Program-made: the position numbers and the translations under genes
Notes under the pieces: model-generated
The model's input: only the letters and a program-made list of their open reading frames with translations
Told to the model about the DNA's origin: nothing
The model's database searches: none
Source of the DNA: Candidatus Aphodousia faecipullorum
Lineage (GTDB): Bacteria; Pseudomonadota; Gammaproteobacteria; Burkholderiales; Burkholderiaceae_F
Assembly (NCBI GenBank): GCA_018714205.1
Contig: DVNR01000053.1
Location: 1 to 64,000, forward strand
Direction of reading: 5' to 3'
DNA length: 64,000 nucleotides
Part shown: positions 1 through 64,000 of the stretch, piece after piece
Numbering within the stretch: position 1 is the first letter of the stretch
Layout: the number at the start of each line of letters is the position of its first letter

Positions 1-166
1 TAGAGAAATCCGTTTCATCTCGAACTTGTTGACCTTCCAAGTTCGTGGCTTCATAGTTTTCCAAAGCGAAGCCAGCATCGATACGACCATAAACGGTCAC
101 TTCAGCTGCGAAAGCAGAACCGGCAAAAGCGGTCAAAACAGCAACAGCTGCCAAAGTCTTTTTCAT
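1..166 (-). CDS. Gram-negative porin, N-terminal part only (truncated by window start)
   Basis: Minus-strand reading from ATG at 166 gives an MKKTLAAVAVL..FAGSAFAAEVTVYGRID-like signal peptide and first strand, as in the three downstream porins; runs off the window. Confidence 0.85.
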   Translation of the reverse strand, partial: MKKTLAAVAVLTAFAGSAFAAEVTVYGRIDAGFALENYEATNLEGQQVRDETDFS

Positions 167-460
167 AATAAGTACCTTTATAGAAAAAAGATTCCCACGT
201 AGGGTGAGCAGAGAGAAACTGCACAAGTTGCATTGTCTAACTAAATGTAAAAATGTGTCAATTCCTTTTAACTAAGGTTTTCCACAACATGGTTAACTGT
301 TTTAAGAAAAACGAAGTAATTATTTGATTTTATTATTTAATATTTGTTTATAAGTTATATTACTTATTGTTTCATTTTTACAACATTTACATGACAAATC
401 TTTCAATTTGAAGTCAACATCAAATGAGAGGTAACTAAGCACAAATTCAATTTGCACTAA

Positions 461-494
461 AAAAGCGGAACCATCTTCATGATCCCGCCTTTTC
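461..494 (-). terminator. Rho-independent terminator after porin 517..1653
   Basis: GGCGGGATCATGAAGATGGTTCCGC hairpin followed by TTTTTT on the minus strand. Confidence 0.6.
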
Positions 495-516
495 GTTTCA
501 ATCGATTAAAAACTGA

Positions 517-1653
517 TTAAAACTTGTGAACGATACCGGTCGTCACTTTGTACTCGTCTTGTTCAAGCTTCCAATCCGCATCTTTGAGTTCACGGTTGTT
601 GTAAGCACCCGTCACGTACAAGTTTGTGCGGCTGCTCAACGGATAGGTGTAAGCGGCGCTCACAGAGTAGACCGTGGCGTCAAACGTATCCCCTTCGGTC
701 TCGTTTTCACCATCTGAGTAGCCAAGAGAAGCCAAGAAGTTACCGCCCCAAGCAGGCACATCAACCCCTAAAGCCACGCCGAAACCCTTCATTTCGTCTA
801 CACCGCCCCAAGTATCGGTCAAACCTGCGGCGTTGTACATCGTCTTCATGCCACCAAAATCATTGGCATTCTTGAAGTATTGAGCGGCAAGATAGGTCTT
901 TGCAAAGCCACAGTCATAGCTACCACCGATGTTAATGGTATACATGTCTTCAGGGTCCGTCCCTTCAACCTTGGCTTCGTCAACCCAATCCACAACAGCG
1001 GCCAAATTCAAGCCACCATTGGCGAAATTCACACCTAAAGCGGCATAGCGATCGAATTTATTGGAGTTTTCTTCAAAGCCATCCTTCGTGCTGTCAGCGC
1101 CAGTAGAGTACTGAGCGTAAACCGTCGTACCGGCGAAAGTCGGCGACTTATAGGTGATCATGTTATCCATACGGGCTGCGGGTGCTGCAAACAAAGAACC
1201 GCCAACACCGGGGAGCGCATTCCACCCCGTGCCAAAGGGGTTCACGGCACCGGAGTAGAAACCGAAGGTGCCGGCATCAGAATTAATAACGCCCATACGA
1301 CCGAAAGCGAACGTACCGTAATCGGAAATGATTTGAACCATGGATTCACGGTTAAAGAAACGGGAATCGCTATTAGCTCCGGTATCGCTGCTCAAGCCAT
1401 GTTCCAGAACAAAACCGACGGCCAAGCCTTCGGAAATTTGCTCAGTACCCTTCACACCTAAGCGACTACCAGTTGTTTGGCCGGAAGCCATACCCCAATC
1501 TTGGGCGTCCACCTTTTCAACACCATTTTCTTCAATCGTGTTGCTTGTGAAATTCAAACCCGTATCAATACGGCCATAAAGCGTCACATCAGCCGCAAAA
1601 GCGGAGCCAGCAAATGCACCGAGAACGGCAACAGCTGCGAGAGTTTTTTTCAT
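517..1653 (-). CDS. Gram-negative porin (Porin_4/OmpC-like, 16-strand type)
   Basis: 378 aa; signal peptide MKKTLAAVAVLGAFAGSAFA, ADVTLYGRIDTGL start and C-terminal ..TTGIVHKF ending in Phe. Confidence 0.93.
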   Translation of the reverse strand: MKKTLAAVAVLGAFAGSAFAADVTLYGRIDTGLNFTSNTIEENGVEKVDAQDWGMASGQTTGSRLGVKGTEQISEGLAVGFVLEHGLSSDTGANSDSRFFNRESMVQIISDYGTFAFGRMGVINSDAGTFGFYSGAVNPFGTGWNALPGVGGSLFAAPAARMDNMITYKSPTFAGTTVYAQYSTGADSTKDGFEENSNKFDRYAALGVNFANGGLNLAAVVDWVDEAKVEGTDPEDMYTINIGGSYDCGFAKTYLAAQYFKNANDFGGMKTMYNAAGLTDTWGGVDEMKGFGVALGVDVPAWGGNFLASLGYSDGENETEGDTFDATVYSVSAAYTYPLSSRTNLYVTGAYNNRELKDADWKLEQDEYKVTTGIVHKF

Positions 1654-1802
1654 AATAGTTACTACCTTATATCGATTCTTTTAATCGCAGATTTAACTCT
1701 GCTTGTCGATTTTGGCTTGTAAATGTAACAAGAGTCAAAAAATAGGTAGTGGTTTCCCCTTATTTTTTATAAGGACTTTTCGTTTTTTAGGTGAAATTGA
1801 TT

Positions 1803-1836
1803 AAAAAAACGGACCCTGTTTTCACAGGATCCGTTT
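1803..1836 (-). terminator. Rho-independent terminator after porin 1863..2984
   Basis: AAACGGATCCTGTGAAAACAGGGTCCGTTT hairpin plus T-run on the minus strand. Confidence 0.75.
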
Positions 1837-1862
1837 GACTAGCTAACTAAGTGAAACTTAGA

Positions 1863-2984
1863 TTAGAACTTGTGAACCAAGCCCAACATAGCCGTCGTGG
1901 ATTCATACTCAGCCTTGTCAAAGCCGTTGCCGTCGGCATCAACCTTCGTGTAGCCAGCGCCAGCATAAACATTTGTACGCTTGCTCAACGGATAGCTGTA
2001 CATGACAGCGCCGTTGTAACCCGTGAACTCGAAGGTTCCTTGATCAGCATCATCTTGACCATCGGTGTAAGCAACACCCACTTCCCATTGACCGCCCCAA
2101 GCAGGGATCTGAGCGCCAAGAGAAACAGCGTAGCCCTTCAACTCATCAAAGGTCGTCTTGGAAGCGCCCGTGAGATCTAACATGCCATCACTAGTACCAT
2201 CAAGCACCGTTCCCACAGAGTTGGCATTTTGATAGTAGTTACCGGCAAACAACACCTTAGCCACACCGAAGTCGTAGCTCATGCCCAAACCAACCGTGAA
2301 TTGGTCTTCTGGATCGCCCGGCTCCGTACCCGTATCTTCATTGACATATTGGAACGCCAAACCGGCACCGAAACCACCGTTAGCGTAGTTCAAGCCCAAG
2401 CCTAACGGACGATCAGACGTTGTACGGTTTTCGTTTTCTTCATCACCGAAAGCATAATCAGCATAGACGGTGAAACCGGCAAACGTCGGAGAACGATAAG
2501 AAAGACGGTTGGCTACACGACCTCCAGCAACCATGAAGTTCGTGCCAACACCAACGGCATTGCCGGTTGTAAACGGAACATAGTTACCCCAGAAACCGTT
2601 GGAACCGCCATCAGACCAGATGGAGCTGATCTTACCAGCCCACAACGTACCATAGTTCGTCTTCATCCAAACCGTGGATTCACGATCAAAACCGTCACCG
2701 AAAGCGGCACCGGTGTCACCTGAGATCTTCGTTTCCAAAACGAAACCAACCGTCAAACCGTCAGAGATTTCTTCAGAACCCTTCACACCGATACGAGAGG
2801 TCGTCGTGTTGCCGGATTGCATACCCCAATCGGTGCCCTCGGTCTTAACATCACCAACGGTCGTGCTAGACCAATCGTCCATCAACAAACCGGTATCCAA
2901 GCGACCATAAAGGGTCACGTCAGCAGCGAAAGCGGAGCTGGCAAATGCGCCGAGAACGGCGACAGCAGCTAAAGTCTTTTTCAT
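1863..2984 (-). CDS. Gram-negative porin
   Basis: 373 aa; same signal peptide, ADVTLYGRLDTGL, terminal LGLVHKF. Confidence 0.93.
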   Translation of the reverse strand: MKKTLAAVAVLGAFASSAFAADVTLYGRLDTGLLMDDWSSTTVGDVKTEGTDWGMQSGNTTTSRIGVKGSEEISDGLTVGFVLETKISGDTGAAFGDGFDRESTVWMKTNYGTLWAGKISSIWSDGGSNGFWGNYVPFTTGNAVGVGTNFMVAGGRVANRLSYRSPTFAGFTVYADYAFGDEENENRTTSDRPLGLGLNYANGGFGAGLAFQYVNEDTGTEPGDPEDQFTVGLGMSYDFGVAKVLFAGNYYQNANSVGTVLDGTSDGMLDLTGASKTTFDELKGYAVSLGAQIPAWGGQWEVGVAYTDGQDDADQGTFEFTGYNGAVMYSYPLSKRTNVYAGAGYTKVDADGNGFDKAEYESTTAMLGLVHKF

Positions 2985-3211
2985 GATTTACTACCTTTTT
3001 AAAAATCTTTCCACTAAAGGAAAAAAGTGCAGAATAACTTCTGCTCAAGAAGCATTGTTTCGCAAACCCTAAAGGTTAGTCAAACTTTCTTACACGCTGA
3101 ATTTGTAACGGCGGAAACATTTCTTTCTGGCAAAAAAACGTTAACCATTTGAATATAAAAAGAAACTTCAACTTTTAAAGACGACAAAATCTGTTGCATT
3201 AAAGCAACAAA

Positions 3212-3240
3212 ACCCCATGAACCGTAACGATTCATGGGGT
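3212..3240 (-). terminator. Rho-independent terminator after the third porin
   Basis: ACCCCATGAATCGTTACGGTTCATGGGGT hairpin followed by TTTTG on the minus strand. Confidence 0.65.
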
Positions 3241-3288
3241 TATCTTGTTAACAGAAGGTAGTAGGAAAACTGTTAACTAAGATTCGGT

Positions 3289-4429
3289 TTAGAACTTGTG
3301 AACGATACCGGTGGTCACTTGGTATTCGTCTTGTTCGAGCTTCCAACCGTCGTTAGCTTCAATTTCACGATTGTTGTAAGCGCCGGTCAAATAGAGGTTC
3401 GTACGCTTGCTGAGCGGATAGGTATAGGCTGCGCCGACTGAGTAAGCCGTCAGATCATGGCCGTTTGTAACGTCATTTTCAGCATCCATATAGCCAATAG
3501 AAGCTAAGAAGTTACCGCCGAAGGCAGGAACATCCACACCCAAAGCCACGCCGTAGCCCTTCAATTTATCTGCACCGGTAGAGAGTTCATCGGACAGCAT
3601 CTTCGATAAGACCGAGAATACCTGCGACTTCATCTGCGTTCTTGAAGTATTGAACAGCCAAGTAGGGCTTCATAACACCGAAGTCATAGATACCACCAAC
3701 ATTGATGGTGTACATATCTTCTTGGTCATAGTTCGCAACGGTTTCACCTTCATCAACCCAATCCACCACAGCGGCCAAATTCAAACCACCGTTGGCGTAG
3801 TTCACACCCAAAGCGACATAACGGTCAAACTTATTGGAGTTTTCTTCAAAGCCGTCTTCCGTGCTATCACCACCCGTGGAGTATTGAGCATAGACCGTGG
3901 CGCCAGCAAACGTCGGCGACTTGTAGGTGATCATGTTGTCCCAGCGAGCTGACGGAGCGGCAAACAAATCACCGCCAACACCCGGAATAGCATTCCAGCC
4001 TGTGCCAAAGGGGTTTACTGCGCCAGAATAGAAGCCGAAGGTACCGGCATCTGAATTAAGCGTACCCATGCGACCGAAAGCGAGCGTACCGTAATCGGAA
4101 ATGATTTGAACCATGGATTCACGGTTAAAGAAGCGATCGCTGTCGCTATCAGCACCCGTATCGCTGCTCAAGCCATGTTCCAACACGAAACCGACAGCCA
4201 AACCCTCTGAGATTTGTTCCGTACCCTTAATACCTAAACGGCTGCCCGTTGTTTGACCGGAGGCCATGCCCCAGTCTTGATCGTCAACAACTTCCACACC
4301 TTCAACGTCAATGCTGTTGCTCGAGAAGTTGAAACCAGTATCAATACGACCATACAAAGTCACGTCGGCAGCCAAAGCAGAGCCGGCGAATGCGCCGAGA
4401 ACGGCGACAGCAGCTAAAGTCTTTTTCAT
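3289..4429 (-). pseudogene. Gram-negative porin interrupted by a frameshift (280-aa N part 3587..4429, 114-aa C part 3289..3633)
   Basis: The two ORFs align consecutively to porin 517..1653 (YFKNADEVAG.. then DKLKGYGVALGVDVPAFGGNFLASIGY) but are in different frames overlapping at 3587..3633. Confidence 0.85.
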
Positions 4430-4457
4430 AATAAAGCGTCCTTTTATAAGAAACGAA

Positions 4458-4493
4458 CATCGACCGCCCGCTCTCTAAAAGGATCGGTCGATG
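4458..4493. repeat. Inverted repeat in the porin 5' leader (CATCGACCG..CGGTCGATG)
   Basis: 9-bp perfect arms, 18-bp spacer, about 30 bp upstream of the porin ATG at 4429. Confidence 0.5.
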
Positions 4494-4658
4494 ATTCTGA
4501 AAAGCATTGTCGAAAATACCCCCTCCCGTTTTTTAACTTTGCCTAGGCCCCGTTTACAACTTTGTGGTTTTTTAGCAACAAATAAATTTTTGTACGACTA
4601 TGACATAAAAAAAGCCCGGCACCGCGAAGTACCGAGCCCAAACTACCGAATCACACCA

Positions 4659-5927
4659 CTATTTTTCCCGAACGGGCAAAAGCGCTTTGTGACCGCAAGC
4701 GCCAGTCAATGCGGCAGCCGTCAAGAAAATCAACTGAGGTCCCAAATGAATGTCAACCTTGTCAAAATATTCTTTGACCGTGTGCGTGTTGATTTGCTTA
4801 CCACCGGCGGATAAACAGGTCGCCGGCACACCTTGGCTTACCGGCGCATTCGCATCTGTTGACGAATAACCGTAGTTTGTCAATTCAATGCCCAAAAGCT
4901 TTTGAGCCGAACGGGCAGTTTGCAGAACCGGGCAATCTGCCGGACGAATGCCTGCCGGGCGATTGCCGATTTGAGTTTTCGTGAGTTTCAGAATCTTGGC
5001 TTCCTCTGTGACGGGCCAATTGGCGTTTTCTTCCGCCACGCCTTCTTCGAAGCACTTCATAATGGCTGCTTCGGTTTCCAAAAGGAGGTTATTGTCCAGG
5101 CTGCGAATATCCACGTCCACTTCGCAATGCGGCGCGATCGTGTTGACGCTTTGACCACCCTTAATCATGCCGATCGTGAAAGTGGTCTTCGGCTCGGCGG
5201 GCGTTTTGAGCTTGGCAACACGTGCCCCTGCCAGACACATGGCGTGAATGGCGCTCGGCGTATCACCGAAGGAACCGTAAGAATGACCGCCCTTGCCGTC
5301 AATGCTAAAGCGCCAACGGTGAGAACCAATCGCCCCCTTCAAAATACGACCAACATCGGTGTTATCAATGGCGATAAAGCCGTCGACTTGATGATGGGCA
5401 TTGAAGAACTTTGACCCCCGAGTGTCCCCATTGCCTTCTTCACCCACCGTCCCGACAAAGTAAATATCACCTTCGGTTTCGATATGGAGCTCATTAAAAA
5501 GGCGCACAACGTGCAAAAGCGCACGCAAACCAGAGCAATTGTCTCCAATGCCCGGTGCAAAATAGCGATCCCCTTCCTGACGAACGGTGACATCTGTGCC
5601 AGCGGGAAACACCGTATCCATGTGAGCCCCCATCGCTAGCACGGGGCCTTGTCCCTTGCCCGGGCGGAATCCAACGACGTTACCGATTTCATCAATCGTG
5701 ACATCTTTTAGACCGTACTGTTGCATACGGCGGGCGATTTCCTTGGCGCGCTCCGCTTCCTCAAAGGTCGGTGAAGGAATCTCGCACAATTCAATCTGCT
5801 CCTTCATCGCCTGATCGGTTTCATCAAACGCTTTTTGCAACGCCTGTGCGATCACTGGTTCCTCTTTTAACGCTTTGACCGCTTCAAAGACTTTTTCGTC
5901 TAACGGTGGGATCGGTTCTTTTACCAT
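4659..5927 (-). CDS. M20 family metallopeptidase (ArgE/DapE/PepT-like)
   Basis: AMGAHMDTVFPAGTDV, GIGDNCSGLRAL, GTVGEEGNGDTRG motifs; start moved to MVKEPIPPLDEK because AAGGAGAATCAAG precedes that ATG. Confidence 0.88.
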   Translation of the reverse strand: MVKEPIPPLDEKVFEAVKALKEEPVIAQALQKAFDETDQAMKEQIELCEIPSPTFEEAERAKEIARRMQQYGLKDVTIDEIGNVVGFRPGKGQGPVLAMGAHMDTVFPAGTDVTVRQEGDRYFAPGIGDNCSGLRALLHVVRLFNELHIETEGDIYFVGTVGEEGNGDTRGSKFFNAHHQVDGFIAIDNTDVGRILKGAIGSHRWRFSIDGKGGHSYGSFGDTPSAIHAMCLAGARVAKLKTPAEPKTTFTIGMIKGGQSVNTIAPHCEVDVDIRSLDNNLLLETEAAIMKCFEEGVAEENANWPVTEEAKILKLTKTQIGNRPAGIRPADCPVLQTARSAQKLLGIELTNYGYSSTDANAPVSQGVPATCLSAGGKQINTHTVKEYFDKVDIHLGPQLIFLTAAALTGACGHKALLPVREK

Positions 5928-6084
5928 CTTGATTCTCCTTGGATTTCCTTTGCGATTTTCGAAAAGGCAAAACCAATCAAGAAACGGTTGGCTCCTTCTT
6001 TTCGAAATCATCCTCTGACAGCCGATTACAATCCCAAAGCGCGCCACTCGCAATGAGGGGTTCTCCTAAGGGCAACCCAATTTA

Positions 6085-6915
6085 TCACCATCTATCCACA
6101 TAAAACAGCATATTGGGAAGCAACCGGTGTTTTTTAGGAATGTCTTGGCTCGATGGATAGGACGCCACCAAAACACAAACACCATTTTTGATGTACTGAC
6201 TGATCTTTTTTTCGTGAATTTTCAAGATCCCCGGATTAATCACAAGCATGTTCACCCCAAAACGATCCACTGACTCTGAATTCAGTTTATTTAGAGCGGG
6301 ATAACGAATGCCGGCTCGCAAAGCGGCATAGTACTGTCCAAGACTTGAGACTTCTACGATCATCCTATCGGGGAAAGGGAATTCTTTTAAGAGCAAATCA
6401 AAGTCCCGGGCTTTGTCTGTCACCAAAAACACATCCGGATGCTCTTTTAGAATGACCGCGATGTCCGTTAAAAAAAGCGGGGTGTATTGATTCAAAATTT
6501 TCCGAGAACGGACATCTTTTGCTGTCGGCGGAATCAACCCCATACCCGTGCGACCGGTAATCTCCTCAAATTCATCATAACGGTGCGCCGCGAAATAATG
6601 ACCGTCCAACGTCTTCCTGAGGTCAATCTCAATAAAACGGAAACCTTCAGCGATCGCGTTCAAAAAAGCCTCTTTGGAATCAGTCTTTGTCTGCCACCGC
6701 ACCTTACCGGCGCCATGAGCAATGAGACGGTCCTCAAAAGAGGCATTTTGAGTAATAGGAGAAGGCTGCTTGGTCGGTTCGATCAATCCGAATTCCAGCG
6801 CCCATTCATAGTATGTGCGGTAGTAATAAAAATATCCACCCCCAATCAACAACGCAAACAACACGGCTACCACCAAACACTTTTTGAAAATTACGGCGCT
6901 TCGCTTCATGATCAT
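6085..6915 (-). CDS. Membrane-anchored glycerophosphodiester phosphodiesterase (GDPD)-like protein
   Basis: N-terminal TM segment; LIAHGAGKVRWQTKTDSKEAFLNAIAEGFRFIEIDLRKTLDGHYFAAHR resembles the GDPD catalytic region. Confidence 0.7.
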   Translation of the reverse strand: MIMKRSAVIFKKCLVVAVLFALLIGGGYFYYYRTYYEWALEFGLIEPTKQPSPITQNASFEDRLIAHGAGKVRWQTKTDSKEAFLNAIAEGFRFIEIDLRKTLDGHYFAAHRYDEFEEITGRTGMGLIPPTAKDVRSRKILNQYTPLFLTDIAVILKEHPDVFLVTDKARDFDLLLKEFPFPDRMIVEVSSLGQYYAALRAGIRYPALNKLNSESVDRFGVNMLVINPGILKIHEKKISQYIKNGVCVLVASYPSSQDIPKKHRLLPNMLFYVDRW

Positions 6916-7109
6916 TCCCTTCCTGCAATCAGTGTATTCACAGAGTCAGACGCATTTGTGACAACTTGTCAATGAGTGTTTCATTTTGGACTTGAGATGG
7001 TTCACGCGTAAGAAAATCTTTAAACGAGACGCACCATTGTACTCAGCCTCTTTGCCGCTTTTACGTTAAAATCGACACATTTGTCATTGTTTTGTGTCGA
7101 ATTCTCTCC

Positions 7110-7778
7110 ATGCCTTTAGTCATTGATCACAACGAAATATCTTTTCGCCTTAATTACCTCTTTAACCGCGTCGAATTAAGTCGCGATGCCAGAAAGAGTT
7201 GGACGATTTTCTTTCAAGATGAAAATGACTCGCTCGGCACGATATTCGGACTGACTTGCCATCGGGGGTCGCTTTTTATCGTAACGAATCTAGGCGTCTA
7301 TGTTTCGCCCGTTGATGCGCCCGACTTCAAATTTGTCTGCCCTCAGCGAAAAGGCGGTGACTACGTGGACATCGAAAGTTTCGATAACATGCTTTACGCT
7401 TGCACAAATACCGGGGTTTACCAGGCATCGTCCGGCGTTCGCTGGCGACTCAAATACGATGGTCAAGCTTGCGGCAATTTCTTTTCCCTCTTGCAATTTA
7501 AAGGAAAACTCTTTGCCGCATGCGAAAAAGGCGTGTATCTCGCGAGCCAAGAGGGCAAATTCTGGCACCCACGCTACACTGCCAATGAATACGGGCGTTT
7601 TTTAGCCTTGGACGCACGAGGCGAAACGCTTTACGCCCAAACGGATAAAGGTTACTGTTTAAGCCACGACAACGGTCAGCACTGGGAAGCGCACCCAAGC
7701 TTGCAGGGGCCATGGACTGACGCCATGGGTGGGGGGATGCTTTTTGCACCCCGTCCCATAAAAAAACGCAATCGTTAA
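7110..7778 (+). CDS. Hypothetical protein with beta-propeller/BNR-like repeats
   Basis: ORF 7092..7778; recurrent G-x-L-[FY]-x-x-T/C-x-x-G-V-Y-x-S blades (SLFIVTNLGVYVS, MLYACTNTGVYQA, KLFAACEKGVYLAS, TLYAQTDKGYCLSHDNG); start choice uncertain. Confidence 0.5.
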   Translation: MPLVIDHNEISFRLNYLFNRVELSRDARKSWTIFFQDENDSLGTIFGLTCHRGSLFIVTNLGVYVSPVDAPDFKFVCPQRKGGDYVDIESFDNMLYACTNTGVYQASSGVRWRLKYDGQACGNFFSLLQFKGKLFAACEKGVYLASQEGKFWHPRYTANEYGRFLALDARGETLYAQTDKGYCLSHDNGQHWEAHPSLQGPWTDAMGGGMLFAPRPIKKRNR

Positions 7779-7825
7779 CGCAATAATCGGTAAACGCTTT
7801 CTGATTTTGTCATAAGGATTCAATC

Positions 7826-8548
7826 ATGTTGCAACGCTCCTATCAACGCACGCCCGCGCAAATGCGCCCGCTACGTTTCACAACTCATTTCACCAAATAC
7901 GCTGAAGGTTCCGTCCTTGTTGAAGTCGGCGAAACGAAAGTGCTTTGCAACGCCAGCGTTTTGGCGACCGTTCCCCGTTTTTTAACCGGCCGCGATGAAG
8001 GCTGGGTCACGGCCGAGTATGGGTTGTTGCCGCGCTCAACCGGCACGCGTACCGACCGGGAAGCGGTCAAGGGCAAGCAGTCGGGACGCACTCAGGAAAT
8101 TCAACGTTTAATCGGCCGTTCCTTGAGAGCGGTTGTTGATCGCAAAAAAATTAACGGTTTCACAATTCACTTGGATTGCGATGTTTTGCAAGCCGACGGC
8201 GGCACCCGCTGCGCCTCAATTTCCGGCGCCTGGGTTGCACTGGCGCTGGCCGTGCGCTCCATGCTCGACAAAGGGCAAATTACCGAATCCCCAATCAAGG
8301 CAAATGTGGCAGCCATCAGCGCAGGCATTTATGACGGAACGCCCGTTGTCGACTTAGACTACATCGAAGACAGCCACTGTGGCACCGATATGAACTTCGT
8401 CATGACTTCTGACAACCGCTTTGTGGAAATTCAAGGCACGGCCGAAGGCGAACCCTTCACGGATGAAGAGATGAGCCAGATGACGCAATTGGCTCGCGAC
8501 GCCATCGCCCAGATCATTGCCCTCCAAAACGACGCCATTAAGGAATAG
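7826..8548 (+). CDS. rph: Ribonuclease PH
   Basis: 240 aa; [76 protein letters not shown]. Confidence 0.97.
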
Positions 8549-8551
8549 GTC

Positions 8552-9148
8552 ATGCTCAAAATTGTCTTAGCCAGTAACAACAAGGGGAAACTGCGTGAAT
8601 TCGGAGCAATGCTTGCTCCGCTATCCATCGAGATTCATCCTCAAGGTGAATTTCATGTCAGCGAAGCCGAAGAACCCTATGGCACGTTTTTAGAAAACTG
8701 TCTGGCCAAGGCTCGCCACGCGGCTCGATCCACAGGGCTGCCGGCCATTGCCGACGACTCCGGCATTTGCGTCGACGCCTTGGGCGGCGCCCCCGGTGTT
8801 TTGTCCGCTCGCTTTGCGGGCGAACCCAAAAGCGATGCCCGAAACAACGAGAAACTCGTTGAAAGTTTGAAAGGACAAGCCAATCGTCGTGCGCATTACA
8901 CCTGCGTGTTGGTTGCGGTTCGTCACGCCGATGACCCAGAGCCCATCATTGCTGAAGGTCGTTGGTATGGAGAGGTCGCCGACACTCCTCAAGGTGAAGG
9001 CGGCTTCGGATATGATCCTTATTTTTATTTGCCGCAGTATGGAAAGACAGCAGCTCAGTTAACCGCTGATGAAAAAAATGCCGTGAGCCATCGTGGTGTG
9101 GCGTTAAAAAAGCTCGTTGAAGAAATGAAAACGCGCTGGATGCTATGA
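8552..9148 (+). CDS. rdgB: XTP/dITP diphosphatase (RdgB/HAM1 family)
   Basis: 198 aa; IVLASNNKGKLREF, PAIADDSGICVDALGGAPGVLSARFAG, GEGGFGYDPYF, SHRGVALKKL. Confidence 0.96.
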   Translation: MLKIVLASNNKGKLREFGAMLAPLSIEIHPQGEFHVSEAEEPYGTFLENCLAKARHAARSTGLPAIADDSGICVDALGGAPGVLSARFAGEPKSDARNNEKLVESLKGQANRRAHYTCVLVAVRHADDPEPIIAEGRWYGEVADTPQGEGGFGYDPYFYLPQYGKTAAQLTADEKNAVSHRGVALKKLVEEMKTRWML

Positions 9149-10293
9149 GACCGTCCTCCATTCCGCTTTCTTTGTACGTTCACTGGCCGTGGTGCGTGCG
9201 CAAGTGTCCTTATTGTGACTTTAATTCGCACGCTTTGCCGCAGGTTGGCGATATTGCAGAACGCTATGTCAACGCGCTGATTGCGGACATGAGGACAACT
9301 GCCGCTTTTAGCCAAAAGCGGCCGCTTATTGGGATTTTTTTCGGTGGCGGAACGCCCTCTTTGATTGAACCACGGCTTCTGGAGCGCTTTCTTGATGAGA
9401 CTCAAAAAATTTTTTCCTTTGCTCCGGATATAGAAATCACCTTGGAAGCGAATCCCGGCACCGTCGATACGGCGCACTTTGAAGCCTATCGTCACATGGG
9501 GGTTAATCGTCTCTCGATGGGGATTCAAAGCTTCAATGATGAGTGTTTAACGCGTCTAGGGCGCATTCACTCAGCCAATGACGCACGCCTTGCCATTTCG
9601 CAAGCGCAGCGCTACTTTGACAATTTCAATTTGGATGTCATGTTTGCGCTACCCGGTCAAACGCTTGAACTCTTGAAAGACGATCTTGCCTGCGCCCTCC
9701 AAGCGCAAAGCACTCACCTCTCGTTTTATCAGTTAACCATCGAACCGAATACCGTCTTTGCCAAACATGTTCCGAAAGAGCTACCCGACATTGATACCCA
9801 GGCCCTTATGCAAGAATGTGTTATCAACACACTGGTTGATGCGGGCTTTGATCACTATGAGGTCTCTGGCTACGCTAAACCGGGCTTTCACTGCCGACAT
9901 AATCTGAACTATTGGCAATTCGGCGATTATCTGGCCTGTGGAGCAGGTGCACACAGCAAAGTGACGTTAGAGGACGGAAGAATTTTACGACAGGCGCGCT
10001 TCACGAATCCGACCAGTTTCATTGAACACGCCGAAAAAGGAAACGCCGTCGCTCACTCCCGATGGGTCGATCTGGATGATGAGCCATTTGAATTCATGCT
10101 CAATGTGCTGAGACTGCGAAAAGGCGTTGATTTCGACCTGCTTTCCGAACGCACTCACTTAACAATGGATGACATTGCTCCTCAAATCACCGAGGCGCAA
10201 AAGCTCGGCTTGATGGATAAACCTCTCACGCGCCTTTGCGCCAATGCGAAAGGCTGGAATTTTTTATCTGACCTGCAGGAAATTTTTCTGTGA
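9145..10293 (+). CDS. hemW: Radical SAM family heme chaperone HemW
   Basis: 382 aa; CPYCDF radical-SAM motif, FFGGGTPSLIEPRLLERFLDE, LEANPGTVD, GIQSFNDECL; start overlaps rdgB stop. Confidence 0.94.
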   Translation: MRPSSIPLSLYVHWPWCVRKCPYCDFNSHALPQVGDIAERYVNALIADMRTTAAFSQKRPLIGIFFGGGTPSLIEPRLLERFLDETQKIFSFAPDIEITLEANPGTVDTAHFEAYRHMGVNRLSMGIQSFNDECLTRLGRIHSANDARLAISQAQRYFDNFNLDVMFALPGQTLELLKDDLACALQAQSTHLSFYQLTIEPNTVFAKHVPKELPDIDTQALMQECVINTLVDAGFDHYEVSGYAKPGFHCRHNLNYWQFGDYLACGAGAHSKVTLEDGRILRQARFTNPTSFIEHAEKGNAVAHSRWVDLDDEPFEFMLNVLRLRKGVDFDLLSERTHLTMDDIAPQITEAQKLGLMDKPLTRLCANAKGWNFLSDLQEIFL

Positions 10294-10502
10294 CCAGCTC
10301 TCGGCTAATCGCTCGTTTCCTTGTCACGATACTGCGCCTTGAATGCGACAAGTGAGAACAAAGAATCTCCACGATCGCTTATTGACTGAATTTTTCGAGT
10401 ATTGAATTGACGAACAATTTAGATGGTTCGTCGTGACATTTTTTTGACAAGAAATAAAAAAAGAGGCGACGCACCACGGCAACACCTCATCTTTTCAAAA
10501 AC

Positions 10503-10580
<78 letters not shown>

Positions 10581-10768
10581 CTCGAGAACGGGAATAATAC
10601 CCTATAGCCGACAAGAATGCAATAGACATTGTCAAAAGACCCTTTTCAACAAACTATTCATATCCTCTCGCATTTGTGCTTATTTCTCTCAAACTCATCA
10701 GCAATAGGCTTCATTGACGAAAAACTCCGCTATAAAAACAATATCCACTTCTAAAGAGGAATTTAGAA

Positions 10769-11749
10769 ATGAAACGTCGCGATTTTTTAAAAACCTCCGT
10801 TTTGTTAACTGGAGCAATGACCGCTCCCTCACTTTGGGCGTCTAACCATTCGAAACCGACATCACCTTTTCATTACCCTCTGACTCACCAAGTGAGCAAT
10901 GAAGCGGCTCCGGCGGTTTTCTTTACACCAGACGTCTCTTCAAATGGATTGGTTAATGTTTACAAAGCACTCGAACAAAACTTACGAGGTAAAGTCGGTA
11001 TCAAAATGACATTTGAAACACCTGGCGGCCCTCATCTCGATCCACAACTTGTCAAAGCGCTTGCCGATCACACAAAAGCCACGTTGATTGACAATAATTG
11101 TTTTTCGCCACGAGATACAACAGTAAAGCACTTAGCGGTTGCCCGAGGAAACGGCTTTGACGCGAGCATTGCTCCAATTGATATTCTCGATTCCGAAGGT
11201 TCCATGGATCTCCCAGTTAAGGGGTACCACCTCCGCTTTGCGAGAACGGGTCGCCATTTCGCCCGCTACGACACACTGATTTCACTTGTTCGTTTTAAAG
11301 CGCATTTCTTAGATTTTTACGGTGGCACACTAAAAAATCTATCGATTTGCATGGGAACGCTCGAAGGCAAATGCTTAATTCACAGTGCGGGCGAGGTCAT
11401 GACGCATTTTTCCTCAAGAGACAATAAAACGACGTGCGAAGCCATGTCGGATGCAGTTAAAGCCGCCATGCAAGCCAAAGCCGGTCGCTGGGCCTTTATC
11501 AATGTGATTGATGCTTTTGAACCGAGCGATGGTTGCGAAAGCGCCACCAACCTCGGAAACACCGGCATTCTCGCAAGCCTTGATCCGGTGGCCGTGGACC
11601 AAGCCGCCATTGACATCACCTTTGGGGCTGCCCCTTCGGCTGCCATGCGAGCAACCTGGGAAGAACATCATTCAACCATGTTAACGGACATCGCTGAAAA
11701 AAATGATGTGGGAAAAACGCACTACCGTTTAATTAGCTTAGCCCATTAA
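10769..11749 (+). CDS. DUF362-type protein with twin-arginine-like signal
   Basis: MKRRDFLKTSVLLTGAMTAPSLWA leader; body VFFTPDVSSNGLVNVYKALEQNLRGKVGIKMTFETPGG resembles DUF362 proteins. Confidence 0.7.
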   Translation: MKRRDFLKTSVLLTGAMTAPSLWASNHSKPTSPFHYPLTHQVSNEAAPAVFFTPDVSSNGLVNVYKALEQNLRGKVGIKMTFETPGGPHLDPQLVKALADHTKATLIDNNCFSPRDTTVKHLAVARGNGFDASIAPIDILDSEGSMDLPVKGYHLRFARTGRHFARYDTLISLVRFKAHFLDFYGGTLKNLSICMGTLEGKCLIHSAGEVMTHFSSRDNKTTCEAMSDAVKAAMQAKAGRWAFINVIDAFEPSDGCESATNLGNTGILASLDPVAVDQAAIDITFGAAPSAAMRATWEEHHSTMLTDIAEKNDVGKTHYRLISLAH

Positions 11750-11754
11750 AGAAT

Positions 11755-11782
11755 AAGGGGAACATCTGCTGCGTTCCCCTCT
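11755..11782. terminator. Probable intrinsic terminator between convergent genes
   Basis: AAGGGGAACATCTGCTGCGTTCCCCTCTT hairpin. Confidence 0.45.
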
Positions 11783-11806
11783 TCTTTCTACAATCATTGC
11801 AAACGG

Positions 11807-12814
11807 CTATTTTTTCTTCCAAACCATTTGGGAGCCGTATGTCAGCGAGCTCGGGTGCGACTTCGGCACTTTCATCCCAATCGTAAACCCATGCTGTTGG
11901 CCCGGTAGCGGAGGCACCACCAAGTGTGAAGTGTCTACTTTCGGCTTTTGCTCTTCGCATCCTCGTGGCTTTTCAGAGGCCGGCCCCGTCGTTTGAGTTG
12001 AGGATGTCACTGTCTGCGACTGCTGCATGGATTGAGTCTGAACGGAAACAACCTCAGGCTTTTCAAAGGGCATCGCATGAGAAACAATCGCTTCAGGCGT
12101 CTTTTGAGTAGGCTTATTCGGAACGGTTAAGAAATCATCCCCCTCGGCCCCTAAAGCGCCCAAATCATAAGAATGGGGAGCCACCACTTCTTCGGTTTCC
12201 AAGTCGGTCTCTTCGCGATCATTGCGCGAATCCCCACTCTTTTGCAAGGATTGGCTTTCCTTGGCTAAAAGCTCGTTTAAGTCCTCAGAAACCAGTGAAA
12301 AATTTTCAACCGCATCCTGCTCCGCCTTGGCCTTGGCTTCTTTTTCCCGACGCACATGCTCCTGGATGCCCGGTGAATACAAAAGATCGCGAATCGCCTT
12401 CAATTCCTTTAAAAGGTCAGGGATTTTGACTTCTTCTTTGGGCTTGACCTGCAAAGGCGCGAATTTTTCGTCTTCAAGAAGTCCCTTCACCTTGTTTTGG
12501 ACCTGCAATTCGTGAATCTTATTGCGAGCACCCAAAATCGTGTAGTGCTCCTCATAGAGCAAATGCTGAATAGTGCGAATCAGCGCCACATCTTCCGAGC
12601 AATAGTACCGACGATTCCCTCGCTTGGTTGGACGTAGTTGCGGGAATTCTTGTTCCCAAAAACGCAAAACCGAGGGATTGACGCCAATCGACTTAGCCAC
12701 ATCCCCGATCGGCAAATAGCGCCCCAGAAGCTCTTCTTCCGGCGCGTCCAATTCAGTGAGCTCAAACGGATTTTGCTCCGTCTCAAGCATCCGTACAGGT
12801 TCCTCAGAAGCCAT
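11807..12814 (-). CDS. MerR-family HTH regulator with long low-complexity C-terminal extension
   Basis: YLPIGDVAKSIGVNPSVLRFWEQEFPQLRPTKRGNRRYYCSEDVALIRTIQHLLYEEHYTILGAR is a MerR DNA-binding domain; lies after ihfA. Confidence 0.88.
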   Translation of the reverse strand: MASEEPVRMLETEQNPFELTELDAPEEELLGRYLPIGDVAKSIGVNPSVLRFWEQEFPQLRPTKRGNRRYYCSEDVALIRTIQHLLYEEHYTILGARNKIHELQVQNKVKGLLEDEKFAPLQVKPKEEVKIPDLLKELKAIRDLLYSPGIQEHVRREKEAKAKAEQDAVENFSLVSEDLNELLAKESQSLQKSGDSRNDREETDLETEEVVAPHSYDLGALGAEGDDFLTVPNKPTQKTPEAIVSHAMPFEKPEVVSVQTQSMQQSQTVTSSTQTTGPASEKPRGCEEQKPKVDTSHLVVPPLPGQQHGFTIGMKVPKSHPSSLTYGSQMVWKKK

Positions 12815-12830
12815 AGTTCACTCCGAAACG

Positions 12831-13160
12831 TTAAATGTTTTCGGCATCATCGCGCATTGACGGATGAGTCTTCGCAACCGCTTCCTTTAATTTTTGGCTG
12901 GCGTGGAAAGTGACCACTCGGCGAGCCGTAATGGCGATTTCCTCACCGGTCTTCGGATTTCGACCGGGACGTTGCGCCTTGTCACGCAACTGGAAATTGC
13001 CGAAACCAGAAAGCTTGACGGTACGACCGCTTTCGAGCGCCGCACGGATCTCATCAAAAAACGCATCCACCATTACCTTGGCTTCGCGCTTATTCATCCC
13101 CATACGGTTAAAAAGCATTTCGACCAGATCGGCCTTCGTCATGGTTTTCGTATTATCCAT
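12831..13160 (-). CDS. ihfA: Integration host factor subunit alpha
   Basis: [86 protein letters not shown]. Confidence 0.97.
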
Positions 13161-13329
13161 CTCGATCTCTCTTGATTCTTTTGAATTGATTAATGAGCGC
13201 ATTGTAGCAAAGAATTATTTCCCTTTGATTTATCAAGCATTTTCAAAAAGAAAATTGCATTGCCACTCAACACGAATCCTTGGGAGGAGAGATTCCCGCC
13301 CAAGGATTTCTCATGCTTGTTGAGTCAAG

Positions 13330-15747
13330 CTATTGACGCAATTGAGCTCCAACAGAGCTTAAGGCCTCAATCACTGCCTGCATCGCCTCTTCAGCCGCTT
13401 CACCTGAAAAAGCCTCATCAACCGGCTGCAACGTCAAATGGAACGCCATACTGGTTTCTGCGGGGCGAGCGTCCGTTGCCTCCATATGATAGAGGTCAAA
13501 TAAAGACAATGACACAAACGTGCTCAACCGAGCGTCAGTCTTTGCCGCGTTCACAACAGCTTGTTGCAATGTCTCATAAGTCACGCCATGCGGCACCACG
13601 ACACTAATGTCACGCAAAACCGGTTGGAACTTGCTGACCGGCGTGTGCCACGGCACGTTAATCTTCAAAAGCGCAGCCAGATCCAACTCAAACACAACAG
13701 GCGCATGCGGCAAACCGTACGTTTGTTGCAACTTCGGATGCAGTTCACCGACAAAGCCAATTTCTTCACCATTAAGGATCACCGCGGCGCTACGTCCCGG
13801 ATGCAAGGCCGGGAAAGTCTTTGCGACAAACGTTGCTTTGAGCGGGAAAAGCAAGCGCTCCACATCCCCCTTGGCATCGTAGAAATCGACATTCCGAGCT
13901 TTAACAGCCCACTGCTCGCCCATTGCGTCACCGTAAAGCAGACCGGCAACACGGCTGGGTTGACGCACGCCCTTAACGGACCATTCGGTCGTTTCCACGC
14001 TTTCATCAGGATAGAACACGCGGCCGACTTCAAAAAGTTTGGCGCTTGTCACCTTGCGGTTAAGATTGTATTTCAAAATGTCCACGAGACCGCCGATCAT
14101 TTGCGTGCGCATCACGGACAATTGGCTTGCGATTGGATTAAGCAAACGAATCGGATGATCGTTATTGGCAAAATCCTTTTCCCAAGCTTCGGGCACGAAG
14201 CTAAAGTTGATCAGCTCTTGGTAGCCGAGATTCGCTAAAGCGCGACGAATGTCATGCGCAGAACGCGTATCTTCTCGACGCATGAACATGGCGGCCTTCG
14301 CAACAGGCGGAACGTCCGGCAATTTTTCATACCCAACAAGACGAGCCACTTCTTCAATCAAATCTTCTTCAATTTCAATATCGAAGCGATAGCTCGGAGC
14401 CTTCACACGGAACACCTCGTTTTCGAGCGTAAACTCAAAGCCCAAACGCTTGAAGCACTCAGCCATGGTTTCGGTTGAAATCGGCATGCCAATCACTTTA
14501 CGGGCACGTTCGGCGCGCATTGTCACCTCACCCCGTTCAGGCAATTGGGTGACCACGTCAATCACCGGACCGACTTCAGTCTTATCGGTTGCGCAAATGT
14601 CCAAAATCAATTGGGTCACATAATGCAACACGTCTTCGGTGAACCCGAAATCCACCCCACGCTCATAGCGATAGGCCGCGTCGGTGGAGAAATTCAAGCG
14701 ACGGCAGCGACCTTGGATCGCCTTTTGCTGCCAGAAGGCCGATTCAATAGAAATACAAGTGGTTTCATCGGTCACCTTGGTGTCTTCACCGCCCATGATA
14801 CCGGCTAAAACCTTTGGTCCATTCGCATCGCAAATCACGCCGAACCCTGGGTCCAGCTCAACGGTTTGACCGTTTAACAAGGTGATTTTTTCGCCGTCTT
14901 TTGCCCAACGAACGGTGTAACAACCACCGGCAATTTTTTCCGCATCGCTAAAATGCGTCGGGACCCCCATTTCCAACATCACGTAATTGGAAATATCCAC
15001 CAGCGCCGAAATGCTACGCTGACCACTTCTTTCCAAACGATCTTTCATCCATTGCGGCGTCGGCGCTTTCATGTTGATGTGGTCAATTCGACGCGTCGTG
15101 TAGCGTCCGCAAAGATCCGGCGCCTCGACCTTGATATCGATCTTGGTTTCAGAGTTTGCCGGCACCTTGTGAATTTCCGGGAATTTGACGGCTGCGCCGG
15201 TAATGGCGTGCACATCACGAGCCACTCCAAGCATTGAAAGCGCATCGCCCCGATTCGGCGTCAATTTGATTTCAATCTTTTTGTCATCCAAATGACAGGC
15301 CGTACGGATATCTTCGCCAACGGTCAAGTCGTCAGGCAAAATCCAAAGGCCACTGTGATCTTCGGTGATTCCCAGCTCACGAGCCGAGCAGAGCATCCCC
15401 ATGGAGATTTCTCCGCGCATCTTGGCTTGTTTAATTTTGAAGTTGCCGGGTAACACAGCACCGATCTTGGCACACGGCACCAAAATGCCTTCACGCACAT
15501 TCGGAGCGCCACAGACAATCTGCAAAGGATCACCTTCGCCAACATCGACTTGGCAGATATGCAAGTGATCCGAATTTTCATGATCCCGAACTGACAACAC
15601 GCGTGCGACAACCACTCCACTAAAGGCAGGCGCCACCGTGCTAACCTCTTCGACTTCCAAGCCCGCCATTGTCATCGCTTCGCAAAGCTCATCGGTCGTC
15701 ATGTCCGGATTAATGTAGGAACGTAACCAGCTTTCTGAAAATAACAT
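13330..15747 (-). CDS. pheT: Phenylalanyl-tRNA synthetase beta subunit
   Basis: 805 aa; MLFSESWLRSYINPDMTTDELCEAMTMAGLEVEE, tRNA-binding, B3/B5 and FDX-ACB regions recognisable. Confidence 0.97.
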   Translation of the reverse strand: MLFSESWLRSYINPDMTTDELCEAMTMAGLEVEEVSTVAPAFSGVVVARVLSVRDHENSDHLHICQVDVGEGDPLQIVCGAPNVREGILVPCAKIGAVLPGNFKIKQAKMRGEISMGMLCSARELGITEDHSGLWILPDDLTVGEDIRTACHLDDKKIEIKLTPNRGDALSMLGVARDVHAITGAAVKFPEIHKVPANSETKIDIKVEAPDLCGRYTTRRIDHINMKAPTPQWMKDRLERSGQRSISALVDISNYVMLEMGVPTHFSDAEKIAGGCYTVRWAKDGEKITLLNGQTVELDPGFGVICDANGPKVLAGIMGGEDTKVTDETTCISIESAFWQQKAIQGRCRRLNFSTDAAYRYERGVDFGFTEDVLHYVTQLILDICATDKTEVGPVIDVVTQLPERGEVTMRAERARKVIGMPISTETMAECFKRLGFEFTLENEVFRVKAPSYRFDIEIEEDLIEEVARLVGYEKLPDVPPVAKAAMFMRREDTRSAHDIRRALANLGYQELINFSFVPEAWEKDFANNDHPIRLLNPIASQLSVMRTQMIGGLVDILKYNLNRKVTSAKLFEVGRVFYPDESVETTEWSVKGVRQPSRVAGLLYGDAMGEQWAVKARNVDFYDAKGDVERLLFPLKATFVAKTFPALHPGRSAAVILNGEEIGFVGELHPKLQQTYGLPHAPVVFELDLAALLKINVPWHTPVSKFQPVLRDISVVVPHGVTYETLQQAVVNAAKTDARLSTFVSLSLFDLYHMEATDARPAETSMAFHLTLQPVDEAFSGEAAEEAMQAVIEALSSVGAQLRQ

Positions 15748-15780
15748 GTTGTTTTCTCACTGAAAATAAACGAATACTCA

Positions 15781-16803
15781 TTAACGATTGAACTGCTTCA
15801 AAAAGCGAAGATCGCCCTCAAAGAACAAACGCAAATCGTCAATGCCGTAACGCAACATCGTCAAACGTTCCAGCCCGGAGCCGAAAGCAAAGCCGATGTA
15901 TTTTTCCGGATCAAGACCGTAGTTGCGAACCACGTTCGGATGAACTTCGCCGGCACCGGAGATTTCAAGCCAACGACCTTTTTTCGGGCCGCTGGTGAAC
16001 ATCATGTCAATTTCCACCGAGGGTTCCGTGAACGGGAAATAACTGGCACGGAAACGAACTTTCAAATCATTAGTTTCAAAAAATTGACGCAAGAAGTCCG
16101 TGTAAACGCCCTTCAGATCCGAAAAGCTTACATCGGTATCCATCCAAACGCCTTCGACCTGATGAAACATCGGCGAGTGAGTGGCATCACTGTCAACACG
16201 ATATGTGCGACCCGGCGCCAAAACCTTGATCGGAACTTCGTGAGTACGGGAGTAACGAACCTGCATCGGCGACGTATGCGGCCGCAACGGCAAAGGTTTG
16301 CCCGTCTCATCGTTTCGATCCACATAGAACGTGTCCTGCATTGAGCGAGCCGGGTGATTGGGCGGGTTATTCAACGCTGTGAACGAATACCAGTCCGTTT
16401 CAATTTCGGGACCGTCAGCCACATCAAAACCAATAGAGCGGAAAATTTCCTCTATGCGCATTTGCGTGGCCATCACCGGATGAATACCTCCCTGCGGGTA
16501 CTTGCGACCGGGCAATGTCACATCCAACGCTTCGGCGGCCAAACGCGCCGCAAGCTTCTCATTGGCGAGTTCCTCACGACGAGCTTCCAACGCTTCTTCA
16601 ATTGTGCGCTTGGCGGCCCCCAGAGCCTGCCCCATCTCGCGCTTTTCTTCATGCGAAAGCTTTGACAAGCCCTTCATCAAGGCTGTGATTGAACCGGTCT
16701 TGCCCAAAAATTTCGCCTTAGCATCTTCTAAGGCAGCTGGCGTCGCTGCCGCAGCAAACGCGGCTTTGGCCTCAGAAATGATTTGCGACAAATCTTGCAT
16801 CAT
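15781..16803 (-). CDS. pheS: Phenylalanyl-tRNA synthetase alpha subunit
   Basis: 340 aa; [68 protein letters not shown]. Confidence 0.97.
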
Positions 16804-16904
16804 GTTTTTCGTTAGAGTTTGAAAGTCAAAGATGTCTAATTATAGCCGCGATTGTCTGTGCATTTTGAAGCGCGTTACCCGCGAAATTACTTAGAAATCC
16901 AAGG

Positions 16905-16924
16905 AAACAACCGCCGGGTTGTTT
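16905..16924. repeat. Perfect hairpin AAACAACC-GCCG-GGTTGTTT
   Basis: 8-bp perfect arms between pheS and the integrase remnant. Confidence 0.5.
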
Positions 16925-16986
16925 CTCAGCGATAAATCGTTTACCGCCGACCAATTAAACAACCTAGCCAACGCGTTGCCTCCTGT

Positions 16987-17024
16987 CCAAAATCGAGTGC
17001 TCAGATCGAGCCCAATCGCTCACG
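16987..17024 (+). repeat. 38-bp perfect inverted repeat, left copy
   Basis: CCAAAATCGAGTGCTCAGATCGAGCCCAATCGCTCACG; reverse complement is found at 18469..18506. Confidence 0.95.
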
Positions 17025-17110
17025 GCTAGAACCCCAACAAAGAAAGCTTATACTGTTGCTTGATGGAAGATCGATGGTTACACTTGAATTTGAGAAAAAC
17101 AATACTCACC

Positions 17111-18320
17111 TCAAGCACACAATAACCGATAACGAGCTAAGTCAAAGGTCGATCTATCGTACGCTCCGTTGTAACGTTTTCTGATTGAATGCAATAAACA
17201 CGCCTCGATTAGTTCCTCAGGGTACTTACCGAAATTACCGAGCTTGTCTGACTTTGCCCATGATTTAAAACTTGCCCGAGCAGTTCCGTGCTGAGTTGCC
17301 ACTTTGGGTTTTCCGTCGGAGTCCAACATCAACGGATCTACCCACGGTTCTTGTCCAGCCAGAACTCGGTCTGCACTCATTGAACGGAATAAGGTTGACG
17401 GTACCGAATCACACAATGCCAACCCTCGAACACTTGGAAAGATGAAAACTGACCTACCGTGCGTTCGAGACTTCATCTTTTGGAGAATAACCAAAGCCTG
17501 CGGGCTGAGAGGGATATGACGAAGCCCTCTACCTTTGTTTTTGTCATGTTCAGGCGGTATACGCCACAGAGGAATCTCTCCATCTAATTCATACTCCGAC
17601 CACTCTGACAGCCGAACAGCACGAAAGCGTGAGGCTGTCAGAATAGAGAATGCAACTGCCAGAGCGGAGTTAGTGTCATTCTGCATTAGCGCCTGTATCA
17701 ATTCCGGCACCCTTTCATACGGTAACGCTGCCATGTTGTCACCTGTTGTTCGTTGAAGTGTTAAAGGCTGCAAGAGGACTCCAAGTGAGCCCTTTTTGTC
17801 GATTGGATTAACTCCCGCGTAGTACTTCTTGACAATGGCAAACTCAAATATTCGCCTCAATAGCTGGTAGATCTTGTCGGCTGAATTCTTAGACTTCCAT
17901 ACTGGCGTCAAGACTTTCACTGCGTCTTCGACCCCTAATTCTTGAATAACACGATTCCCAATGAGAGGGTAGACGTGTTTGCGAAGTCGGAGGTATGCTG
18001 TGCGTTCCCCTTTCTCATTGTTCGCCCTGGCGTTGATTGAGCGCTGATATTCGAACCATTCAACCGCTACGTTGCGGAAAGTTTTGAGGTATATCGACTT
18101 TTGGGTTTCGAGCTTGTGGAGTTTTTCGATTGCTTCTACTTCTCGGCGTTTCTGTTCCACTCTCGGATCTTCACCACGGTCCAACTGATACCGACACTCC
18201 GTGACGAGTCCAACGCATCAAGTATCGGATCGTGCCATTGCGCTTACGAATGCGCAAACCGACAACGCCACCTACGGCGTAAACGCCGTCATCCATTGTC
18301 GAAATTCGCGCCTTGGTCAC
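17111..18320 (-). pseudogene. P4-type tyrosine recombinase/integrase, disrupted near the N-terminus
   Basis: C-terminal ORF 17111..18184 contains TASRFRAVRLSEW, HGTARASFKSWAKS and AYDRS; N-terminal DUF4102-like segment VTKARISTMDDGVYAVGGVVGLRIRKRNGTIRYLMRWTRHGVSVSVGPW* lies at 18171..18320 in another frame. Confidence 0.85.
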
Positions 18321-18443
18321 CTTTTTGTCACCCCTTGATCGTTATGTTGGTCACCCTCAGGACACACAATGCCACGCAATCGCCTTAATGCCAAGGCTTT
18401 GCGCGTGGCTCTTGGTCACCCTCGGGATACTCAATAGGTCACC
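18315..18443. repeat. Iterated GGTCACC (GGTGACC) direct repeats upstream of the integrase
   Basis: GGTCACC at 18315, 18349, 18414, 18437 and TGTCACC at 18326; TTGGTCACCCTC[A/G]GGA occurs twice. Confidence 0.8.
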
Positions 18444-18468
18444 TTTTAGACGAAAAAAGGCAAGAATT

Positions 18469-18506
18469 CGTGAGCGATTGGGCTCGATCTGAGCACTCGA
18501 TTTTGG
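18469..18506 (-). repeat. 38-bp perfect inverted repeat, right copy
   Basis: CGTGAGCGATTGGGCTCGATCTGAGCACTCGATTTTGG, exact reverse complement of 16987..17024. Confidence 0.95.
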
Positions 18507-18594
18507 CGAGGTTTGTCGAGTGGATTGGATGAAATGATTGTGGTGTAAAGCCTGAGAGTGCGAGGTTTGAGTCGAAGCGAGCCACCGAGCAAAA

Positions 18595-18624
18595 ATACAA
18601 AACGGGAGGTCATTTGACCTCCCG
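18595..18624 (-). terminator. Intrinsic terminator following tRNA-Met
   Basis: GGGAGGTCAAATGACCTCCC hairpin followed by GTTTTGTATTTTT on the minus strand. Confidence 0.65.
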
Positions 18625-18636
18625 CTTCTTGAATTC

Positions 18637-18713
18637 TGGTGGCGAGTCAGGGACTCGAACCCCGGACACAAGGATTATGATTCCTCTGCTCTAACCGACT
18701 GAGCTAACCCGCC
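18637..18713 (-). tRNA. tRNA-Met (CAU, elongator-like)
   Basis: Reverse complement GGCGGGTTAGCTCAGTCGGTTAGAGCAGAGGAATCATAATCCTTGTGTCCGGGGTTCGAGTCCCTGACTCGCCACCA; anticodon loop ATCATAA; paired 1-72 acceptor; CCA encoded. Confidence 0.93.
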
Positions 18714-18777
18714 AGAGAGTTGGAATCATACCGACATGTTTTCCAATATGCAAGTCCTTTTAGAAAAAAATTTAGTT

Positions 18778-19590
18778 TCAGTCCCAAAGCGCGTAAAAAT
18801 GATGAACCGGACCATGACCATGCCCAACATTTAGATCGCTTGAACGCCTAATCGCCTCCGAAATATAACTCTTCGCTCTTTCAACGGCTTGAGGTACCGA
18901 CTCAGTCTGTGGCAACAACGTGGCAATCGCCGAAGAAAGCGTACACCCTGTTCCATGAGTGTTATTCGTAACAATGCGAGCCCCTTCGAAAAAATAGCTC
19001 TCATTTTCTCCAACGAGCAAATCCGGCACGGCATCACCGACCAGATGGCCGCCCTTTAAAAGCATCCAGTGGTGGTCTCCCATCATCGACAAAAGTTTCT
19101 TTGCCAATGGCAACATCTGAGACCGATCCGTGATCTCATCTTCACCGGCGAGAACTGCCGCCTCAGGCAAATTCGGAGTCAATATCGTCGCTAACGGCAA
19201 TAAAAGTGAACGAAGAGCATCCACGGAGCTTTCTGGCAATAGACGATCTCCACTTTTGGCAACCATCACCGGATCAAGAACCACATAGCGAGGTCGATAG
19301 CGCTTTATCGCATCTGCAACAACTTCGATCACTTTCACATCTGAGAGCATTCCGATCTTTACCGAGTCAATGCCAACATCGGCAAACAAGGTGTCCAACT
19401 GCGCTTTAACAAATTCAGCATCCACTCCCAAAACACCAGTCACACCTTGGGTATTTTGAGCCGTTAGCGCGGCGATAACCGCACACCCATAGCCGCCCAG
19501 GGCACTCATGGTCTTAATATCGGCTAATACACCGGCGCCCCCTGATGGGTCAACGCCCGCAATTGTCAAGACGTTAGGAATTTTTTGCAT
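18778..19590 (-). CDS. thiD: Hydroxymethylpyrimidine/phosphomethylpyrimidine kinase
   Basis: 270 aa; NVLTIAGVDPSGGAGVLADIKTMSALGGYG, NTHGTGCTLSSAIATLLP. Confidence 0.95.
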   Translation of the reverse strand: MQKIPNVLTIAGVDPSGGAGVLADIKTMSALGGYGCAVIAALTAQNTQGVTGVLGVDAEFVKAQLDTLFADVGIDSVKIGMLSDVKVIEVVADAIKRYRPRYVVLDPVMVAKSGDRLLPESSVDALRSLLLPLATILTPNLPEAAVLAGEDEITDRSQMLPLAKKLLSMMGDHHWMLLKGGHLVGDAVPDLLVGENESYFFEGARIVTNNTHGTGCTLSSAIATLLPQTESVPQAVERAKSYISEAIRRSSDLNVGHGHGPVHHFYALWD

Positions 19591-20861
19591 AATGGCTCCA
19601 TGGCTTTCATTATTCGAGCGGTTGCGCCCACATAGGTTCTAGAAAAAACAAGGGCTTGAGTTTTTAAGTGATTTAGTTGAACGGGATCATTTAACCAGCT
19701 GTGCGCTTTGTCGATCGCCTCATTTGCTGTTTGCACCTGCTGCAGAGCACCGACGCCAAGCCCCTGCTTCACCACTTCGGAAAAATTGAATGTACTCGGA
19801 CCGACAATCACCGGCACACCAACAGAGGTCGGTTCAATAACATTTTGACATCCGAAAGGCTGGAAGCTTCCGCCCATAATGCATACATCAGCCAAAGCGC
19901 AATAAAAAAACATTTCCCCCATTGTGTCACCCAAAATCACTTGGGCCGATCCTACCTCTGTCGCGCAATGCAGGTCACTGCGTTTAACGTAAGCGATCCC
20001 GGCGTTTTTCAAAAGCGCCTCAACTGCGTTAAAGCGCTGAGGATGTCGGGGAACCAACAAATAGCGAACATCGCTTCGTGCATTTGCTTTCAACGCATCG
20101 ATAAAAAGCGCTTCCTCACCATCTCGCGTGCTGGCTAACAAAACAACGGGCTTAGACCAATCCTTTTTCCAATCCTTTGCCAAGCTCAACGCCGCCTGCG
20201 GAGCCTGGATATCAAATTTCAGGCTGCCCGTTACCGTGACATTTTTAGCGCTCATTGCCTCGAGCCGTCGCTGATCACTGGTCGCCTGCGCGCAAACCAA
20301 ATCGAATTGATGCATGGCGCAGGTCATGAGACGGGGAAATTTCATGGCTTGCCGATAAGACTTTTCAGATAATCGGGCGTTAGCGAGTACCAGTGGAATA
20401 TTCAACGCTTTTGCCTCGGAAAGAAGTGTCGGCCAAACCTCGGTTTCCATTATGATCCCTAAATCTGGAGCGGTTTCCCGAAAAAATTTCCGAACAGCGA
20501 ATCGCGCGTCGTACGGAAGAAAGCATTGTTGAATCCGCTCAGGTGCCAAAGCGGCAATTTTTTGTCCGGCATCGCGCCCAGTCGGGGTCATGTGAGTTAA
20601 TAAAATGTCACACTCTGGCCACGCTTTCAATATCGCCTTCACTAAAGGCCGGGTTGCGTTGGTCTCCCCGACGCTGACGGCATGAATCCACACTCTGCGC
20701 TTGGTCTGCAACTTCGCTGGAAAAGTTCCAGTCGCGAATCGTTCTGACCAATGCTTCAAATAATCCGGTTGTTTTCTTGCGCGCCACAACAGATACAGAG
20801 CCGCCAAAGGCAACAGAATCGGCACCAAGCGCTGATAACCCTTTAAAGAGATATCCATCAT
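19566..20861 (-). CDS. waaA: 3-deoxy-D-manno-octulosonic acid transferase
   Basis: 431 aa; VWIHAVSVGETNATRPLVKAI, ETEVWPTLLSEAKALNIPLVLANARLSEKS, MGEMFFYCALADVCIMGGSF. Confidence 0.95.
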   Translation of the reverse strand: MMDISLKGYQRLVPILLPLAALYLLWRARKQPDYLKHWSERFATGTFPAKLQTKRRVWIHAVSVGETNATRPLVKAILKAWPECDILLTHMTPTGRDAGQKIAALAPERIQQCFLPYDARFAVRKFFRETAPDLGIIMETEVWPTLLSEAKALNIPLVLANARLSEKSYRQAMKFPRLMTCAMHQFDLVCAQATSDQRRLEAMSAKNVTVTGSLKFDIQAPQAALSLAKDWKKDWSKPVVLLASTRDGEEALFIDALKANARSDVRYLLVPRHPQRFNAVEALLKNAGIAYVKRSDLHCATEVGSAQVILGDTMGEMFFYCALADVCIMGGSFQPFGCQNVIEPTSVGVPVIVGPSTFNFSEVVKQGLGVGALQQVQTANEAIDKAHSWLNDPVQLNHLKTQALVFSRTYVGATARIMKAMEPLCKKFLTS

Positions 20862-20869
20862 TGGGTCCC

Positions 20870-21832
20870 CTACGATTTTGCGGAAGTTTCAGCTATCGCG
20901 TCACAAACCTCCGCCACTTCAGGATTTGCGCCCACACCACCCAAACTTTTCACTCGAGTGCCTGTTAAGCCAACCAGTTCTACCGGATAATCCAAAAAAA
21001 GCCCAACTGTCGGTCTTGCCGTGGCAGCCGCCAAATGGGTCAACCCCGTGTCAACACCAACCACGAAGGCTGCTCCTTGCATCATCTGCGCACATGCGCC
21101 AATCGATAATCTTGGACAGACACGACAGAAATCTCCTGCCGTTTTGGCGATACGCTTGACTCGTTTTTCTTCTTCGGGACTCGCCCAGAAAAAACGAACT
21201 TCATAACCCTGTTTGGCACAGTATCTCGCTAACTGAACCCAACGCTCCTCGGACCAAAGTTTCGTCTGACGGCTGGTATTGACCAAAAACACCACATAAG
21301 GTTTTTCGTCCTGGTTCTTAGTTGAAATTACCCTGAGTCCAAAATCAAGGGGCAATCCATCAATTGAATAACCAAGGGCGTGAGCGAGAAGCGTTCGACA
21401 ACGCTTCACGGCGGAAAGCGACTTTGAGACAGAAAATGTTTGGCTGTAAAAGCGACTTGCCACCGATTCACGAATACTGTCCTTGTCGTAACCGTAAAGA
21501 GGGGCGCCAGCAAGCTTACCGATTACCGCGCTTTTAACAAGCCCCTGCAAATCCACGACCGCATCATATTGCTCAATGCGAAACGCATGACGAACACGAT
21601 TGATTTCATCCCAGGTTGAACGAGTCAACAACCGCCTTCGCCAGTCACGAACAGCCACCTCGTGCACAAAGCGGACATGTTCGCTCAGTCGCGGAATGTC
21701 CGCGAAACTGCGTTCGACCACCCAGTCGATCTGAGTGTCCGGTTTGACACGAGCCAAATCGGCGATCGCAGGAAGCGCGTGCACCACATCCCCCATGGAT
21801 GTGGTTTTCACGATTAAAACGCGTTGAGACAT
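20870..21832 (-). CDS. waaC: Lipopolysaccharide heptosyltransferase I
   Basis: MSQRVLIVKTTSMGDVVHALPAIADLARVKPDTQIDWVVE, GVDTGLTHLAAATARPTVGLF; start chosen at MSQRVLIV. Confidence 0.92.
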   Translation of the reverse strand: MSQRVLIVKTTSMGDVVHALPAIADLARVKPDTQIDWVVERSFADIPRLSEHVRFVHEVAVRDWRRRLLTRSTWDEINRVRHAFRIEQYDAVVDLQGLVKSAVIGKLAGAPLYGYDKDSIRESVASRFYSQTFSVSKSLSAVKRCRTLLAHALGYSIDGLPLDFGLRVISTKNQDEKPYVVFLVNTSRQTKLWSEERWVQLARYCAKQGYEVRFFWASPEEEKRVKRIAKTAGDFCRVCPRLSIGACAQMMQGAAFVVGVDTGLTHLAAATARPTVGLFLDYPVELVGLTGTRVKSLGGVGANPEVAEVCDAIAETSAKS

Positions 21833-23247
21833 TACTCGCCTCTCATTTTTGCCTCGATCTCGCGACAAAGTTTCTTGCCGTACTCCACACCTGGTTGATC
21901 AAAGGCATTGATACCGAAAAGCGTTGCAAGCATCGTCGTCTTGTGTTCGTACATCGCCATCAAAGCGCCAAGGGTTTTCGGCGTCAACTCATCAATTTCA
22001 ATGGTGCTTACCGCATTGAAATAGTGCTCCGACTCATTTTCCCTGTGGATAAGCGCCTCGGCCTGAGCTCGGGCGTTAGCCGTCAGAACATCGTGATGGT
22101 GGGCATGCAAATGCCCCGACTTGGCGCACCAGACAAGATCCATGCTTGAGCGGACGCTTCCAGCTCGCAGCCACTGGTAAAACGAGTGTTGAGACTCGTT
22201 GCCGTTACCACCCCAGACAGCCTGCCCTGTTGGCCCTTTTATGTCGCAACCATCAAGACCAGAGGACTTCCCCAAACTTTCCATTTCCAACTGCTGCAAC
22301 CAAGGCACTAATTCACGAAGTCGCTCATCATAAGGCAAAAGACAATGAGAGCGAATCGAAAGTTGTGTCATATCCCAATATGACAATAGTGCGAGCGTAA
22401 GCGGCAAATTGTCCGACAAGGCTGCCTCGAGCATATGGCAGTCCATCTCATAGGCTCCGGCTAAAAATTCGTCGAACACTTCCGGGCCCAGAGCAACCAC
22501 AAGCGGCAGTCCGACCGCGCTCCAAACTGAAAACCGTCCGCCAACCCAAGGCCAAAAATCGAATTGATTGTCACGCGGCAATCCCATTTCCTGATAGGCC
22601 TCGGGCTTCGCAGTGGCCAGCACCACGTGTTTTGCAAGCGCCTGCGGTGTGTCAATCCCCGAGAGCTTTAACCATTCAATTGCCGCTTCGGCATTCACCT
22701 TGGTTTCTCGTGTGGAAAAACTTTTACTGGAAACAATCAAAAGCGTTTGTTCGGGATTGACGGTCCCTAAGATGCGATCAAGCAAAATGCCATCAACGGT
22801 TGAAAGGAAATGCACGCGAATGGCAGGATTTACCGCTCTTAATGCATGATAAACAGCATGAGGTCCTTTTTCCGAGCCACCGATTCCGATGTTGATCACA
22901 TCGGTAATTGGCTTACCACTTGCTCCGCGCCACTGTCCGCTTCGAATAGCCTTCGCGAAGTCCCTCATTTTCGATAATACCGACTGCACCTGAGCGTAAA
23001 AGGGCGAATCGCTAGAGTGGCTTCGCAATGATGTGTGAAGTGCCTGCCGGCCCTCCGTTGGGTTAACAACGGCTCCATGCATCATACGCTTTTGAGCACC
23101 AATAACATCTTTGCGCTGGGCCAAATTTAAAAGCGTCGACCAATCGGAATCGGTCAGACGCTGTCGGGAAATATCTAAAGTCAAGCCGCAAGCACTGAGG
23201 CGGCATTTGCAATGAGAGTCTGCTAAAAAAGGAGCTGTTTTCGACAT
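21832..23247 (-). CDS. pgi: Glucose-6-phosphate isomerase
   Basis: 471 aa; NIGIGGSEKGPHAVYHAL, VSSKSFSTRET, WVGGRFSVWSAVGLPLV, GINAFDQPGVEYGK. Confidence 0.97.
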   Translation of the reverse strand: MSKTAPFLADSHCKCRLSACGLTLDISRQRLTDSDWSTLLNLAQRKDVIGAQKRMMHGAVVNPTEGRQALHTSLRSHSSDSPFYAQVQSVLSKMRDFAKAIRSGQWRGASGKPITDVINIGIGGSEKGPHAVYHALRAVNPAIRVHFLSTVDGILLDRILGTVNPEQTLLIVSSKSFSTRETKVNAEAAIEWLKLSGIDTPQALAKHVVLATAKPEAYQEMGLPRDNQFDFWPWVGGRFSVWSAVGLPLVVALGPEVFDEFLAGAYEMDCHMLEAALSDNLPLTLALLSYWDMTQLSIRSHCLLPYDERLRELVPWLQQLEMESLGKSSGLDGCDIKGPTGQAVWGGNGNESQHSFYQWLRAGSVRSSMDLVWCAKSGHLHAHHHDVLTANARAQAEALIHRENESEHYFNAVSTIEIDELTPKTLGALMAMYEHKTTMLATLFGINAFDQPGVEYGKKLCREIEAKMRGE

Positions 23248-23454
23248 GGCGATGCTGCTCGATAAAGTAAAAATCAGAAAAATTTCAAGCCATTCATCCT
23301 GGCTGAAAGTTTAATTTTACTTTCTTGCGCAAACCCCTGGCAATGACAACCCGCTTGGAATCTGTTTTTGTTTGTATTGATTTTTTTCAAGCCAAAGCAA
23401 AAAAAGCCTCCCACGCTTAAAATGTTCGGAAATTCATAACGAAAGGATGCCAGC

Positions 23455-24411
23455 GTGGCAAACTGTTTTTTTGATAAAAAAATCCTAGTCGCGGGCGATG
23501 CAATGTTGGATCGCTACTGGTTTGGCGATGCCAACCGGATTTCACCCGAAGCCCCGGTTCCCGTTGTAAGAATCACTCGCGTTGAAGACCGCCTAGGCGG
23601 CGCGGCCAATGTCGCTGTCAATATTGCCGCATTGGGAGCAAAAGCGAAATTGCTTTCTGTCATCGGCGATGACGAGGCCGGTGACCGCGTTGAAGAACTT
23701 CTCAATGAAAAGAAAATTGAACCGCATTTGCACCGCGACACAGAATTAAAAACCACGGTGAAACTGCGTATTGTCGCTCGTCAGCAACAGATGCTTCGAG
23801 CGGATTTTGAAAACCGACCGACCCGTGCAGTCCTTGCCAACCACTTAACTGATTTTGAAAACCTGATTCATGAAAGCGACGTTCTGGTGCTTTCTGATTA
23901 TGGCAAAGGTGGGCTTGATCACATCATACGAATGATAGAGATTGCTCGCGCCAAGTCGATTCCCGTTCTTATTGATCCCAAAGGGAATAACTACGATCGT
24001 TATAAGGGCGCAACCGTCATTACTCCTAACCGAGCTGAACTCGCGCAAGTCGTCGGAGACTGGTCCAGCGAGGAGGATCTAACCGAAAAGGCGCAAGCGC
24101 TTCGCAAACAACTAGAACTCGAGGCCATCCTTTTGACTCGCAGTGAAGAGGGGATGACTCTATTTAGTGAAAGCGGCGCGCAGTCGATTCCAGCCCAAGC
24201 GCTCGAAGTTTTCGATGTGTCTGGCGCTGGGGACACTGTCATTGCGGTAATGGCGACTATGATTGCCATGGGAGAAACCCTTGCCGAAGCCATGCGCACC
24301 GCCAATCGCGCGGGTGGTATTGTTGTCGGCAAACTCGGCACGGCAACGGTCAGTTTTGAAGAACTTTTCCCCAATGGGTACGAACAACTTTTTCCAGGGA
24401 GTGAATTGTGA
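23455..24411 (+). CDS. hldA: D-glycero-beta-D-manno-heptose-7-phosphate kinase
   Basis: PfkB kinase; [56 protein letters not shown] start. Confidence 0.94.
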
Positions 24412-25442
24412 GCATTATCGTCACAGGAGCTGCCGGCTTTATCGGCGCCAACAATGTACTCGCTCTTAACAAACGCGGAATAACTGACATTATCGCAGTC
24501 GACAATTTAGATAAGGCTGAAAAATTCCATAATTTGGTGGAATGTCAGATTTCTGATTATTTTGATAAGCGAGACTTTATTGAGCTTGTTCGGCAAGGCA
24601 AAATCGCAAAGCCGGAAGCCATTTTCCACCAAGGCGCCTGTTCTGACACGATGGAAACAGACGGCCGCTACATCATGGAAAATAATTATCGCTACACGCT
24701 CACTCTTTTTGAATGGGCGCAAGAGCTTGGCATTCCCTTTATTTATGCGTCCTCGGCAGCCACTTACGGCGCCAAGACAACCTTCGTTGAAGATCCTCGT
24801 TATGAAGGTCCGCTGAACATTTACGGCTACACAAAATTTCTCTTTGACCAAGTCCTACGTCAACGCATGGCAAAAGGCGCGGTGAAAGCGCCGGTCATTG
24901 GACTGCGTTATTTCAATGTGTACGGTCCTCACGAGCAACACAAAGGTCGTATGGCAAGCGTCGCCTTTCATCAATTCTTCCAATTTCGCCGCGACGGTTA
25001 CGTGCGTCTATTTGAAGGTTGTTTAGGCTACGGCAATGGAGAGCAAGAACGCGACTTTGTTTATGTTGACGATGTGATTGCCGTGAATCTGCACTTTTTT
25101 GACAAACCTGTCACCGGCATTTACAACTGCGGAACCGGACATGCACAACCCTTTAACGATGTCTCGCTCGGCGTGGTCAACGCGCTCAGAAAGCACGCCG
25201 GTGAAAGTGAAATGACACTGCAGCAAGCGGTGCAAGCAGGTCTTATCCGCTATATTGCCTTCCCGGAATCTTTAAAGGGCAAATACCAAGCCTATACACA
25301 GGCTAATCTGGAAAAACTTCGTTCTGCTGGTTGCGACGTGCAATTCCGCCTAGTCCGCGAAGGAACCGCGGACTACGTTGATTACCTTTTGAAACGCTAC
25401 CCCAATGCTGAAAACGATCCAACCATCGCCGAAGCGAAGTAA
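24408..25442 (+). CDS. hldD: ADP-L-glycero-D-manno-heptose 6-epimerase
   Basis: [58 protein letters not shown]. Confidence 0.96.
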
Positions 25443-25448
25443 CGTTTT

Positions 25449-26000
25449 ATGAGCATCAAAGCGGCTTTCTTAGATCGAGACGGCGTGATCAATATAGATC
25501 ACGCCTATGTTCACCGCCCAGAAGAGTTTCAATTCATTGACGGCGCCCTGCAGGCGTGCCAACGGCTTGTCAATGCGGGGTACTGCCTCATTGTTGTCAC
25601 CAATCAAAGTGGCATCGGTCGCGGATACTATTCCGAAGCTGACTTCGAAAAACTTTGCGAGTGGATGAAAGAGCAATTTGCTAAAGCAAAGGCTCCGATC
25701 ACTGCCATCTACTATTGTCCCCACCACCCTACAAAGGCCTTGGGAGCATATCGCGTGACATGCAATTGCCGAAAACCCGCTCCCGGGATGCTTTTAAAAG
25801 CTCAAGTAGACTACGATATTGATATGACAAAAAGCCTCATGGTAGGGGACAAAGCAAGTGACATGTCAGCGGCCCTCGCAGCCGGCGTGCACACGCGAAT
25901 TCTCGTTGGCAAAGACGGTCAGGCAACTCCAAAGCCCTGTTCCGAGTGCACAATGACTGCTAAAAATCTTCTTGAAGCCGTTCATCTTATTTTGGATTGA
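25449..26000 (+). CDS. gmhB: D-glycero-beta-D-manno-heptose 1,7-bisphosphate 7-phosphatase
   Basis: FLDRDGVINIDHAYVHRPEEFQFIDGA, VTNQSGIGRGYYSEADF, CNCRKPAPGMLLKA. Confidence 0.95.
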   Translation: MSIKAAFLDRDGVINIDHAYVHRPEEFQFIDGALQACQRLVNAGYCLIVVTNQSGIGRGYYSEADFEKLCEWMKEQFAKAKAPITAIYYCPHHPTKALGAYRVTCNCRKPAPGMLLKAQVDYDIDMTKSLMVGDKASDMSAALAAGVHTRILVGKDGQATPKPCSECTMTAKNLLEAVHLILD

Positions 26001-26518
26001 GCCATTTTATGAGTACCCGACTACCTGCTCCCAATTTTGAACAAAAAATCACCGACATGGCCCACCTTAAGGAACGGGCCGAGAAGTTGCCTCACCCCAT
26101 TGTGATGACAAACGGTGTGTTTGATATTTTGCATCGCGGTCACGTCACGTATTTGGCACAAGCCCGATCGCTCGGAGCGAGCCTCATTGTTGCCGTCAAT
26201 GCTGACTGCTCGGTGAAAATGTTAGGCAAGGGCGATGACAGACCGATTAACAACGAAAATGATCGGGCAGCCGTCCTTGCCTCGCTCGAAAGCGTTGACC
26301 TTGTTGTTTTATTTGAAGACAAGGTTCCGCTTAAACCAATTGAATTAGCCCACCCTGACATTTATGTAAAGGGAGGTGATTACCGCATCGAAGACCTGCC
26401 CGAAGCTAAGCTTGTGGACACGTGGGGAGGGAAGACCGTCACCGTGCAATTTGAGCATCAGCGCTCAACAACGGCTCTTTTGAATAAAATCAAATCGCTT
26501 GCTTCTCAAAGTCGATAA
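25997..26518 (+). CDS. hldC: D-glycero-beta-D-manno-heptose 1-phosphate adenylyltransferase
   Basis: MTNGVFDILHRGHVTYLAQARSLGASLIVAVNAD cytidylyltransferase-like motif; GDYRIEDLPEAKLV. Confidence 0.94.
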   Translation: MSHFMSTRLPAPNFEQKITDMAHLKERAEKLPHPIVMTNGVFDILHRGHVTYLAQARSLGASLIVAVNADCSVKMLGKGDDRPINNENDRAAVLASLESVDLVVLFEDKVPLKPIELAHPDIYVKGGDYRIEDLPEAKLVDTWGGKTVTVQFEHQRSTTALLNKIKSLASQSR

Positions 26519-26579
26519 TGTCGATACGGATACAGAGCTAGTGATAGCTGCAACCGCTTTAGATTGAAAGGAACAAAAA

Positions 26580-27986
26580 ATGCCTACTGAAGACAAAAAA
26601 TTGATTTCCGAACAATTGGCCCGTTTTGTTGTATGGACAAAATTTGAGGACATTCCGGAAGAGTTAGTGATCAAAGCTCAGCGTCATATTTTAGACTCGG
26701 TTGGAGCGGGTATCGCCGGAGCGGTTAGTCCTGAAACGCGCCTACTGGGAAAAGTCTTCAGCTTATGCGGGGAAAATGGGGGAGATGTTCCGCTTTGGGG
26801 CAAAGGGGTTAAAGCGTCTGCTCGTAACGCTGCGTTGAGCAATGGCGTCTCTTCTCATACATTCGAACTCGACGATACTAACGGATGTGACCATTCTGGT
26901 GCCGTTGTCGTCCCCGCTGCTTTTGCCGCGCTCAGTTTGGCGGACCACCCGATCGATGGAAAAGAATTTATCGTAGCCGTTGTTTTAGGCTACGATTTAG
27001 CCCGTCGCGCCTTGGAGTCCTGTGGCGCCTATGAACCGCACAATGGGGCTGGTTGGCATTCAACCGGTACCTGTGGCGTTTTCGGCGCTGCCGCAGCCGT
27101 CGGTCGCATTATCGGGTTAGATGTCGAAAAAATGCAGGCAGCCCTAGGCATTGCTACAAGTTTTTCAGCCGGTCAATGGTCCTTCGTTCATGATGGAGCC
27201 CAAAACAAACGACTCCACGTCGGCAATGCCGCTCATGGCGGACTTTTAGCTTGTTTGCTCGCCAGAGAGGGCTTTACTGGTCCGAAATACGCTTTTGAAC
27301 AAGTTTGGGGTGGTTTTTCAAAGACCTTTGCGCCGAATAGCCAAGATCCCGACGCATGGCTTCGCGATCTAGGCAAAAATTGGAAGCTGGGTCGCGTTTC
27401 TATTAAACCACATGCTTCTTGCCGTAGCTCTCACTCCTCAATTGACGCGGTCAATTTGATTATGGCCGCTCACAATTTAAGTCCAGAAAATATTGAAAAG
27501 ATTCATATCAAGATCAATCCTTTTGTACACGGCATGTGTGGCGGCAGGAAACTTGATCCAATGCCGGCTGCCCAAATGAGCATCGCTTATGGCATTGCTG
27601 CGCGTTTGGTTTTCGGTGGCGCAAATCTCACGGCTTACACACGTACCAACCGCCACGATCCTCGTGTTCGTCACGCCATGGATAAAGTGGAATTTGAAAT
27701 TGATCCCACCCAAAAAGATGAGGATGAACCATTTGTCACGGTAGTCACCACCACTGGGGAAAGCTATACAGAGCGTGTGGAGTTCCCGCTTGGCGCACCG
27801 CAAAACCCCGTAAGTGATGAAGCCTTGATGAACAAATACCGCGACATTGCCGGGATGGTATTCTCAAGTGACGTGGTCGAAGAGATTGCAGACTTTTTGT
27901 TGCACTTGCGTGAAAAGGACAGTCTTGAGCCCGTGGTGAAGCTACTGGGTAGCAAGCCTATCACAACCACCACGTTCGATATTTAA
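26580..27986 (+). CDS. MmgE/PrpD family protein
   Basis: 468 aa; LAFHILDSVGAGIAGA-like start, SHTFELDDTN, HSTGTCGVFGAAAAVGRI, KPHASCRSSHSSIDAV. Confidence 0.92.
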   Translation: MPTEDKKLISEQLARFVVWTKFEDIPEELVIKAQRHILDSVGAGIAGAVSPETRLLGKVFSLCGENGGDVPLWGKGVKASARNAALSNGVSSHTFELDDTNGCDHSGAVVVPAAFAALSLADHPIDGKEFIVAVVLGYDLARRALESCGAYEPHNGAGWHSTGTCGVFGAAAAVGRIIGLDVEKMQAALGIATSFSAGQWSFVHDGAQNKRLHVGNAAHGGLLACLLAREGFTGPKYAFEQVWGGFSKTFAPNSQDPDAWLRDLGKNWKLGRVSIKPHASCRSSHSSIDAVNLIMAAHNLSPENIEKIHIKINPFVHGMCGGRKLDPMPAAQMSIAYGIAARLVFGGANLTAYTRTNRHDPRVRHAMDKVEFEIDPTQKDEDEPFVTVVTTTGESYTERVEFPLGAPQNPVSDEALMNKYRDIAGMVFSSDVVEEIADFLLHLREKDSLEPVVKLLGSKPITTTTFDI

Positions 27987-28001
27987 CCGAACAACAACCC
28001 C

Positions 28002-28029
28002 AGAGGGAGCTTTCACGAAAGCTCCCTCT
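28002..28029. terminator. Bidirectional terminator between convergent genes
   Basis: AGAGGGAGCTTTC-AC-GAAAGCTCCCTCT perfect hairpin. Confidence 0.75.
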
Positions 28030-28046
28030 TTGTTTATGCTTTTCGA

Positions 28047-28718
28047 TTAAAGCGGTAAAAGTTGCGACTGTTCCGTTAGGTGATGACGCAGTAGTTCGGC
28101 GGCTTTTTGAGATTCTCCCATCCGAATGGCGCGAAGAATTTCTCGTTCTTGATGCGCAACGTCCAAAAAGAACTGACGATCCATCTTGGCTACACGGTCG
28201 CTCGTTTTTTCAAAATAGGTTACCAAAACACCGGAGAAGACCTGCAACACACGGTTACCGCACCCCTCCAACAACAGCAAATGAAACTCCCGGTCGTAGC
28301 GGTCAGCGACCAAAGGTTCATCCGCATGCTCCTCGATTTTGGTAAGCGTCATTTCCAACCTTGAGGCAAGCGCCGGTGTGATTCGTCGACTCACCAGAGG
28401 AATCAATGAACATTCAACCAATGCCCGTGCTTCGATGAATTCCTGAATGTCAAAATTTGCGACATCAAAACGCATTTGAATTTGGCTGCGAAGACTGTTT
28501 GCTCCTACCTCACGCACTGTGGTCCCGCGCTTGGGTGTGCGAACCAAAATACCCATCTGCGTCAAAATATCCAATTCCTTGCGAATTCGATATCGAGTGA
28601 CCCCAAAACGCTTGGCTAATTCTGTCTCTGTGTCAATGCGTTCTCCATTACGAGCTTGAGCCTGCAAATGATCTCGGATCTTTTCAAACAAATTGTCGTT
28701 ATTTTGCATTTTGAGCAT
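28047..28718 (-). CDS. GntR-family (FadR-type) transcriptional regulator
   Basis: RIDTETELAKRFGVTRYRIRKELDILTQMGILVRTPKRGTTVRE wHTH plus FCD-like C-terminal helices. Confidence 0.88.
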   Translation of the reverse strand: MLKMQNNDNLFEKIRDHLQAQARNGERIDTETELAKRFGVTRYRIRKELDILTQMGILVRTPKRGTTVREVGANSLRSQIQMRFDVANFDIQEFIEARALVECSLIPLVSRRITPALASRLEMTLTKIEEHADEPLVADRYDREFHLLLLEGCGNRVLQVFSGVLVTYFEKTSDRVAKMDRQFFLDVAHQEREILRAIRMGESQKAAELLRHHLTEQSQLLPL

Positions 28719-28906
28719 CCGGGTTGAAATTAACAGGCAGAATTATATCCAGATTATTCGCTAACTATCCGACTCAAAAACAGTTTTTAGGTATATTCAC
28801 TCACTCTTCAACAATTTGTTTTTGTCGGCAATTTAGTGTTTTCCCGGAGGTATTAGCCAATATATTTTTTAGAATTTCTCAATTTTCTTAAATAAAACAC
28901 TTGGTT

Positions 28907-28923
28907 ATCAACAACACGTTGAT
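28907..28923. promoter_or_regulatory. Candidate operator ATCAAC-AACAC-GTTGAT in the divergent GntR/Dcu intergenic region
   Basis: Perfect 6-bp inverted repeat in the GntR/transporter intergenic region. Confidence 0.35.
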
Positions 28924-29065
28924 ATTGCTCATTAATTTGTCGACATTTGTTCGATTTTTCGACATTGAAAATTCAACAAAAGACGAATACGATTACGCCA
29001 ATTTGAGACAGGGTGGTGTAATGCCCTGCCGAACTTCGACTCTCTTTTAAACCAAGGAAGAAAAA

Positions 29066-30400
29066 ATGGTTGATCTCCAATTTTGGCTTCAGCTCATTGT
29101 CGTGCTCTTCTGCTTGGCCGTTGGCGGTCGCTTTGGCGGCGTTGGCTTAGGCGCTGCAGGCGGCTTCGGTGTGAGCATTTTAGTTCTCGGTTTTGACATG
29201 CAACCGGGTTCTCCCCCCGTTTCAGTTCTTTTGATTATCACGGCCGTCATTGCCTGTACTAGTGTTTTGCAGGGTTCAGGTGGCTTGGATTATTTGGTTG
29301 GACTTGCTGAAAAACTTCTCCGCAAGTGGCCTCGCGCAATTAACTTCGTCGGCCCGATTGTTTGCTCTATTTTCGTGATTTTCGTCGGAACAGCCTACGT
29401 CGCTTTCGCTGTGTATCCGGTGGTGGCTGAAGTGGCAGCTTCTGCCAAGATCCGTCCGGAACGCGCAGTTTCAGCCTCAGTGATCTGCGCTGGCATCGGT
29501 GTGATGGCCAGTCCAATGAGCGCAGCCATGGCCGCCATGGTCGGCATCATGTCCGCTTACGGTTACACCTTGCTGGATATTTTGTCCGTTTCCATGCCAA
29601 CCTTCTTCATCGCCGTGATCTGTGCCTGTTTGTCCGTGAACTGGCGCGGTAGCGAACTTGAGAAGGATCCGGTGTTCCTGCATCGTGTGAAAACGGGGCA
29701 ATATACCGAATTGCACGTGACCCATGCCGATCGCATTACCGCAGAACCCAGCAAGGCTGCCAAGATTGGCGTGCTGATCTTTGCTATTGGCATTTTGACC
29801 TCCATTACGATTGGCTCTTCCGAAACGTTGCGTCCGTCTTGGGAAGTTGCCGGAAAGATCAGCCAATTGCCGATTCCGTCTTTAATCCAAATGGTCATGC
29901 TCGCAACAGCCCTTGTCATCATCGTTGTTTGCAAGGTGCCAAGTGACAAGTTTGCTTCGGGCTCTGTCTTCCGCTCTGGTCTGATCGGTGTGGTGGGCGT
30001 CTTCGGTATTTCATGGTTGACGGGCACTTTCTTTGACACGCATAAGGATGTGTTCGTTCACTACTTCTCCGACATTGCAAGTTCTTCGCCGATCATTTTC
30101 TGCTTAGTTTGCTTCTGCTTCAGCTCCGTGATCTTCTCTCCGACTGTAAGCACAACCATTTTGATGCCGATTGGTTTAGCCCTAGGGTTGAATCCTCAAT
30201 TGCTTGTCGGCATTTGGGCTTCGTGCTACGGCGACTTCGTGATCCCGGGCGGCGCTCAAATCGGTTGCACGGCCTTTGACCGTACTGGCACCACTAAGCT
30301 GGGCAGTTTCGTGTTTAACCACAGCTACATGCGACCGGGTTTGTGTTTTGTGGTCAGCGGCACGATTGCTGGTTACTTCATCTCGCAAATCATGCTTTAA
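29066..30400 (+). CDS. Anaerobic C4-dicarboxylate transporter, Dcu family (DcuA-like, divergent)
   Basis: 444 aa membrane protein; GGRFGGVGLGAAGGFGV, SGGLDYLVGLAEKLLRKWPR, FDRTGTTKLGSFVFNHSY. Confidence 0.88.
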   Translation: MVDLQFWLQLIVVLFCLAVGGRFGGVGLGAAGGFGVSILVLGFDMQPGSPPVSVLLIITAVIACTSVLQGSGGLDYLVGLAEKLLRKWPRAINFVGPIVCSIFVIFVGTAYVAFAVYPVVAEVAASAKIRPERAVSASVICAGIGVMASPMSAAMAAMVGIMSAYGYTLLDILSVSMPTFFIAVICACLSVNWRGSELEKDPVFLHRVKTGQYTELHVTHADRITAEPSKAAKIGVLIFAIGILTSITIGSSETLRPSWEVAGKISQLPIPSLIQMVMLATALVIIVVCKVPSDKFASGSVFRSGLIGVVGVFGISWLTGTFFDTHKDVFVHYFSDIASSSPIIFCLVCFCFSSVIFSPTVSTTILMPIGLALGLNPQLLVGIWASCYGDFVIPGGAQIGCTAFDRTGTTKLGSFVFNHSYMRPGLCFVVSGTIAGYFISQIML

Positions 30401-30420
30401 TGTAAAAACTGCATTTTAAG

Positions 30421-30458
30421 AAAACCGGTTGAAGCCAATGCTTCGACCGGTTTTATTT
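30421..30458 (+). terminator. Rho-independent terminator
   Basis: AAAACCGGTTGAAGC-CAAT-GCTTCGACCGGTTTT then ATTTT. Confidence 0.75.
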
Positions 30459-30619
30459 TCCCCAAAAACAGTTTTCTGTTTCTTTGTAAAGATTTGATCG
30501 CTTATTTGTTTAGCGCAACAAAACGAAGCTTTGTATACCTTTCGAACACTAACTTATTGGATAATCGCGACTTATCAGACTAAAGAGTACCCGGAAATAC
30601 GTAAAAGAAAGGATTAAAC

Positions 30620-31969
30620 ATGGTGGGCACGGACTTTTGGCTACAGTTTCTGTTGGTCCTAATGTGCTTATTTTATGGCGCACGAAAAGGCGGTATCGCA
30701 CTAGGATTCTTAGGAGGTGTAGGGCTCATTGTTTTGACCTTCGTCTTTAGCTTACCCGCCGGGAAGCCCCCCATTGATGTTATTTTGACTATCTTGGCTG
30801 TAGTATGCGCCTCTTCGACATTACAGTCGGCAGGAGGCTTGGATTGCTTATTGCAAGTGGCAGAAAAGTTCTTACGTAAACACCCTCGTTATGTTTGCTT
30901 TTTCTCGCCTTACGTCTGTTGGTTTTTGACAGTCCTATGCGGCACGGGTCACGTCGTTTACACAATGTTGCCCGTTATTTACGATATTTCCATCAAAAAT
31001 AACATTCGACCCGAACGACCGATGGCGGCCTCTTCTATCGCTTCGCAAATGGGCATCATTTGCTCACCTGCCGCCGTTGCGACCGTTTCATCCATCGCCA
31101 TGCTAGAAGGTTATACCATTAACGGCGAACCTTTTGATTTTATTGATCTTTTCGCAATCACAATTCCTGGTGGCTTTATTGGGGTCTTTTTTGTCGGCTT
31201 GTTTTCCATGTTCAGAGGACAGGATCTCGATCGTGATGAAAAGTTCCAAAAGCTGATCGCCAAACCGGAAATGAAAAAGTATGTTTATGGCGAAACGACC
31301 ACGTTGATGAATCAGCGATTCAACACAAGACAATGGTTTTCCTTATGGCTTTTTCTCGGCATCATCGGATTGATTGCCCTTCTCGGCATGTACCCTGAAT
31401 TCCGTCCGACAATAAGCGGCACCGCCATGTCCATGACACAAATCCTTCAAGTGATTATGTTGACTGGAGGTGCGTTAATGATCATCTTTTGCGGTGTCAA
31501 CGCTTCTGATATCGCAAAAAACAGCGTCTTTCGCGCAGGCGTAGCCGCAGTCGTGGCAGTGTATGGTGTTGTCTGGATGACCGATACGATGATCGCCGCT
31601 CATTTGGACGAAGTGAAGTCTGTTCTGCTTCATATTGTCAAAGAGTCCCCTTGGACGTACGCGGTGGTTTTACTACTCGTCTCCAAATTGGTCAATTCTC
31701 AAGGAGCGGCATTGGCCATTGTTGTACCAGCTGCGTTAGGCGTTGGCGTTCCCCCTGGAATCATTATTGCGTTTTCTGCGGCGTGCTATGGCTACTACAT
31801 CCTTCCGACCTATCCTTCGGACTTGGCAGCCATTCAATTTGACCGATCTGGCACTACACACATCGGTCGATTTGTGATTAACCATTCCTTCATAGCGCCA
31901 GGATTAATTGGCGTGATCTCTGCAAGCATCACGGGCTACATTTTGGCAACGATTTATAACTTTATTTGA
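30620..31969 (+). CDS. dcuB: Anaerobic C4-dicarboxylate transporter DcuB-like
   Basis: 449 aa; [87 protein letters not shown] match my recollection of DcuB. Confidence 0.92.
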
Positions 31970-32010
31970 AAAAGCTCTCCAACCCCTGACTTGGGATCGA
32001 GAGAGCTTTT
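31969..32010. terminator. Bidirectional terminator between dcuB-like gene and galU
   Basis: AAAAGCTCTC..GAGAGCTTTT inverted repeat flanked by A/T runs. Confidence 0.6.
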
Positions 32011-32035
32011 CTGTATCGATTAGCGAAGGTCCAAG

Positions 32036-32878
32036 CTACAAAGCAATGCTGTAACCCGCTTTGCGGGCAAAGCGAATCGTCGCATCCAAGAAGCCTTGCT
32101 TAGAGCCACAGTCATACCGAATTCCATCAAAGCGATGTGAGTATGTGCAACCTAAATCCAGCTGTGAAGCAATGGCATCTGTTAACTGAATTTCGCCTCC
32201 GACTCCTTTTTGAACTTTCTTTAAACGTTCAAAGATTTCCGGCTCCAACACATAGCGACCGATCACCGCCAAAGTGGAAGGCGCGGCATCCGGATCAGGT
32301 TTTTCCACCATGCAATGCACCCGGCTGGTCACCGTTTGACTATCTTCCACACCAACAATACCGTACTTATTTGTCTCAGACTTCGGCACATCCTGAACCG
32401 CCAAAATATTGCCGCCTCCCAAAGCGCGACGAGCATCAATCAACTGGCCGATAGCCGCCTGTTGAGCATCGATCAAATCATCGGCGAGCATCACAGCGAA
32501 GGGTTCATCGCCCACCACAGGTTGAGCGCAGAGCACAGCGTGCCCCAGACCCAAAGGCTCCGGTTGGCGAATATAAATGAAAGTGACCCCCATTGGCGCA
32601 ATGGAACGGACTGTTTGCAAAAGCTCCTTTTTCCCCTTTTCAATCAGCTCCCGCTCCAACATTGGCGCTTTGTCAAAATGATCCTCAATCGCACGCTTAT
32701 AACGACCAGTGATAAAAATCATTTCAGTGATCCCAGCCGCATAAGCTTCCTCAACAGCGTATTGAATCAACGGTTTATCTACCACTGGAAGCATTTCTTT
32801 TGGCATGGCTTTGGTCGCCGGTAAAAAACGGGTACCAAGACCCGCAACCGGAAATACGACTTTACGTACGTCTTTCAT
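32036..32878 (-). CDS. galU: UTP-glucose-1-phosphate uridylyltransferase
   Basis: [45 protein letters not shown]; start trimmed from 32992 to the conserved MKDVRK. Confidence 0.95.
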
Positions 32879-33205
32879 GAAAAAATCCTCTACTGTATGC
32901 TCTGAAGAAGACTGTGCCTGAATAGGCCAGACACTAGAAGTATAACCAACAAGACCAGCAAAACTGGAAACTGAACTTTGTCTTTGCAACAAATCGAAAC
33001 GGCAAAATCTTTAAATTCTTAAGCACGAGACAAAGTTTTGAGTTTCGGCAAGGCCTTTGACTATTCAGATAAAAATAGGCAAAACGTCTGACGCTTATCT
33101 AAAGCTTTATCAGTAAACTACTCCAAGAATTTACTCTGAATGCGGGATTTCACCTATGTGACAATCCATTGCAAAATTTAGTCAACTTTCCAAAAAGAGG
33201 GAAAA

Positions 33206-34855
33206 ATGGCTCCGGCTGTTGAATTTAAGTATGCCCCGATGTTCCAAGTCGGGCGAGATGATACAGAATATTATTTATTAACAAAGGATTACGTCTCAGA
33301 AGGCGACTTTGAAGGTCGAAAAATCTTAAAGGTTCAGCCTGAAGCATTGACAATGTTAGCCCGTCAATGCTTCCATGATGCCAATTTCATGTTGCGTCGA
33401 AAACACAACGAGCAAGTGGCAAGCATTTTGAAAGATCCCGAAGCCTCGGACAACGACAAATACGTTGCATTGACATTCCTTCGAAATGCCGAAGTTTCAG
33501 TCAAGGGTGAATTGCCATTTTGCCAGGACACCGGCACAGCAATTATTCACGCAGAAAAAGGACAGGCCGTTTGGACAGGTTTTTCCGATGAGGAGGCGTT
33601 GTCATTGGGCGTGTTTCAAACTTACGTCACGGATAACTTGCGTTATTCGCAAAACGCGCCGCTCTCAATGTATGAGGAAAAAAATACAAAATGCAACCTT
33701 CCTGCTCAAATTGACATCGAGGCTGTGCAAGGCGACGAGTATCGTTTTCTTTGCGTAGTCAAGGGCGGCGGCTCAGCCAACAAATCTTTCCTCTTTCAAG
33801 AAACAAAAGCTATTTTGAATCCAGGCACGCTCGTTCCTTACTTGATTGAGAAAATTAAAACTTTTGGAACCTCCGCCTGCCCACCTTACCATATCGCAAT
33901 CGTAATCGGCGGAACCACAGTTGAGCGGACGATGCTCACCGTGAAACTTGCCTCAACGCATTATTATGACAACCTCCCCACCTCCGGGGATGAAACTGGA
34001 CGAGCTTTCCGTGACTTGGAACTTGAGCAAACACTTTTCCAAGCGGCCTGTAACCTCGGATTGGGTGCGCAATTCGGCGGTAAATATTATGCACACGATA
34101 TCCGAGTCATCAGATTGCCTCGCCATGGCGCCAGTTGCCCGGTAGGCATAGGCGTCAGCTGTTCAGCCGATCGCAATATTCGTGCGAAAATTAATAAAGA
34201 CGGCGTCTGGATTGAAAAACTTGATGACAATCCTGCCTCACTCATTCCCGAAGAGTTCCGAAACGAAACTGAAGGGCAAACCATAAAAATTGACCTGTCG
34301 CGTCCGATGAGCGAAGTTTGCAAGGAACTTTCCAAGTATCCTGTGGCAACCCGCGTTTCATTGACGGGCACCGTCATTGTCGCCCGCGACATCGCACACG
34401 CTCGAATGAAAGAGCTGCTCGACAACGGTCAAGAGCTCCCGCAATACATCAAAGATCACCCGGTGCTCTACGCTGGTCCGGCGAAAACGCCTCAAGGCTA
34501 TCCCTGTGGCTCCTTAGGTCCCACCACCTCAAACCGCATGGATCCTTACGTGAACCTATTCCAAGAAAACGGTGGTTCGTTGCTGATGATTGGCAAAGGA
34601 AATCGCACCCAACAAGTCACAGATGCTTGCAAAACGCATGGTGGCTTCTATTTAGGCACAATCGGTGGTGTGGCAGCCGTTTTGGCTGAACACAGCATCA
34701 AAAGTTTAAAGTGCATTGAATGGCCCGACCTTGGCATGGAAGCGGTCTATCAGATTGAAGTCCAAGACTTCCCCGCCTTTATTTTGGTCGATGACAAAGG
34801 CAATGATTTCTTCAAAACCATTCAGCCTCAACATCAAATAAAGTGCGCTAAATAA
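33206..34855 (+). CDS. Class I fumarate hydratase
   Basis: 549 aa; [77 protein letters not shown]. Confidence 0.95.
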
Positions 34856-34877
34856 CCATCTGCGCACATTCATTATT

Positions 34878-34911
34878 TCGGCTCTATTTGGAAAAATAGA
34901 GCCGATTTTTT
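34878..34911 (+). terminator. Rho-independent terminator after fumarase
   Basis: TCGGCTCTATTT-GGAA-AAATAGAGCCGA followed by TTTTTT. Confidence 0.8.
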
Positions 34912-34976
34912 AGTGGTTTCGCGCGAAACGAAAATGTTCTATAGTGTTAGCACTTTTTCTTGTTGGCATTTGCACC

Positions 34977-35804
34977 ATGTTTTCTTTCAAAAACGCAGAT
35001 AAAGTCACTGTAATCGGCGATGTTCACGGTTGTCTTCCTACACTAGAAAAACTTTTGAACCGCATTGACAAGGATATGCCTCTGATATTTATAGGTGACA
35101 TCATTAATCGCGGCCCGCAATCTCTGGAAACGCTTCGCTTGATTCGATCATTAGGTAAGCGAGCCCGTGTCATTCTCGGCAATCATGATATGCACTTTCT
35201 AGCAACCGCGGCAGGCAACGGCAAAGCTAACCGACGCGACACGATCGCTGAAATTTTTAATGCTCCCGACGCGCAAGAGCTCATTGACTGGATGCGCCAT
35301 CAACGCCTTATGTATCGTTGGAAAGAGTACACCTTCGTGCATGCCGCTATCGATCCTGCGTGGAGCATCAAGGAAGCCGACGAACTTGCTGGGGAAGTCC
35401 ACGACATTCTGAGAAGCAAACACTGGAAAGATGCGTTGAAAGAAATGTATGGCAAGGACCTTTGGGATCCAAAACTAAAGGGTAGCGCCAGAATGCGCGC
35501 AATACTCAACGGTTTCACTCGGATTCGATTCGTTGATAAAAAAGGGGTTCCTGACTACAAAGCGAAAGAGTCTCCGCAAGCCGTGGGAGCGGATTTAATG
35601 CCTTGGTTCGACTACCCTAACCGAAAAACTGCCAACGACACCATTGTTTTTGGCCATTGGTCAACGCTAGGCCTCATCCTCAGGCCGCACATCATCGCGT
35701 TGGATACGGGTTGCATTTGGGGAGGATCCTTGACTGCGATTGAACTGCCATCACGCCGCATCATCCAGGAAAAAGCTCCGCAGTACCTAGACCCTCTCGC
35801 CTAG
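34977..35804 (+). CDS. apaH: Symmetrical bis(5'-nucleosyl)-tetraphosphatase (ApaH-like)
   Basis: VIGDVHGCLPTLEKLLNRI, IFIGDIINRGPQSLETLRLIRSLG, VILGNHDMHFLA, FGHWSTLGL. Confidence 0.85.
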   Translation: MFSFKNADKVTVIGDVHGCLPTLEKLLNRIDKDMPLIFIGDIINRGPQSLETLRLIRSLGKRARVILGNHDMHFLATAAGNGKANRRDTIAEIFNAPDAQELIDWMRHQRLMYRWKEYTFVHAAIDPAWSIKEADELAGEVHDILRSKHWKDALKEMYGKDLWDPKLKGSARMRAILNGFTRIRFVDKKGVPDYKAKESPQAVGADLMPWFDYPNRKTANDTIVFGHWSTLGLILRPHIIALDTGCIWGGSLTAIELPSRRIIQEKAPQYLDPLA

Positions 35805-35816
35805 TCAACTTAAGAC

Positions 35817-36641
35817 TTACCCAACACTGCCGGGTTCTTTAGTGCTCGGCAGTGAGTCATTGCCAATCGCGTCACAATGATGCCTTAGCGGCTCTGGCGC
35901 ATCCTTCATCGGATCCTCAACTCCCATAGCGGCACTCATGAGTGCTGAAGCCTCTTTAGCCACCTCATGCCGTGTCTTTCCGTTGACATCAATCAATGGG
36001 AGAAATTTCATAGTCAACGCCAGCCCTGGGGTGCTTACAATGGTCCAAAGACAAGCGAAAATTTGAACATTAGCATACGACGCTTTAGTGGTCTTTCGAC
36101 CCTGTTCGGTATAACACAGAGCAACTGGCAATACGGGCGTTGCAGATAAAATTGCCGGTTCAATGAGATTGGCCTTTAGTGGCAGAAGTGTCAATCCAGG
36201 ACTTGTTCTGCCCTCCGGGAAAAGCATAATCGTCTGCTTATCCATCAAGGCGCCGCTGATTTGTTGATTCACCGTAATGATAGAACGGTGATTTTTCCGC
36301 TGAATAAACAGAGTATCCACCCCTTTGGCGATTCGACCGAAGACCGGCCAGTCTGCAATCTCGCTTTTTGCAATAAATCGTCCTGGTTTAACGGCATTGA
36401 GGGCAAAAATATCGATAAATGAAATGTGGTTGGCAACTATCAAGCAGGGTTTGTCATACACCTCGCCTTCAACAGACAGCTTCATGCCAACAATGCGCAT
36501 AAATGCGGCCGCCCACGTTTTAATCACTCCTCGTTTTTTCGCTGGTTGAACCCATTGCAAATACACTAACACCAGGATAATGCAGGCCAAAGCAAACAAT
36601 AAAGCCGCCAAAAACCGGAACGCTCCAATAACCTTGTACAT
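35817..36641 (-). CDS. 1-acyl-sn-glycerol-3-phosphate acyltransferase (PlsC family)
   Basis: NHISFIDIFALN, FPEGRTSPGLTLLPLK acyltransferase motifs. Confidence 0.88.
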   Translation of the reverse strand: MYKVIGAFRFLAALLFALACIILVLVYLQWVQPAKKRGVIKTWAAAFMRIVGMKLSVEGEVYDKPCLIVANHISFIDIFALNAVKPGRFIAKSEIADWPVFGRIAKGVDTLFIQRKNHRSIITVNQQISGALMDKQTIMLFPEGRTSPGLTLLPLKANLIEPAILSATPVLPVALCYTEQGRKTTKASYANVQIFACLWTIVSTPGLALTMKFLPLIDVNGKTRHEVAKEASALMSAAMGVEDPMKDAPEPLRHHCDAIGNDSLPSTKEPGSVG

Positions 36642-36646
36642 TTTTA

Positions 36647-37039
36647 CTAATCTTTCTGAGAAGTTTCATCAAAATACTGTTGCAGTATGACTGCCGCCGC
36701 TTCGTCATCAATCCAGGTAGCATCACTGTCTACCACAACCGATGAATAGCGTTCGTCAACAAAATAAACGGGCAAATGGTAACGCCCTTGAAGCTGACGA
36801 GCAAACCGCTCGCATAGCGTCGTCATTTTGTGTGGCGTGCCATCGGGATGCCGCGGCAATCCCACCACAAAGGCATCGGGGCTCCAGTCCTCCACTAATT
36901 TTTCAATGCCAGACCATCGAGCGGCTTTTGTCTCTGAACGCACAATACAGAGAGGACGAGCCTCTTTTAGGAAAGTGTTGCCAACGGCAACGCCGATTCT
37001 TTTTTCACCAAAATCAAAACACAAAAGAGTTTCTTGCAT
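36647..37039 (-). CDS. ruvX: YqgF/RuvX family putative Holliday junction resolvase
   Basis: LCFDFGEKRIGVAVGN, VVGLPRHPDGTPHKMT, YFVDERYSS, IDDEAAAVILQQYFD. Confidence 0.92.
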   Translation of the reverse strand: MQETLLCFDFGEKRIGVAVGNTFLKEARPLCIVRSETKAARWSGIEKLVEDWSPDAFVVGLPRHPDGTPHKMTTLCERFARQLQGRYHLPVYFVDERYSSVVVDSDATWIDDEAAAVILQQYFDETSQKD

Positions 37040-37614
37040 CAGGCGTGCCCCGTTTCTTTAGTCCAACCCTCTAGTCCAGAATCCGTCAGCCCCAAAAGCG
37101 CAAGTGCAGCCTCATAGCGCTTCGGCGCTGCGATGTCAAAAATGATTGATTCATCGGCTGGGGCCAATAACCAGCCGTTGGCTGTCAATTCATCTTCAAG
37201 TTGACCAGCGCTCCACCCTGAGTAACCGAGACTGACTAAAAATTTATCCGGTGATGTCTCTCCCCGCCCAATAGCTTCTAAAACATCTCGCGAAGTTGAC
37301 AACATCACTTGATCTGAGACCTGAAGCGTCGAATGAAAAATCTGGTACGGGCTATGCAACACAAAACCTCTTTCCATCTGCACTGGCCCACCATCATAGA
37401 GCCACTCCGAGTGCAATCGCTCTGATTGGCTTTCAATATCTAAACGCTCTAAAAGATTAGCAACGCTCAGAGCCATCGTACGATTAATCACAATCCCCAT
37501 TGCCCCACTTTCGGTGTGCTCACACAGATACACAACCGTTCGAGCAAAGGTTGGATCCAACATATTGGGAGCGGCAATCAAAAAATAATTTTTGTAAGAA
37601 ACAAACTTCGCCAT
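37039..37614 (-). CDS. YqgE/AlgH family protein
   Basis: NYFLIAAPNMLDPTFARTVVYLCEHTESGAMGIVINR, GGPVQMERGFVLH, GYSGWSAGQLEDEL. Confidence 0.94.
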   Translation of the reverse strand: MAKFVSYKNYFLIAAPNMLDPTFARTVVYLCEHTESGAMGIVINRTMALSVANLLERLDIESQSERLHSEWLYDGGPVQMERGFVLHSPYQIFHSTLQVSDQVMLSTSRDVLEAIGRGETSPDKFLVSLGYSGWSAGQLEDELTANGWLLAPADESIIFDIAAPKRYEAALALLGLTDSGLEGWTKETGHA

Positions 37615-37695
37615 AATTCATATCTCCGTACGCCATATTGCCACACAATTGAGTGATCTGCGCTAAGATGGAAACACTTTTTTGCGAGGTGAAAC

Positions 37696-38235
37696 ATGAT
37701 CGAAAACGTTCTCGAAAAATTAACGTCACTTTTTAGTGAAAATCATGCAAATTTTCGCGTACTTGAGCATGAAGCCGCTGGAAAATCCAGTCGTTCGGTT
37801 GCTGAAATTCGAGGAACCGCTTTGGGGCAGGGAGCCAAGGCCCTTGTCTGTCATCTCAAAGGAAATGGCGTTAAATTGTACGTCTTGGCTGTGTTACCAG
37901 CCGATAAACAAGCCGACTTAGGCAAGTTAGCCATCCATTTTGGAGCGAGACGCGCCTCGCTTGCGAGCCCAGATGAAGTCATGGAATTAACCGGCTGTGT
38001 ATTCGGTGCTGTTCCTCCCGTGAGTTTTCATCCCGATTTAAAGCTAGTGGCCGATCCAAGCCTGTTCACTCGATATGACGAGCTAGCGTTCAATGCCGGC
38101 TTGTTGGATCACTCGATCATCATCAACACAAGGGATTATCAGCGAATCATTCACCCGGAAACTGTGAGTTTTCTCAAAGAAACATCAGAAATTCGCGAAA
38201 GCGAAATAAAGCCCCGTGAAAACCCTGCCGTGTAA
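37696..38235 (+). CDS. YbaK/EbsC-type aminoacyl-tRNA deacylase domain protein
   Basis: FRVLEHEAAGKSSRSVAEIRGTALGQGAKALVCHL, TGCVFGAVPPVSF. Confidence 0.85.
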   Translation: MIENVLEKLTSLFSENHANFRVLEHEAAGKSSRSVAEIRGTALGQGAKALVCHLKGNGVKLYVLAVLPADKQADLGKLAIHFGARRASLASPDEVMELTGCVFGAVPPVSFHPDLKLVADPSLFTRYDELAFNAGLLDHSIIINTRDYQRIIHPETVSFLKETSEIRESEIKPRENPAV

Positions 38236-38312
38236 CTATTTCTTTTTGTCAGGGAAAGGAATATCATTTCGCCCTTTCTATTTTTAGGATCAAACGGTTA
38301 CCGTTTCCGACC

Positions 38313-38738
38313 ATGATTGATTACGGCATTACACTACAGGCGGCGTTGACTCCGATCACTTTGATTTCCGGTGTAGGCCTGCTTTTGGTCTCGATGACCA
38401 ACCGATATAACCACTCCACTGACCGATTGCGCCAACTTCTGCGACAAAGTGAAGCCATAAAACCAAGAAGAGATGACGATCTCGAACATGCGATTGACTT
38501 GATTTTCTTACGTGTTCGACTTTTGCGCCAAGCGATTTTGCTGGTGGTGCTTTCCGGTATGTGTAGCGCACTTTTGGTGTTGGCAAGCATTGCGGAAATT
38601 GCCATTGCTTCGGATTTCATGCTTCTGAAATCACTACTTTTGCTGGTTGCTGTTGTCTTGGTAGTGATCTCTACACTGATCTTTGCCAAAGAAGTCAGTA
38701 CTTCGATGAAAGCGCTTGGTTTGAGCGTGCATCACTAG
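38313..38738 (+). CDS. DUF2721-like membrane protein
   Basis: LTPITLISGVGLLLVSMTNRYNHSTDRLRQLL plus TM segments; paralog of the next gene. Confidence 0.78.
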   Translation: MIDYGITLQAALTPITLISGVGLLLVSMTNRYNHSTDRLRQLLRQSEAIKPRRDDDLEHAIDLIFLRVRLLRQAILLVVLSGMCSALLVLASIAEIAIASDFMLLKSLLLLVAVVLVVISTLIFAKEVSTSMKALGLSVHH

Positions 38739-38748
38739 GGAGAAACTC

Positions 38749-39174
38749 ATGGTTGAATATCATCAGATGCTTACCACGTCCTTGCCACCGATCACCCTAA
38801 TTTCTGGCGTTGGTCTGTTGCTATTGGCAATGACTGCTCGCTATAACCATTCAACAAACCGAGTTCGTCAACTCCTGAAAGAGCGAAACGCCATTGCCCC
38901 GCGCGAGGATCATGACTTGAATCTTGAAATTGAGCTTATTTTCAAACGCGCGGCTCTTTTGCGCATGTCCATTTTGACGGTGGTCCTTTCCGCAACATTT
39001 AGCGGTCTACAGGTGCTCACCGGCATTTTGGAGTGTTTTTTCGATCTCTCGTTTGATCCGATTAAATTGGGCTTTTTGCTCTTATCGTCTGGATGTCTGC
39101 TCGCCTCCACCATTTACTTTACTCGAGAGGTGGGGCTTTCAACCAAGGCCATCGGTTTAAGCGTTCATCATTAA
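38749..39174 (+). CDS. DUF2721-like membrane protein (paralog)
   Basis: LPPITLISGVGLLLLAMTARYNHSTNRVRQLLKERNAI; both end in GLSVHH. Confidence 0.78.
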   Translation: MVEYHQMLTTSLPPITLISGVGLLLLAMTARYNHSTNRVRQLLKERNAIAPREDHDLNLEIELIFKRAALLRMSILTVVLSATFSGLQVLTGILECFFDLSFDPIKLGFLLLSSGCLLASTIYFTREVGLSTKAIGLSVHH

Positions 39175-39522
39175 AGCCCTTCTGCCAATGATTTCCTTGC
39201 ATCCCCCTGCATTCGAGCGGGGGTGCAGGGAATGCCGATTCCGACTGCGTATTGCGGCGTGTTTCACTCTTTAATGTATCACCTGATAACTGAGTCGACC
39301 CTTGCCAAACCAACTCAGCCATCCTTATCAATTCAACTAAAATCGCTTTTGCAAAGTCTTTTTGACGGACATTTGACCAATTTGACCATAAAGATCAAAG
39401 GTGCCCCCATCCAAAACACACAATGCCCACGATTCCGAATACCTGTTTCACTCCTCTTGATCGGCCCTAAGCAAAATCGATGACACAGTAGCGCACCCTC
39501 ATTGTCAACAGCGGAAAAGATG

Positions 39523-41760
39523 TCAATGAAATGGCCTGCCCCAGAAGAAATAAACTGCGCTATCGTGGTCACTGGTCTGTCCAAAAGCTAAATAAAGCGG
39601 TCCAATAAACGAATCCGTTGCCAAAAATAGGCTACCAGCTTGTTTCCATTGCCCCAAGTCTTTGTCGCTCATATAGCTTTGCACTCGGTCCTCTTGCACT
39701 CGTCCGGTTTCAAGACTAAATCCAGCATATAGTGGCATTCCTAAAAAGCCACTTTCGGCTAATCGGCGATAAGCGATTAAGCGGGCCGCCACCATATCCG
39801 AACCGGTATAACGACCGTAGTAAGCGCCGGACATTTTGAAGAGTCCTCCCAAAGGATAACGACCGGGAATGCTGGAACTTCCTGCCTCTGCCGAAAGCAC
39901 TGTCACCCAGTTGTCAGAGAGACGAATCGGCAGCATCGCGTTAAGGTAATAGTCGCTGACCTCCGGTTCAGAGCCTTCTTTGAAATCCTTATATCGTCTG
40001 GCATTGGCTTCAAGATAAAAACCGGATGTTGGGAAATTCACATTATCCAACGTGTCGTAAAGCAAGCTGACCTCGCCATAGCTGGAGCTGTCCTGAATGC
40101 TGTTATAGCCATCAACCTCCCCCACTGTGAGTTTAGAGCGCGCATCCATATAACCGACAGACGCTTTTAAAACGGCAGACTTTCCTAGTTCCACACCGAA
40201 AGCTAGTGAACTTTCCCAAAGGTTATTCTTGATTCTTGCCTGCGCATAATTGGAGCCGTTATACCAATCATAAGTCTGCATTTCATACCGAATTTCCGGC
40301 TGCAAGAAAAAGTGACTTGCCGGTCCCAACGGCTGGTAAAAGCTTGAAGAAAAATAGCTGTCTTTCCCTAATTGAGCCTCGTTGCGCCATTCGCCACCCC
40401 AATCATTAACCCACCCCAATGTATGGGCAAAAATGACATTAAAGGTATGTTCTTGGTTAAAGTCTGTAGAAAGCGACCCTCCGAAACGAATGGTGTTGTA
40501 GCCCCATCCCTTTTCCTCCGGGGTAAAAACCAATGTTTCTGTCCCATTTGGCCCAGGCTCAAAGCGGTAACGCACCAAAGTAAAATCATCGCTAGCCCAT
40601 ACACGAGCTGCCGCTTCAGCCACCTCCGCTTCCGTAACCGGTTCTCCAATTGGCAAATTGGCATTGCGAATGACACTTTCTGAGTTAACTGTTGCCAATC
40701 CCTTAACTTCGATGTTGCTAAAAACGTGTGGCTCCTGAGGCTTGACCGCAGACTCTCGAGCAAGGTTCCATTGACGATATTCCTCCTGAGAAACCGCCAG
40801 CCTCTTTAGGGATGCGGCATACTTTCTCGCGCTCTTTTCTCCAGCGTCAATAATTTCCCGTGCCTTTGTAAAGTCGCCGGATGTGTATCCCTCCAGCTCG
40901 GTGGTAATCAGAATGTCATTCGGCCCGAGCAACGACTTCGATTGTGTGACGTTTCTTTCCGTCAGAATCCCCACCATCTGAGCCATCACGCCTGCCACTG
41001 AGTGAATCTCTCCAGCCTTCATCAATGGAGTGCTCGCATTCACGGCAATAATGATATCTGCCCCCATGGCTCGCGCTTGCTCAACCGGTAAATTCTGAGC
41101 TAGTCCACCATCGACTAAGTAGCGTCCTTTGTAGGGATAAGGCGAAAAAGCTCCAGGAACAGACATTGACGCCCGCATTGCCTGTTCAAGCGTTGCCTCT
41201 TTTTGCATCACCACAATACTGCCGTCATCCAAATCCGTCGCAATGGCGGCAAACGGAATGGCAAGTTGACTCAAATCATTAATCGCACTGACATGACGTG
41301 TAATTTGATTAAGAAAATTTCCTAGATGTTGAGCCGGCACGACCGAATCGGGAAAGAGTAAACGATCACTGGCAATGCCGATTTCTTTCACCCCCAGATT
41401 CTTAAAATCATCTTCCCGACGGCGCCAGTTGATTTCATCACGATCCCCACGCAACGCAAACATTTGCCGCCAATCCACACCCAAAATAATATCCTGCATT
41501 TGCTCAACACTATACCCGGATGCATAACCGCCTCCAACCATAGCCCCCATGCTGGTGCCGGTCACTATGTCAATTTTGACACCCAGTTCCTCTAACACCT
41601 TGATTACACCGACATGAGAAAAGCCTCTTGCTCCGCCCCCGGAAAGAACCAACGCAACTTTAGGGCGATCCCCCTTTGAGGGGCCGGCCCAAGCTAAGTG
41701 ATCAAAACTTGTCGCTATAACGCTGAAGGCGACACACAGCACGATGAACAACAAACGCAT
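39523..41760 (-). CDS. Patatin-like phospholipase with C-terminal BamA/POTRA outer-membrane domain (PlpD/type Vd-like)
   Basis: 745 aa; signal peptide; GGGARGFSHVGVIKVLEELGV, GTSMGAMVGG, DGGLAQNLPV patatin motifs; C-terminal beta-barrel ending RPFH. Confidence 0.9.
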   Translation of the reverse strand: MRLLFIVLCVAFSVIATSFDHLAWAGPSKGDRPKVALVLSGGGARGFSHVGVIKVLEELGVKIDIVTGTSMGAMVGGGYASGYSVEQMQDIILGVDWRQMFALRGDRDEINWRRREDDFKNLGVKEIGIASDRLLFPDSVVPAQHLGNFLNQITRHVSAINDLSQLAIPFAAIATDLDDGSIVVMQKEATLEQAMRASMSVPGAFSPYPYKGRYLVDGGLAQNLPVEQARAMGADIIIAVNASTPLMKAGEIHSVAGVMAQMVGILTERNVTQSKSLLGPNDILITTELEGYTSGDFTKAREIIDAGEKSARKYAASLKRLAVSQEEYRQWNLARESAVKPQEPHVFSNIEVKGLATVNSESVIRNANLPIGEPVTEAEVAEAAARVWASDDFTLVRYRFEPGPNGTETLVFTPEEKGWGYNTIRFGGSLSTDFNQEHTFNVIFAHTLGWVNDWGGEWRNEAQLGKDSYFSSSFYQPLGPASHFFLQPEIRYEMQTYDWYNGSNYAQARIKNNLWESSLAFGVELGKSAVLKASVGYMDARSKLTVGEVDGYNSIQDSSSYGEVSLLYDTLDNVNFPTSGFYLEANARRYKDFKEGSEPEVSDYYLNAMLPIRLSDNWVTVLSAEAGSSSIPGRYPLGGLFKMSGAYYGRYTGSDMVAARLIAYRRLAESGFLGMPLYAGFSLETGRVQEDRVQSYMSDKDLGQWKQAGSLFLATDSFIGPLYLAFGQTSDHDSAVYFFWGRPFH

Positions 41761-41925
41761 GGATTTCTTCCACCATTGGTAGACTGTATTTCTTGCATAT
41801 TAACGAAAAGCTTTGAGAAATAAAAAACTTTTGACCTAGACTGGTTTTGACGGCACTCGATTAGACGTTCTCCAATCCCTTGGGTATCATTGCCGAAAAT
41901 CTAATTTGTCGAGGGTACTCTTATC

Positions 41926-42924
41926 ATGCGCATTTTATTGACGGGAGGAGCTGGTTTTATCGGCTCACATACTGCGGTCGCGATGGCTCAAAACGGCCAT
42001 GAAGTTGTCTTGTTTGATAATTTCACCAATAGTGATCCTTCCGTATTGGATCGCTTAGAAAAAATACTGGGATTCCGACCGATCTTTGAAGAGGGTGACA
42101 TCCGCAATTATGCTCAAATGCTTGACGTGCTTAAACGCTATCAAATTGAAGCCGTCGTCCATTTTGCCGGCCTGAAAGCTGTCGGGGAATCTGTCGAAAA
42201 GCCATTGGAATACTTTGACAATAACATTACCGGCACCATCACGCTTTTGCGCGCGATGAAAGATGCCAACGTCAAACGAATCATTTTCTCCTCGAGCGCC
42301 ACAGTCTACGGCACGCCACAGTATCTTCCGCTTGATGAAAACCATCCATTATCAGTCACCAACCCGTACGGGCGAACGAAGTTGCATGTGGAAGAAATTC
42401 TCAAAGATCTTTGCGCAAGCGATCCGCAATGGTCAGCGGTTTGCCTACGCTACTTCAATCCTATCGGCGCCCATGAAAGCGGGTTAATTGGCGAAAACCC
42501 TCGCGGTATTCCTAATAACCTGCTGCCTTATGTTGCCCGGGTGGCTGCCGGCAAAATGAAGGCCGTGCGAGTTTTCGGCAATGACTACGATACGCCTGAC
42601 GGCACTGGGGTTCGCGACTACATCCATGTGGTTGATTTAGCCGAAGGGCATGTTTGCGCGGCAGCGTACAGCCAAACACACACAGGCTGGATTGCGATTA
42701 ATCTTGGAACAGGAACCGGCTATTCCGTACTGGACATTATCCACGCCTATGAAAAAGCTTGCGGTCACTCCATTCCGTATGAAATTGTCGCCCGTCGAGC
42801 TGGCGATGTCGCCAGTAACTACGCCAATCCCCAACGGGCATTTGAACTTTTAGGTTGGAAAGCCCGTTACACGCTGGACGATATGTGTAAACATTCTTGG
42901 AATTTCCAGAAAAACTGCGAATAA
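41926..42924 (+). CDS. galE: UDP-glucose 4-epimerase
   Basis: RILLTGGAGFIGSHTAVAM, VVHFAGLKAVGESVEKPLEYFDNN, SSSATVYG, NPYGRTKL. Confidence 0.96.
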   Translation: MRILLTGGAGFIGSHTAVAMAQNGHEVVLFDNFTNSDPSVLDRLEKILGFRPIFEEGDIRNYAQMLDVLKRYQIEAVVHFAGLKAVGESVEKPLEYFDNNITGTITLLRAMKDANVKRIIFSSSATVYGTPQYLPLDENHPLSVTNPYGRTKLHVEEILKDLCASDPQWSAVCLRYFNPIGAHESGLIGENPRGIPNNLLPYVARVAAGKMKAVRVFGNDYDTPDGTGVRDYIHVVDLAEGHVCAAAYSQTHTGWIAINLGTGTGYSVLDIIHAYEKACGHSIPYEIVARRAGDVASNYANPQRAFELLGWKARYTLDDMCKHSWNFQKNCE

Positions 42925-42967
42925 ATACCCTTTTAGCTTATCCAGGAGGCCGAATGGCCTCTTGGTG

Positions 42968-45796
42968 TTATTTTGAGCGTCCCTTAAGGTGCCGTTTCAG
43001 GTACTGACCTGTGACGCTCACTTTATTTTTCGCAATCTGCGCCGGCGTCCCTGTGGCCACAATTTCTCCGCCAGCTTCCCCCCCCTGGGGCCCCAGATCA
43101 ATAATCCAGTCAGCTGAAGCAATGACATCAAGATTGTGTTCGATAATCACCACCGTATTTCCTGCATCCCGTAATTTGCCAATAACCCTAATTAGCATTT
43201 GAACATCCTCAAAATGCAATCCAGTTGTCGGCTCATCGAGAATGTAAAGTGTGCGGGTGGTGTCTTTTTTGGATAACTCCAATGCCAATTTCATTCTTTG
43301 GGCTTCTCCGCCTGAAAGCGTCAAAGCACTCTGACCTAAGCGAATATAACCTAAGCCAACATCGTGCAGGGTCTGGAGTTTTCTTGTAATCACTGGATGC
43401 GCGGAGAAAAACTGCGCAGCCTCATCAACTGTTAAATCCAAAACCTGGGCAATGTTAAGTCCCTTATAAAGCACCTCCAACGTTTCACGGTTATAGCGTT
43501 TACCGTGGCAGACCTCACAAGGCACATACATATCTGGCAAAAAATTCATTTCAACGCGAATAAATCCGTCTCCTTGACATGCCTCACAGCGACCGCCTCG
43601 CACATTAAAGCTAAAGCGTCCTACGTCGTAGCCTCGTTCACGAGCTGTAGGTGTTTGAGCAAAAATTTCGCGAATCGGCGCAAATAGCCCCGTGTAAGTT
43701 GCCGGGTTGGACCGAGGCGAGCGGCCGATCGGACTTTGATCAACATTGACAACCTTATCAAAAAGCTCCAAACCTTCGATGCTCTGATAGGGCTGAGGCT
43801 CTGCGCTTGCTCGATAAAACGCTTTAGCCGCAATCCGATAGAGCGTGTCGTTAATCAGCGTGGATTTCCCTGAGCCTGAAACTCCAGTGACTACCGTGAC
43901 AAGACCTTGGGGAATCTCTAAGGTCACATTTTTCAAATTATGACCATGTGCGCCAATAATTCGTAGAAAATGCTCCGGTTTACGACGCTTTTTCTCAATT
44001 TCAATTGTCTTTTTCCCACTAAGATAAAGTCCGGTCAACGAATCGGACTCCTCAATTTCAATCGGCGTTCCGGCCGCCACCACACGACCTCCCAACTCAC
44101 CGGCCCCCGGTCCCATATCCACAACGAAATCAGCCGCACGAATCGTATCTTCATCGTGTTCGACCACAATCACGGAGTTGCCCAAATCCCGAAGCCGCTT
44201 CATCGTCTCAATCAGCTTATCGTTGTCACACTGATGCAATCCAATTGACGGCTCATCAAGCACGTACATCACTCCAGTCAAGCCAGACCCGATTTGGCTT
44301 GCCAAACGGATCCGTTGCGCCTCTCCTCCCGATAACGTATCGGCTCGACGATCCAAGCACAAATACCCAAGTCCCACATCATTGAGAAATTGCAAGCGCT
44401 GGGAAATTCCGTCTATGAGTTTTCTCGCAACCTCACTTCGAGCGCCATTGACTTGCAAGTGCAAAAAATAATCCTTGGCCTGCTCCAACGACATGGCGCT
44501 AATCTCGTAGATGGCTTTTTTCTGCTCCCCCTCTCCAATAAAAACGTGCCGAGCCGCTTCCGTTAAGCGAGTGCCCTGACAAGTCGGGCAGCGTTTTAAA
44601 ACCCGATAACGATTAAGTTCCTCTTTAACCGTTTCACTTTGAGTTTCAGCAAAACGCCGCTCCAAAATGGCGATCACGCCCTCGAAAGGCCCCTTTTGCC
44701 ACAATAATTCACCGTTGCGGCGGTACGGCATATCGATATTTTTCTCTCCTAGACCAAAAAGCAGTGCTTGACGCTCCTTTGGCTTTAATTGATTCCAAGG
44801 CGTATCAACACTAAAGTCGAGCGCTTTGGCTACCGCTTCAATCAGATCAAAGTTATATAAGTTTCTTCGATCCCAGCCGTGAATGGCACCGGAGCTGAGT
44901 GAGAGTTCAGGGTGTCTCACAACACTTTCCTCGGTGAAAACCATTTTTTCGCCGAGACCGCCACAATCCGGACATGCGCCCTTAGGGTTATTGAAGGAAA
45001 AAAGCCGGGGTTCTAGCTCTGTCACACTAAACCCACATTCCGGGCAACAATAAAAACTCGAAAACGCCTGAGCCTCGCCGGACTGCATGTCTTCAACCAA
45101 CACACGACCACCGGTTAAACGCAATGCCGTCTCCAGGCTTTCAGCTAAACGCTGTTTGATATCGCTTCTAACCCGCAACCGATCCACAATTACGTCAACA
45201 TCATGCGGCTTGCGATCAATTTCCGGCAGAGATCCTGATTCATAAATTTCACCGTCAATCCGAAAGCGAATAAATCCTTGTGTCTGAAGATCTAAGAAAA
45301 AATTGAAATCTGGCACCAACTGTTCTCTGAGCAACGGGGCAACGACCATGATTTTGCTTGCCTGCGGGCGCAACAGAGTTTGGTCCACCATCTCGGAAAC
45401 AGGCGTTGCCACCAGAGGCAGATGGTGAATTGGACAATAGGGAACTCCAACGCGGGCATACAAAAGCCGTAGATAATCCATGATTTCCGTAATAGTCCCC
45501 ACCGTTGAGCGCGGATTTGGATTTCCCGATTTTTGCTCAATGGCGATTGCTGGAGATAACCCCTCAATCAAATCGACATCGGGGCGTTCCATTAGGTCTA
45601 AAAATTGTCTGGCGTAAGCCGACAAACTCTCAACATACCGGCGCTGTCCCTCAGCATATAACGTATCGAATGCTAAAGAACTTTTCCCAGACCCCGACAG
45701 ACCGGTAATTACAACCAACTTGTTCCGGGGAATATCTAGGTCAATATTTTTCAAATTATGAGTGCGTGCACCGCGAATCCGAATTTCGTCAGACAT
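42968..45796 (-). CDS. uvrA: Excinuclease ABC subunit A
   Basis: 942 aa; two Walker [55 protein letters not shown] zinc finger. Confidence 0.98.
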
Positions 45797-45926
45797 ACGA
45801 TTTCTTCGTCAATTGTTTAATTTATCCGGATTGTATTCTGAGCAACATATTCGAGCAAAAAGCGATAGGGGATGGGAGTCTGGCAAATCGCAACACTGAG
45901 AATGAAAAGAACGCCCTTTGCAAGCT

Positions 45927-45950
45927 AAAACTTTTGCCAGCAAAAGTTTT
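45927..45950. repeat. 24-bp palindrome AAAACTTTTGC-CA-GCAAAAGTTTT at ATPase 3' end
   Basis: 11-bp perfect arms; near-identical palindrome at 47103..47126. Confidence 0.85.
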
Positions 45951-47026
45951 CAATTTAACTTGGACAGAATCCAATACTTGAAAAACGGATCTTCAATTTC
46001 GTAGGTGTCCGTTTTTATTAAATAACCCGACTTGAGCATCCTCGTTGCGGTTGAGTACGTCGTGCTGGCGGCGTAGCCATCCTTGCTGGAAAGTTTTCCA
46101 ATGAGGGTCAGATCGCGCAGGATGCGGCGCTCATTTTTATTAAAGCCCGTCCAAAGCCGCTCAAAATCCAAATCATGAACGGCGATCAATTGATTCATGG
46201 CGGACTGAACTACCCCGCTTTCCTTGTCAAGCTTTTTATATTTCAAAAGATCCCATACCGTCGCAGCCAATTGCTGCGTGTAGTAAGGATGACAGTTGGT
46301 GATTGTCAAAATTTCTTCAGCCAGTGTCTCGGCATCGTGACAAACGGTATCAAGACCGTTTTTAATATAGTTTTTAAAGTCATCAAAAGGAATCTTCTTT
46401 AAGTGCATCAGTTGGCCGAAATGATAAAAGGGGGACTTCACCTTTTCGAAGATGCCGCTCATCATGCTTTCCTGACTGCCCAAGAAAACGTAATTAACCC
46501 GAGTCTGTTCCTGCATAATGGCCCGAAGCTTCTTATCAATCCCCTTTTCCAACTCCAAAATTTCTTGAAATTCATCAAAGACCACAATAAGACGTTCTGT
46601 CTCCGTGCTCACCGTTTCAATGAGCCCCAGCGCGTCTTCCAATAAAACATTTGAATCCGCATTGGGATTAAATGAAATATCCATGCCGTTTGTGATGGGA
46701 TTTAGGGATATCATCGGGACAATGCGAAAGTGCTTCAAGAAGCTTTTAATTCTTTCCAAAGGATACTGTTTAAGCGTTTCTTTGACGATGAGCCCGGCAA
46801 GATCCGTGGCACTGACCGCTTTTTGAACATTGATAAATATAAAGGGACGCTTGAGCGTTTGAACGACCTTCAGTATCAAGCTGGTTTTGCCGAATCGACG
46901 CGGACTGATCAAGATAAGATGGTTAGGCGATTGAAGTGTTTGCTTGATTGTCTCTAGTTCGTCCTTGCGATCCGTAAAGTACGGTTCTTGAACGATTGTT
47001 CCGTATTTAAAAGGATTGGTTGCCAT
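45950..47026 (-). CDS. ATPase_2-type AAA ATP-binding protein with C-terminal winged-helix-like region
   Basis: 358 aa; LILISPRRFGKTSLI Walker A, RLIVVFDEFQEI Walker B. Confidence 0.8.
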   Translation of the reverse strand: MATNPFKYGTIVQEPYFTDRKDELETIKQTLQSPNHLILISPRRFGKTSLILKVVQTLKRPFIFINVQKAVSATDLAGLIVKETLKQYPLERIKSFLKHFRIVPMISLNPITNGMDISFNPNADSNVLLEDALGLIETVSTETERLIVVFDEFQEILELEKGIDKKLRAIMQEQTRVNYVFLGSQESMMSGIFEKVKSPFYHFGQLMHLKKIPFDDFKNYIKNGLDTVCHDAETLAEEILTITNCHPYYTQQLAATVWDLLKYKKLDKESGVVQSAMNQLIAVHDLDFERLWTGFNKNERRILRDLTLIGKLSSKDGYAASTTYSTATRMLKSGYLIKTDTYEIEDPFFKYWILSKLN

Positions 47027-47034
47027 ATCGAGAA

Positions 47035-47073
47035 TTTGCGTAACGTAAAAATACGTAATGAATATTACGCAAA
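47035..47073. promoter_or_regulatory. Inverted-repeat array (TTTGCGTAA..TTACGCAAA with internal CGTAA/TACGTA) immediately upstream of the ATPase ATG
   Basis: 9-bp perfect arms, 21-bp spacer, starting 9 bp from the start codon. Confidence 0.45.
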
Positions 47074-47102
47074 AATAGAGAATTACACAATAAAAGCAGA
47101 TA

Positions 47103-47126
47103 AAAACTTTTGCCGGCTAAAGTTTT
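47103..47126. repeat. 24-bp palindrome AAAACTTTTGCCGGCTAAAGTTTT
   Basis: Matches 45927..45950 at 22 of 24 positions; one mismatched pair in the stem. Confidence 0.85.
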
Positions 47127-47166
47127 GGACTTTGAAGCTCCCTTGTATGAATACGAAGGATTCACT

Positions 47167-48141
47167 TTAACCAATAAAAAACTTTTTGGGCGGAGTTACT
47201 TTCGCAACGCCTGGCCTAACGTCGCTTTTGGCACAAAGTGTTCGCGATAGACCTCTTTTCCGCCCCATCGGCCTTTTGGCCTCCGGACTCGTGAGTCTCA
47301 GATATTCTGTCGAAGCTCCTCGATCGTTACGAAGTTCATGTCGGCACAGACCGCTATCGCTCAACAGCGCTTCCGCAGTCACCCACTTGCTTAACAAGAG
47401 GGGTCGGTCATGCCCTTTTTCCGTCACATGGCCCGCCAAGAACTCCGACATCACATCCCGCTGAACAAGGATGTCAGTCTCGCCCCAGCGATGCCATCGC
47501 TCCTTCAACGCTTTCTTTCGGTACGTGTCCGTTGCCGGATCGTATTGCGACAATTTCAGCTCATAGGCATTCAATTCAATCACTTGACTTACAGGGGGGG
47601 GCATGCCCTCCAAACAGATCGGCGAAAACCAGCACGTCTTGTCGTTGAGCGTCCGACAAACTATTCGTCAATCCTTAATGCGTTTGGTTCGAGTCGGCAC
47701 GGTAGGATCGGCCAAGGCCTCCTTGAAGTAAGACGTGTCGAGAATGATGAGTTTCAAGACCTGTTTGCGCCAAACAATCGCTTGGCGTTCCAACACTCGC
47801 CAAACGGTACGTCCGATACACTGGGCTTCGTGAGCTCCTATGTCGTTGCGGCCGCTGGCCTTGCGGTGGTTATTCGCTATTGTTCTTAAACCGTTTTCGG
47901 TTAAACCATAAGCTTTTTGCAAATCGGAAAAGTGTTTACTGCGCTCTTTGCCTTTGGGCATAGAGCGTGCTTGACGCCATGACAGACTCTCCCGCATTCG
48001 TTGGAGCCTGCCTAAAGCGGAGCCGAGCGTGGCGTTATACAACGTCAGACCAAACTCAAACACCTGTCTGAAAAAACGATTCTGTTGATCGTTCACACAC
48101 AGCGGCAACTCGATGACAAATGTGGGAGTGTTCGATTTCAT
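47167..48141 (-). pseudogene. IS200/IS605 OrfB/TnpB-like transposase remnant (in-frame stop, apparently missing central region)
   Basis: FGLTLYNATLGSALGRLQRMRESLSWRQARSMPKGKERSKHFSDLQKAYGLTENGLRTIA resembles an OrfB N-terminus; LSQYDPATDTYRKKALKERWHRWG..VQRDVMSEFLA resembles the C-terminal zinc-ribbon region; both in the same frame, separated by TGA at 47668..47670. Confidence 0.7.
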
Positions 48142-48497
48142 GATCTTATCCTAGCCGACATTCACACCAAACGCCCTATCCGCTGACTCAAGTCAGGGAT
48201 TTGCTGCGCTGGCTTTCTATCAACGAACTGAACATTCCAAACTTAAAAGACCACCACTCCGTAAAAGTAACACGTTCCATTCAAAAAGAAATACCCTCAA
48301 GTTCAACGAAAATCCCTTGCTTTGGTGGATTTTTTCCTTCGGTTACTTCAAAATAACGCCTAGCATATTTTTGGATATGCTCCCGAAAAATAGCGAAAAT
48401 CCTCATCAAACGATCCGCACGATAGGGACTGGCTTTATCGGGTTGCGTATATTCGATGCCCTTCCTGTTGGCATCAAGTTTTTGGGAATGAAAGATT

Positions 48498-48998
48498 ATG
48501 GCTTCAGTCAATAAAGTCATCATTATTGGTAATTTGGGAAGAGACCCGGATACCCGTTACACGGCCGAAGGCGGTACGGCAATCACCACTATCACGGTGG
48601 CCACTTCTCGTCGTTATAAGGACTCAAACGGTCAGCCACAAGAAGAAACGGAATGGCACCGAGTTGTTTTCTTCGGTCGTCAGGCTGAAATCGCCGCTGA
48701 ATACCTGCGTAAGGGGCGCCCTGTTTATGTGGAAGGTCGTTTGCGTACTCGCAAGTGGCAGGGACCGGATGGACAAGATCGCTACTCAACGGAAATTATT
48801 GCCGAATCCATGCAAATGCTTGGCTCTCGTGAACGAACTGATGCGCCTGCTGGCGGTTTTGAATCAGCGCCGCGTCGTCCGGCTCCGGCCCATTCTGAAC
48901 ATGCTCCGGCCTCAAATTATCAACAACGTCATACCGAATCCATCCCTTCTCCGGTTGGCGGCAGCTTGGATAACTTAGACGAGGATATTCCTTTCTAA
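48498..48998 (+). CDS. ssb: Single-stranded DNA-binding protein
   Basis: [42 protein letters not shown]; acidic tail LDEDIPF. Confidence 0.97.
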
Positions 48999-49033
48999 AC
49001 AGATCCGATATCTCCTACAACAGCTTTATTGCA

Positions 49034-49070
49034 ACGCCCTCAATTCTGTTGCAACGAATTGGGGGCGTTT
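49034..49070. terminator. Intrinsic terminator after ssb
   Basis: AACGCCCTCAATTC..GAATTGGGGGCGTTTC hairpin. Confidence 0.6.
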
Positions 49071-49225
49071 CATATCAGCGCCATTTGCCTTGATTTGTTT
49101 CCATCTATAAAGCGCTCTATACTTGAGACTAACTAGCTATCTAACTGTTTTTAAAAACCCTTGGGATAATACAAAAAAATAACGACCGCAATTCTGGCAA
49201 TTTAGTCGTTTTTTAAGATAAAATG

Positions 49226-49250
49226 GCGGGTTAATGTGTTTTTAACCCGC
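49226..49250 (+). promoter_or_regulatory. Leader hairpin GCGGGTTAA-TGTGTTT-TTAACCCGC
   Basis: 9-bp perfect stem upstream of the leader ORF; no U-tract follows. Confidence 0.5.
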
Positions 49251-49269
49251 AAGGGTCATGGTGAAATTT

Positions 49270-49362
49270 ATGTTTTCCTTCGTACATGCTCGAGCACGAC
49301 GCGAACGAGCCGCTTTATACAAAGCGACGGGGGATGTATTTTTTAACGGCAATCCTTTTTAA
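49270..49362 (+). CDS. Putative leader peptide MFSFVHARARRERAALYKATGDVFFNGNPF (alternative in-frame ATG at 49258)
   Basis: 30-codon ORF with GGTG six bases before ATG; TAA stop lies inside the terminator hairpin preceding the operon. Confidence 0.55.
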   Translation: MFSFVHARARRERAALYKATGDVFFNGNPF

Positions 49363-49379
49363 GGATTGCCGTTTTTTTA
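49345..49379 (+). terminator. Intrinsic terminator, candidate attenuator of the amidohydrolase/OPRT operon
   Basis: AACGGCAATCCTT-TTT-AAGGATTGCCGTT followed by TTTTT, about 40 bp before the operon's first CDS. Confidence 0.8.
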
Positions 49380-49416
49380 AACCGTTTTGTTATTAACCAA
49401 CCTTAGAGAGAGAGCA

Positions 49417-50427
49417 ATGAACGCAACACCGAATACCGTCCGTGCCATGTTGGAGCCGATGATTAAGGCCAACGGTGGCTGGGTCAATACGCATGCTCAC
49501 GCTGATCGTTCCTTCACGTTGAGCCCTGAGATTATGGAGATGCGTCGAACCTGTACGTTGCAACAAAAATGGGATGCCTTGGACCGTCTCAAACGGGAGT
49601 CGACCGTTGAGGATTTTTACGCCCGCTTCTCGACCATGTTTGAACTCATGATCAGCCAAGGTGTTACAGGGCTTTGCACGTTTGTTGATATTGACCCGCA
49701 AAGTGAAGATCGAGCCATCATTGCCGGCATGAAGGCTCGTGAGCATTACAAAGATCAGATCACCGTAAAATTTGCCAACCAAACACTAAAAGGTGTGATT
49801 GAGCCAGAAGCACGCAAATGGTTTGATATCGGTGCGGAACTTGTTGACATCATTGGCGCCTTGCCGAAACGTGATGAACGGGACTATGGCAAAGCCGACG
49901 AAGCATGGAACATCATCATGGGCACTGCCAAAGAGCAAGGCAAGATGGTACACGCCCACGTTGACCAATTTAACCAGGCTGTGGAATATGAAACTGAACA
50001 AATGTGCTTGAAGACCATCGAATTTGGTCTTCAAGGTCGTGTGGTCGGCGTTCATGGGATCTCCATTGCTGCTCACTCCAAAAAATATCGTCAACGCCTT
50101 TATGAACTGATGCGTGAAGCCGGTGTGATGATGATCGCTTGCCCGACTGCCTGGATTGACACACCGCGTACCGAAGCTGTGGGGCCCTTGCACAACTCCA
50201 TGACCCCGGTGGATGAATTGGTCCCTGCTGGTGTCCGAGTCGCAATTGGTGTTGATAACGTGGCTGATGCCATGGTGCCTTGGAACGGCGGTGACATGTG
50301 GCATGAACTGACGCTCATGGCAACTGGTTGTCGCTATGACCAATTTGAAGATTTAGTAGAAATTGCCACACGTAATGGTCGTATGGCCCTCGGTATTGAA
50401 CCGTACGCTCCGTTAGCCAAGAAATAA
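49417..50427 (+). CDS. Amidohydrolase family protein, cytosine-deaminase (CodA)-like
   Basis: GGWVNTHAHADRSFTL, MVHAHVDQFN, VVGVHGISIAAHSK, IGVDNVADAMVPWNGGDMWHELTLM; start after AGAGAGAG. Confidence 0.82.
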   Translation: MNATPNTVRAMLEPMIKANGGWVNTHAHADRSFTLSPEIMEMRRTCTLQQKWDALDRLKRESTVEDFYARFSTMFELMISQGVTGLCTFVDIDPQSEDRAIIAGMKAREHYKDQITVKFANQTLKGVIEPEARKWFDIGAELVDIIGALPKRDERDYGKADEAWNIIMGTAKEQGKMVHAHVDQFNQAVEYETEQMCLKTIEFGLQGRVVGVHGISIAAHSKKYRQRLYELMREAGVMMIACPTAWIDTPRTEAVGPLHNSMTPVDELVPAGVRVAIGVDNVADAMVPWNGGDMWHELTLMATGCRYDQFEDLVEIATRNGRMALGIEPYAPLAKK

Positions 50428-50444
50428 TGAGAGGAGAAACAAAC

Positions 50445-51116
50445 ATGCCATCTATGCTTGCTGAAAACATTCTGATCGAAAACCTGCTCTCGTTAAACGC
50501 AGTGGCTTTCTTAACCGAAGAACCGCTTCGTTTGAAGTCCGGTCTGGTCACGCCGATTTATGTCGATAACCGCAAACTAATCACCCATCCAGACGCCTGG
50601 CACGATGTCATTGAAACCATGGCTTCGTTGATTGATGCCTGGGGTTTGAAGTATGACATGATCGCCGGGGTGGATGCCGGTGGCTTAACCCATAGCGCCG
50701 CCTTGGCCTACCGTTTAAATTGTCCGATGATTTATGTGCGTCAACGTGCCAAGACCTACGGCGATCTCGACCGCATCGAAGGCGGTAGCGTCAAAGGCTT
50801 GCGAGTGTTGATCATTGAAGACCATATCTCGACCGGCTTGTCTTGCCTTGACGCCATCAAAACATTGCGAGAAGAGGGAGCCATCGTCACCGATTGCGTC
50901 AGCATCACAAACTTTGACATGAGCGAAACAGCCGAACTCTTTAAAGACGCTGGCATCCAGGCTCATCGCATGATTGAATTCAAGCGCATTGTCGCAAAAG
51001 CCGTGACGATGGGAGTAATTTCCGAAGAACAACAAGCCGTCATTGAAGAATGGCTGAAGACCCCGTGGACGTGGGCGGCTCGCCGTGGATTAATTGCAAC
51101 GACACGTGAAAATTAA
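50445..51116 (+). CDS. Orotate phosphoribosyltransferase-like protein
   Basis: LKSGLVTPIYVDNRKLITHPDAW, MIAGVDAGGLTHSAALAYRL, VLIIEDHISTGLSCLDAI PRPP-binding-like motif. Confidence 0.82.
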   Translation: MPSMLAENILIENLLSLNAVAFLTEEPLRLKSGLVTPIYVDNRKLITHPDAWHDVIETMASLIDAWGLKYDMIAGVDAGGLTHSAALAYRLNCPMIYVRQRAKTYGDLDRIEGGSVKGLRVLIIEDHISTGLSCLDAIKTLREEGAIVTDCVSITNFDMSETAELFKDAGIQAHRMIEFKRIVAKAVTMGVISEEQQAVIEEWLKTPWTWAARRGLIATTREN

Positions 51117-51141
51117 TTCCTAAACCACACTTTAAAAGGGA

Positions 51142-51170
51142 ACCGCGTCAATTCGCTGACGCGGTTTTTT
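51142..51170 (+). terminator. Rho-independent terminator after the OPRT-like gene
   Basis: ACCGCGTCA-ATTCGC-TGACGCGGT followed by TTTTT. Confidence 0.8.
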
Positions 51171-51179
51171 GTTCATTTT

Positions 51180-52115
51180 TTAAGGTGCCTTAGGCCAAAA
51201 TAGAGACTTGACATCCACAGGCCGGGTCATCATTTTCTCTGACAACAAAAAAGCCTGGCTATCTTCCAATGATTTGACATCGTCTGCGGTTAAATCCGCA
51301 TAAAAGTTCGACCAATCAAATAGTTTTTGAGCCTCTTCAAGTGAAATGTGATGCTCTTTTGCCCCCAATGCCACCGCTTCATCCCGATGAGCGAGCGCCC
51401 AGGCCAGCGCCTGTCGATTGACTTTGGCAACTCGGTCGACTAAGTGCGGGTACTGTTGTGCGAAATCGGCACGGGCGGCTAACACAAGATTCGTGCCGAT
51501 CACCCCTTTGGCTTTCACAATCGGTTGATACCCTTCCGCTTGAGCTCTTAGTACGCCACCCGCCGCCACTAATGCCGCATCGGCTCGTCCGCTTAAAAGC
51601 GTCGTCAGCGAAGCGGGTAAATTCATCGAGACAAAATCAATGTCTTTCATCGTCATACCGCTTTGAACCAACGACGCCAAGAGCATGTGATGCAGCACGG
51701 TTCCCTTCGGGCCAACAATACGTTTACCCTTTAAATCAAGAAGATTTTTGGCAACAGAAGGCTTGGCAACAAGAGCGAAGGTCTCATCCGGATGGGCTAC
51801 GCCATCAACAATAACAATCCGATTCCCTGCAGAATTAGCAATCAACAGGGTGCTCGTATTCATGGCAGAGACCATGTCAATTTCCCCAGCGGCCATTCCA
51901 CGCACTTGGTTCAAGCCCGCCTTGATTGGAATCCAATGGATTTGAATGCCCTCTGCCTGAAACTCCTTCTCCAGCAGACGGTGTTCTTTCATCACCATGT
52001 TCTGAATATTAAACGGCGCCTTGACATAAGTTATATTCAGAACTTTCGGATACTCGGCCGCTACTACTGTCATCGAAAAAAGTAACGCCAGAATCGTCAA
52101 ACATTTTTTAATCAT
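51180..52115 (-). CDS. Periplasmic substrate-binding protein (NMT1/SsuA-like)
   Basis: Signal peptide; AAGEIDMVSAMNTSTLLIANSAG, LKGKRIVGPKGTVLHHMLLASLVQSG. Confidence 0.8.
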   Translation of the reverse strand: MIKKCLTILALLFSMTVVAAEYPKVLNITYVKAPFNIQNMVMKEHRLLEKEFQAEGIQIHWIPIKAGLNQVRGMAAGEIDMVSAMNTSTLLIANSAGNRIVIVDGVAHPDETFALVAKPSVAKNLLDLKGKRIVGPKGTVLHHMLLASLVQSGMTMKDIDFVSMNLPASLTTLLSGRADAALVAAGGVLRAQAEGYQPIVKAKGVIGTNLVLAARADFAQQYPHLVDRVAKVNRQALAWALAHRDEAVALGAKEHHISLEEAQKLFDWSNFYADLTADDVKSLEDSQAFLLSEKMMTRPVDVKSLFWPKAP

Positions 52116-53317
52116 TCGTGTCTTACTGCCTCAATCGGATCTAACTGAGCAGCACGACGAGCCGGGAAATACCCAAAAATAATCCCGGTAAGTGCTGCGA
52201 AACCGAAAGCAATCATATTAATCCCAGGATTGAAAATAAAGGGAATGTTCATTAGGTTCGACAAAACGATGGATCCGACAAAAGCGATCAACACTCCAAT
52301 CATTCCTCCCATGGCTCCAAGCACCACGGCTTCGATCAAGAATTGCATCAATACTTCCCGAGCCATCGCACCAATGGCCAACCGCACTCCAATTTCCCGG
52401 GTTCTTTCTGTCACGCTCACCAACATGATATTCATGATGCCAATGCCGCCAACAACCAAACTGACAGCTGCCACAGCCCCCAAAAGCATCGTCATAATTT
52501 CAGTTGTGCTCGAAACTCGCCGAGCAATTTCTTCAGTATCCAAAATCATGAAATTATCTGCATCGGTATCGGACAACGATCGCCTTTCCCTCATCAAACT
52601 TCGGAGACTTTCGGTTATCATCTGTCGATCAATTTGAGAATCCACCGAAATTAAAATCGCGGATACTCGACTATTGCCGGAAACACGCCGCTGGAAGGTC
52701 GTAATCGGCATCACAACCAAATCATCCTGGTCTCCACCAATGGCTGCCTGTCCCTTACTTTCCAACACACCAACAATTCGGCAGGAGAATTTTCCAGTCC
52801 TTAACATCTCTCCAACCGGATTAACCTGACCGAAAATTTCTTTCTGAATAGTTGTACCAATAACACAGACGGCCGCTCCAGATGTTTCTTCCTGCACTTC
52901 AAAATAGCGACCAGCACTTAGTTGGCGATTGTCCAAAATGAAATACTGATTTGAACTCCCGATCACCTGAGTGGACCAGTTGCGTCCCTGAGCAACGACG
53001 GTCATCGTCGTAGACCGTTGCGGCGCCACAGCCCTAATGCCGGCGATTTGATTCGCGATAGCATCGACATCCTCTAACTTAAAGGAAATCGCTCCCGCCG
53101 CACCCCCAGGCCCCATGCGCTGTCCGGGACGAATCATCAATTGATTACTGCCCAAACTTTCGATCTGCTCACGCACAGCTTGCGTGGCGCCGTTACCCAC
53201 AGTCACCATCGTAATGACGGCAGCAACCCCGATGACAATGCCCAACACCGTCAGCAACGAACGCATCGGATTGCGGCGAATCTGTCGAAGAGCCAATAAA
53301 AAGGCATTACCCCACAT
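52112..53317 (-). CDS. MacB-type ABC transporter permease (MacB_PCD/FtsX)
   Basis: NPMRSLLTVLGIVIGVAAVITMVTVGNGA, GGIGIMNIMLVSVTERTREIGVRLAIGA. Confidence 0.92.
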   Translation of the reverse strand: MWGNAFLLALRQIRRNPMRSLLTVLGIVIGVAAVITMVTVGNGATQAVREQIESLGSNQLMIRPGQRMGPGGAAGAISFKLEDVDAIANQIAGIRAVAPQRSTTMTVVAQGRNWSTQVIGSSNQYFILDNRQLSAGRYFEVQEETSGAAVCVIGTTIQKEIFGQVNPVGEMLRTGKFSCRIVGVLESKGQAAIGGDQDDLVVMPITTFQRRVSGNSRVSAILISVDSQIDRQMITESLRSLMRERRSLSDTDADNFMILDTEEIARRVSSTTEIMTMLLGAVAAVSLVVGGIGIMNIMLVSVTERTREIGVRLAIGAMAREVLMQFLIEAVVLGAMGGMIGVLIAFVGSIVLSNLMNIPFIFNPGINMIAFGFAALTGIIFGYFPARRAAQLDPIEAVRHE

Positions 53318-54014
53318 GTGCGGCTCCCTGAGTCAAATCAATGTTACCGTCTCTAAAATGCACAATGCGCTTTGCAAATTGCGCCATATCCGGTTCATGA
53401 GTCACCAAAGCAACGGTGATGCCGTCTTGTTCGTTAAGATCTTTGAGCAACTGCATGATTTCAATGCTTCGCTTTGTGTCCAAACTACCGGTCGGTTCGT
53501 CAGCCAACAAGAGTTGCGGACGCGACACGATGGCTCTAGCAATCGCAACGCGTTGCTGTTGACCACCCGAAAGTTCTCCAGGGGTGTGACTCTCCCAACG
53601 CAAAAGCCCCACCCGATCCAGCGCCTGACGAGCCAGTCGATGACGCTCCTCACGAGCAACTCCACGATATAAAAGGGGCAATTCAACATTTTCCAATGCT
53701 GTCGTGCGAGGTAGAAGGTTAAAACCTTGGAAAATAAACCCAAAATATTTCCTTCGTAAAAGCGCCCGCTCATTTTGAGTCATCATCTCCACATGAACAC
53801 CACGGTAAAGATACTGGCCTGATGTCGGCGTATCAAGCGCTCCAACAATATTCATACATGTGGACTTACCTGATCCCGAAGGGCCCATAACTGCAACGAA
53901 ATCGCCTTCCTCGATTTGGAAATCAACTCCCTGCAGGGCGTAAAACGCCGCCTCACCATGACCGTAGCGCTTGTGGATGTCAATTAACTGTACAAGGCTT
54001 TGTTTTTGAGCCAT
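53307..54014 (-). CDS. MacB-type ABC transporter ATP-binding protein
   Basis: GPSGSGKSTCMNIVGALD, LSGGQQQRVAIARAIVSRPQLLLADEPTGSLD. Confidence 0.94.
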   Translation of the reverse strand: MAQKQSLVQLIDIHKRYGHGEAAFYALQGVDFQIEEGDFVAVMGPSGSGKSTCMNIVGALDTPTSGQYLYRGVHVEMMTQNERALLRRKYFGFIFQGFNLLPRTTALENVELPLLYRGVAREERHRLARQALDRVGLLRWESHTPGELSGGQQQRVAIARAIVSRPQLLLADEPTGSLDTKRSIEIMQLLKDLNEQDGITVALVTHEPDMAQFAKRIVHFRDGNIDLTQGAAHVG

Positions 54015-54024
54015 TTGACACTCC

Positions 54025-55302
54025 CTACGAACCAGACTTTAACTGGCTCGTAATCACCAAGTCGCCCTCTTTCAGATCACCAGAAATGACCTCGGTTTTT
54101 GTTCCGTCACTCGCCCCGGTGATAATCGAAAGTTGTTGCGCATTGTTACCACGCAATACCCAAACGGTGCTTTGCCTTTGCGTCGCAGCCCCTCCGACAT
54201 CTGTGGACTTTTTGTTATTGCCACTGTGAGGCGGCCCCATCATCAAGCTACTTACCGCACTCGAGCCGACTGACACACTAGGCACAAACCGCAAGGCCGT
54301 GTTAGGCACTAACAGCACATCGTTACGACTTTCAGTCACAATGCGCGCCGTCGCTGTCATACCAGGCCGTAATAACAGGTCATTATTAGCGACCGTCAAA
54401 TAAGCGGTGTAAGTCACCACATTCGTCGATTCTTCAGTCTCTTCCGGTCCATAAGCGACTTTCGTCAGTGTCGCCGGGAAATTTTTATTTGGATAGGCAC
54501 TCACGGTGAACGTCGCTTTTTGACCGGGCTTGACCATGCTGACATCAGCCTCGTCAACATCGATTTCCAACTCCAGCGTTCTTAGGTCGCTTGCAATAGT
54601 CAATAGCTCCACGGCCTGCAAAGAGGCGGCCACTGCGTAACCCGGCTCAACCGAGCGAGAAAGGACCACACCATCAATTGGAGATGAAATGTAGGCTTTT
54701 GTTAAATCGGTATTCGCCGTCTCAAGTTCAGCTTCCGCGTTTTGGATTTGTGCCTTAGCCGTTTCTACAGAAGCCTCGGCACGCGCCACAACAGCGGCTT
54801 GTTCATCAATTTCAGTCTGGGCAGGCGTTTTCCCTCCAGAAAGCTTTCTTACATTAAGCAAGCGCTTATATTTCGCGTTAGCCTCCACTAACGTGGCTTC
54901 TGCCTCTTTTTTTGTTGCCTGCGCGCTCGCCAGCGCCGCCTTCGCTTTTAAAACGGTCGCCTGCAAATTAGCCGTGTCCAATTCAATAAGCACTTGGCCA
55001 CGCTTAATCGTGTCATTTACATCAACCAACACATTCTCAACAATGCCAGACAGCTCCGAGCCAATAGTGACCTCACGTTCTGCTTCGAGCGTGCCGTTTG
55101 CCGTTACATTGACAACTAAATTGCCCTTTGAAACCGACTCCGTTAAGTAGCGAGGTCCCGCGTCTTTAGACCCCATCCACCAAGAAAAGGCCGAAATAAT
55201 GGCAACGGTCACCACACCGGCAACGATCTTTTTCTTCGTTGACCAAGTTTTCGGTTGATCCTCTCCCAACAAATTTTTAATCGCTTCTTTTTCGTTTGCC
55301 AT
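54025..55302 (-). CDS. MacA-type periplasmic adaptor (membrane fusion) protein
   Basis: VTIGSELSGIVENVLVDVNDTIKRGQVLIELD; start trimmed to MANEKEAIK. Confidence 0.9.
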   Translation of the reverse strand: MANEKEAIKNLLGEDQPKTWSTKKKIVAGVVTVAIISAFSWWMGSKDAGPRYLTESVSKGNLVVNVTANGTLEAEREVTIGSELSGIVENVLVDVNDTIKRGQVLIELDTANLQATVLKAKAALASAQATKKEAEATLVEANAKYKRLLNVRKLSGGKTPAQTEIDEQAAVVARAEASVETAKAQIQNAEAELETANTDLTKAYISSPIDGVVLSRSVEPGYAVAASLQAVELLTIASDLRTLELEIDVDEADVSMVKPGQKATFTVSAYPNKNFPATLTKVAYGPEETEESTNVVTYTAYLTVANNDLLLRPGMTATARIVTESRNDVLLVPNTALRFVPSVSVGSSAVSSLMMGPPHSGNNKKSTDVGGAATQRQSTVWVLRGNNAQQLSIITGASDGTKTEVISGDLKEGDLVITSQLKSGS

Positions 55303-55306
55303 GAAC

Positions 55307-56713
55307 TTATTTCCTTTCTTGCTTGTCAGGCGGCATCCAACCGCCACCAAGTGCCCGGTACAAGTCAATGTGAGCGATTGCCCAATCTGCCCAGTTACTT
55401 GCCTCACTGTCTTGTGCGTCTAACAGTGAACGTTGCGTTGTTAATACTGTTTGGTAATCTTCCAAACCGCTGGAATACTGCTGTAGAGCGAGTTGCGCCG
55501 CCAACTGACTGCTTTGCGTTGCCTTGCGAAGCGATGCCTTTTTAGCAGCACTGGCTCGAATACCCGAAAGCGCATTCTCTGTCTCTTCCAAGGCACCAAC
55601 TAAAGTGGCCGTGTAGTCGGCCTGAGCCCGATCCAAATTAGCCTTTTGTGTTTCCGTCGCTTCTATCGCATCACCCCAGTTAAGAAAAGGCATCGAAAGG
55701 GCTCCGACCAAAGCGCCGATTCCTGACCCACTGCTTCCCAAGGCGCCGACCGTTGCCGCAGCGGTACCGATAGTCCCCGTTAGCGACAAGCTCGGTAGAA
55801 AATCCGCCTGCGCGACACGAACATTTTCCATGGCAGCCCTAACGTTCTCTTTTGCCGCCTGCACATCAGGGCGTAAAGACAAAACATCCGCAGGAATGGC
55901 AACTGCAATGTTTTCCGGAGGCAACGGAATAGGTCCCTGAGGTAGGGACTGGATATTTGCCAATGGCAGAACGGTCAGGCGTGACAGCGCCGTTTGATAC
56001 TGCAAGATATTGTGATGAGTGGTTGCAATGGATGCCCTCGCGTTTTCGTATTGAGCAATTGCTTGTTCATAGTCAGTAGCCGAAACGAGTCCAGCCTCGT
56101 AACGCCATTGTGTTAAATCCATTGCTTCTTTGTAGGATTTTTCACTTTGCAAAGCAATTTGCATGCGAGTTTGCGCCAGGCGCAATTGCACATAAGTCAG
56201 TGCCACCTCGCTGGTCATCGCGCTTTTTGTATCTTCCAAAGTTAGCTCTGACGCATGAGCACTGGCCTGAGCGGCACGTCTTGCCGACACATCGCGTCCG
56301 CCAAAACTAAAGGTCCAACTCGCAGAAGCGTCTGCGCCGAAGCTCTCGCTGGAAGAGCCGTTCTGGCGATTGCGGCTGGCATCCGCTCCCAAATTTGCTG
56401 TTGGAAACAATGAAGCGGTTGCCCCGCTTAGTGCAGCCATCGCTGAGCGCAAGTTGGCCTGGGCGGTTGCAATGTCCGTGTTGTTATCCAACGTCTTGCT
56501 GATAAGCTCATTTAAGGTCTCATCACCCCAGCTTGCCCACCATTCTTTTGGTGCGACCCGAAGAGCCTGCTCTTGCGGCACCCCTTCGCCTTGACTCCAT
56601 TGTTCAGGAATCACTGACCTTTGCTGCGAACTCATCTCAACCGGCGCAACAGCGCAACCACTTAAAACGCTTGTCGACAGCGCGAACAATAAGGAAAATT
56701 TAATTGTTTTCAT
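55307..56713 (-). CDS. TolC-family outer membrane efflux lipoprotein (NodT-type)
   Basis: Lipobox LSGCAVAP; two OEP repeats; SLRPDVQAAKENVRAA. Confidence 0.92.
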   Translation of the reverse strand: MKTIKFSLLFALSTSVLSGCAVAPVEMSSQQRSVIPEQWSQGEGVPQEQALRVAPKEWWASWGDETLNELISKTLDNNTDIATAQANLRSAMAALSGATASLFPTANLGADASRNRQNGSSSESFGADASASWTFSFGGRDVSARRAAQASAHASELTLEDTKSAMTSEVALTYVQLRLAQTRMQIALQSEKSYKEAMDLTQWRYEAGLVSATDYEQAIAQYENARASIATTHHNILQYQTALSRLTVLPLANIQSLPQGPIPLPPENIAVAIPADVLSLRPDVQAAKENVRAAMENVRVAQADFLPSLSLTGTIGTAAATVGALGSSGSGIGALVGALSMPFLNWGDAIEATETQKANLDRAQADYTATLVGALEETENALSGIRASAAKKASLRKATQSSQLAAQLALQQYSSGLEDYQTVLTTQRSLLDAQDSEASNWADWAIAHIDLYRALGGGWMPPDKQERK

Positions 56714-56895
56714 TCGTCACAATAGAAATCATTCTCAATATAAGTTTGCACGAATTTAATGTAAAACTCTCCATCCAAAAAGTACAAAATTGAAACATAA
56801 TCAACGTCTAATACTCTATTGAGCTTAGTCCGTGAGTTTTTTTTAGAATCCCTGTATTATTCGGTTTCATTTAAATTTTCCATTAATCGGCGCCT

Positions 56896-57579
56896 ATGCA
56901 GCCAAAAATTCTTCTCGTTCATCACGATAGCGTCTTCGAAGCCTTACTCGCAGATTTTTTAATTTTCTGTGCTTACGATGTGCGAGCGGTCTACTCATTA
57001 AGCGACGCCATTCTGTGCTGCAAACAGTCGAGTTTTGAAATCGCAGTCATTGACTTATCTAACGCCAACGACTGCGCGCTTATCAATGCCCTCTCGGGCG
57101 AATATCCGGATATGGCCGTCCTTGCGCTAGTGTCGGCAGATATCGACGAAAAAATTTTGCACCGATGCGCGCTGCCTAAAGAACAATGCCTGCATTTACC
57201 AACCCCACTGGTTGACATTCTGACTCAAATTAAAGAATTGGCACAAAACCGTGAACGGAAACGGCTACAAGCGCTTGAGCCAATTAAAGTGGGACCGCTT
57301 GTTATCGACGAACAGCATAATTCGGCCAGCATCAACGGGGCTCATATCAATCTGACAGGAACGGAGTTTTCACTTTTAAAGCTCCTCGCCAAACACGCTG
57401 GCAAACCAGTTTCCAAGGCCGTCATTTATCCTGAAGTGTTAGGCCGCCCCCACGGTCAATATGACAGGGCCATTGATGTTCATATCTCTAGCGTTCGCCA
57501 TAAGCTGTCAGACTTTGCCGGAGACAGCCTCCGTATAGAGAGTGTTCGAGGCGTCGGCTACCGCCTCACCACTGTTTAA
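56896..57579 (+). CDS. OmpR/PhoB-type response regulator with atypical receiver
   Basis: C-terminal INLTGTEFSLLKLLAKHAGKPVSKAVIYPEVLGR..DRAIDVHISSVRHKLSD..IESVRGVGYRL wHTH; weak receiver. Confidence 0.85.
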   Translation: MQPKILLVHHDSVFEALLADFLIFCAYDVRAVYSLSDAILCCKQSSFEIAVIDLSNANDCALINALSGEYPDMAVLALVSADIDEKILHRCALPKEQCLHLPTPLVDILTQIKELAQNRERKRLQALEPIKVGPLVIDEQHNSASINGAHINLTGTEFSLLKLLAKHAGKPVSKAVIYPEVLGRPHGQYDRAIDVHISSVRHKLSDFAGDSLRIESVRGVGYRLTTV

Positions 57580-57758
57580 ATTCTTCCATTAAGCCTCTTT
57601 ACTCAAACTTGAACTTAGGGTTTCTCGGCGGTATCTGCTAATTTCTACCTTTTACACGACGTTAGTCAAATCTCGAAATTTTCTTTTCCCCGTCGGCCAA
57701 TAAAAGGCGCACAATAAGAAAAGTGACTATTCATTGTTTACCGATTAGGGGGATCATT

Positions 57759-59810
57759 ATGAGTCAATATCCTGTAGAGAATCTTCGTACTGTAGCCTTG
57801 GTGGGTCACGGTTCCACGGGAAAAACCACTTTGATGGAAGCTCTTTTATACCGTAATGGCGTCATCAGTGAAGTCGGGTCGGTCGAAAAGGGCAACACGG
57901 TGGGTGACTTTGATCCCATGGAAAAAGAAGTGCAACACTCTTTGCGCACTACAGTGGCCCACCTCAATGCTCAAAAAGATGACGGCACGCCAGTACGCAT
58001 CTTCTTGTTAGACACTCCGGGGTACCCTGACTGCGTCGGTCAAGCCTTGGGCGCTTTGGACGCCGTTAAAACGGTCTGTGTCGTGGTCGATGCCACCAAG
58101 GGCATTGAATTGATGACTCGACGGATGATGGAGTGGGCTAAAGAGCGCAATCTGTGCAGAATGATCGTCGTCAATAAAATTGATCAGCCCGATGTTGATC
58201 TGATGAAACTGCTTGTTGAGCTGCGTGAAGCATTCGGCAACGAAGTTCTGCCGCTTAACTTACCCAATAAAGACCGCTCTCACGTCATTGACTGTTTCGA
58301 CAATGACAAGGGCGAGGCGAACTTCGCTTCTGTTGAACGAGTTCACCAAGCCTTCGTGGAACGCGTCGTCGAGATGGACGACGAAACCATGGAACGCTAT
58401 CTTGAAGAGGGCGCGGTTGATCCAAAGAGCCTGCACGCGCCGCTAACCAAAGCCTTACGCCTAGGCCATATCATTCCGGTTTGCTACACATCGGCCAAAA
58501 ACTTGATCGGCATGCGTGATTTGATCAAGGTCTTTGTGCGCCATTTACCCAATCCAACAGAAGCAAACGCTCCGCTCTTTTATCGTCCCGATGGTTCCGA
58601 ATACGTCACCATTCCTGACGCTAATCGACCTGTTGTCGCTCATGTTTTCAAGGTGGTTAATGACCCCTACATTGGAAAGATCGGCTTATTCCGTTTGCAT
58701 CAGGGTCGCATCACCAAAGATTCCACCCTGTATGTTGACGATGGCAAAAAGCCATTCAAGATCGGCAAACCAATTATGCTTCAGGGCAAAGAAGGCATAG
58801 AAGTCGATGAAATGAATCCTGGGTACATCGGCGCCGTTGCAAAGGTCGATGATATCGTCTACGGCAGTGTGCTGCATGACGCGTCAATTGACGGCACGAT
58901 TTACATGAAAAAACTCAATTTCCCGAAACCGATGTTCGGATTAGCGGTGAGCCCCGCCCGCCGCGGTGACGAAAGCCGTATGTCAGAAGTGATCGATAAG
59001 ATGGTCAGTGAAGACCCAACCCTCGCGGTAGAGCATGACGCCACCATGAACGAAACGGTTTTGCGTGGCTTGAGCGAACAGCACCTCAAATTAGTTTTGA
59101 AGCGCATGGCCTCTCAATACAAATTGGAAATTCAAACCCGCACGCCACGTATCCCTTATCGTGAAACGATTTCCTCTTCTGCAGAAGGTCATGCTCGTCA
59201 TAAGAAACAAACAGGCGGTGCCGGTCAATTTGGTGAAGTCTACCTTCGCATTGATCCGTTGCCTCGTGGCGCAGGTTTTAAGTTTGTTGACCAAGTCAAG
59301 GGGGGCGCAATTCCCTACAACTTTATTCCAGCGGTCGAAAAAGGCGTTAAAGAAGTCCTGGATCAAGGCTATATCGCTGGTTACCCCATCTATGATGTTC
59401 GCGTGACGGTCTATGATGGCAAGTATCACCCTGTTGACAGCAAAGAAGTTGCTTTCGTTGCCGCCGGTCGGAAAGCCATGTTGGATGCGCTTTCTCGGGC
59501 CAATCCCACCTTGTTGGAGCCGATCGTCCGTATTGAAATCCTTGCCCCCGATGTCTACATGGGTGATATCGCCGGTGACTTAGCCAGTCGGCGCGGTCAA
59601 GTCAGTGGCACAGAAAACCTCACGGGCGGCATGATGCTCATCACTGGACGCGTGCCTCTAACTGGACTAGATGGATACGCCAACCGCTTAAACGCTCTCA
59701 CGCAAGGCGCTGGTAGCTACTCGGTTGAGTTGCAAGCTTATGAACCGGTTCCTGCTTCTGTGCAGGCCGAACTTGCAAGCCACTATCAACGCAAAGCTGA
59801 AGAAGATTAA
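57759..59810 (+). CDS. Elongation factor G-like GTPase (EF-G2-type paralog)
   Basis: VALVGHGSTGKTTLMEALLY, FLLDTPGYPDCVGQ, VVNKID; EF-G domain IV/V regions; start trimmed to MSQYPVENLR. Confidence 0.9.
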   Translation: MSQYPVENLRTVALVGHGSTGKTTLMEALLYRNGVISEVGSVEKGNTVGDFDPMEKEVQHSLRTTVAHLNAQKDDGTPVRIFLLDTPGYPDCVGQALGALDAVKTVCVVVDATKGIELMTRRMMEWAKERNLCRMIVVNKIDQPDVDLMKLLVELREAFGNEVLPLNLPNKDRSHVIDCFDNDKGEANFASVERVHQAFVERVVEMDDETMERYLEEGAVDPKSLHAPLTKALRLGHIIPVCYTSAKNLIGMRDLIKVFVRHLPNPTEANAPLFYRPDGSEYVTIPDANRPVVAHVFKVVNDPYIGKIGLFRLHQGRITKDSTLYVDDGKKPFKIGKPIMLQGKEGIEVDEMNPGYIGAVAKVDDIVYGSVLHDASIDGTIYMKKLNFPKPMFGLAVSPARRGDESRMSEVIDKMVSEDPTLAVEHDATMNETVLRGLSEQHLKLVLKRMASQYKLEIQTRTPRIPYRETISSSAEGHARHKKQTGGAGQFGEVYLRIDPLPRGAGFKFVDQVKGGAIPYNFIPAVEKGVKEVLDQGYIAGYPIYDVRVTVYDGKYHPVDSKEVAFVAAGRKAMLDALSRANPTLLEPIVRIEILAPDVYMGDIAGDLASRRGQVSGTENLTGGMMLITGRVPLTGLDGYANRLNALTQGAGSYSVELQAYEPVPASVQAELASHYQRKAEED

Positions 59811-59837
59811 TCAACAATAACCATTAATCTGCCATCA

Positions 59838-59876
59838 AAGCGGGACGACTGATGAATTCTTGGTCGTCCCGCTTTT
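59838..59876 (+). terminator. Rho-independent terminator
   Basis: AAAGCGGGACGAC..GTCGTCCCGCTTTT hairpin. Confidence 0.7.
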
Positions 59877-59972
59877 GAAAAACATGGGGCATGCCCACAA
59901 AACAGATAGCCTTTCGGCTAAAATACCTCGGTTATTGGGTGGGAGTTATCCCCTATTAAGTTTGGAGCATAT

Positions 59973-61766
59973 ATGCGAACCGAATATGCCGGTCTTATCA
60001 ATGAAAAATTCATTGGTCAAACGGTGACCCTTTATGGTTGGGCTCACCGCCGCCGTGACCACGGTGGTGTTATTTTTATTGACTTGCGTGACCGTGAGGG
60101 TCTCTTGCAAGTCGTCTGCGATCCGGATCGTCCGGACGTATTCGCAACGGCAGAAGCCGTGCGCAACGAATTTTGTTTGAAAGTGGTTGGTCTCGTGCGG
60201 GCTCGTCCTGAAGGCACGCTCAATCCCGATCTCGTTTCCGGTGGTGTTGAAGTTCTCTGCCAAGAATTGGAAATTCTCAATAAGTCTGAAACGCCTCCTT
60301 TCCACTTAGATGACGAGAATCTGTCTGAAACAACACGCTTGACCTATCGTGTACTGGACCTTCGTCGCCCTCAGATGCAACGCAACCTCAAATTACGCTA
60401 CAAGGTTGCTTTAGCGATTCGTAACCACTTAGACAAAGAAGGCTTTATCGACATTGAAACGCCAATGTTGACCCGTAGTACGCCTGAAGGCGCTCGTGAC
60501 TACTTGGTACCAAGTCGCGTCCATGACGGTCATTTCTACGCTCTTCCTCAATCTCCGCAGCTTTTCAAGCAACTGCTGATGGTTGCAGGTTTTGATCGTT
60601 ACTACCAAATCGTCAAATGCTTCCGTGATGAAGATTTACGTGCTGACCGACAACCAGAATTTACTCAGGTTGATATTGAAACTTCGTTCCTGACCGAACA
60701 AGAAATTCGTAACCTGATGGAAAACATGATCCGCGATGTGTTTAAGGAAACCATCAATGTGGACTTGCCAGATCCATATCCGGTAATGACGTGGACTGAA
60801 GCCATGTCTCGTTTCGGTTCGGACAAGCCGGATCTTCGAATCAAAGGCATTGAATTGCGAGAAATCACCGATCAAGTTCGTGATTGCCAATTCAAGGTTT
60901 TCCGTTCCGCGACCGAATTACGTGATGGCAAGGTTGTGGCTATGAATGTGCCGCACGCTGCCAGCATGCCACGATCTGAAATCGATGCCTACACCGAATT
61001 TGTCAAGATTTACGGTGCAAAAGGTTTGGCTTACATCAAAGTTAACGATAAAGCCAAAGGTCGCGAGGGGTTGCAAAGCCCAATCGTGAAGAACTTGTCC
61101 GATGAGTTGCTTCAGCACATTTTGACGGTCACTGGTGCTCAAGATGGCGACGTGATCTTCTTCGGTGCAGATCGCGCCAAGATTGTTTACGACTCGCTGG
61201 GCGCTTTGCGCTTAAAGATTGGTCACAGTGACTTCGGTAAAGAAAACGGTCTTTACGAGGAAGGCTGGAAAGCACTTTGGGTCGTTGACTTCCCGATGTT
61301 CGAGTACGATGATGAAGAACAGCGTTGGGTAGCATGCCATCACCCGTTCACAATGCCCAAGCCCGAACACATTGATCTTTTGAGTACGGACCCGGGTAAG
61401 TGCTTTGCACAAGCTTATGACATGGTGTTAAATGGATGGGAAATCGGTGGTGGTTCCATTCGTATTCACCGCGCAGACATCCAAAGCAAGGTTTTCAGTG
61501 CTTTGAAGATTGGCCCTGAAGAGGCTCGTGCCAAGTTTGGCTTCTTGCTTGACAACTTGCAATACGGCGCGCCTCCGCATGGTGGCATCGCTTTCGGGTT
61601 GGATCGTATCGTCACCATTATGACCGGCGCACCGTCCATTCGAGACGTCATTGCTTTCCCGAAGACACAACGCGCTCAGTGCTTGCTCACGAATGCTCCC
61701 GCTCCTGTTGATGAAAAACAGTTGCGTGAATTGCATATCCGCTTGCGCAATCCCATTAAGGAATAA
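59973..61766 (+). CDS. aspS: Aspartyl-tRNA synthetase
   Basis: 597 aa; [63 protein letters not shown]. Confidence 0.97.
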
Positions 61767-61784
61767 TCAAAATCCTTGATTAAA

Positions 61785-61818
61785 ATGGCCGGTAACCAAT
61801 GCGGTGCCGGCCATTTTT
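61785..61818. terminator. Intrinsic terminator after aspS
   Basis: TGGCCGG..CCGGCCA followed by TTTTTA. Confidence 0.65.
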
Positions 61819-61841
61819 ATTTATCAACAAAAAGCGATTCA

Positions 61842-62342
61842 TCAAAAGTTGAATAACGGATCCCCACGATCATCCCATGGATCATCCGTTATGGCAGTTT
61901 CTGTCACAACATTTTGCGTATCAAATTGCACCCAAAATGCCATGGCATGACCACTTGATTCTCGGAAGCGATACATGAATGCGGTTTGATTCTGGAGCTT
62001 GAAATTATATTCCTGGGCACAACGACCAAACATTTGGAAAACCTCTTGTTTTGTGTGTTTACCAGGAATGACTAATTTAAAGTGTTCCTCATTCATTAAC
62101 AATTCTTTCCCAATAAACTGCCCCTGCTTATCAAAGTGCATCCAATAACACTCCCGCCCATAGGGCTGACTGGAATACACCAAAGTAAACGAGCCGTCAC
62201 CGTGATCAATTCGAGAATCTGGCGCCCCGAGCTCATTGACGACCAAGCTCTCGGACTGACCGAGCTCTATCAAATCCGGGTGAGCGCAGCCGGCTAAAAC
62301 CACTGCACCCGCAAGAGCTGCTACGATAAGTTTTAACCGCAT
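61842..62342 (-). CDS. Putative lipoprotein (SmpA/OmlA-like fold suspected)
   Basis: Lipobox VLAGCAHPD; LGQSESLVVNELGAPDSRIDHGDGSFTLVYSS. Confidence 0.65.
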   Translation of the reverse strand: MRLKLIVAALAGAVVLAGCAHPDLIELGQSESLVVNELGAPDSRIDHGDGSFTLVYSSQPYGRECYWMHFDKQGQFIGKELLMNEEHFKLVIPGKHTKQEVFQMFGRCAQEYNFKLQNQTAFMYRFRESSGHAMAFWVQFDTQNVVTETAITDDPWDDRGDPLFNF

Positions 62343-62461
62343 GACAACCTCCTACTCATCGCATATTTGTACGAATTGTAGCCCCACAACGACTTCTCCC
62401 ACAATCTTTCATACAAAAACAAGGCGTACTACAATAAGGTAAAACTCGACAGAAATTCACT

Positions 62462-63658
62462 ATGTCCGTTATTCGACTTGCTCTCTCTTCGACAATGACC
62501 ATCCAAGCGATGGCCACTGCCAGCACGGTGACGCTTTCGGCTATTGCACCTTTGGTTGCTCAAGCCATTGGCGTGCCAAGTTCTTTTATCGGTACTTATG
62601 TCTGCTTCCTTTACATAGGAGCAGCCTTTGCTGCTGTTTCAGGTGGCACCATGGTCACCCGATTTGGCGGCATCCACGTCTCTCAAGGTTGTTTAATTTT
62701 GGCCGCCATCGGGCTAATCATCAGCGCGATTCCTAATTTTTGGATCATCTGTTGCGGTGGATTTCTACTGGGTTTGAGCTACGGACCGATTACCCCTTGC
62801 TCCAGCGACATTCTGGCTCACACAGTCCCGAAAGAGCAAATGGGGTTTGTGTTTTCTTTAAAACAAACTGCTGTGCCATTAGGTAGCGCTATTGCCGGAT
62901 TTATTGTTCCGAGTGTGGCTCTTTGGGCAAACGATTGGAAAGCTGGCCCTCATTTTATGGCGATCGCAGCACTGTGCGTGGCACTTTTAGCTTTATATCA
63001 CCGAAACCTTTTGGACGATCACTATGACAAAAACGCCCATTTCGATGCTCGCGCGGTGATTAAGGCATTGCGATTAGTAACCTCTCAAAATGGCTTGCGC
63101 CGTATGTGCATCGTCTCTTTTGTATACAACGGAACACAAATGTGCGTATTCAGTTTTATCGTTGCATACATGGTTGAAGACATTCACATCCCCATTGTGC
63201 TAGCCGGCATGGCCCTAAGCGCTGCCAGTATAGGAGGTATGTGCGGAAGACTTTTCTGGGGTATCTTCGCAGACAAAATTCACTCACCTCGAATCACATT
63301 AGCCATACTAGGCGCTCTGATGGCAAGTATGTTAGTTGTGACTGGCTTTTTCTCTGAATCGGTTCCAGCCATTTTGATGATAGCTGTCTGCTTTTGTTTA
63401 GGTGCCTCAGCGATAGGCTGGAACGGCGTCTATCTTGCACACGTCGCTCGAATTGCCCCCAAAGGTCAAGCTGGCGTGGCAACCGGCGGTACTCTATTCT
63501 TCACATTCGCCGGAGCCATTTTTTTACCACTTGCGTTTGGGACCGTTCACTCAATATTTGGAGACTATTACGAAAGTTTTTACCTAACCGCAGCGCTTTG
63601 CTTGGCGATCGCGCTTTGGTTGTTTGCTAGTAAAGGCGAAACATCATCTCAAGGATGA
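62462..63658 (+). CDS. MFS transporter
   Basis: 398 aa, about 12 hydrophobic segments; FGGIHVSQGCLILAAIG, GLSYGPITPCSSDIL. Confidence 0.88.
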   Translation: MSVIRLALSSTMTIQAMATASTVTLSAIAPLVAQAIGVPSSFIGTYVCFLYIGAAFAAVSGGTMVTRFGGIHVSQGCLILAAIGLIISAIPNFWIICCGGFLLGLSYGPITPCSSDILAHTVPKEQMGFVFSLKQTAVPLGSAIAGFIVPSVALWANDWKAGPHFMAIAALCVALLALYHRNLLDDHYDKNAHFDARAVIKALRLVTSQNGLRRMCIVSFVYNGTQMCVFSFIVAYMVEDIHIPIVLAGMALSAASIGGMCGRLFWGIFADKIHSPRITLAILGALMASMLVVTGFFSESVPAILMIAVCFCLGASAIGWNGVYLAHVARIAPKGQAGVATGGTLFFTFAGAIFLPLAFGTVHSIFGDYYESFYLTAALCLAIALWLFASKGETSSQG

Positions 63659-63888
63659 ACCTGCTCTTCACGAACATCGAGATTAATCTCGTCGATTAAC
63701 TCATGGAAGCTCGCTCGCACTTGATCCTCTGAGCATCCGAGGATCAGAGCGTCCTCTAACGCGTCTTTGAGCATGACGCGCAATTCTTCGTAATTTTCGT
63801 TAAGGACCTTTACCTTTTCAGTGCAGGAAACCGGTGTTCCATCCGGTTTTGTCCAACAAGGGACCTTAAAATCATTTTTGTTTGCCAT
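63649..63888 (-). CDS. Hypothetical protein
   Basis: ORF with likely start MANKNDF at 63888, overlapping the upstream aldolase-like stop. Confidence 0.55.
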   Translation of the reverse strand: MANKNDFKVPCWTKPDGTPVSCTEKVKVLNENYEELRVMLKDALEDALILGCSEDQVRASFHELIDEINLDVREEQVHP

Positions 63889-64000
63889 AGGTTTCAAATT
63901 TCTTTAATACCAACGCCATTTGTCGGTCATCCAACAACTTCGGCTCACCCAATTGGCGAACCATCAAATAGCAGCGCGCCAAATTTTCCACTTCAACGGC
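63872..64000 (-). CDS. Class II aldolase/adducin-family protein, C-terminal fragment (truncated by window end)
   Basis: AVEVENLARCYLMVRQLGEPKLLDDRQMALVLKKFETYGKQK* resembles class II aldolase C-termini. Confidence 0.65.
   Translation of the reverse strand, partial: AVEVENLARCYLMVRQLGEPKLLDDRQMALVLKKFETYGKQK

Follow-up and report, generated by a model that had tools for sequence, protein, structure and literature searches.

Candidate pyrBI/pyrE-type transcription attenuation upstream of PRK06886 in Candidatus Aphodousia and its relatives

Known attenuators and the layout of the locus

In the pyrBI operon of Escherichia coli, the terminator sits within the leader gene (PMC4824070), and the pyrL terminator is kept from forming by a ribosome closely coupled to the RNA polymerase (PMC5021804). 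Ribosomes close to a terminator thus act as its repressors (PMC4824070; PMC5021804). Amino-acid attenuators place the terminator more than 20 bp past the leader stop, out of reach of a ribosome standing there (PMC4824070). No description of a comparable attenuator in Burkholderiales was found in the open-access literature. The locus analyzed here lies on a 64,000-nucleotide stretch of DNA (the window) from the draft genome of Candidatus Aphodousia faecipullorum (1.81 Mb, 88.6% complete), whose near relatives include Candidatus Aphodousia gallistercoris and Parasutterella secunda. After ssb, the plus strand carries a promoter-like site, the leader region, a PRK06886 gene (49417-50427), an orotate phosphoribosyltransferase (OPRT)-like gene (50445-51116) and an operon-end terminator found by terminator scan (51137-51176). 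Between uvrA and ssb, which are adjacent in L001, positions 45950-48523 look like an insertion when the translations are read by eye, with fragments resembling transposases and an ATPase-like ORF of 358 aa.

According to our analysis, the leader region is probably a transcription attenuator of the pyrBI/pyrE type that is coupled to leader translation, and the U-tract, the gene content and the analogy with E. coli make UTP its likely signal. That leader translation suppresses the terminator as in pyrBI and pyrE was the central idea of the initial annotation, and it is well supported by comparative anatomy. From this anatomy and its recurrence in relatives, we infer a promoter, translation of the leader, polymerase pausing and coupling. 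RNA polymerase would start near 49232, transcribe a leader ORF of 33 codons and reach a structured region and, beyond it, a U-tract (49339-49344) that directly precedes an intrinsic terminator (49345-49379). If UTP is scarce, the polymerase would be slow in the U-tract and the ribosome on the leader would catch up and cover the ascending terminator arm, letting transcription run on into PRK06886 and the OPRT gene. If UTP is plentiful, the polymerase would be away before the ribosome comes, the hairpin would form and transcription would end.

Leader ORF, terminator and promoter

The terminator consists of a 13-bp stem (49345-49357 and 49361-49373) with a 3-nt loop (49358-49360) and a T tail (TTTTTTAAA), is encoded on the plus strand and overlaps the end of the leader ORF. 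It had been annotated about 40 bp upstream of the first gene, and we measured 43 bp from the stem to the ATG at 49417. Region 49220-49420 has a folding z of -4.3. The terminator scan returned seven terminator-like sites in 2.4 kb versus 2.7 expected, and on its own it is little proof. The proposed check of stem conservation gave a positive result, as the stem is nearly invariant within the genus and shows one compensatory change from C-G to U-A among seven relatives. Such terminators are almost absent from the other pyr genes of the genus, where no credible attenuator was found besides one terminator-like site that ends 137 nt upstream of an ATCase match (L097).

The leader ORF (49261-49362, plus strand) comprises 33 codons and a TAA, and likely starts at the GTG at 49261, since the same place is GTG in most close relatives. 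The two other possible starts, ATG 49270 and the in-frame ATG 49258, both exist as annotated, with the GTG being the likelier choice. A Shine-Dalgarno-like AAGGG (49251-49255, plus strand) was recognized in the sequence and has counterparts in most of the relatives within the genus. The stop codon (49360-49362) lies inside the terminator as originally described, with its T at the end of the loop and its two A residues at the start of the descending arm, outside the ascending arm. In dinucleotide shuffles of the window leader, an equally long ATG/GTG ORF enters the stem with a chance of 35%, which speaks for another reading, in which the ORF overlaps a constitutive partial terminator by chance, the leader transcript ending there is a by-product or small RNA, and the promoter sets expression. 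The leader ORF is indeed not significant from one genome, and its significance comes from conservation across relatives. Among four relatives, the ORF frame shows a pS of 0.39 above a pN of 0.22 and zero indels, while the other frames do so less or not at all.

Matching positions in relatives point to a promoter-like pair on the plus strand at 49194-49224, made up of CTGGCA (49194-49199), a 19-nt spacer and TAAAAT (49219-49224). Its equivalent in relatives is CTGG.. followed by TAAGAT or TATGAT directly 5' of GGCGGGTTAAT. The -10/-35 match of the window is weak, and a sigma-70 consensus scan of the region did not pick up the pair. The conserved -10 box TAAAAT places the predicted transcription start at about 49231-49233, so that the left arm of a 9-bp inverted repeat straddling it (49226-49250) is probably mostly untranscribed. 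This repeat had been annotated as a hairpin that could belong to the control region. The inverted repeat is present, but a conserved RNA control element is unsupported, as its pairing is partly lost in several of seven relatives with no compensatory changes, and it probably does not form a full RNA hairpin.

Recurrence of the layout in related genera

PRK06886 homologs were gathered across genomes and their upstream regions compared. At all 23 examined loci with a terminator, window included, the leader ORF extends to or through the terminator stem, and the proposed check on conservation of the ORF and its stop position thus found the layout kept. The carriers are five genera of one family, namely the genus of the window (nine sequences), g7, g14, g15 and g17, and a second family (L010, L011, L089 and L090). 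Altogether about ten diverged lineages share the layout, and their peptides are largely unrelated between genera. The distance from ORF start to stem is 66-110 nt across these loci and 88 nt in E. coli pyrL. The ORF stops just at the stem in L013, L020 and L089, stops in or near the loop in the window, L014-L018 and L022, and runs past the terminator up to the next gene in L009, L024 and L036. In L010, L011 and L089, a second hairpin with a T-run precedes the leader ORF, right where transcription is predicted to start, and is a possible tandem attenuator.

The element is not obligatory, since g3 and g16 have the same genes without it. The PRK06886 genes of g3 show neither terminator nor leader ORF. 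Those of g16 lack the leader ORF as well but have a terminator-like hairpin at the promoter, which may point to a different control; at several of the loci L025-L034 and L039, a hairpin such as GTCAATTTAGCCGCG...CGCGGCTTTTTC comes right after the promoter.

At nine of nine loci in g7, g14, g15 and g17 (L021, L022, L024, L009, L036, L049, L050, L052 and L053), a TAnnnT hexamer precedes the leader ATG by 7-8 nt (background 3.1%). Five of the nine also have an extended TGn, and a Shine-Dalgarno-like motif before the ATG is absent from all of them. Transcripts of these sister genera therefore probably begin at or beside the leader AUG, as leaderless mRNA. No leaderless leader peptides were found described in the open-access literature. 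If this is true, a coupling attenuator would operate at such loci without any ribosome binding site. Since the promoter fixes the ORF start, it can fairly be asked whether the ORF stays open up to the stem, and eight of eight such ORFs do (product of shuffle chances 1.3e-4, with sister loci not independent). Promoter-fixed starts, a frame kept without indels and an ORF-terminator overlap found across lineages whose peptides are unrelated all argue against a chance ORF at a constitutive terminator, which we regard as unlikely.

Translation-coupled attenuation further involves a candidate UTP-sensitive pause site, and the sequence UUUUUU (49339-49344, plus strand) could serve as such. The initial annotation correctly placed GTA TTT TTT (49336-49344) just before the stem, and a T-tract is found in the matching place in all relatives of the genus and in most other lineages. 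An initial profile of the distance from hairpin to U-tract had no clear peak, blurred by extended helices, and a core-hairpin analysis of the 75 nt before the terminator was used instead. In 8 of 15 lineages, versus 1.8 expected, a gap of 9-13 nt separates the end of the strongest simple hairpin from the first UUU (P ~1e-4, the range having been picked after seeing the data), and the other seven lineages miss this spacing. The E. coli controls gave 10 nt for pyrBI and 9 nt for pyrE. In the window, the hairpin 49311-49326 ends 12 nt before the U-tract, and is weak and no stronger than in shuffles (p = 0.67).

Around this hairpin, RNAalifold and pair counts indicate a leader RNA stem on the plus strand (49276-49282 with 49328-49334), immediately 5' of the U-tract. 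Two-sided changes occur in 6 of 11 pairs, and covariation is 0.463 versus 0.325 in shuffles (reached in 0 of 500), with the structure taken from the consensus of the same sequences, which are related and only seven in number; slid versions of the stem reach at most 0.234. A role of this structure in pausing would be a guess, and mutations in E. coli pyrL gave no support for a hairpin-stabilized pause (PMC9291695). The covarying stem would also suit a ligand- or protein-binding, riboswitch-like element (49276-49334) that controls the terminator. An Rfam scan returned tRNAs only and no match in the leader, and in RNAalifold on seven relatives the ascending terminator arm had no conserved alternative partner, although part of this arm can pair with the AAGGG region when the descending arm is removed from the window RNA. 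Sister genera with the same ORF-terminator layout moreover share neither the structure nor the sequence, and we consider such an element very unlikely.

The window leader is rich in arginine and an R-x-R-x-x-R-A pattern recurs in the genus, which would fit arginine attenuation, with stalling on leader Arg codons switching between antiterminator and terminator. The leader has no runs of Arg codons, however, and its Arg content is lost in L020, L024 and L036. That no conserved alternative partner of the ascending arm was seen also counts against this switch, as does a leader stop that overlaps the terminator instead of preceding it by more than 20 bp (PMC4824070), and we give arginine very little credence as the signal. 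Searches with PF08052 (PyrBI leader peptide) gave no match to the leaders of the window and three sisters at E <= 10, with the E. coli pyrL control matching at 3e-34, and the leader peptides had no Pfam match.

Pyrimidine genes and comparison with known attenuators

PRK06886 (NF005365, 468.7 bits, cut-off 340) is encoded on the plus strand, is labelled only 'hypothetical protein' in NCBIfam and is predicted to be a dihydroorotase-like amidohydrolase related to CodA and AtzC. We take His214 and Glu217 of CodA to form its HxxE motif, with Glu217 being catalytic. The position of this Glu is Gln (HxxQ) in 41 of 41 PRK06886 homologs, and an identity as CodA cytosine deaminase was rejected because the catalytic HxxE is missing. 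The original label of a CodA-like deaminase thus captured a resemblance to CodA and AtzC in a protein without the catalytic Glu of CodA. The OPRT-like gene on the same strand (PF00156 Pribosyltran; TIGR00336, 97 bits, cut-off 106.8) is OPRT-type in sequence, below the NCBIfam cut-offs, with OPRTs as the nearest solved structures. It is the only OPRT found in the window assembly and lies beside PRK06886 in nine of nine genomes of the genus, seven of which have a standard pyrE as well; no standard pyrE was found in the window genome and G004, both less than 90% complete. The window assembly and two relatives that are 98% complete (G002 and G008) gave no ATCase match.

In the second family, the leader and terminator are followed by PRK06886, a DHODH-like gene, OPRT and PyrF, the DHODH being different from that of the window genome. 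In a comparison of 67 genomes of the family, a full-length PRK06886 is missing from all 18 that have PyrC above the cut-off, and PyrC above the cut-off is missing from all 40 that have PRK06886 (six g16 genomes have sub-threshold relatives), a split that tracks genus lines and represents few independent events. A PyrC-dimer type was not found in the genus. Replacement of the dihydroorotase by PRK06886 is the simplest reading of this pattern and our prediction, which flags PRK06886 as a candidate for the missing enzyme. The operon looks less like salvage than like de novo pyrimidine synthesis, since PRK06886 occurs with DHODH, OPRT and PyrF elsewhere and its distribution is complementary to that of the standard dihydroorotase. 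The earlier reading as deaminase/OPRT salvage is probably mistaken, given the missing CodA Glu, these neighbors and the restriction of PRK06886 to genomes without standard PyrC. Replacement dihydroorotases of this kind were not found described in the open-access literature. We tentatively posit, with more doubt than confidence, the combination of PRK06886 as an unrecognized replacement dihydroorotase under pyrBI-type UTP control and a sensing ORF that is translated leaderless from its own AUG in the sister genera.

With attenuators of the his/trp/leu type, the locus shares a leader peptide and a premature terminator. Unlike them, the window has no regulatory codon run, conserved antiterminator or gap of more than 20 bp between stop and terminator, and neither a codon run nor such an early stop was seen in the leaders examined. 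All leaders found here instead have the pyrBI placement, with stops from the stem start to beyond the stem. With E. coli pyrBI, the window shares an ORF start 84-88 nt before the terminator, a terminator inside or overlapping the ORF, a hairpin followed after 10-12 nt by a U-tract, and pyrimidine genes downstream, here the OPRT-like gene and the operon of the second family with enzyme activities inferred from sequence. The leaders are without sequence similarity, the first gene differs, and the U-tract, a putative pause site, abuts the terminator in the window whereas it lies 28 nt before the terminator in pyrL.

In this last respect the window resembles E. coli pyrE (rph-pyrE), where the U-tract also stands against the terminator stem (GATTTTT-stem, compared with GTATTTTTT-stem in the window) and a translated ORF lies near or at the terminator. 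The pyrE leader is the end of the rph gene, whereas the window has a short ORF dedicated to this role. The locus would extend UTP-type coupling attenuation beyond E. coli, where it is known, to Parasutterella-type Betaproteobacteria with unrelated leaders. The recurring geometry of an ORF start about 85-110 nt before the stem, a hairpin, about 10 nt, a U-tract and a terminator in the ORF would indicate which features matter.
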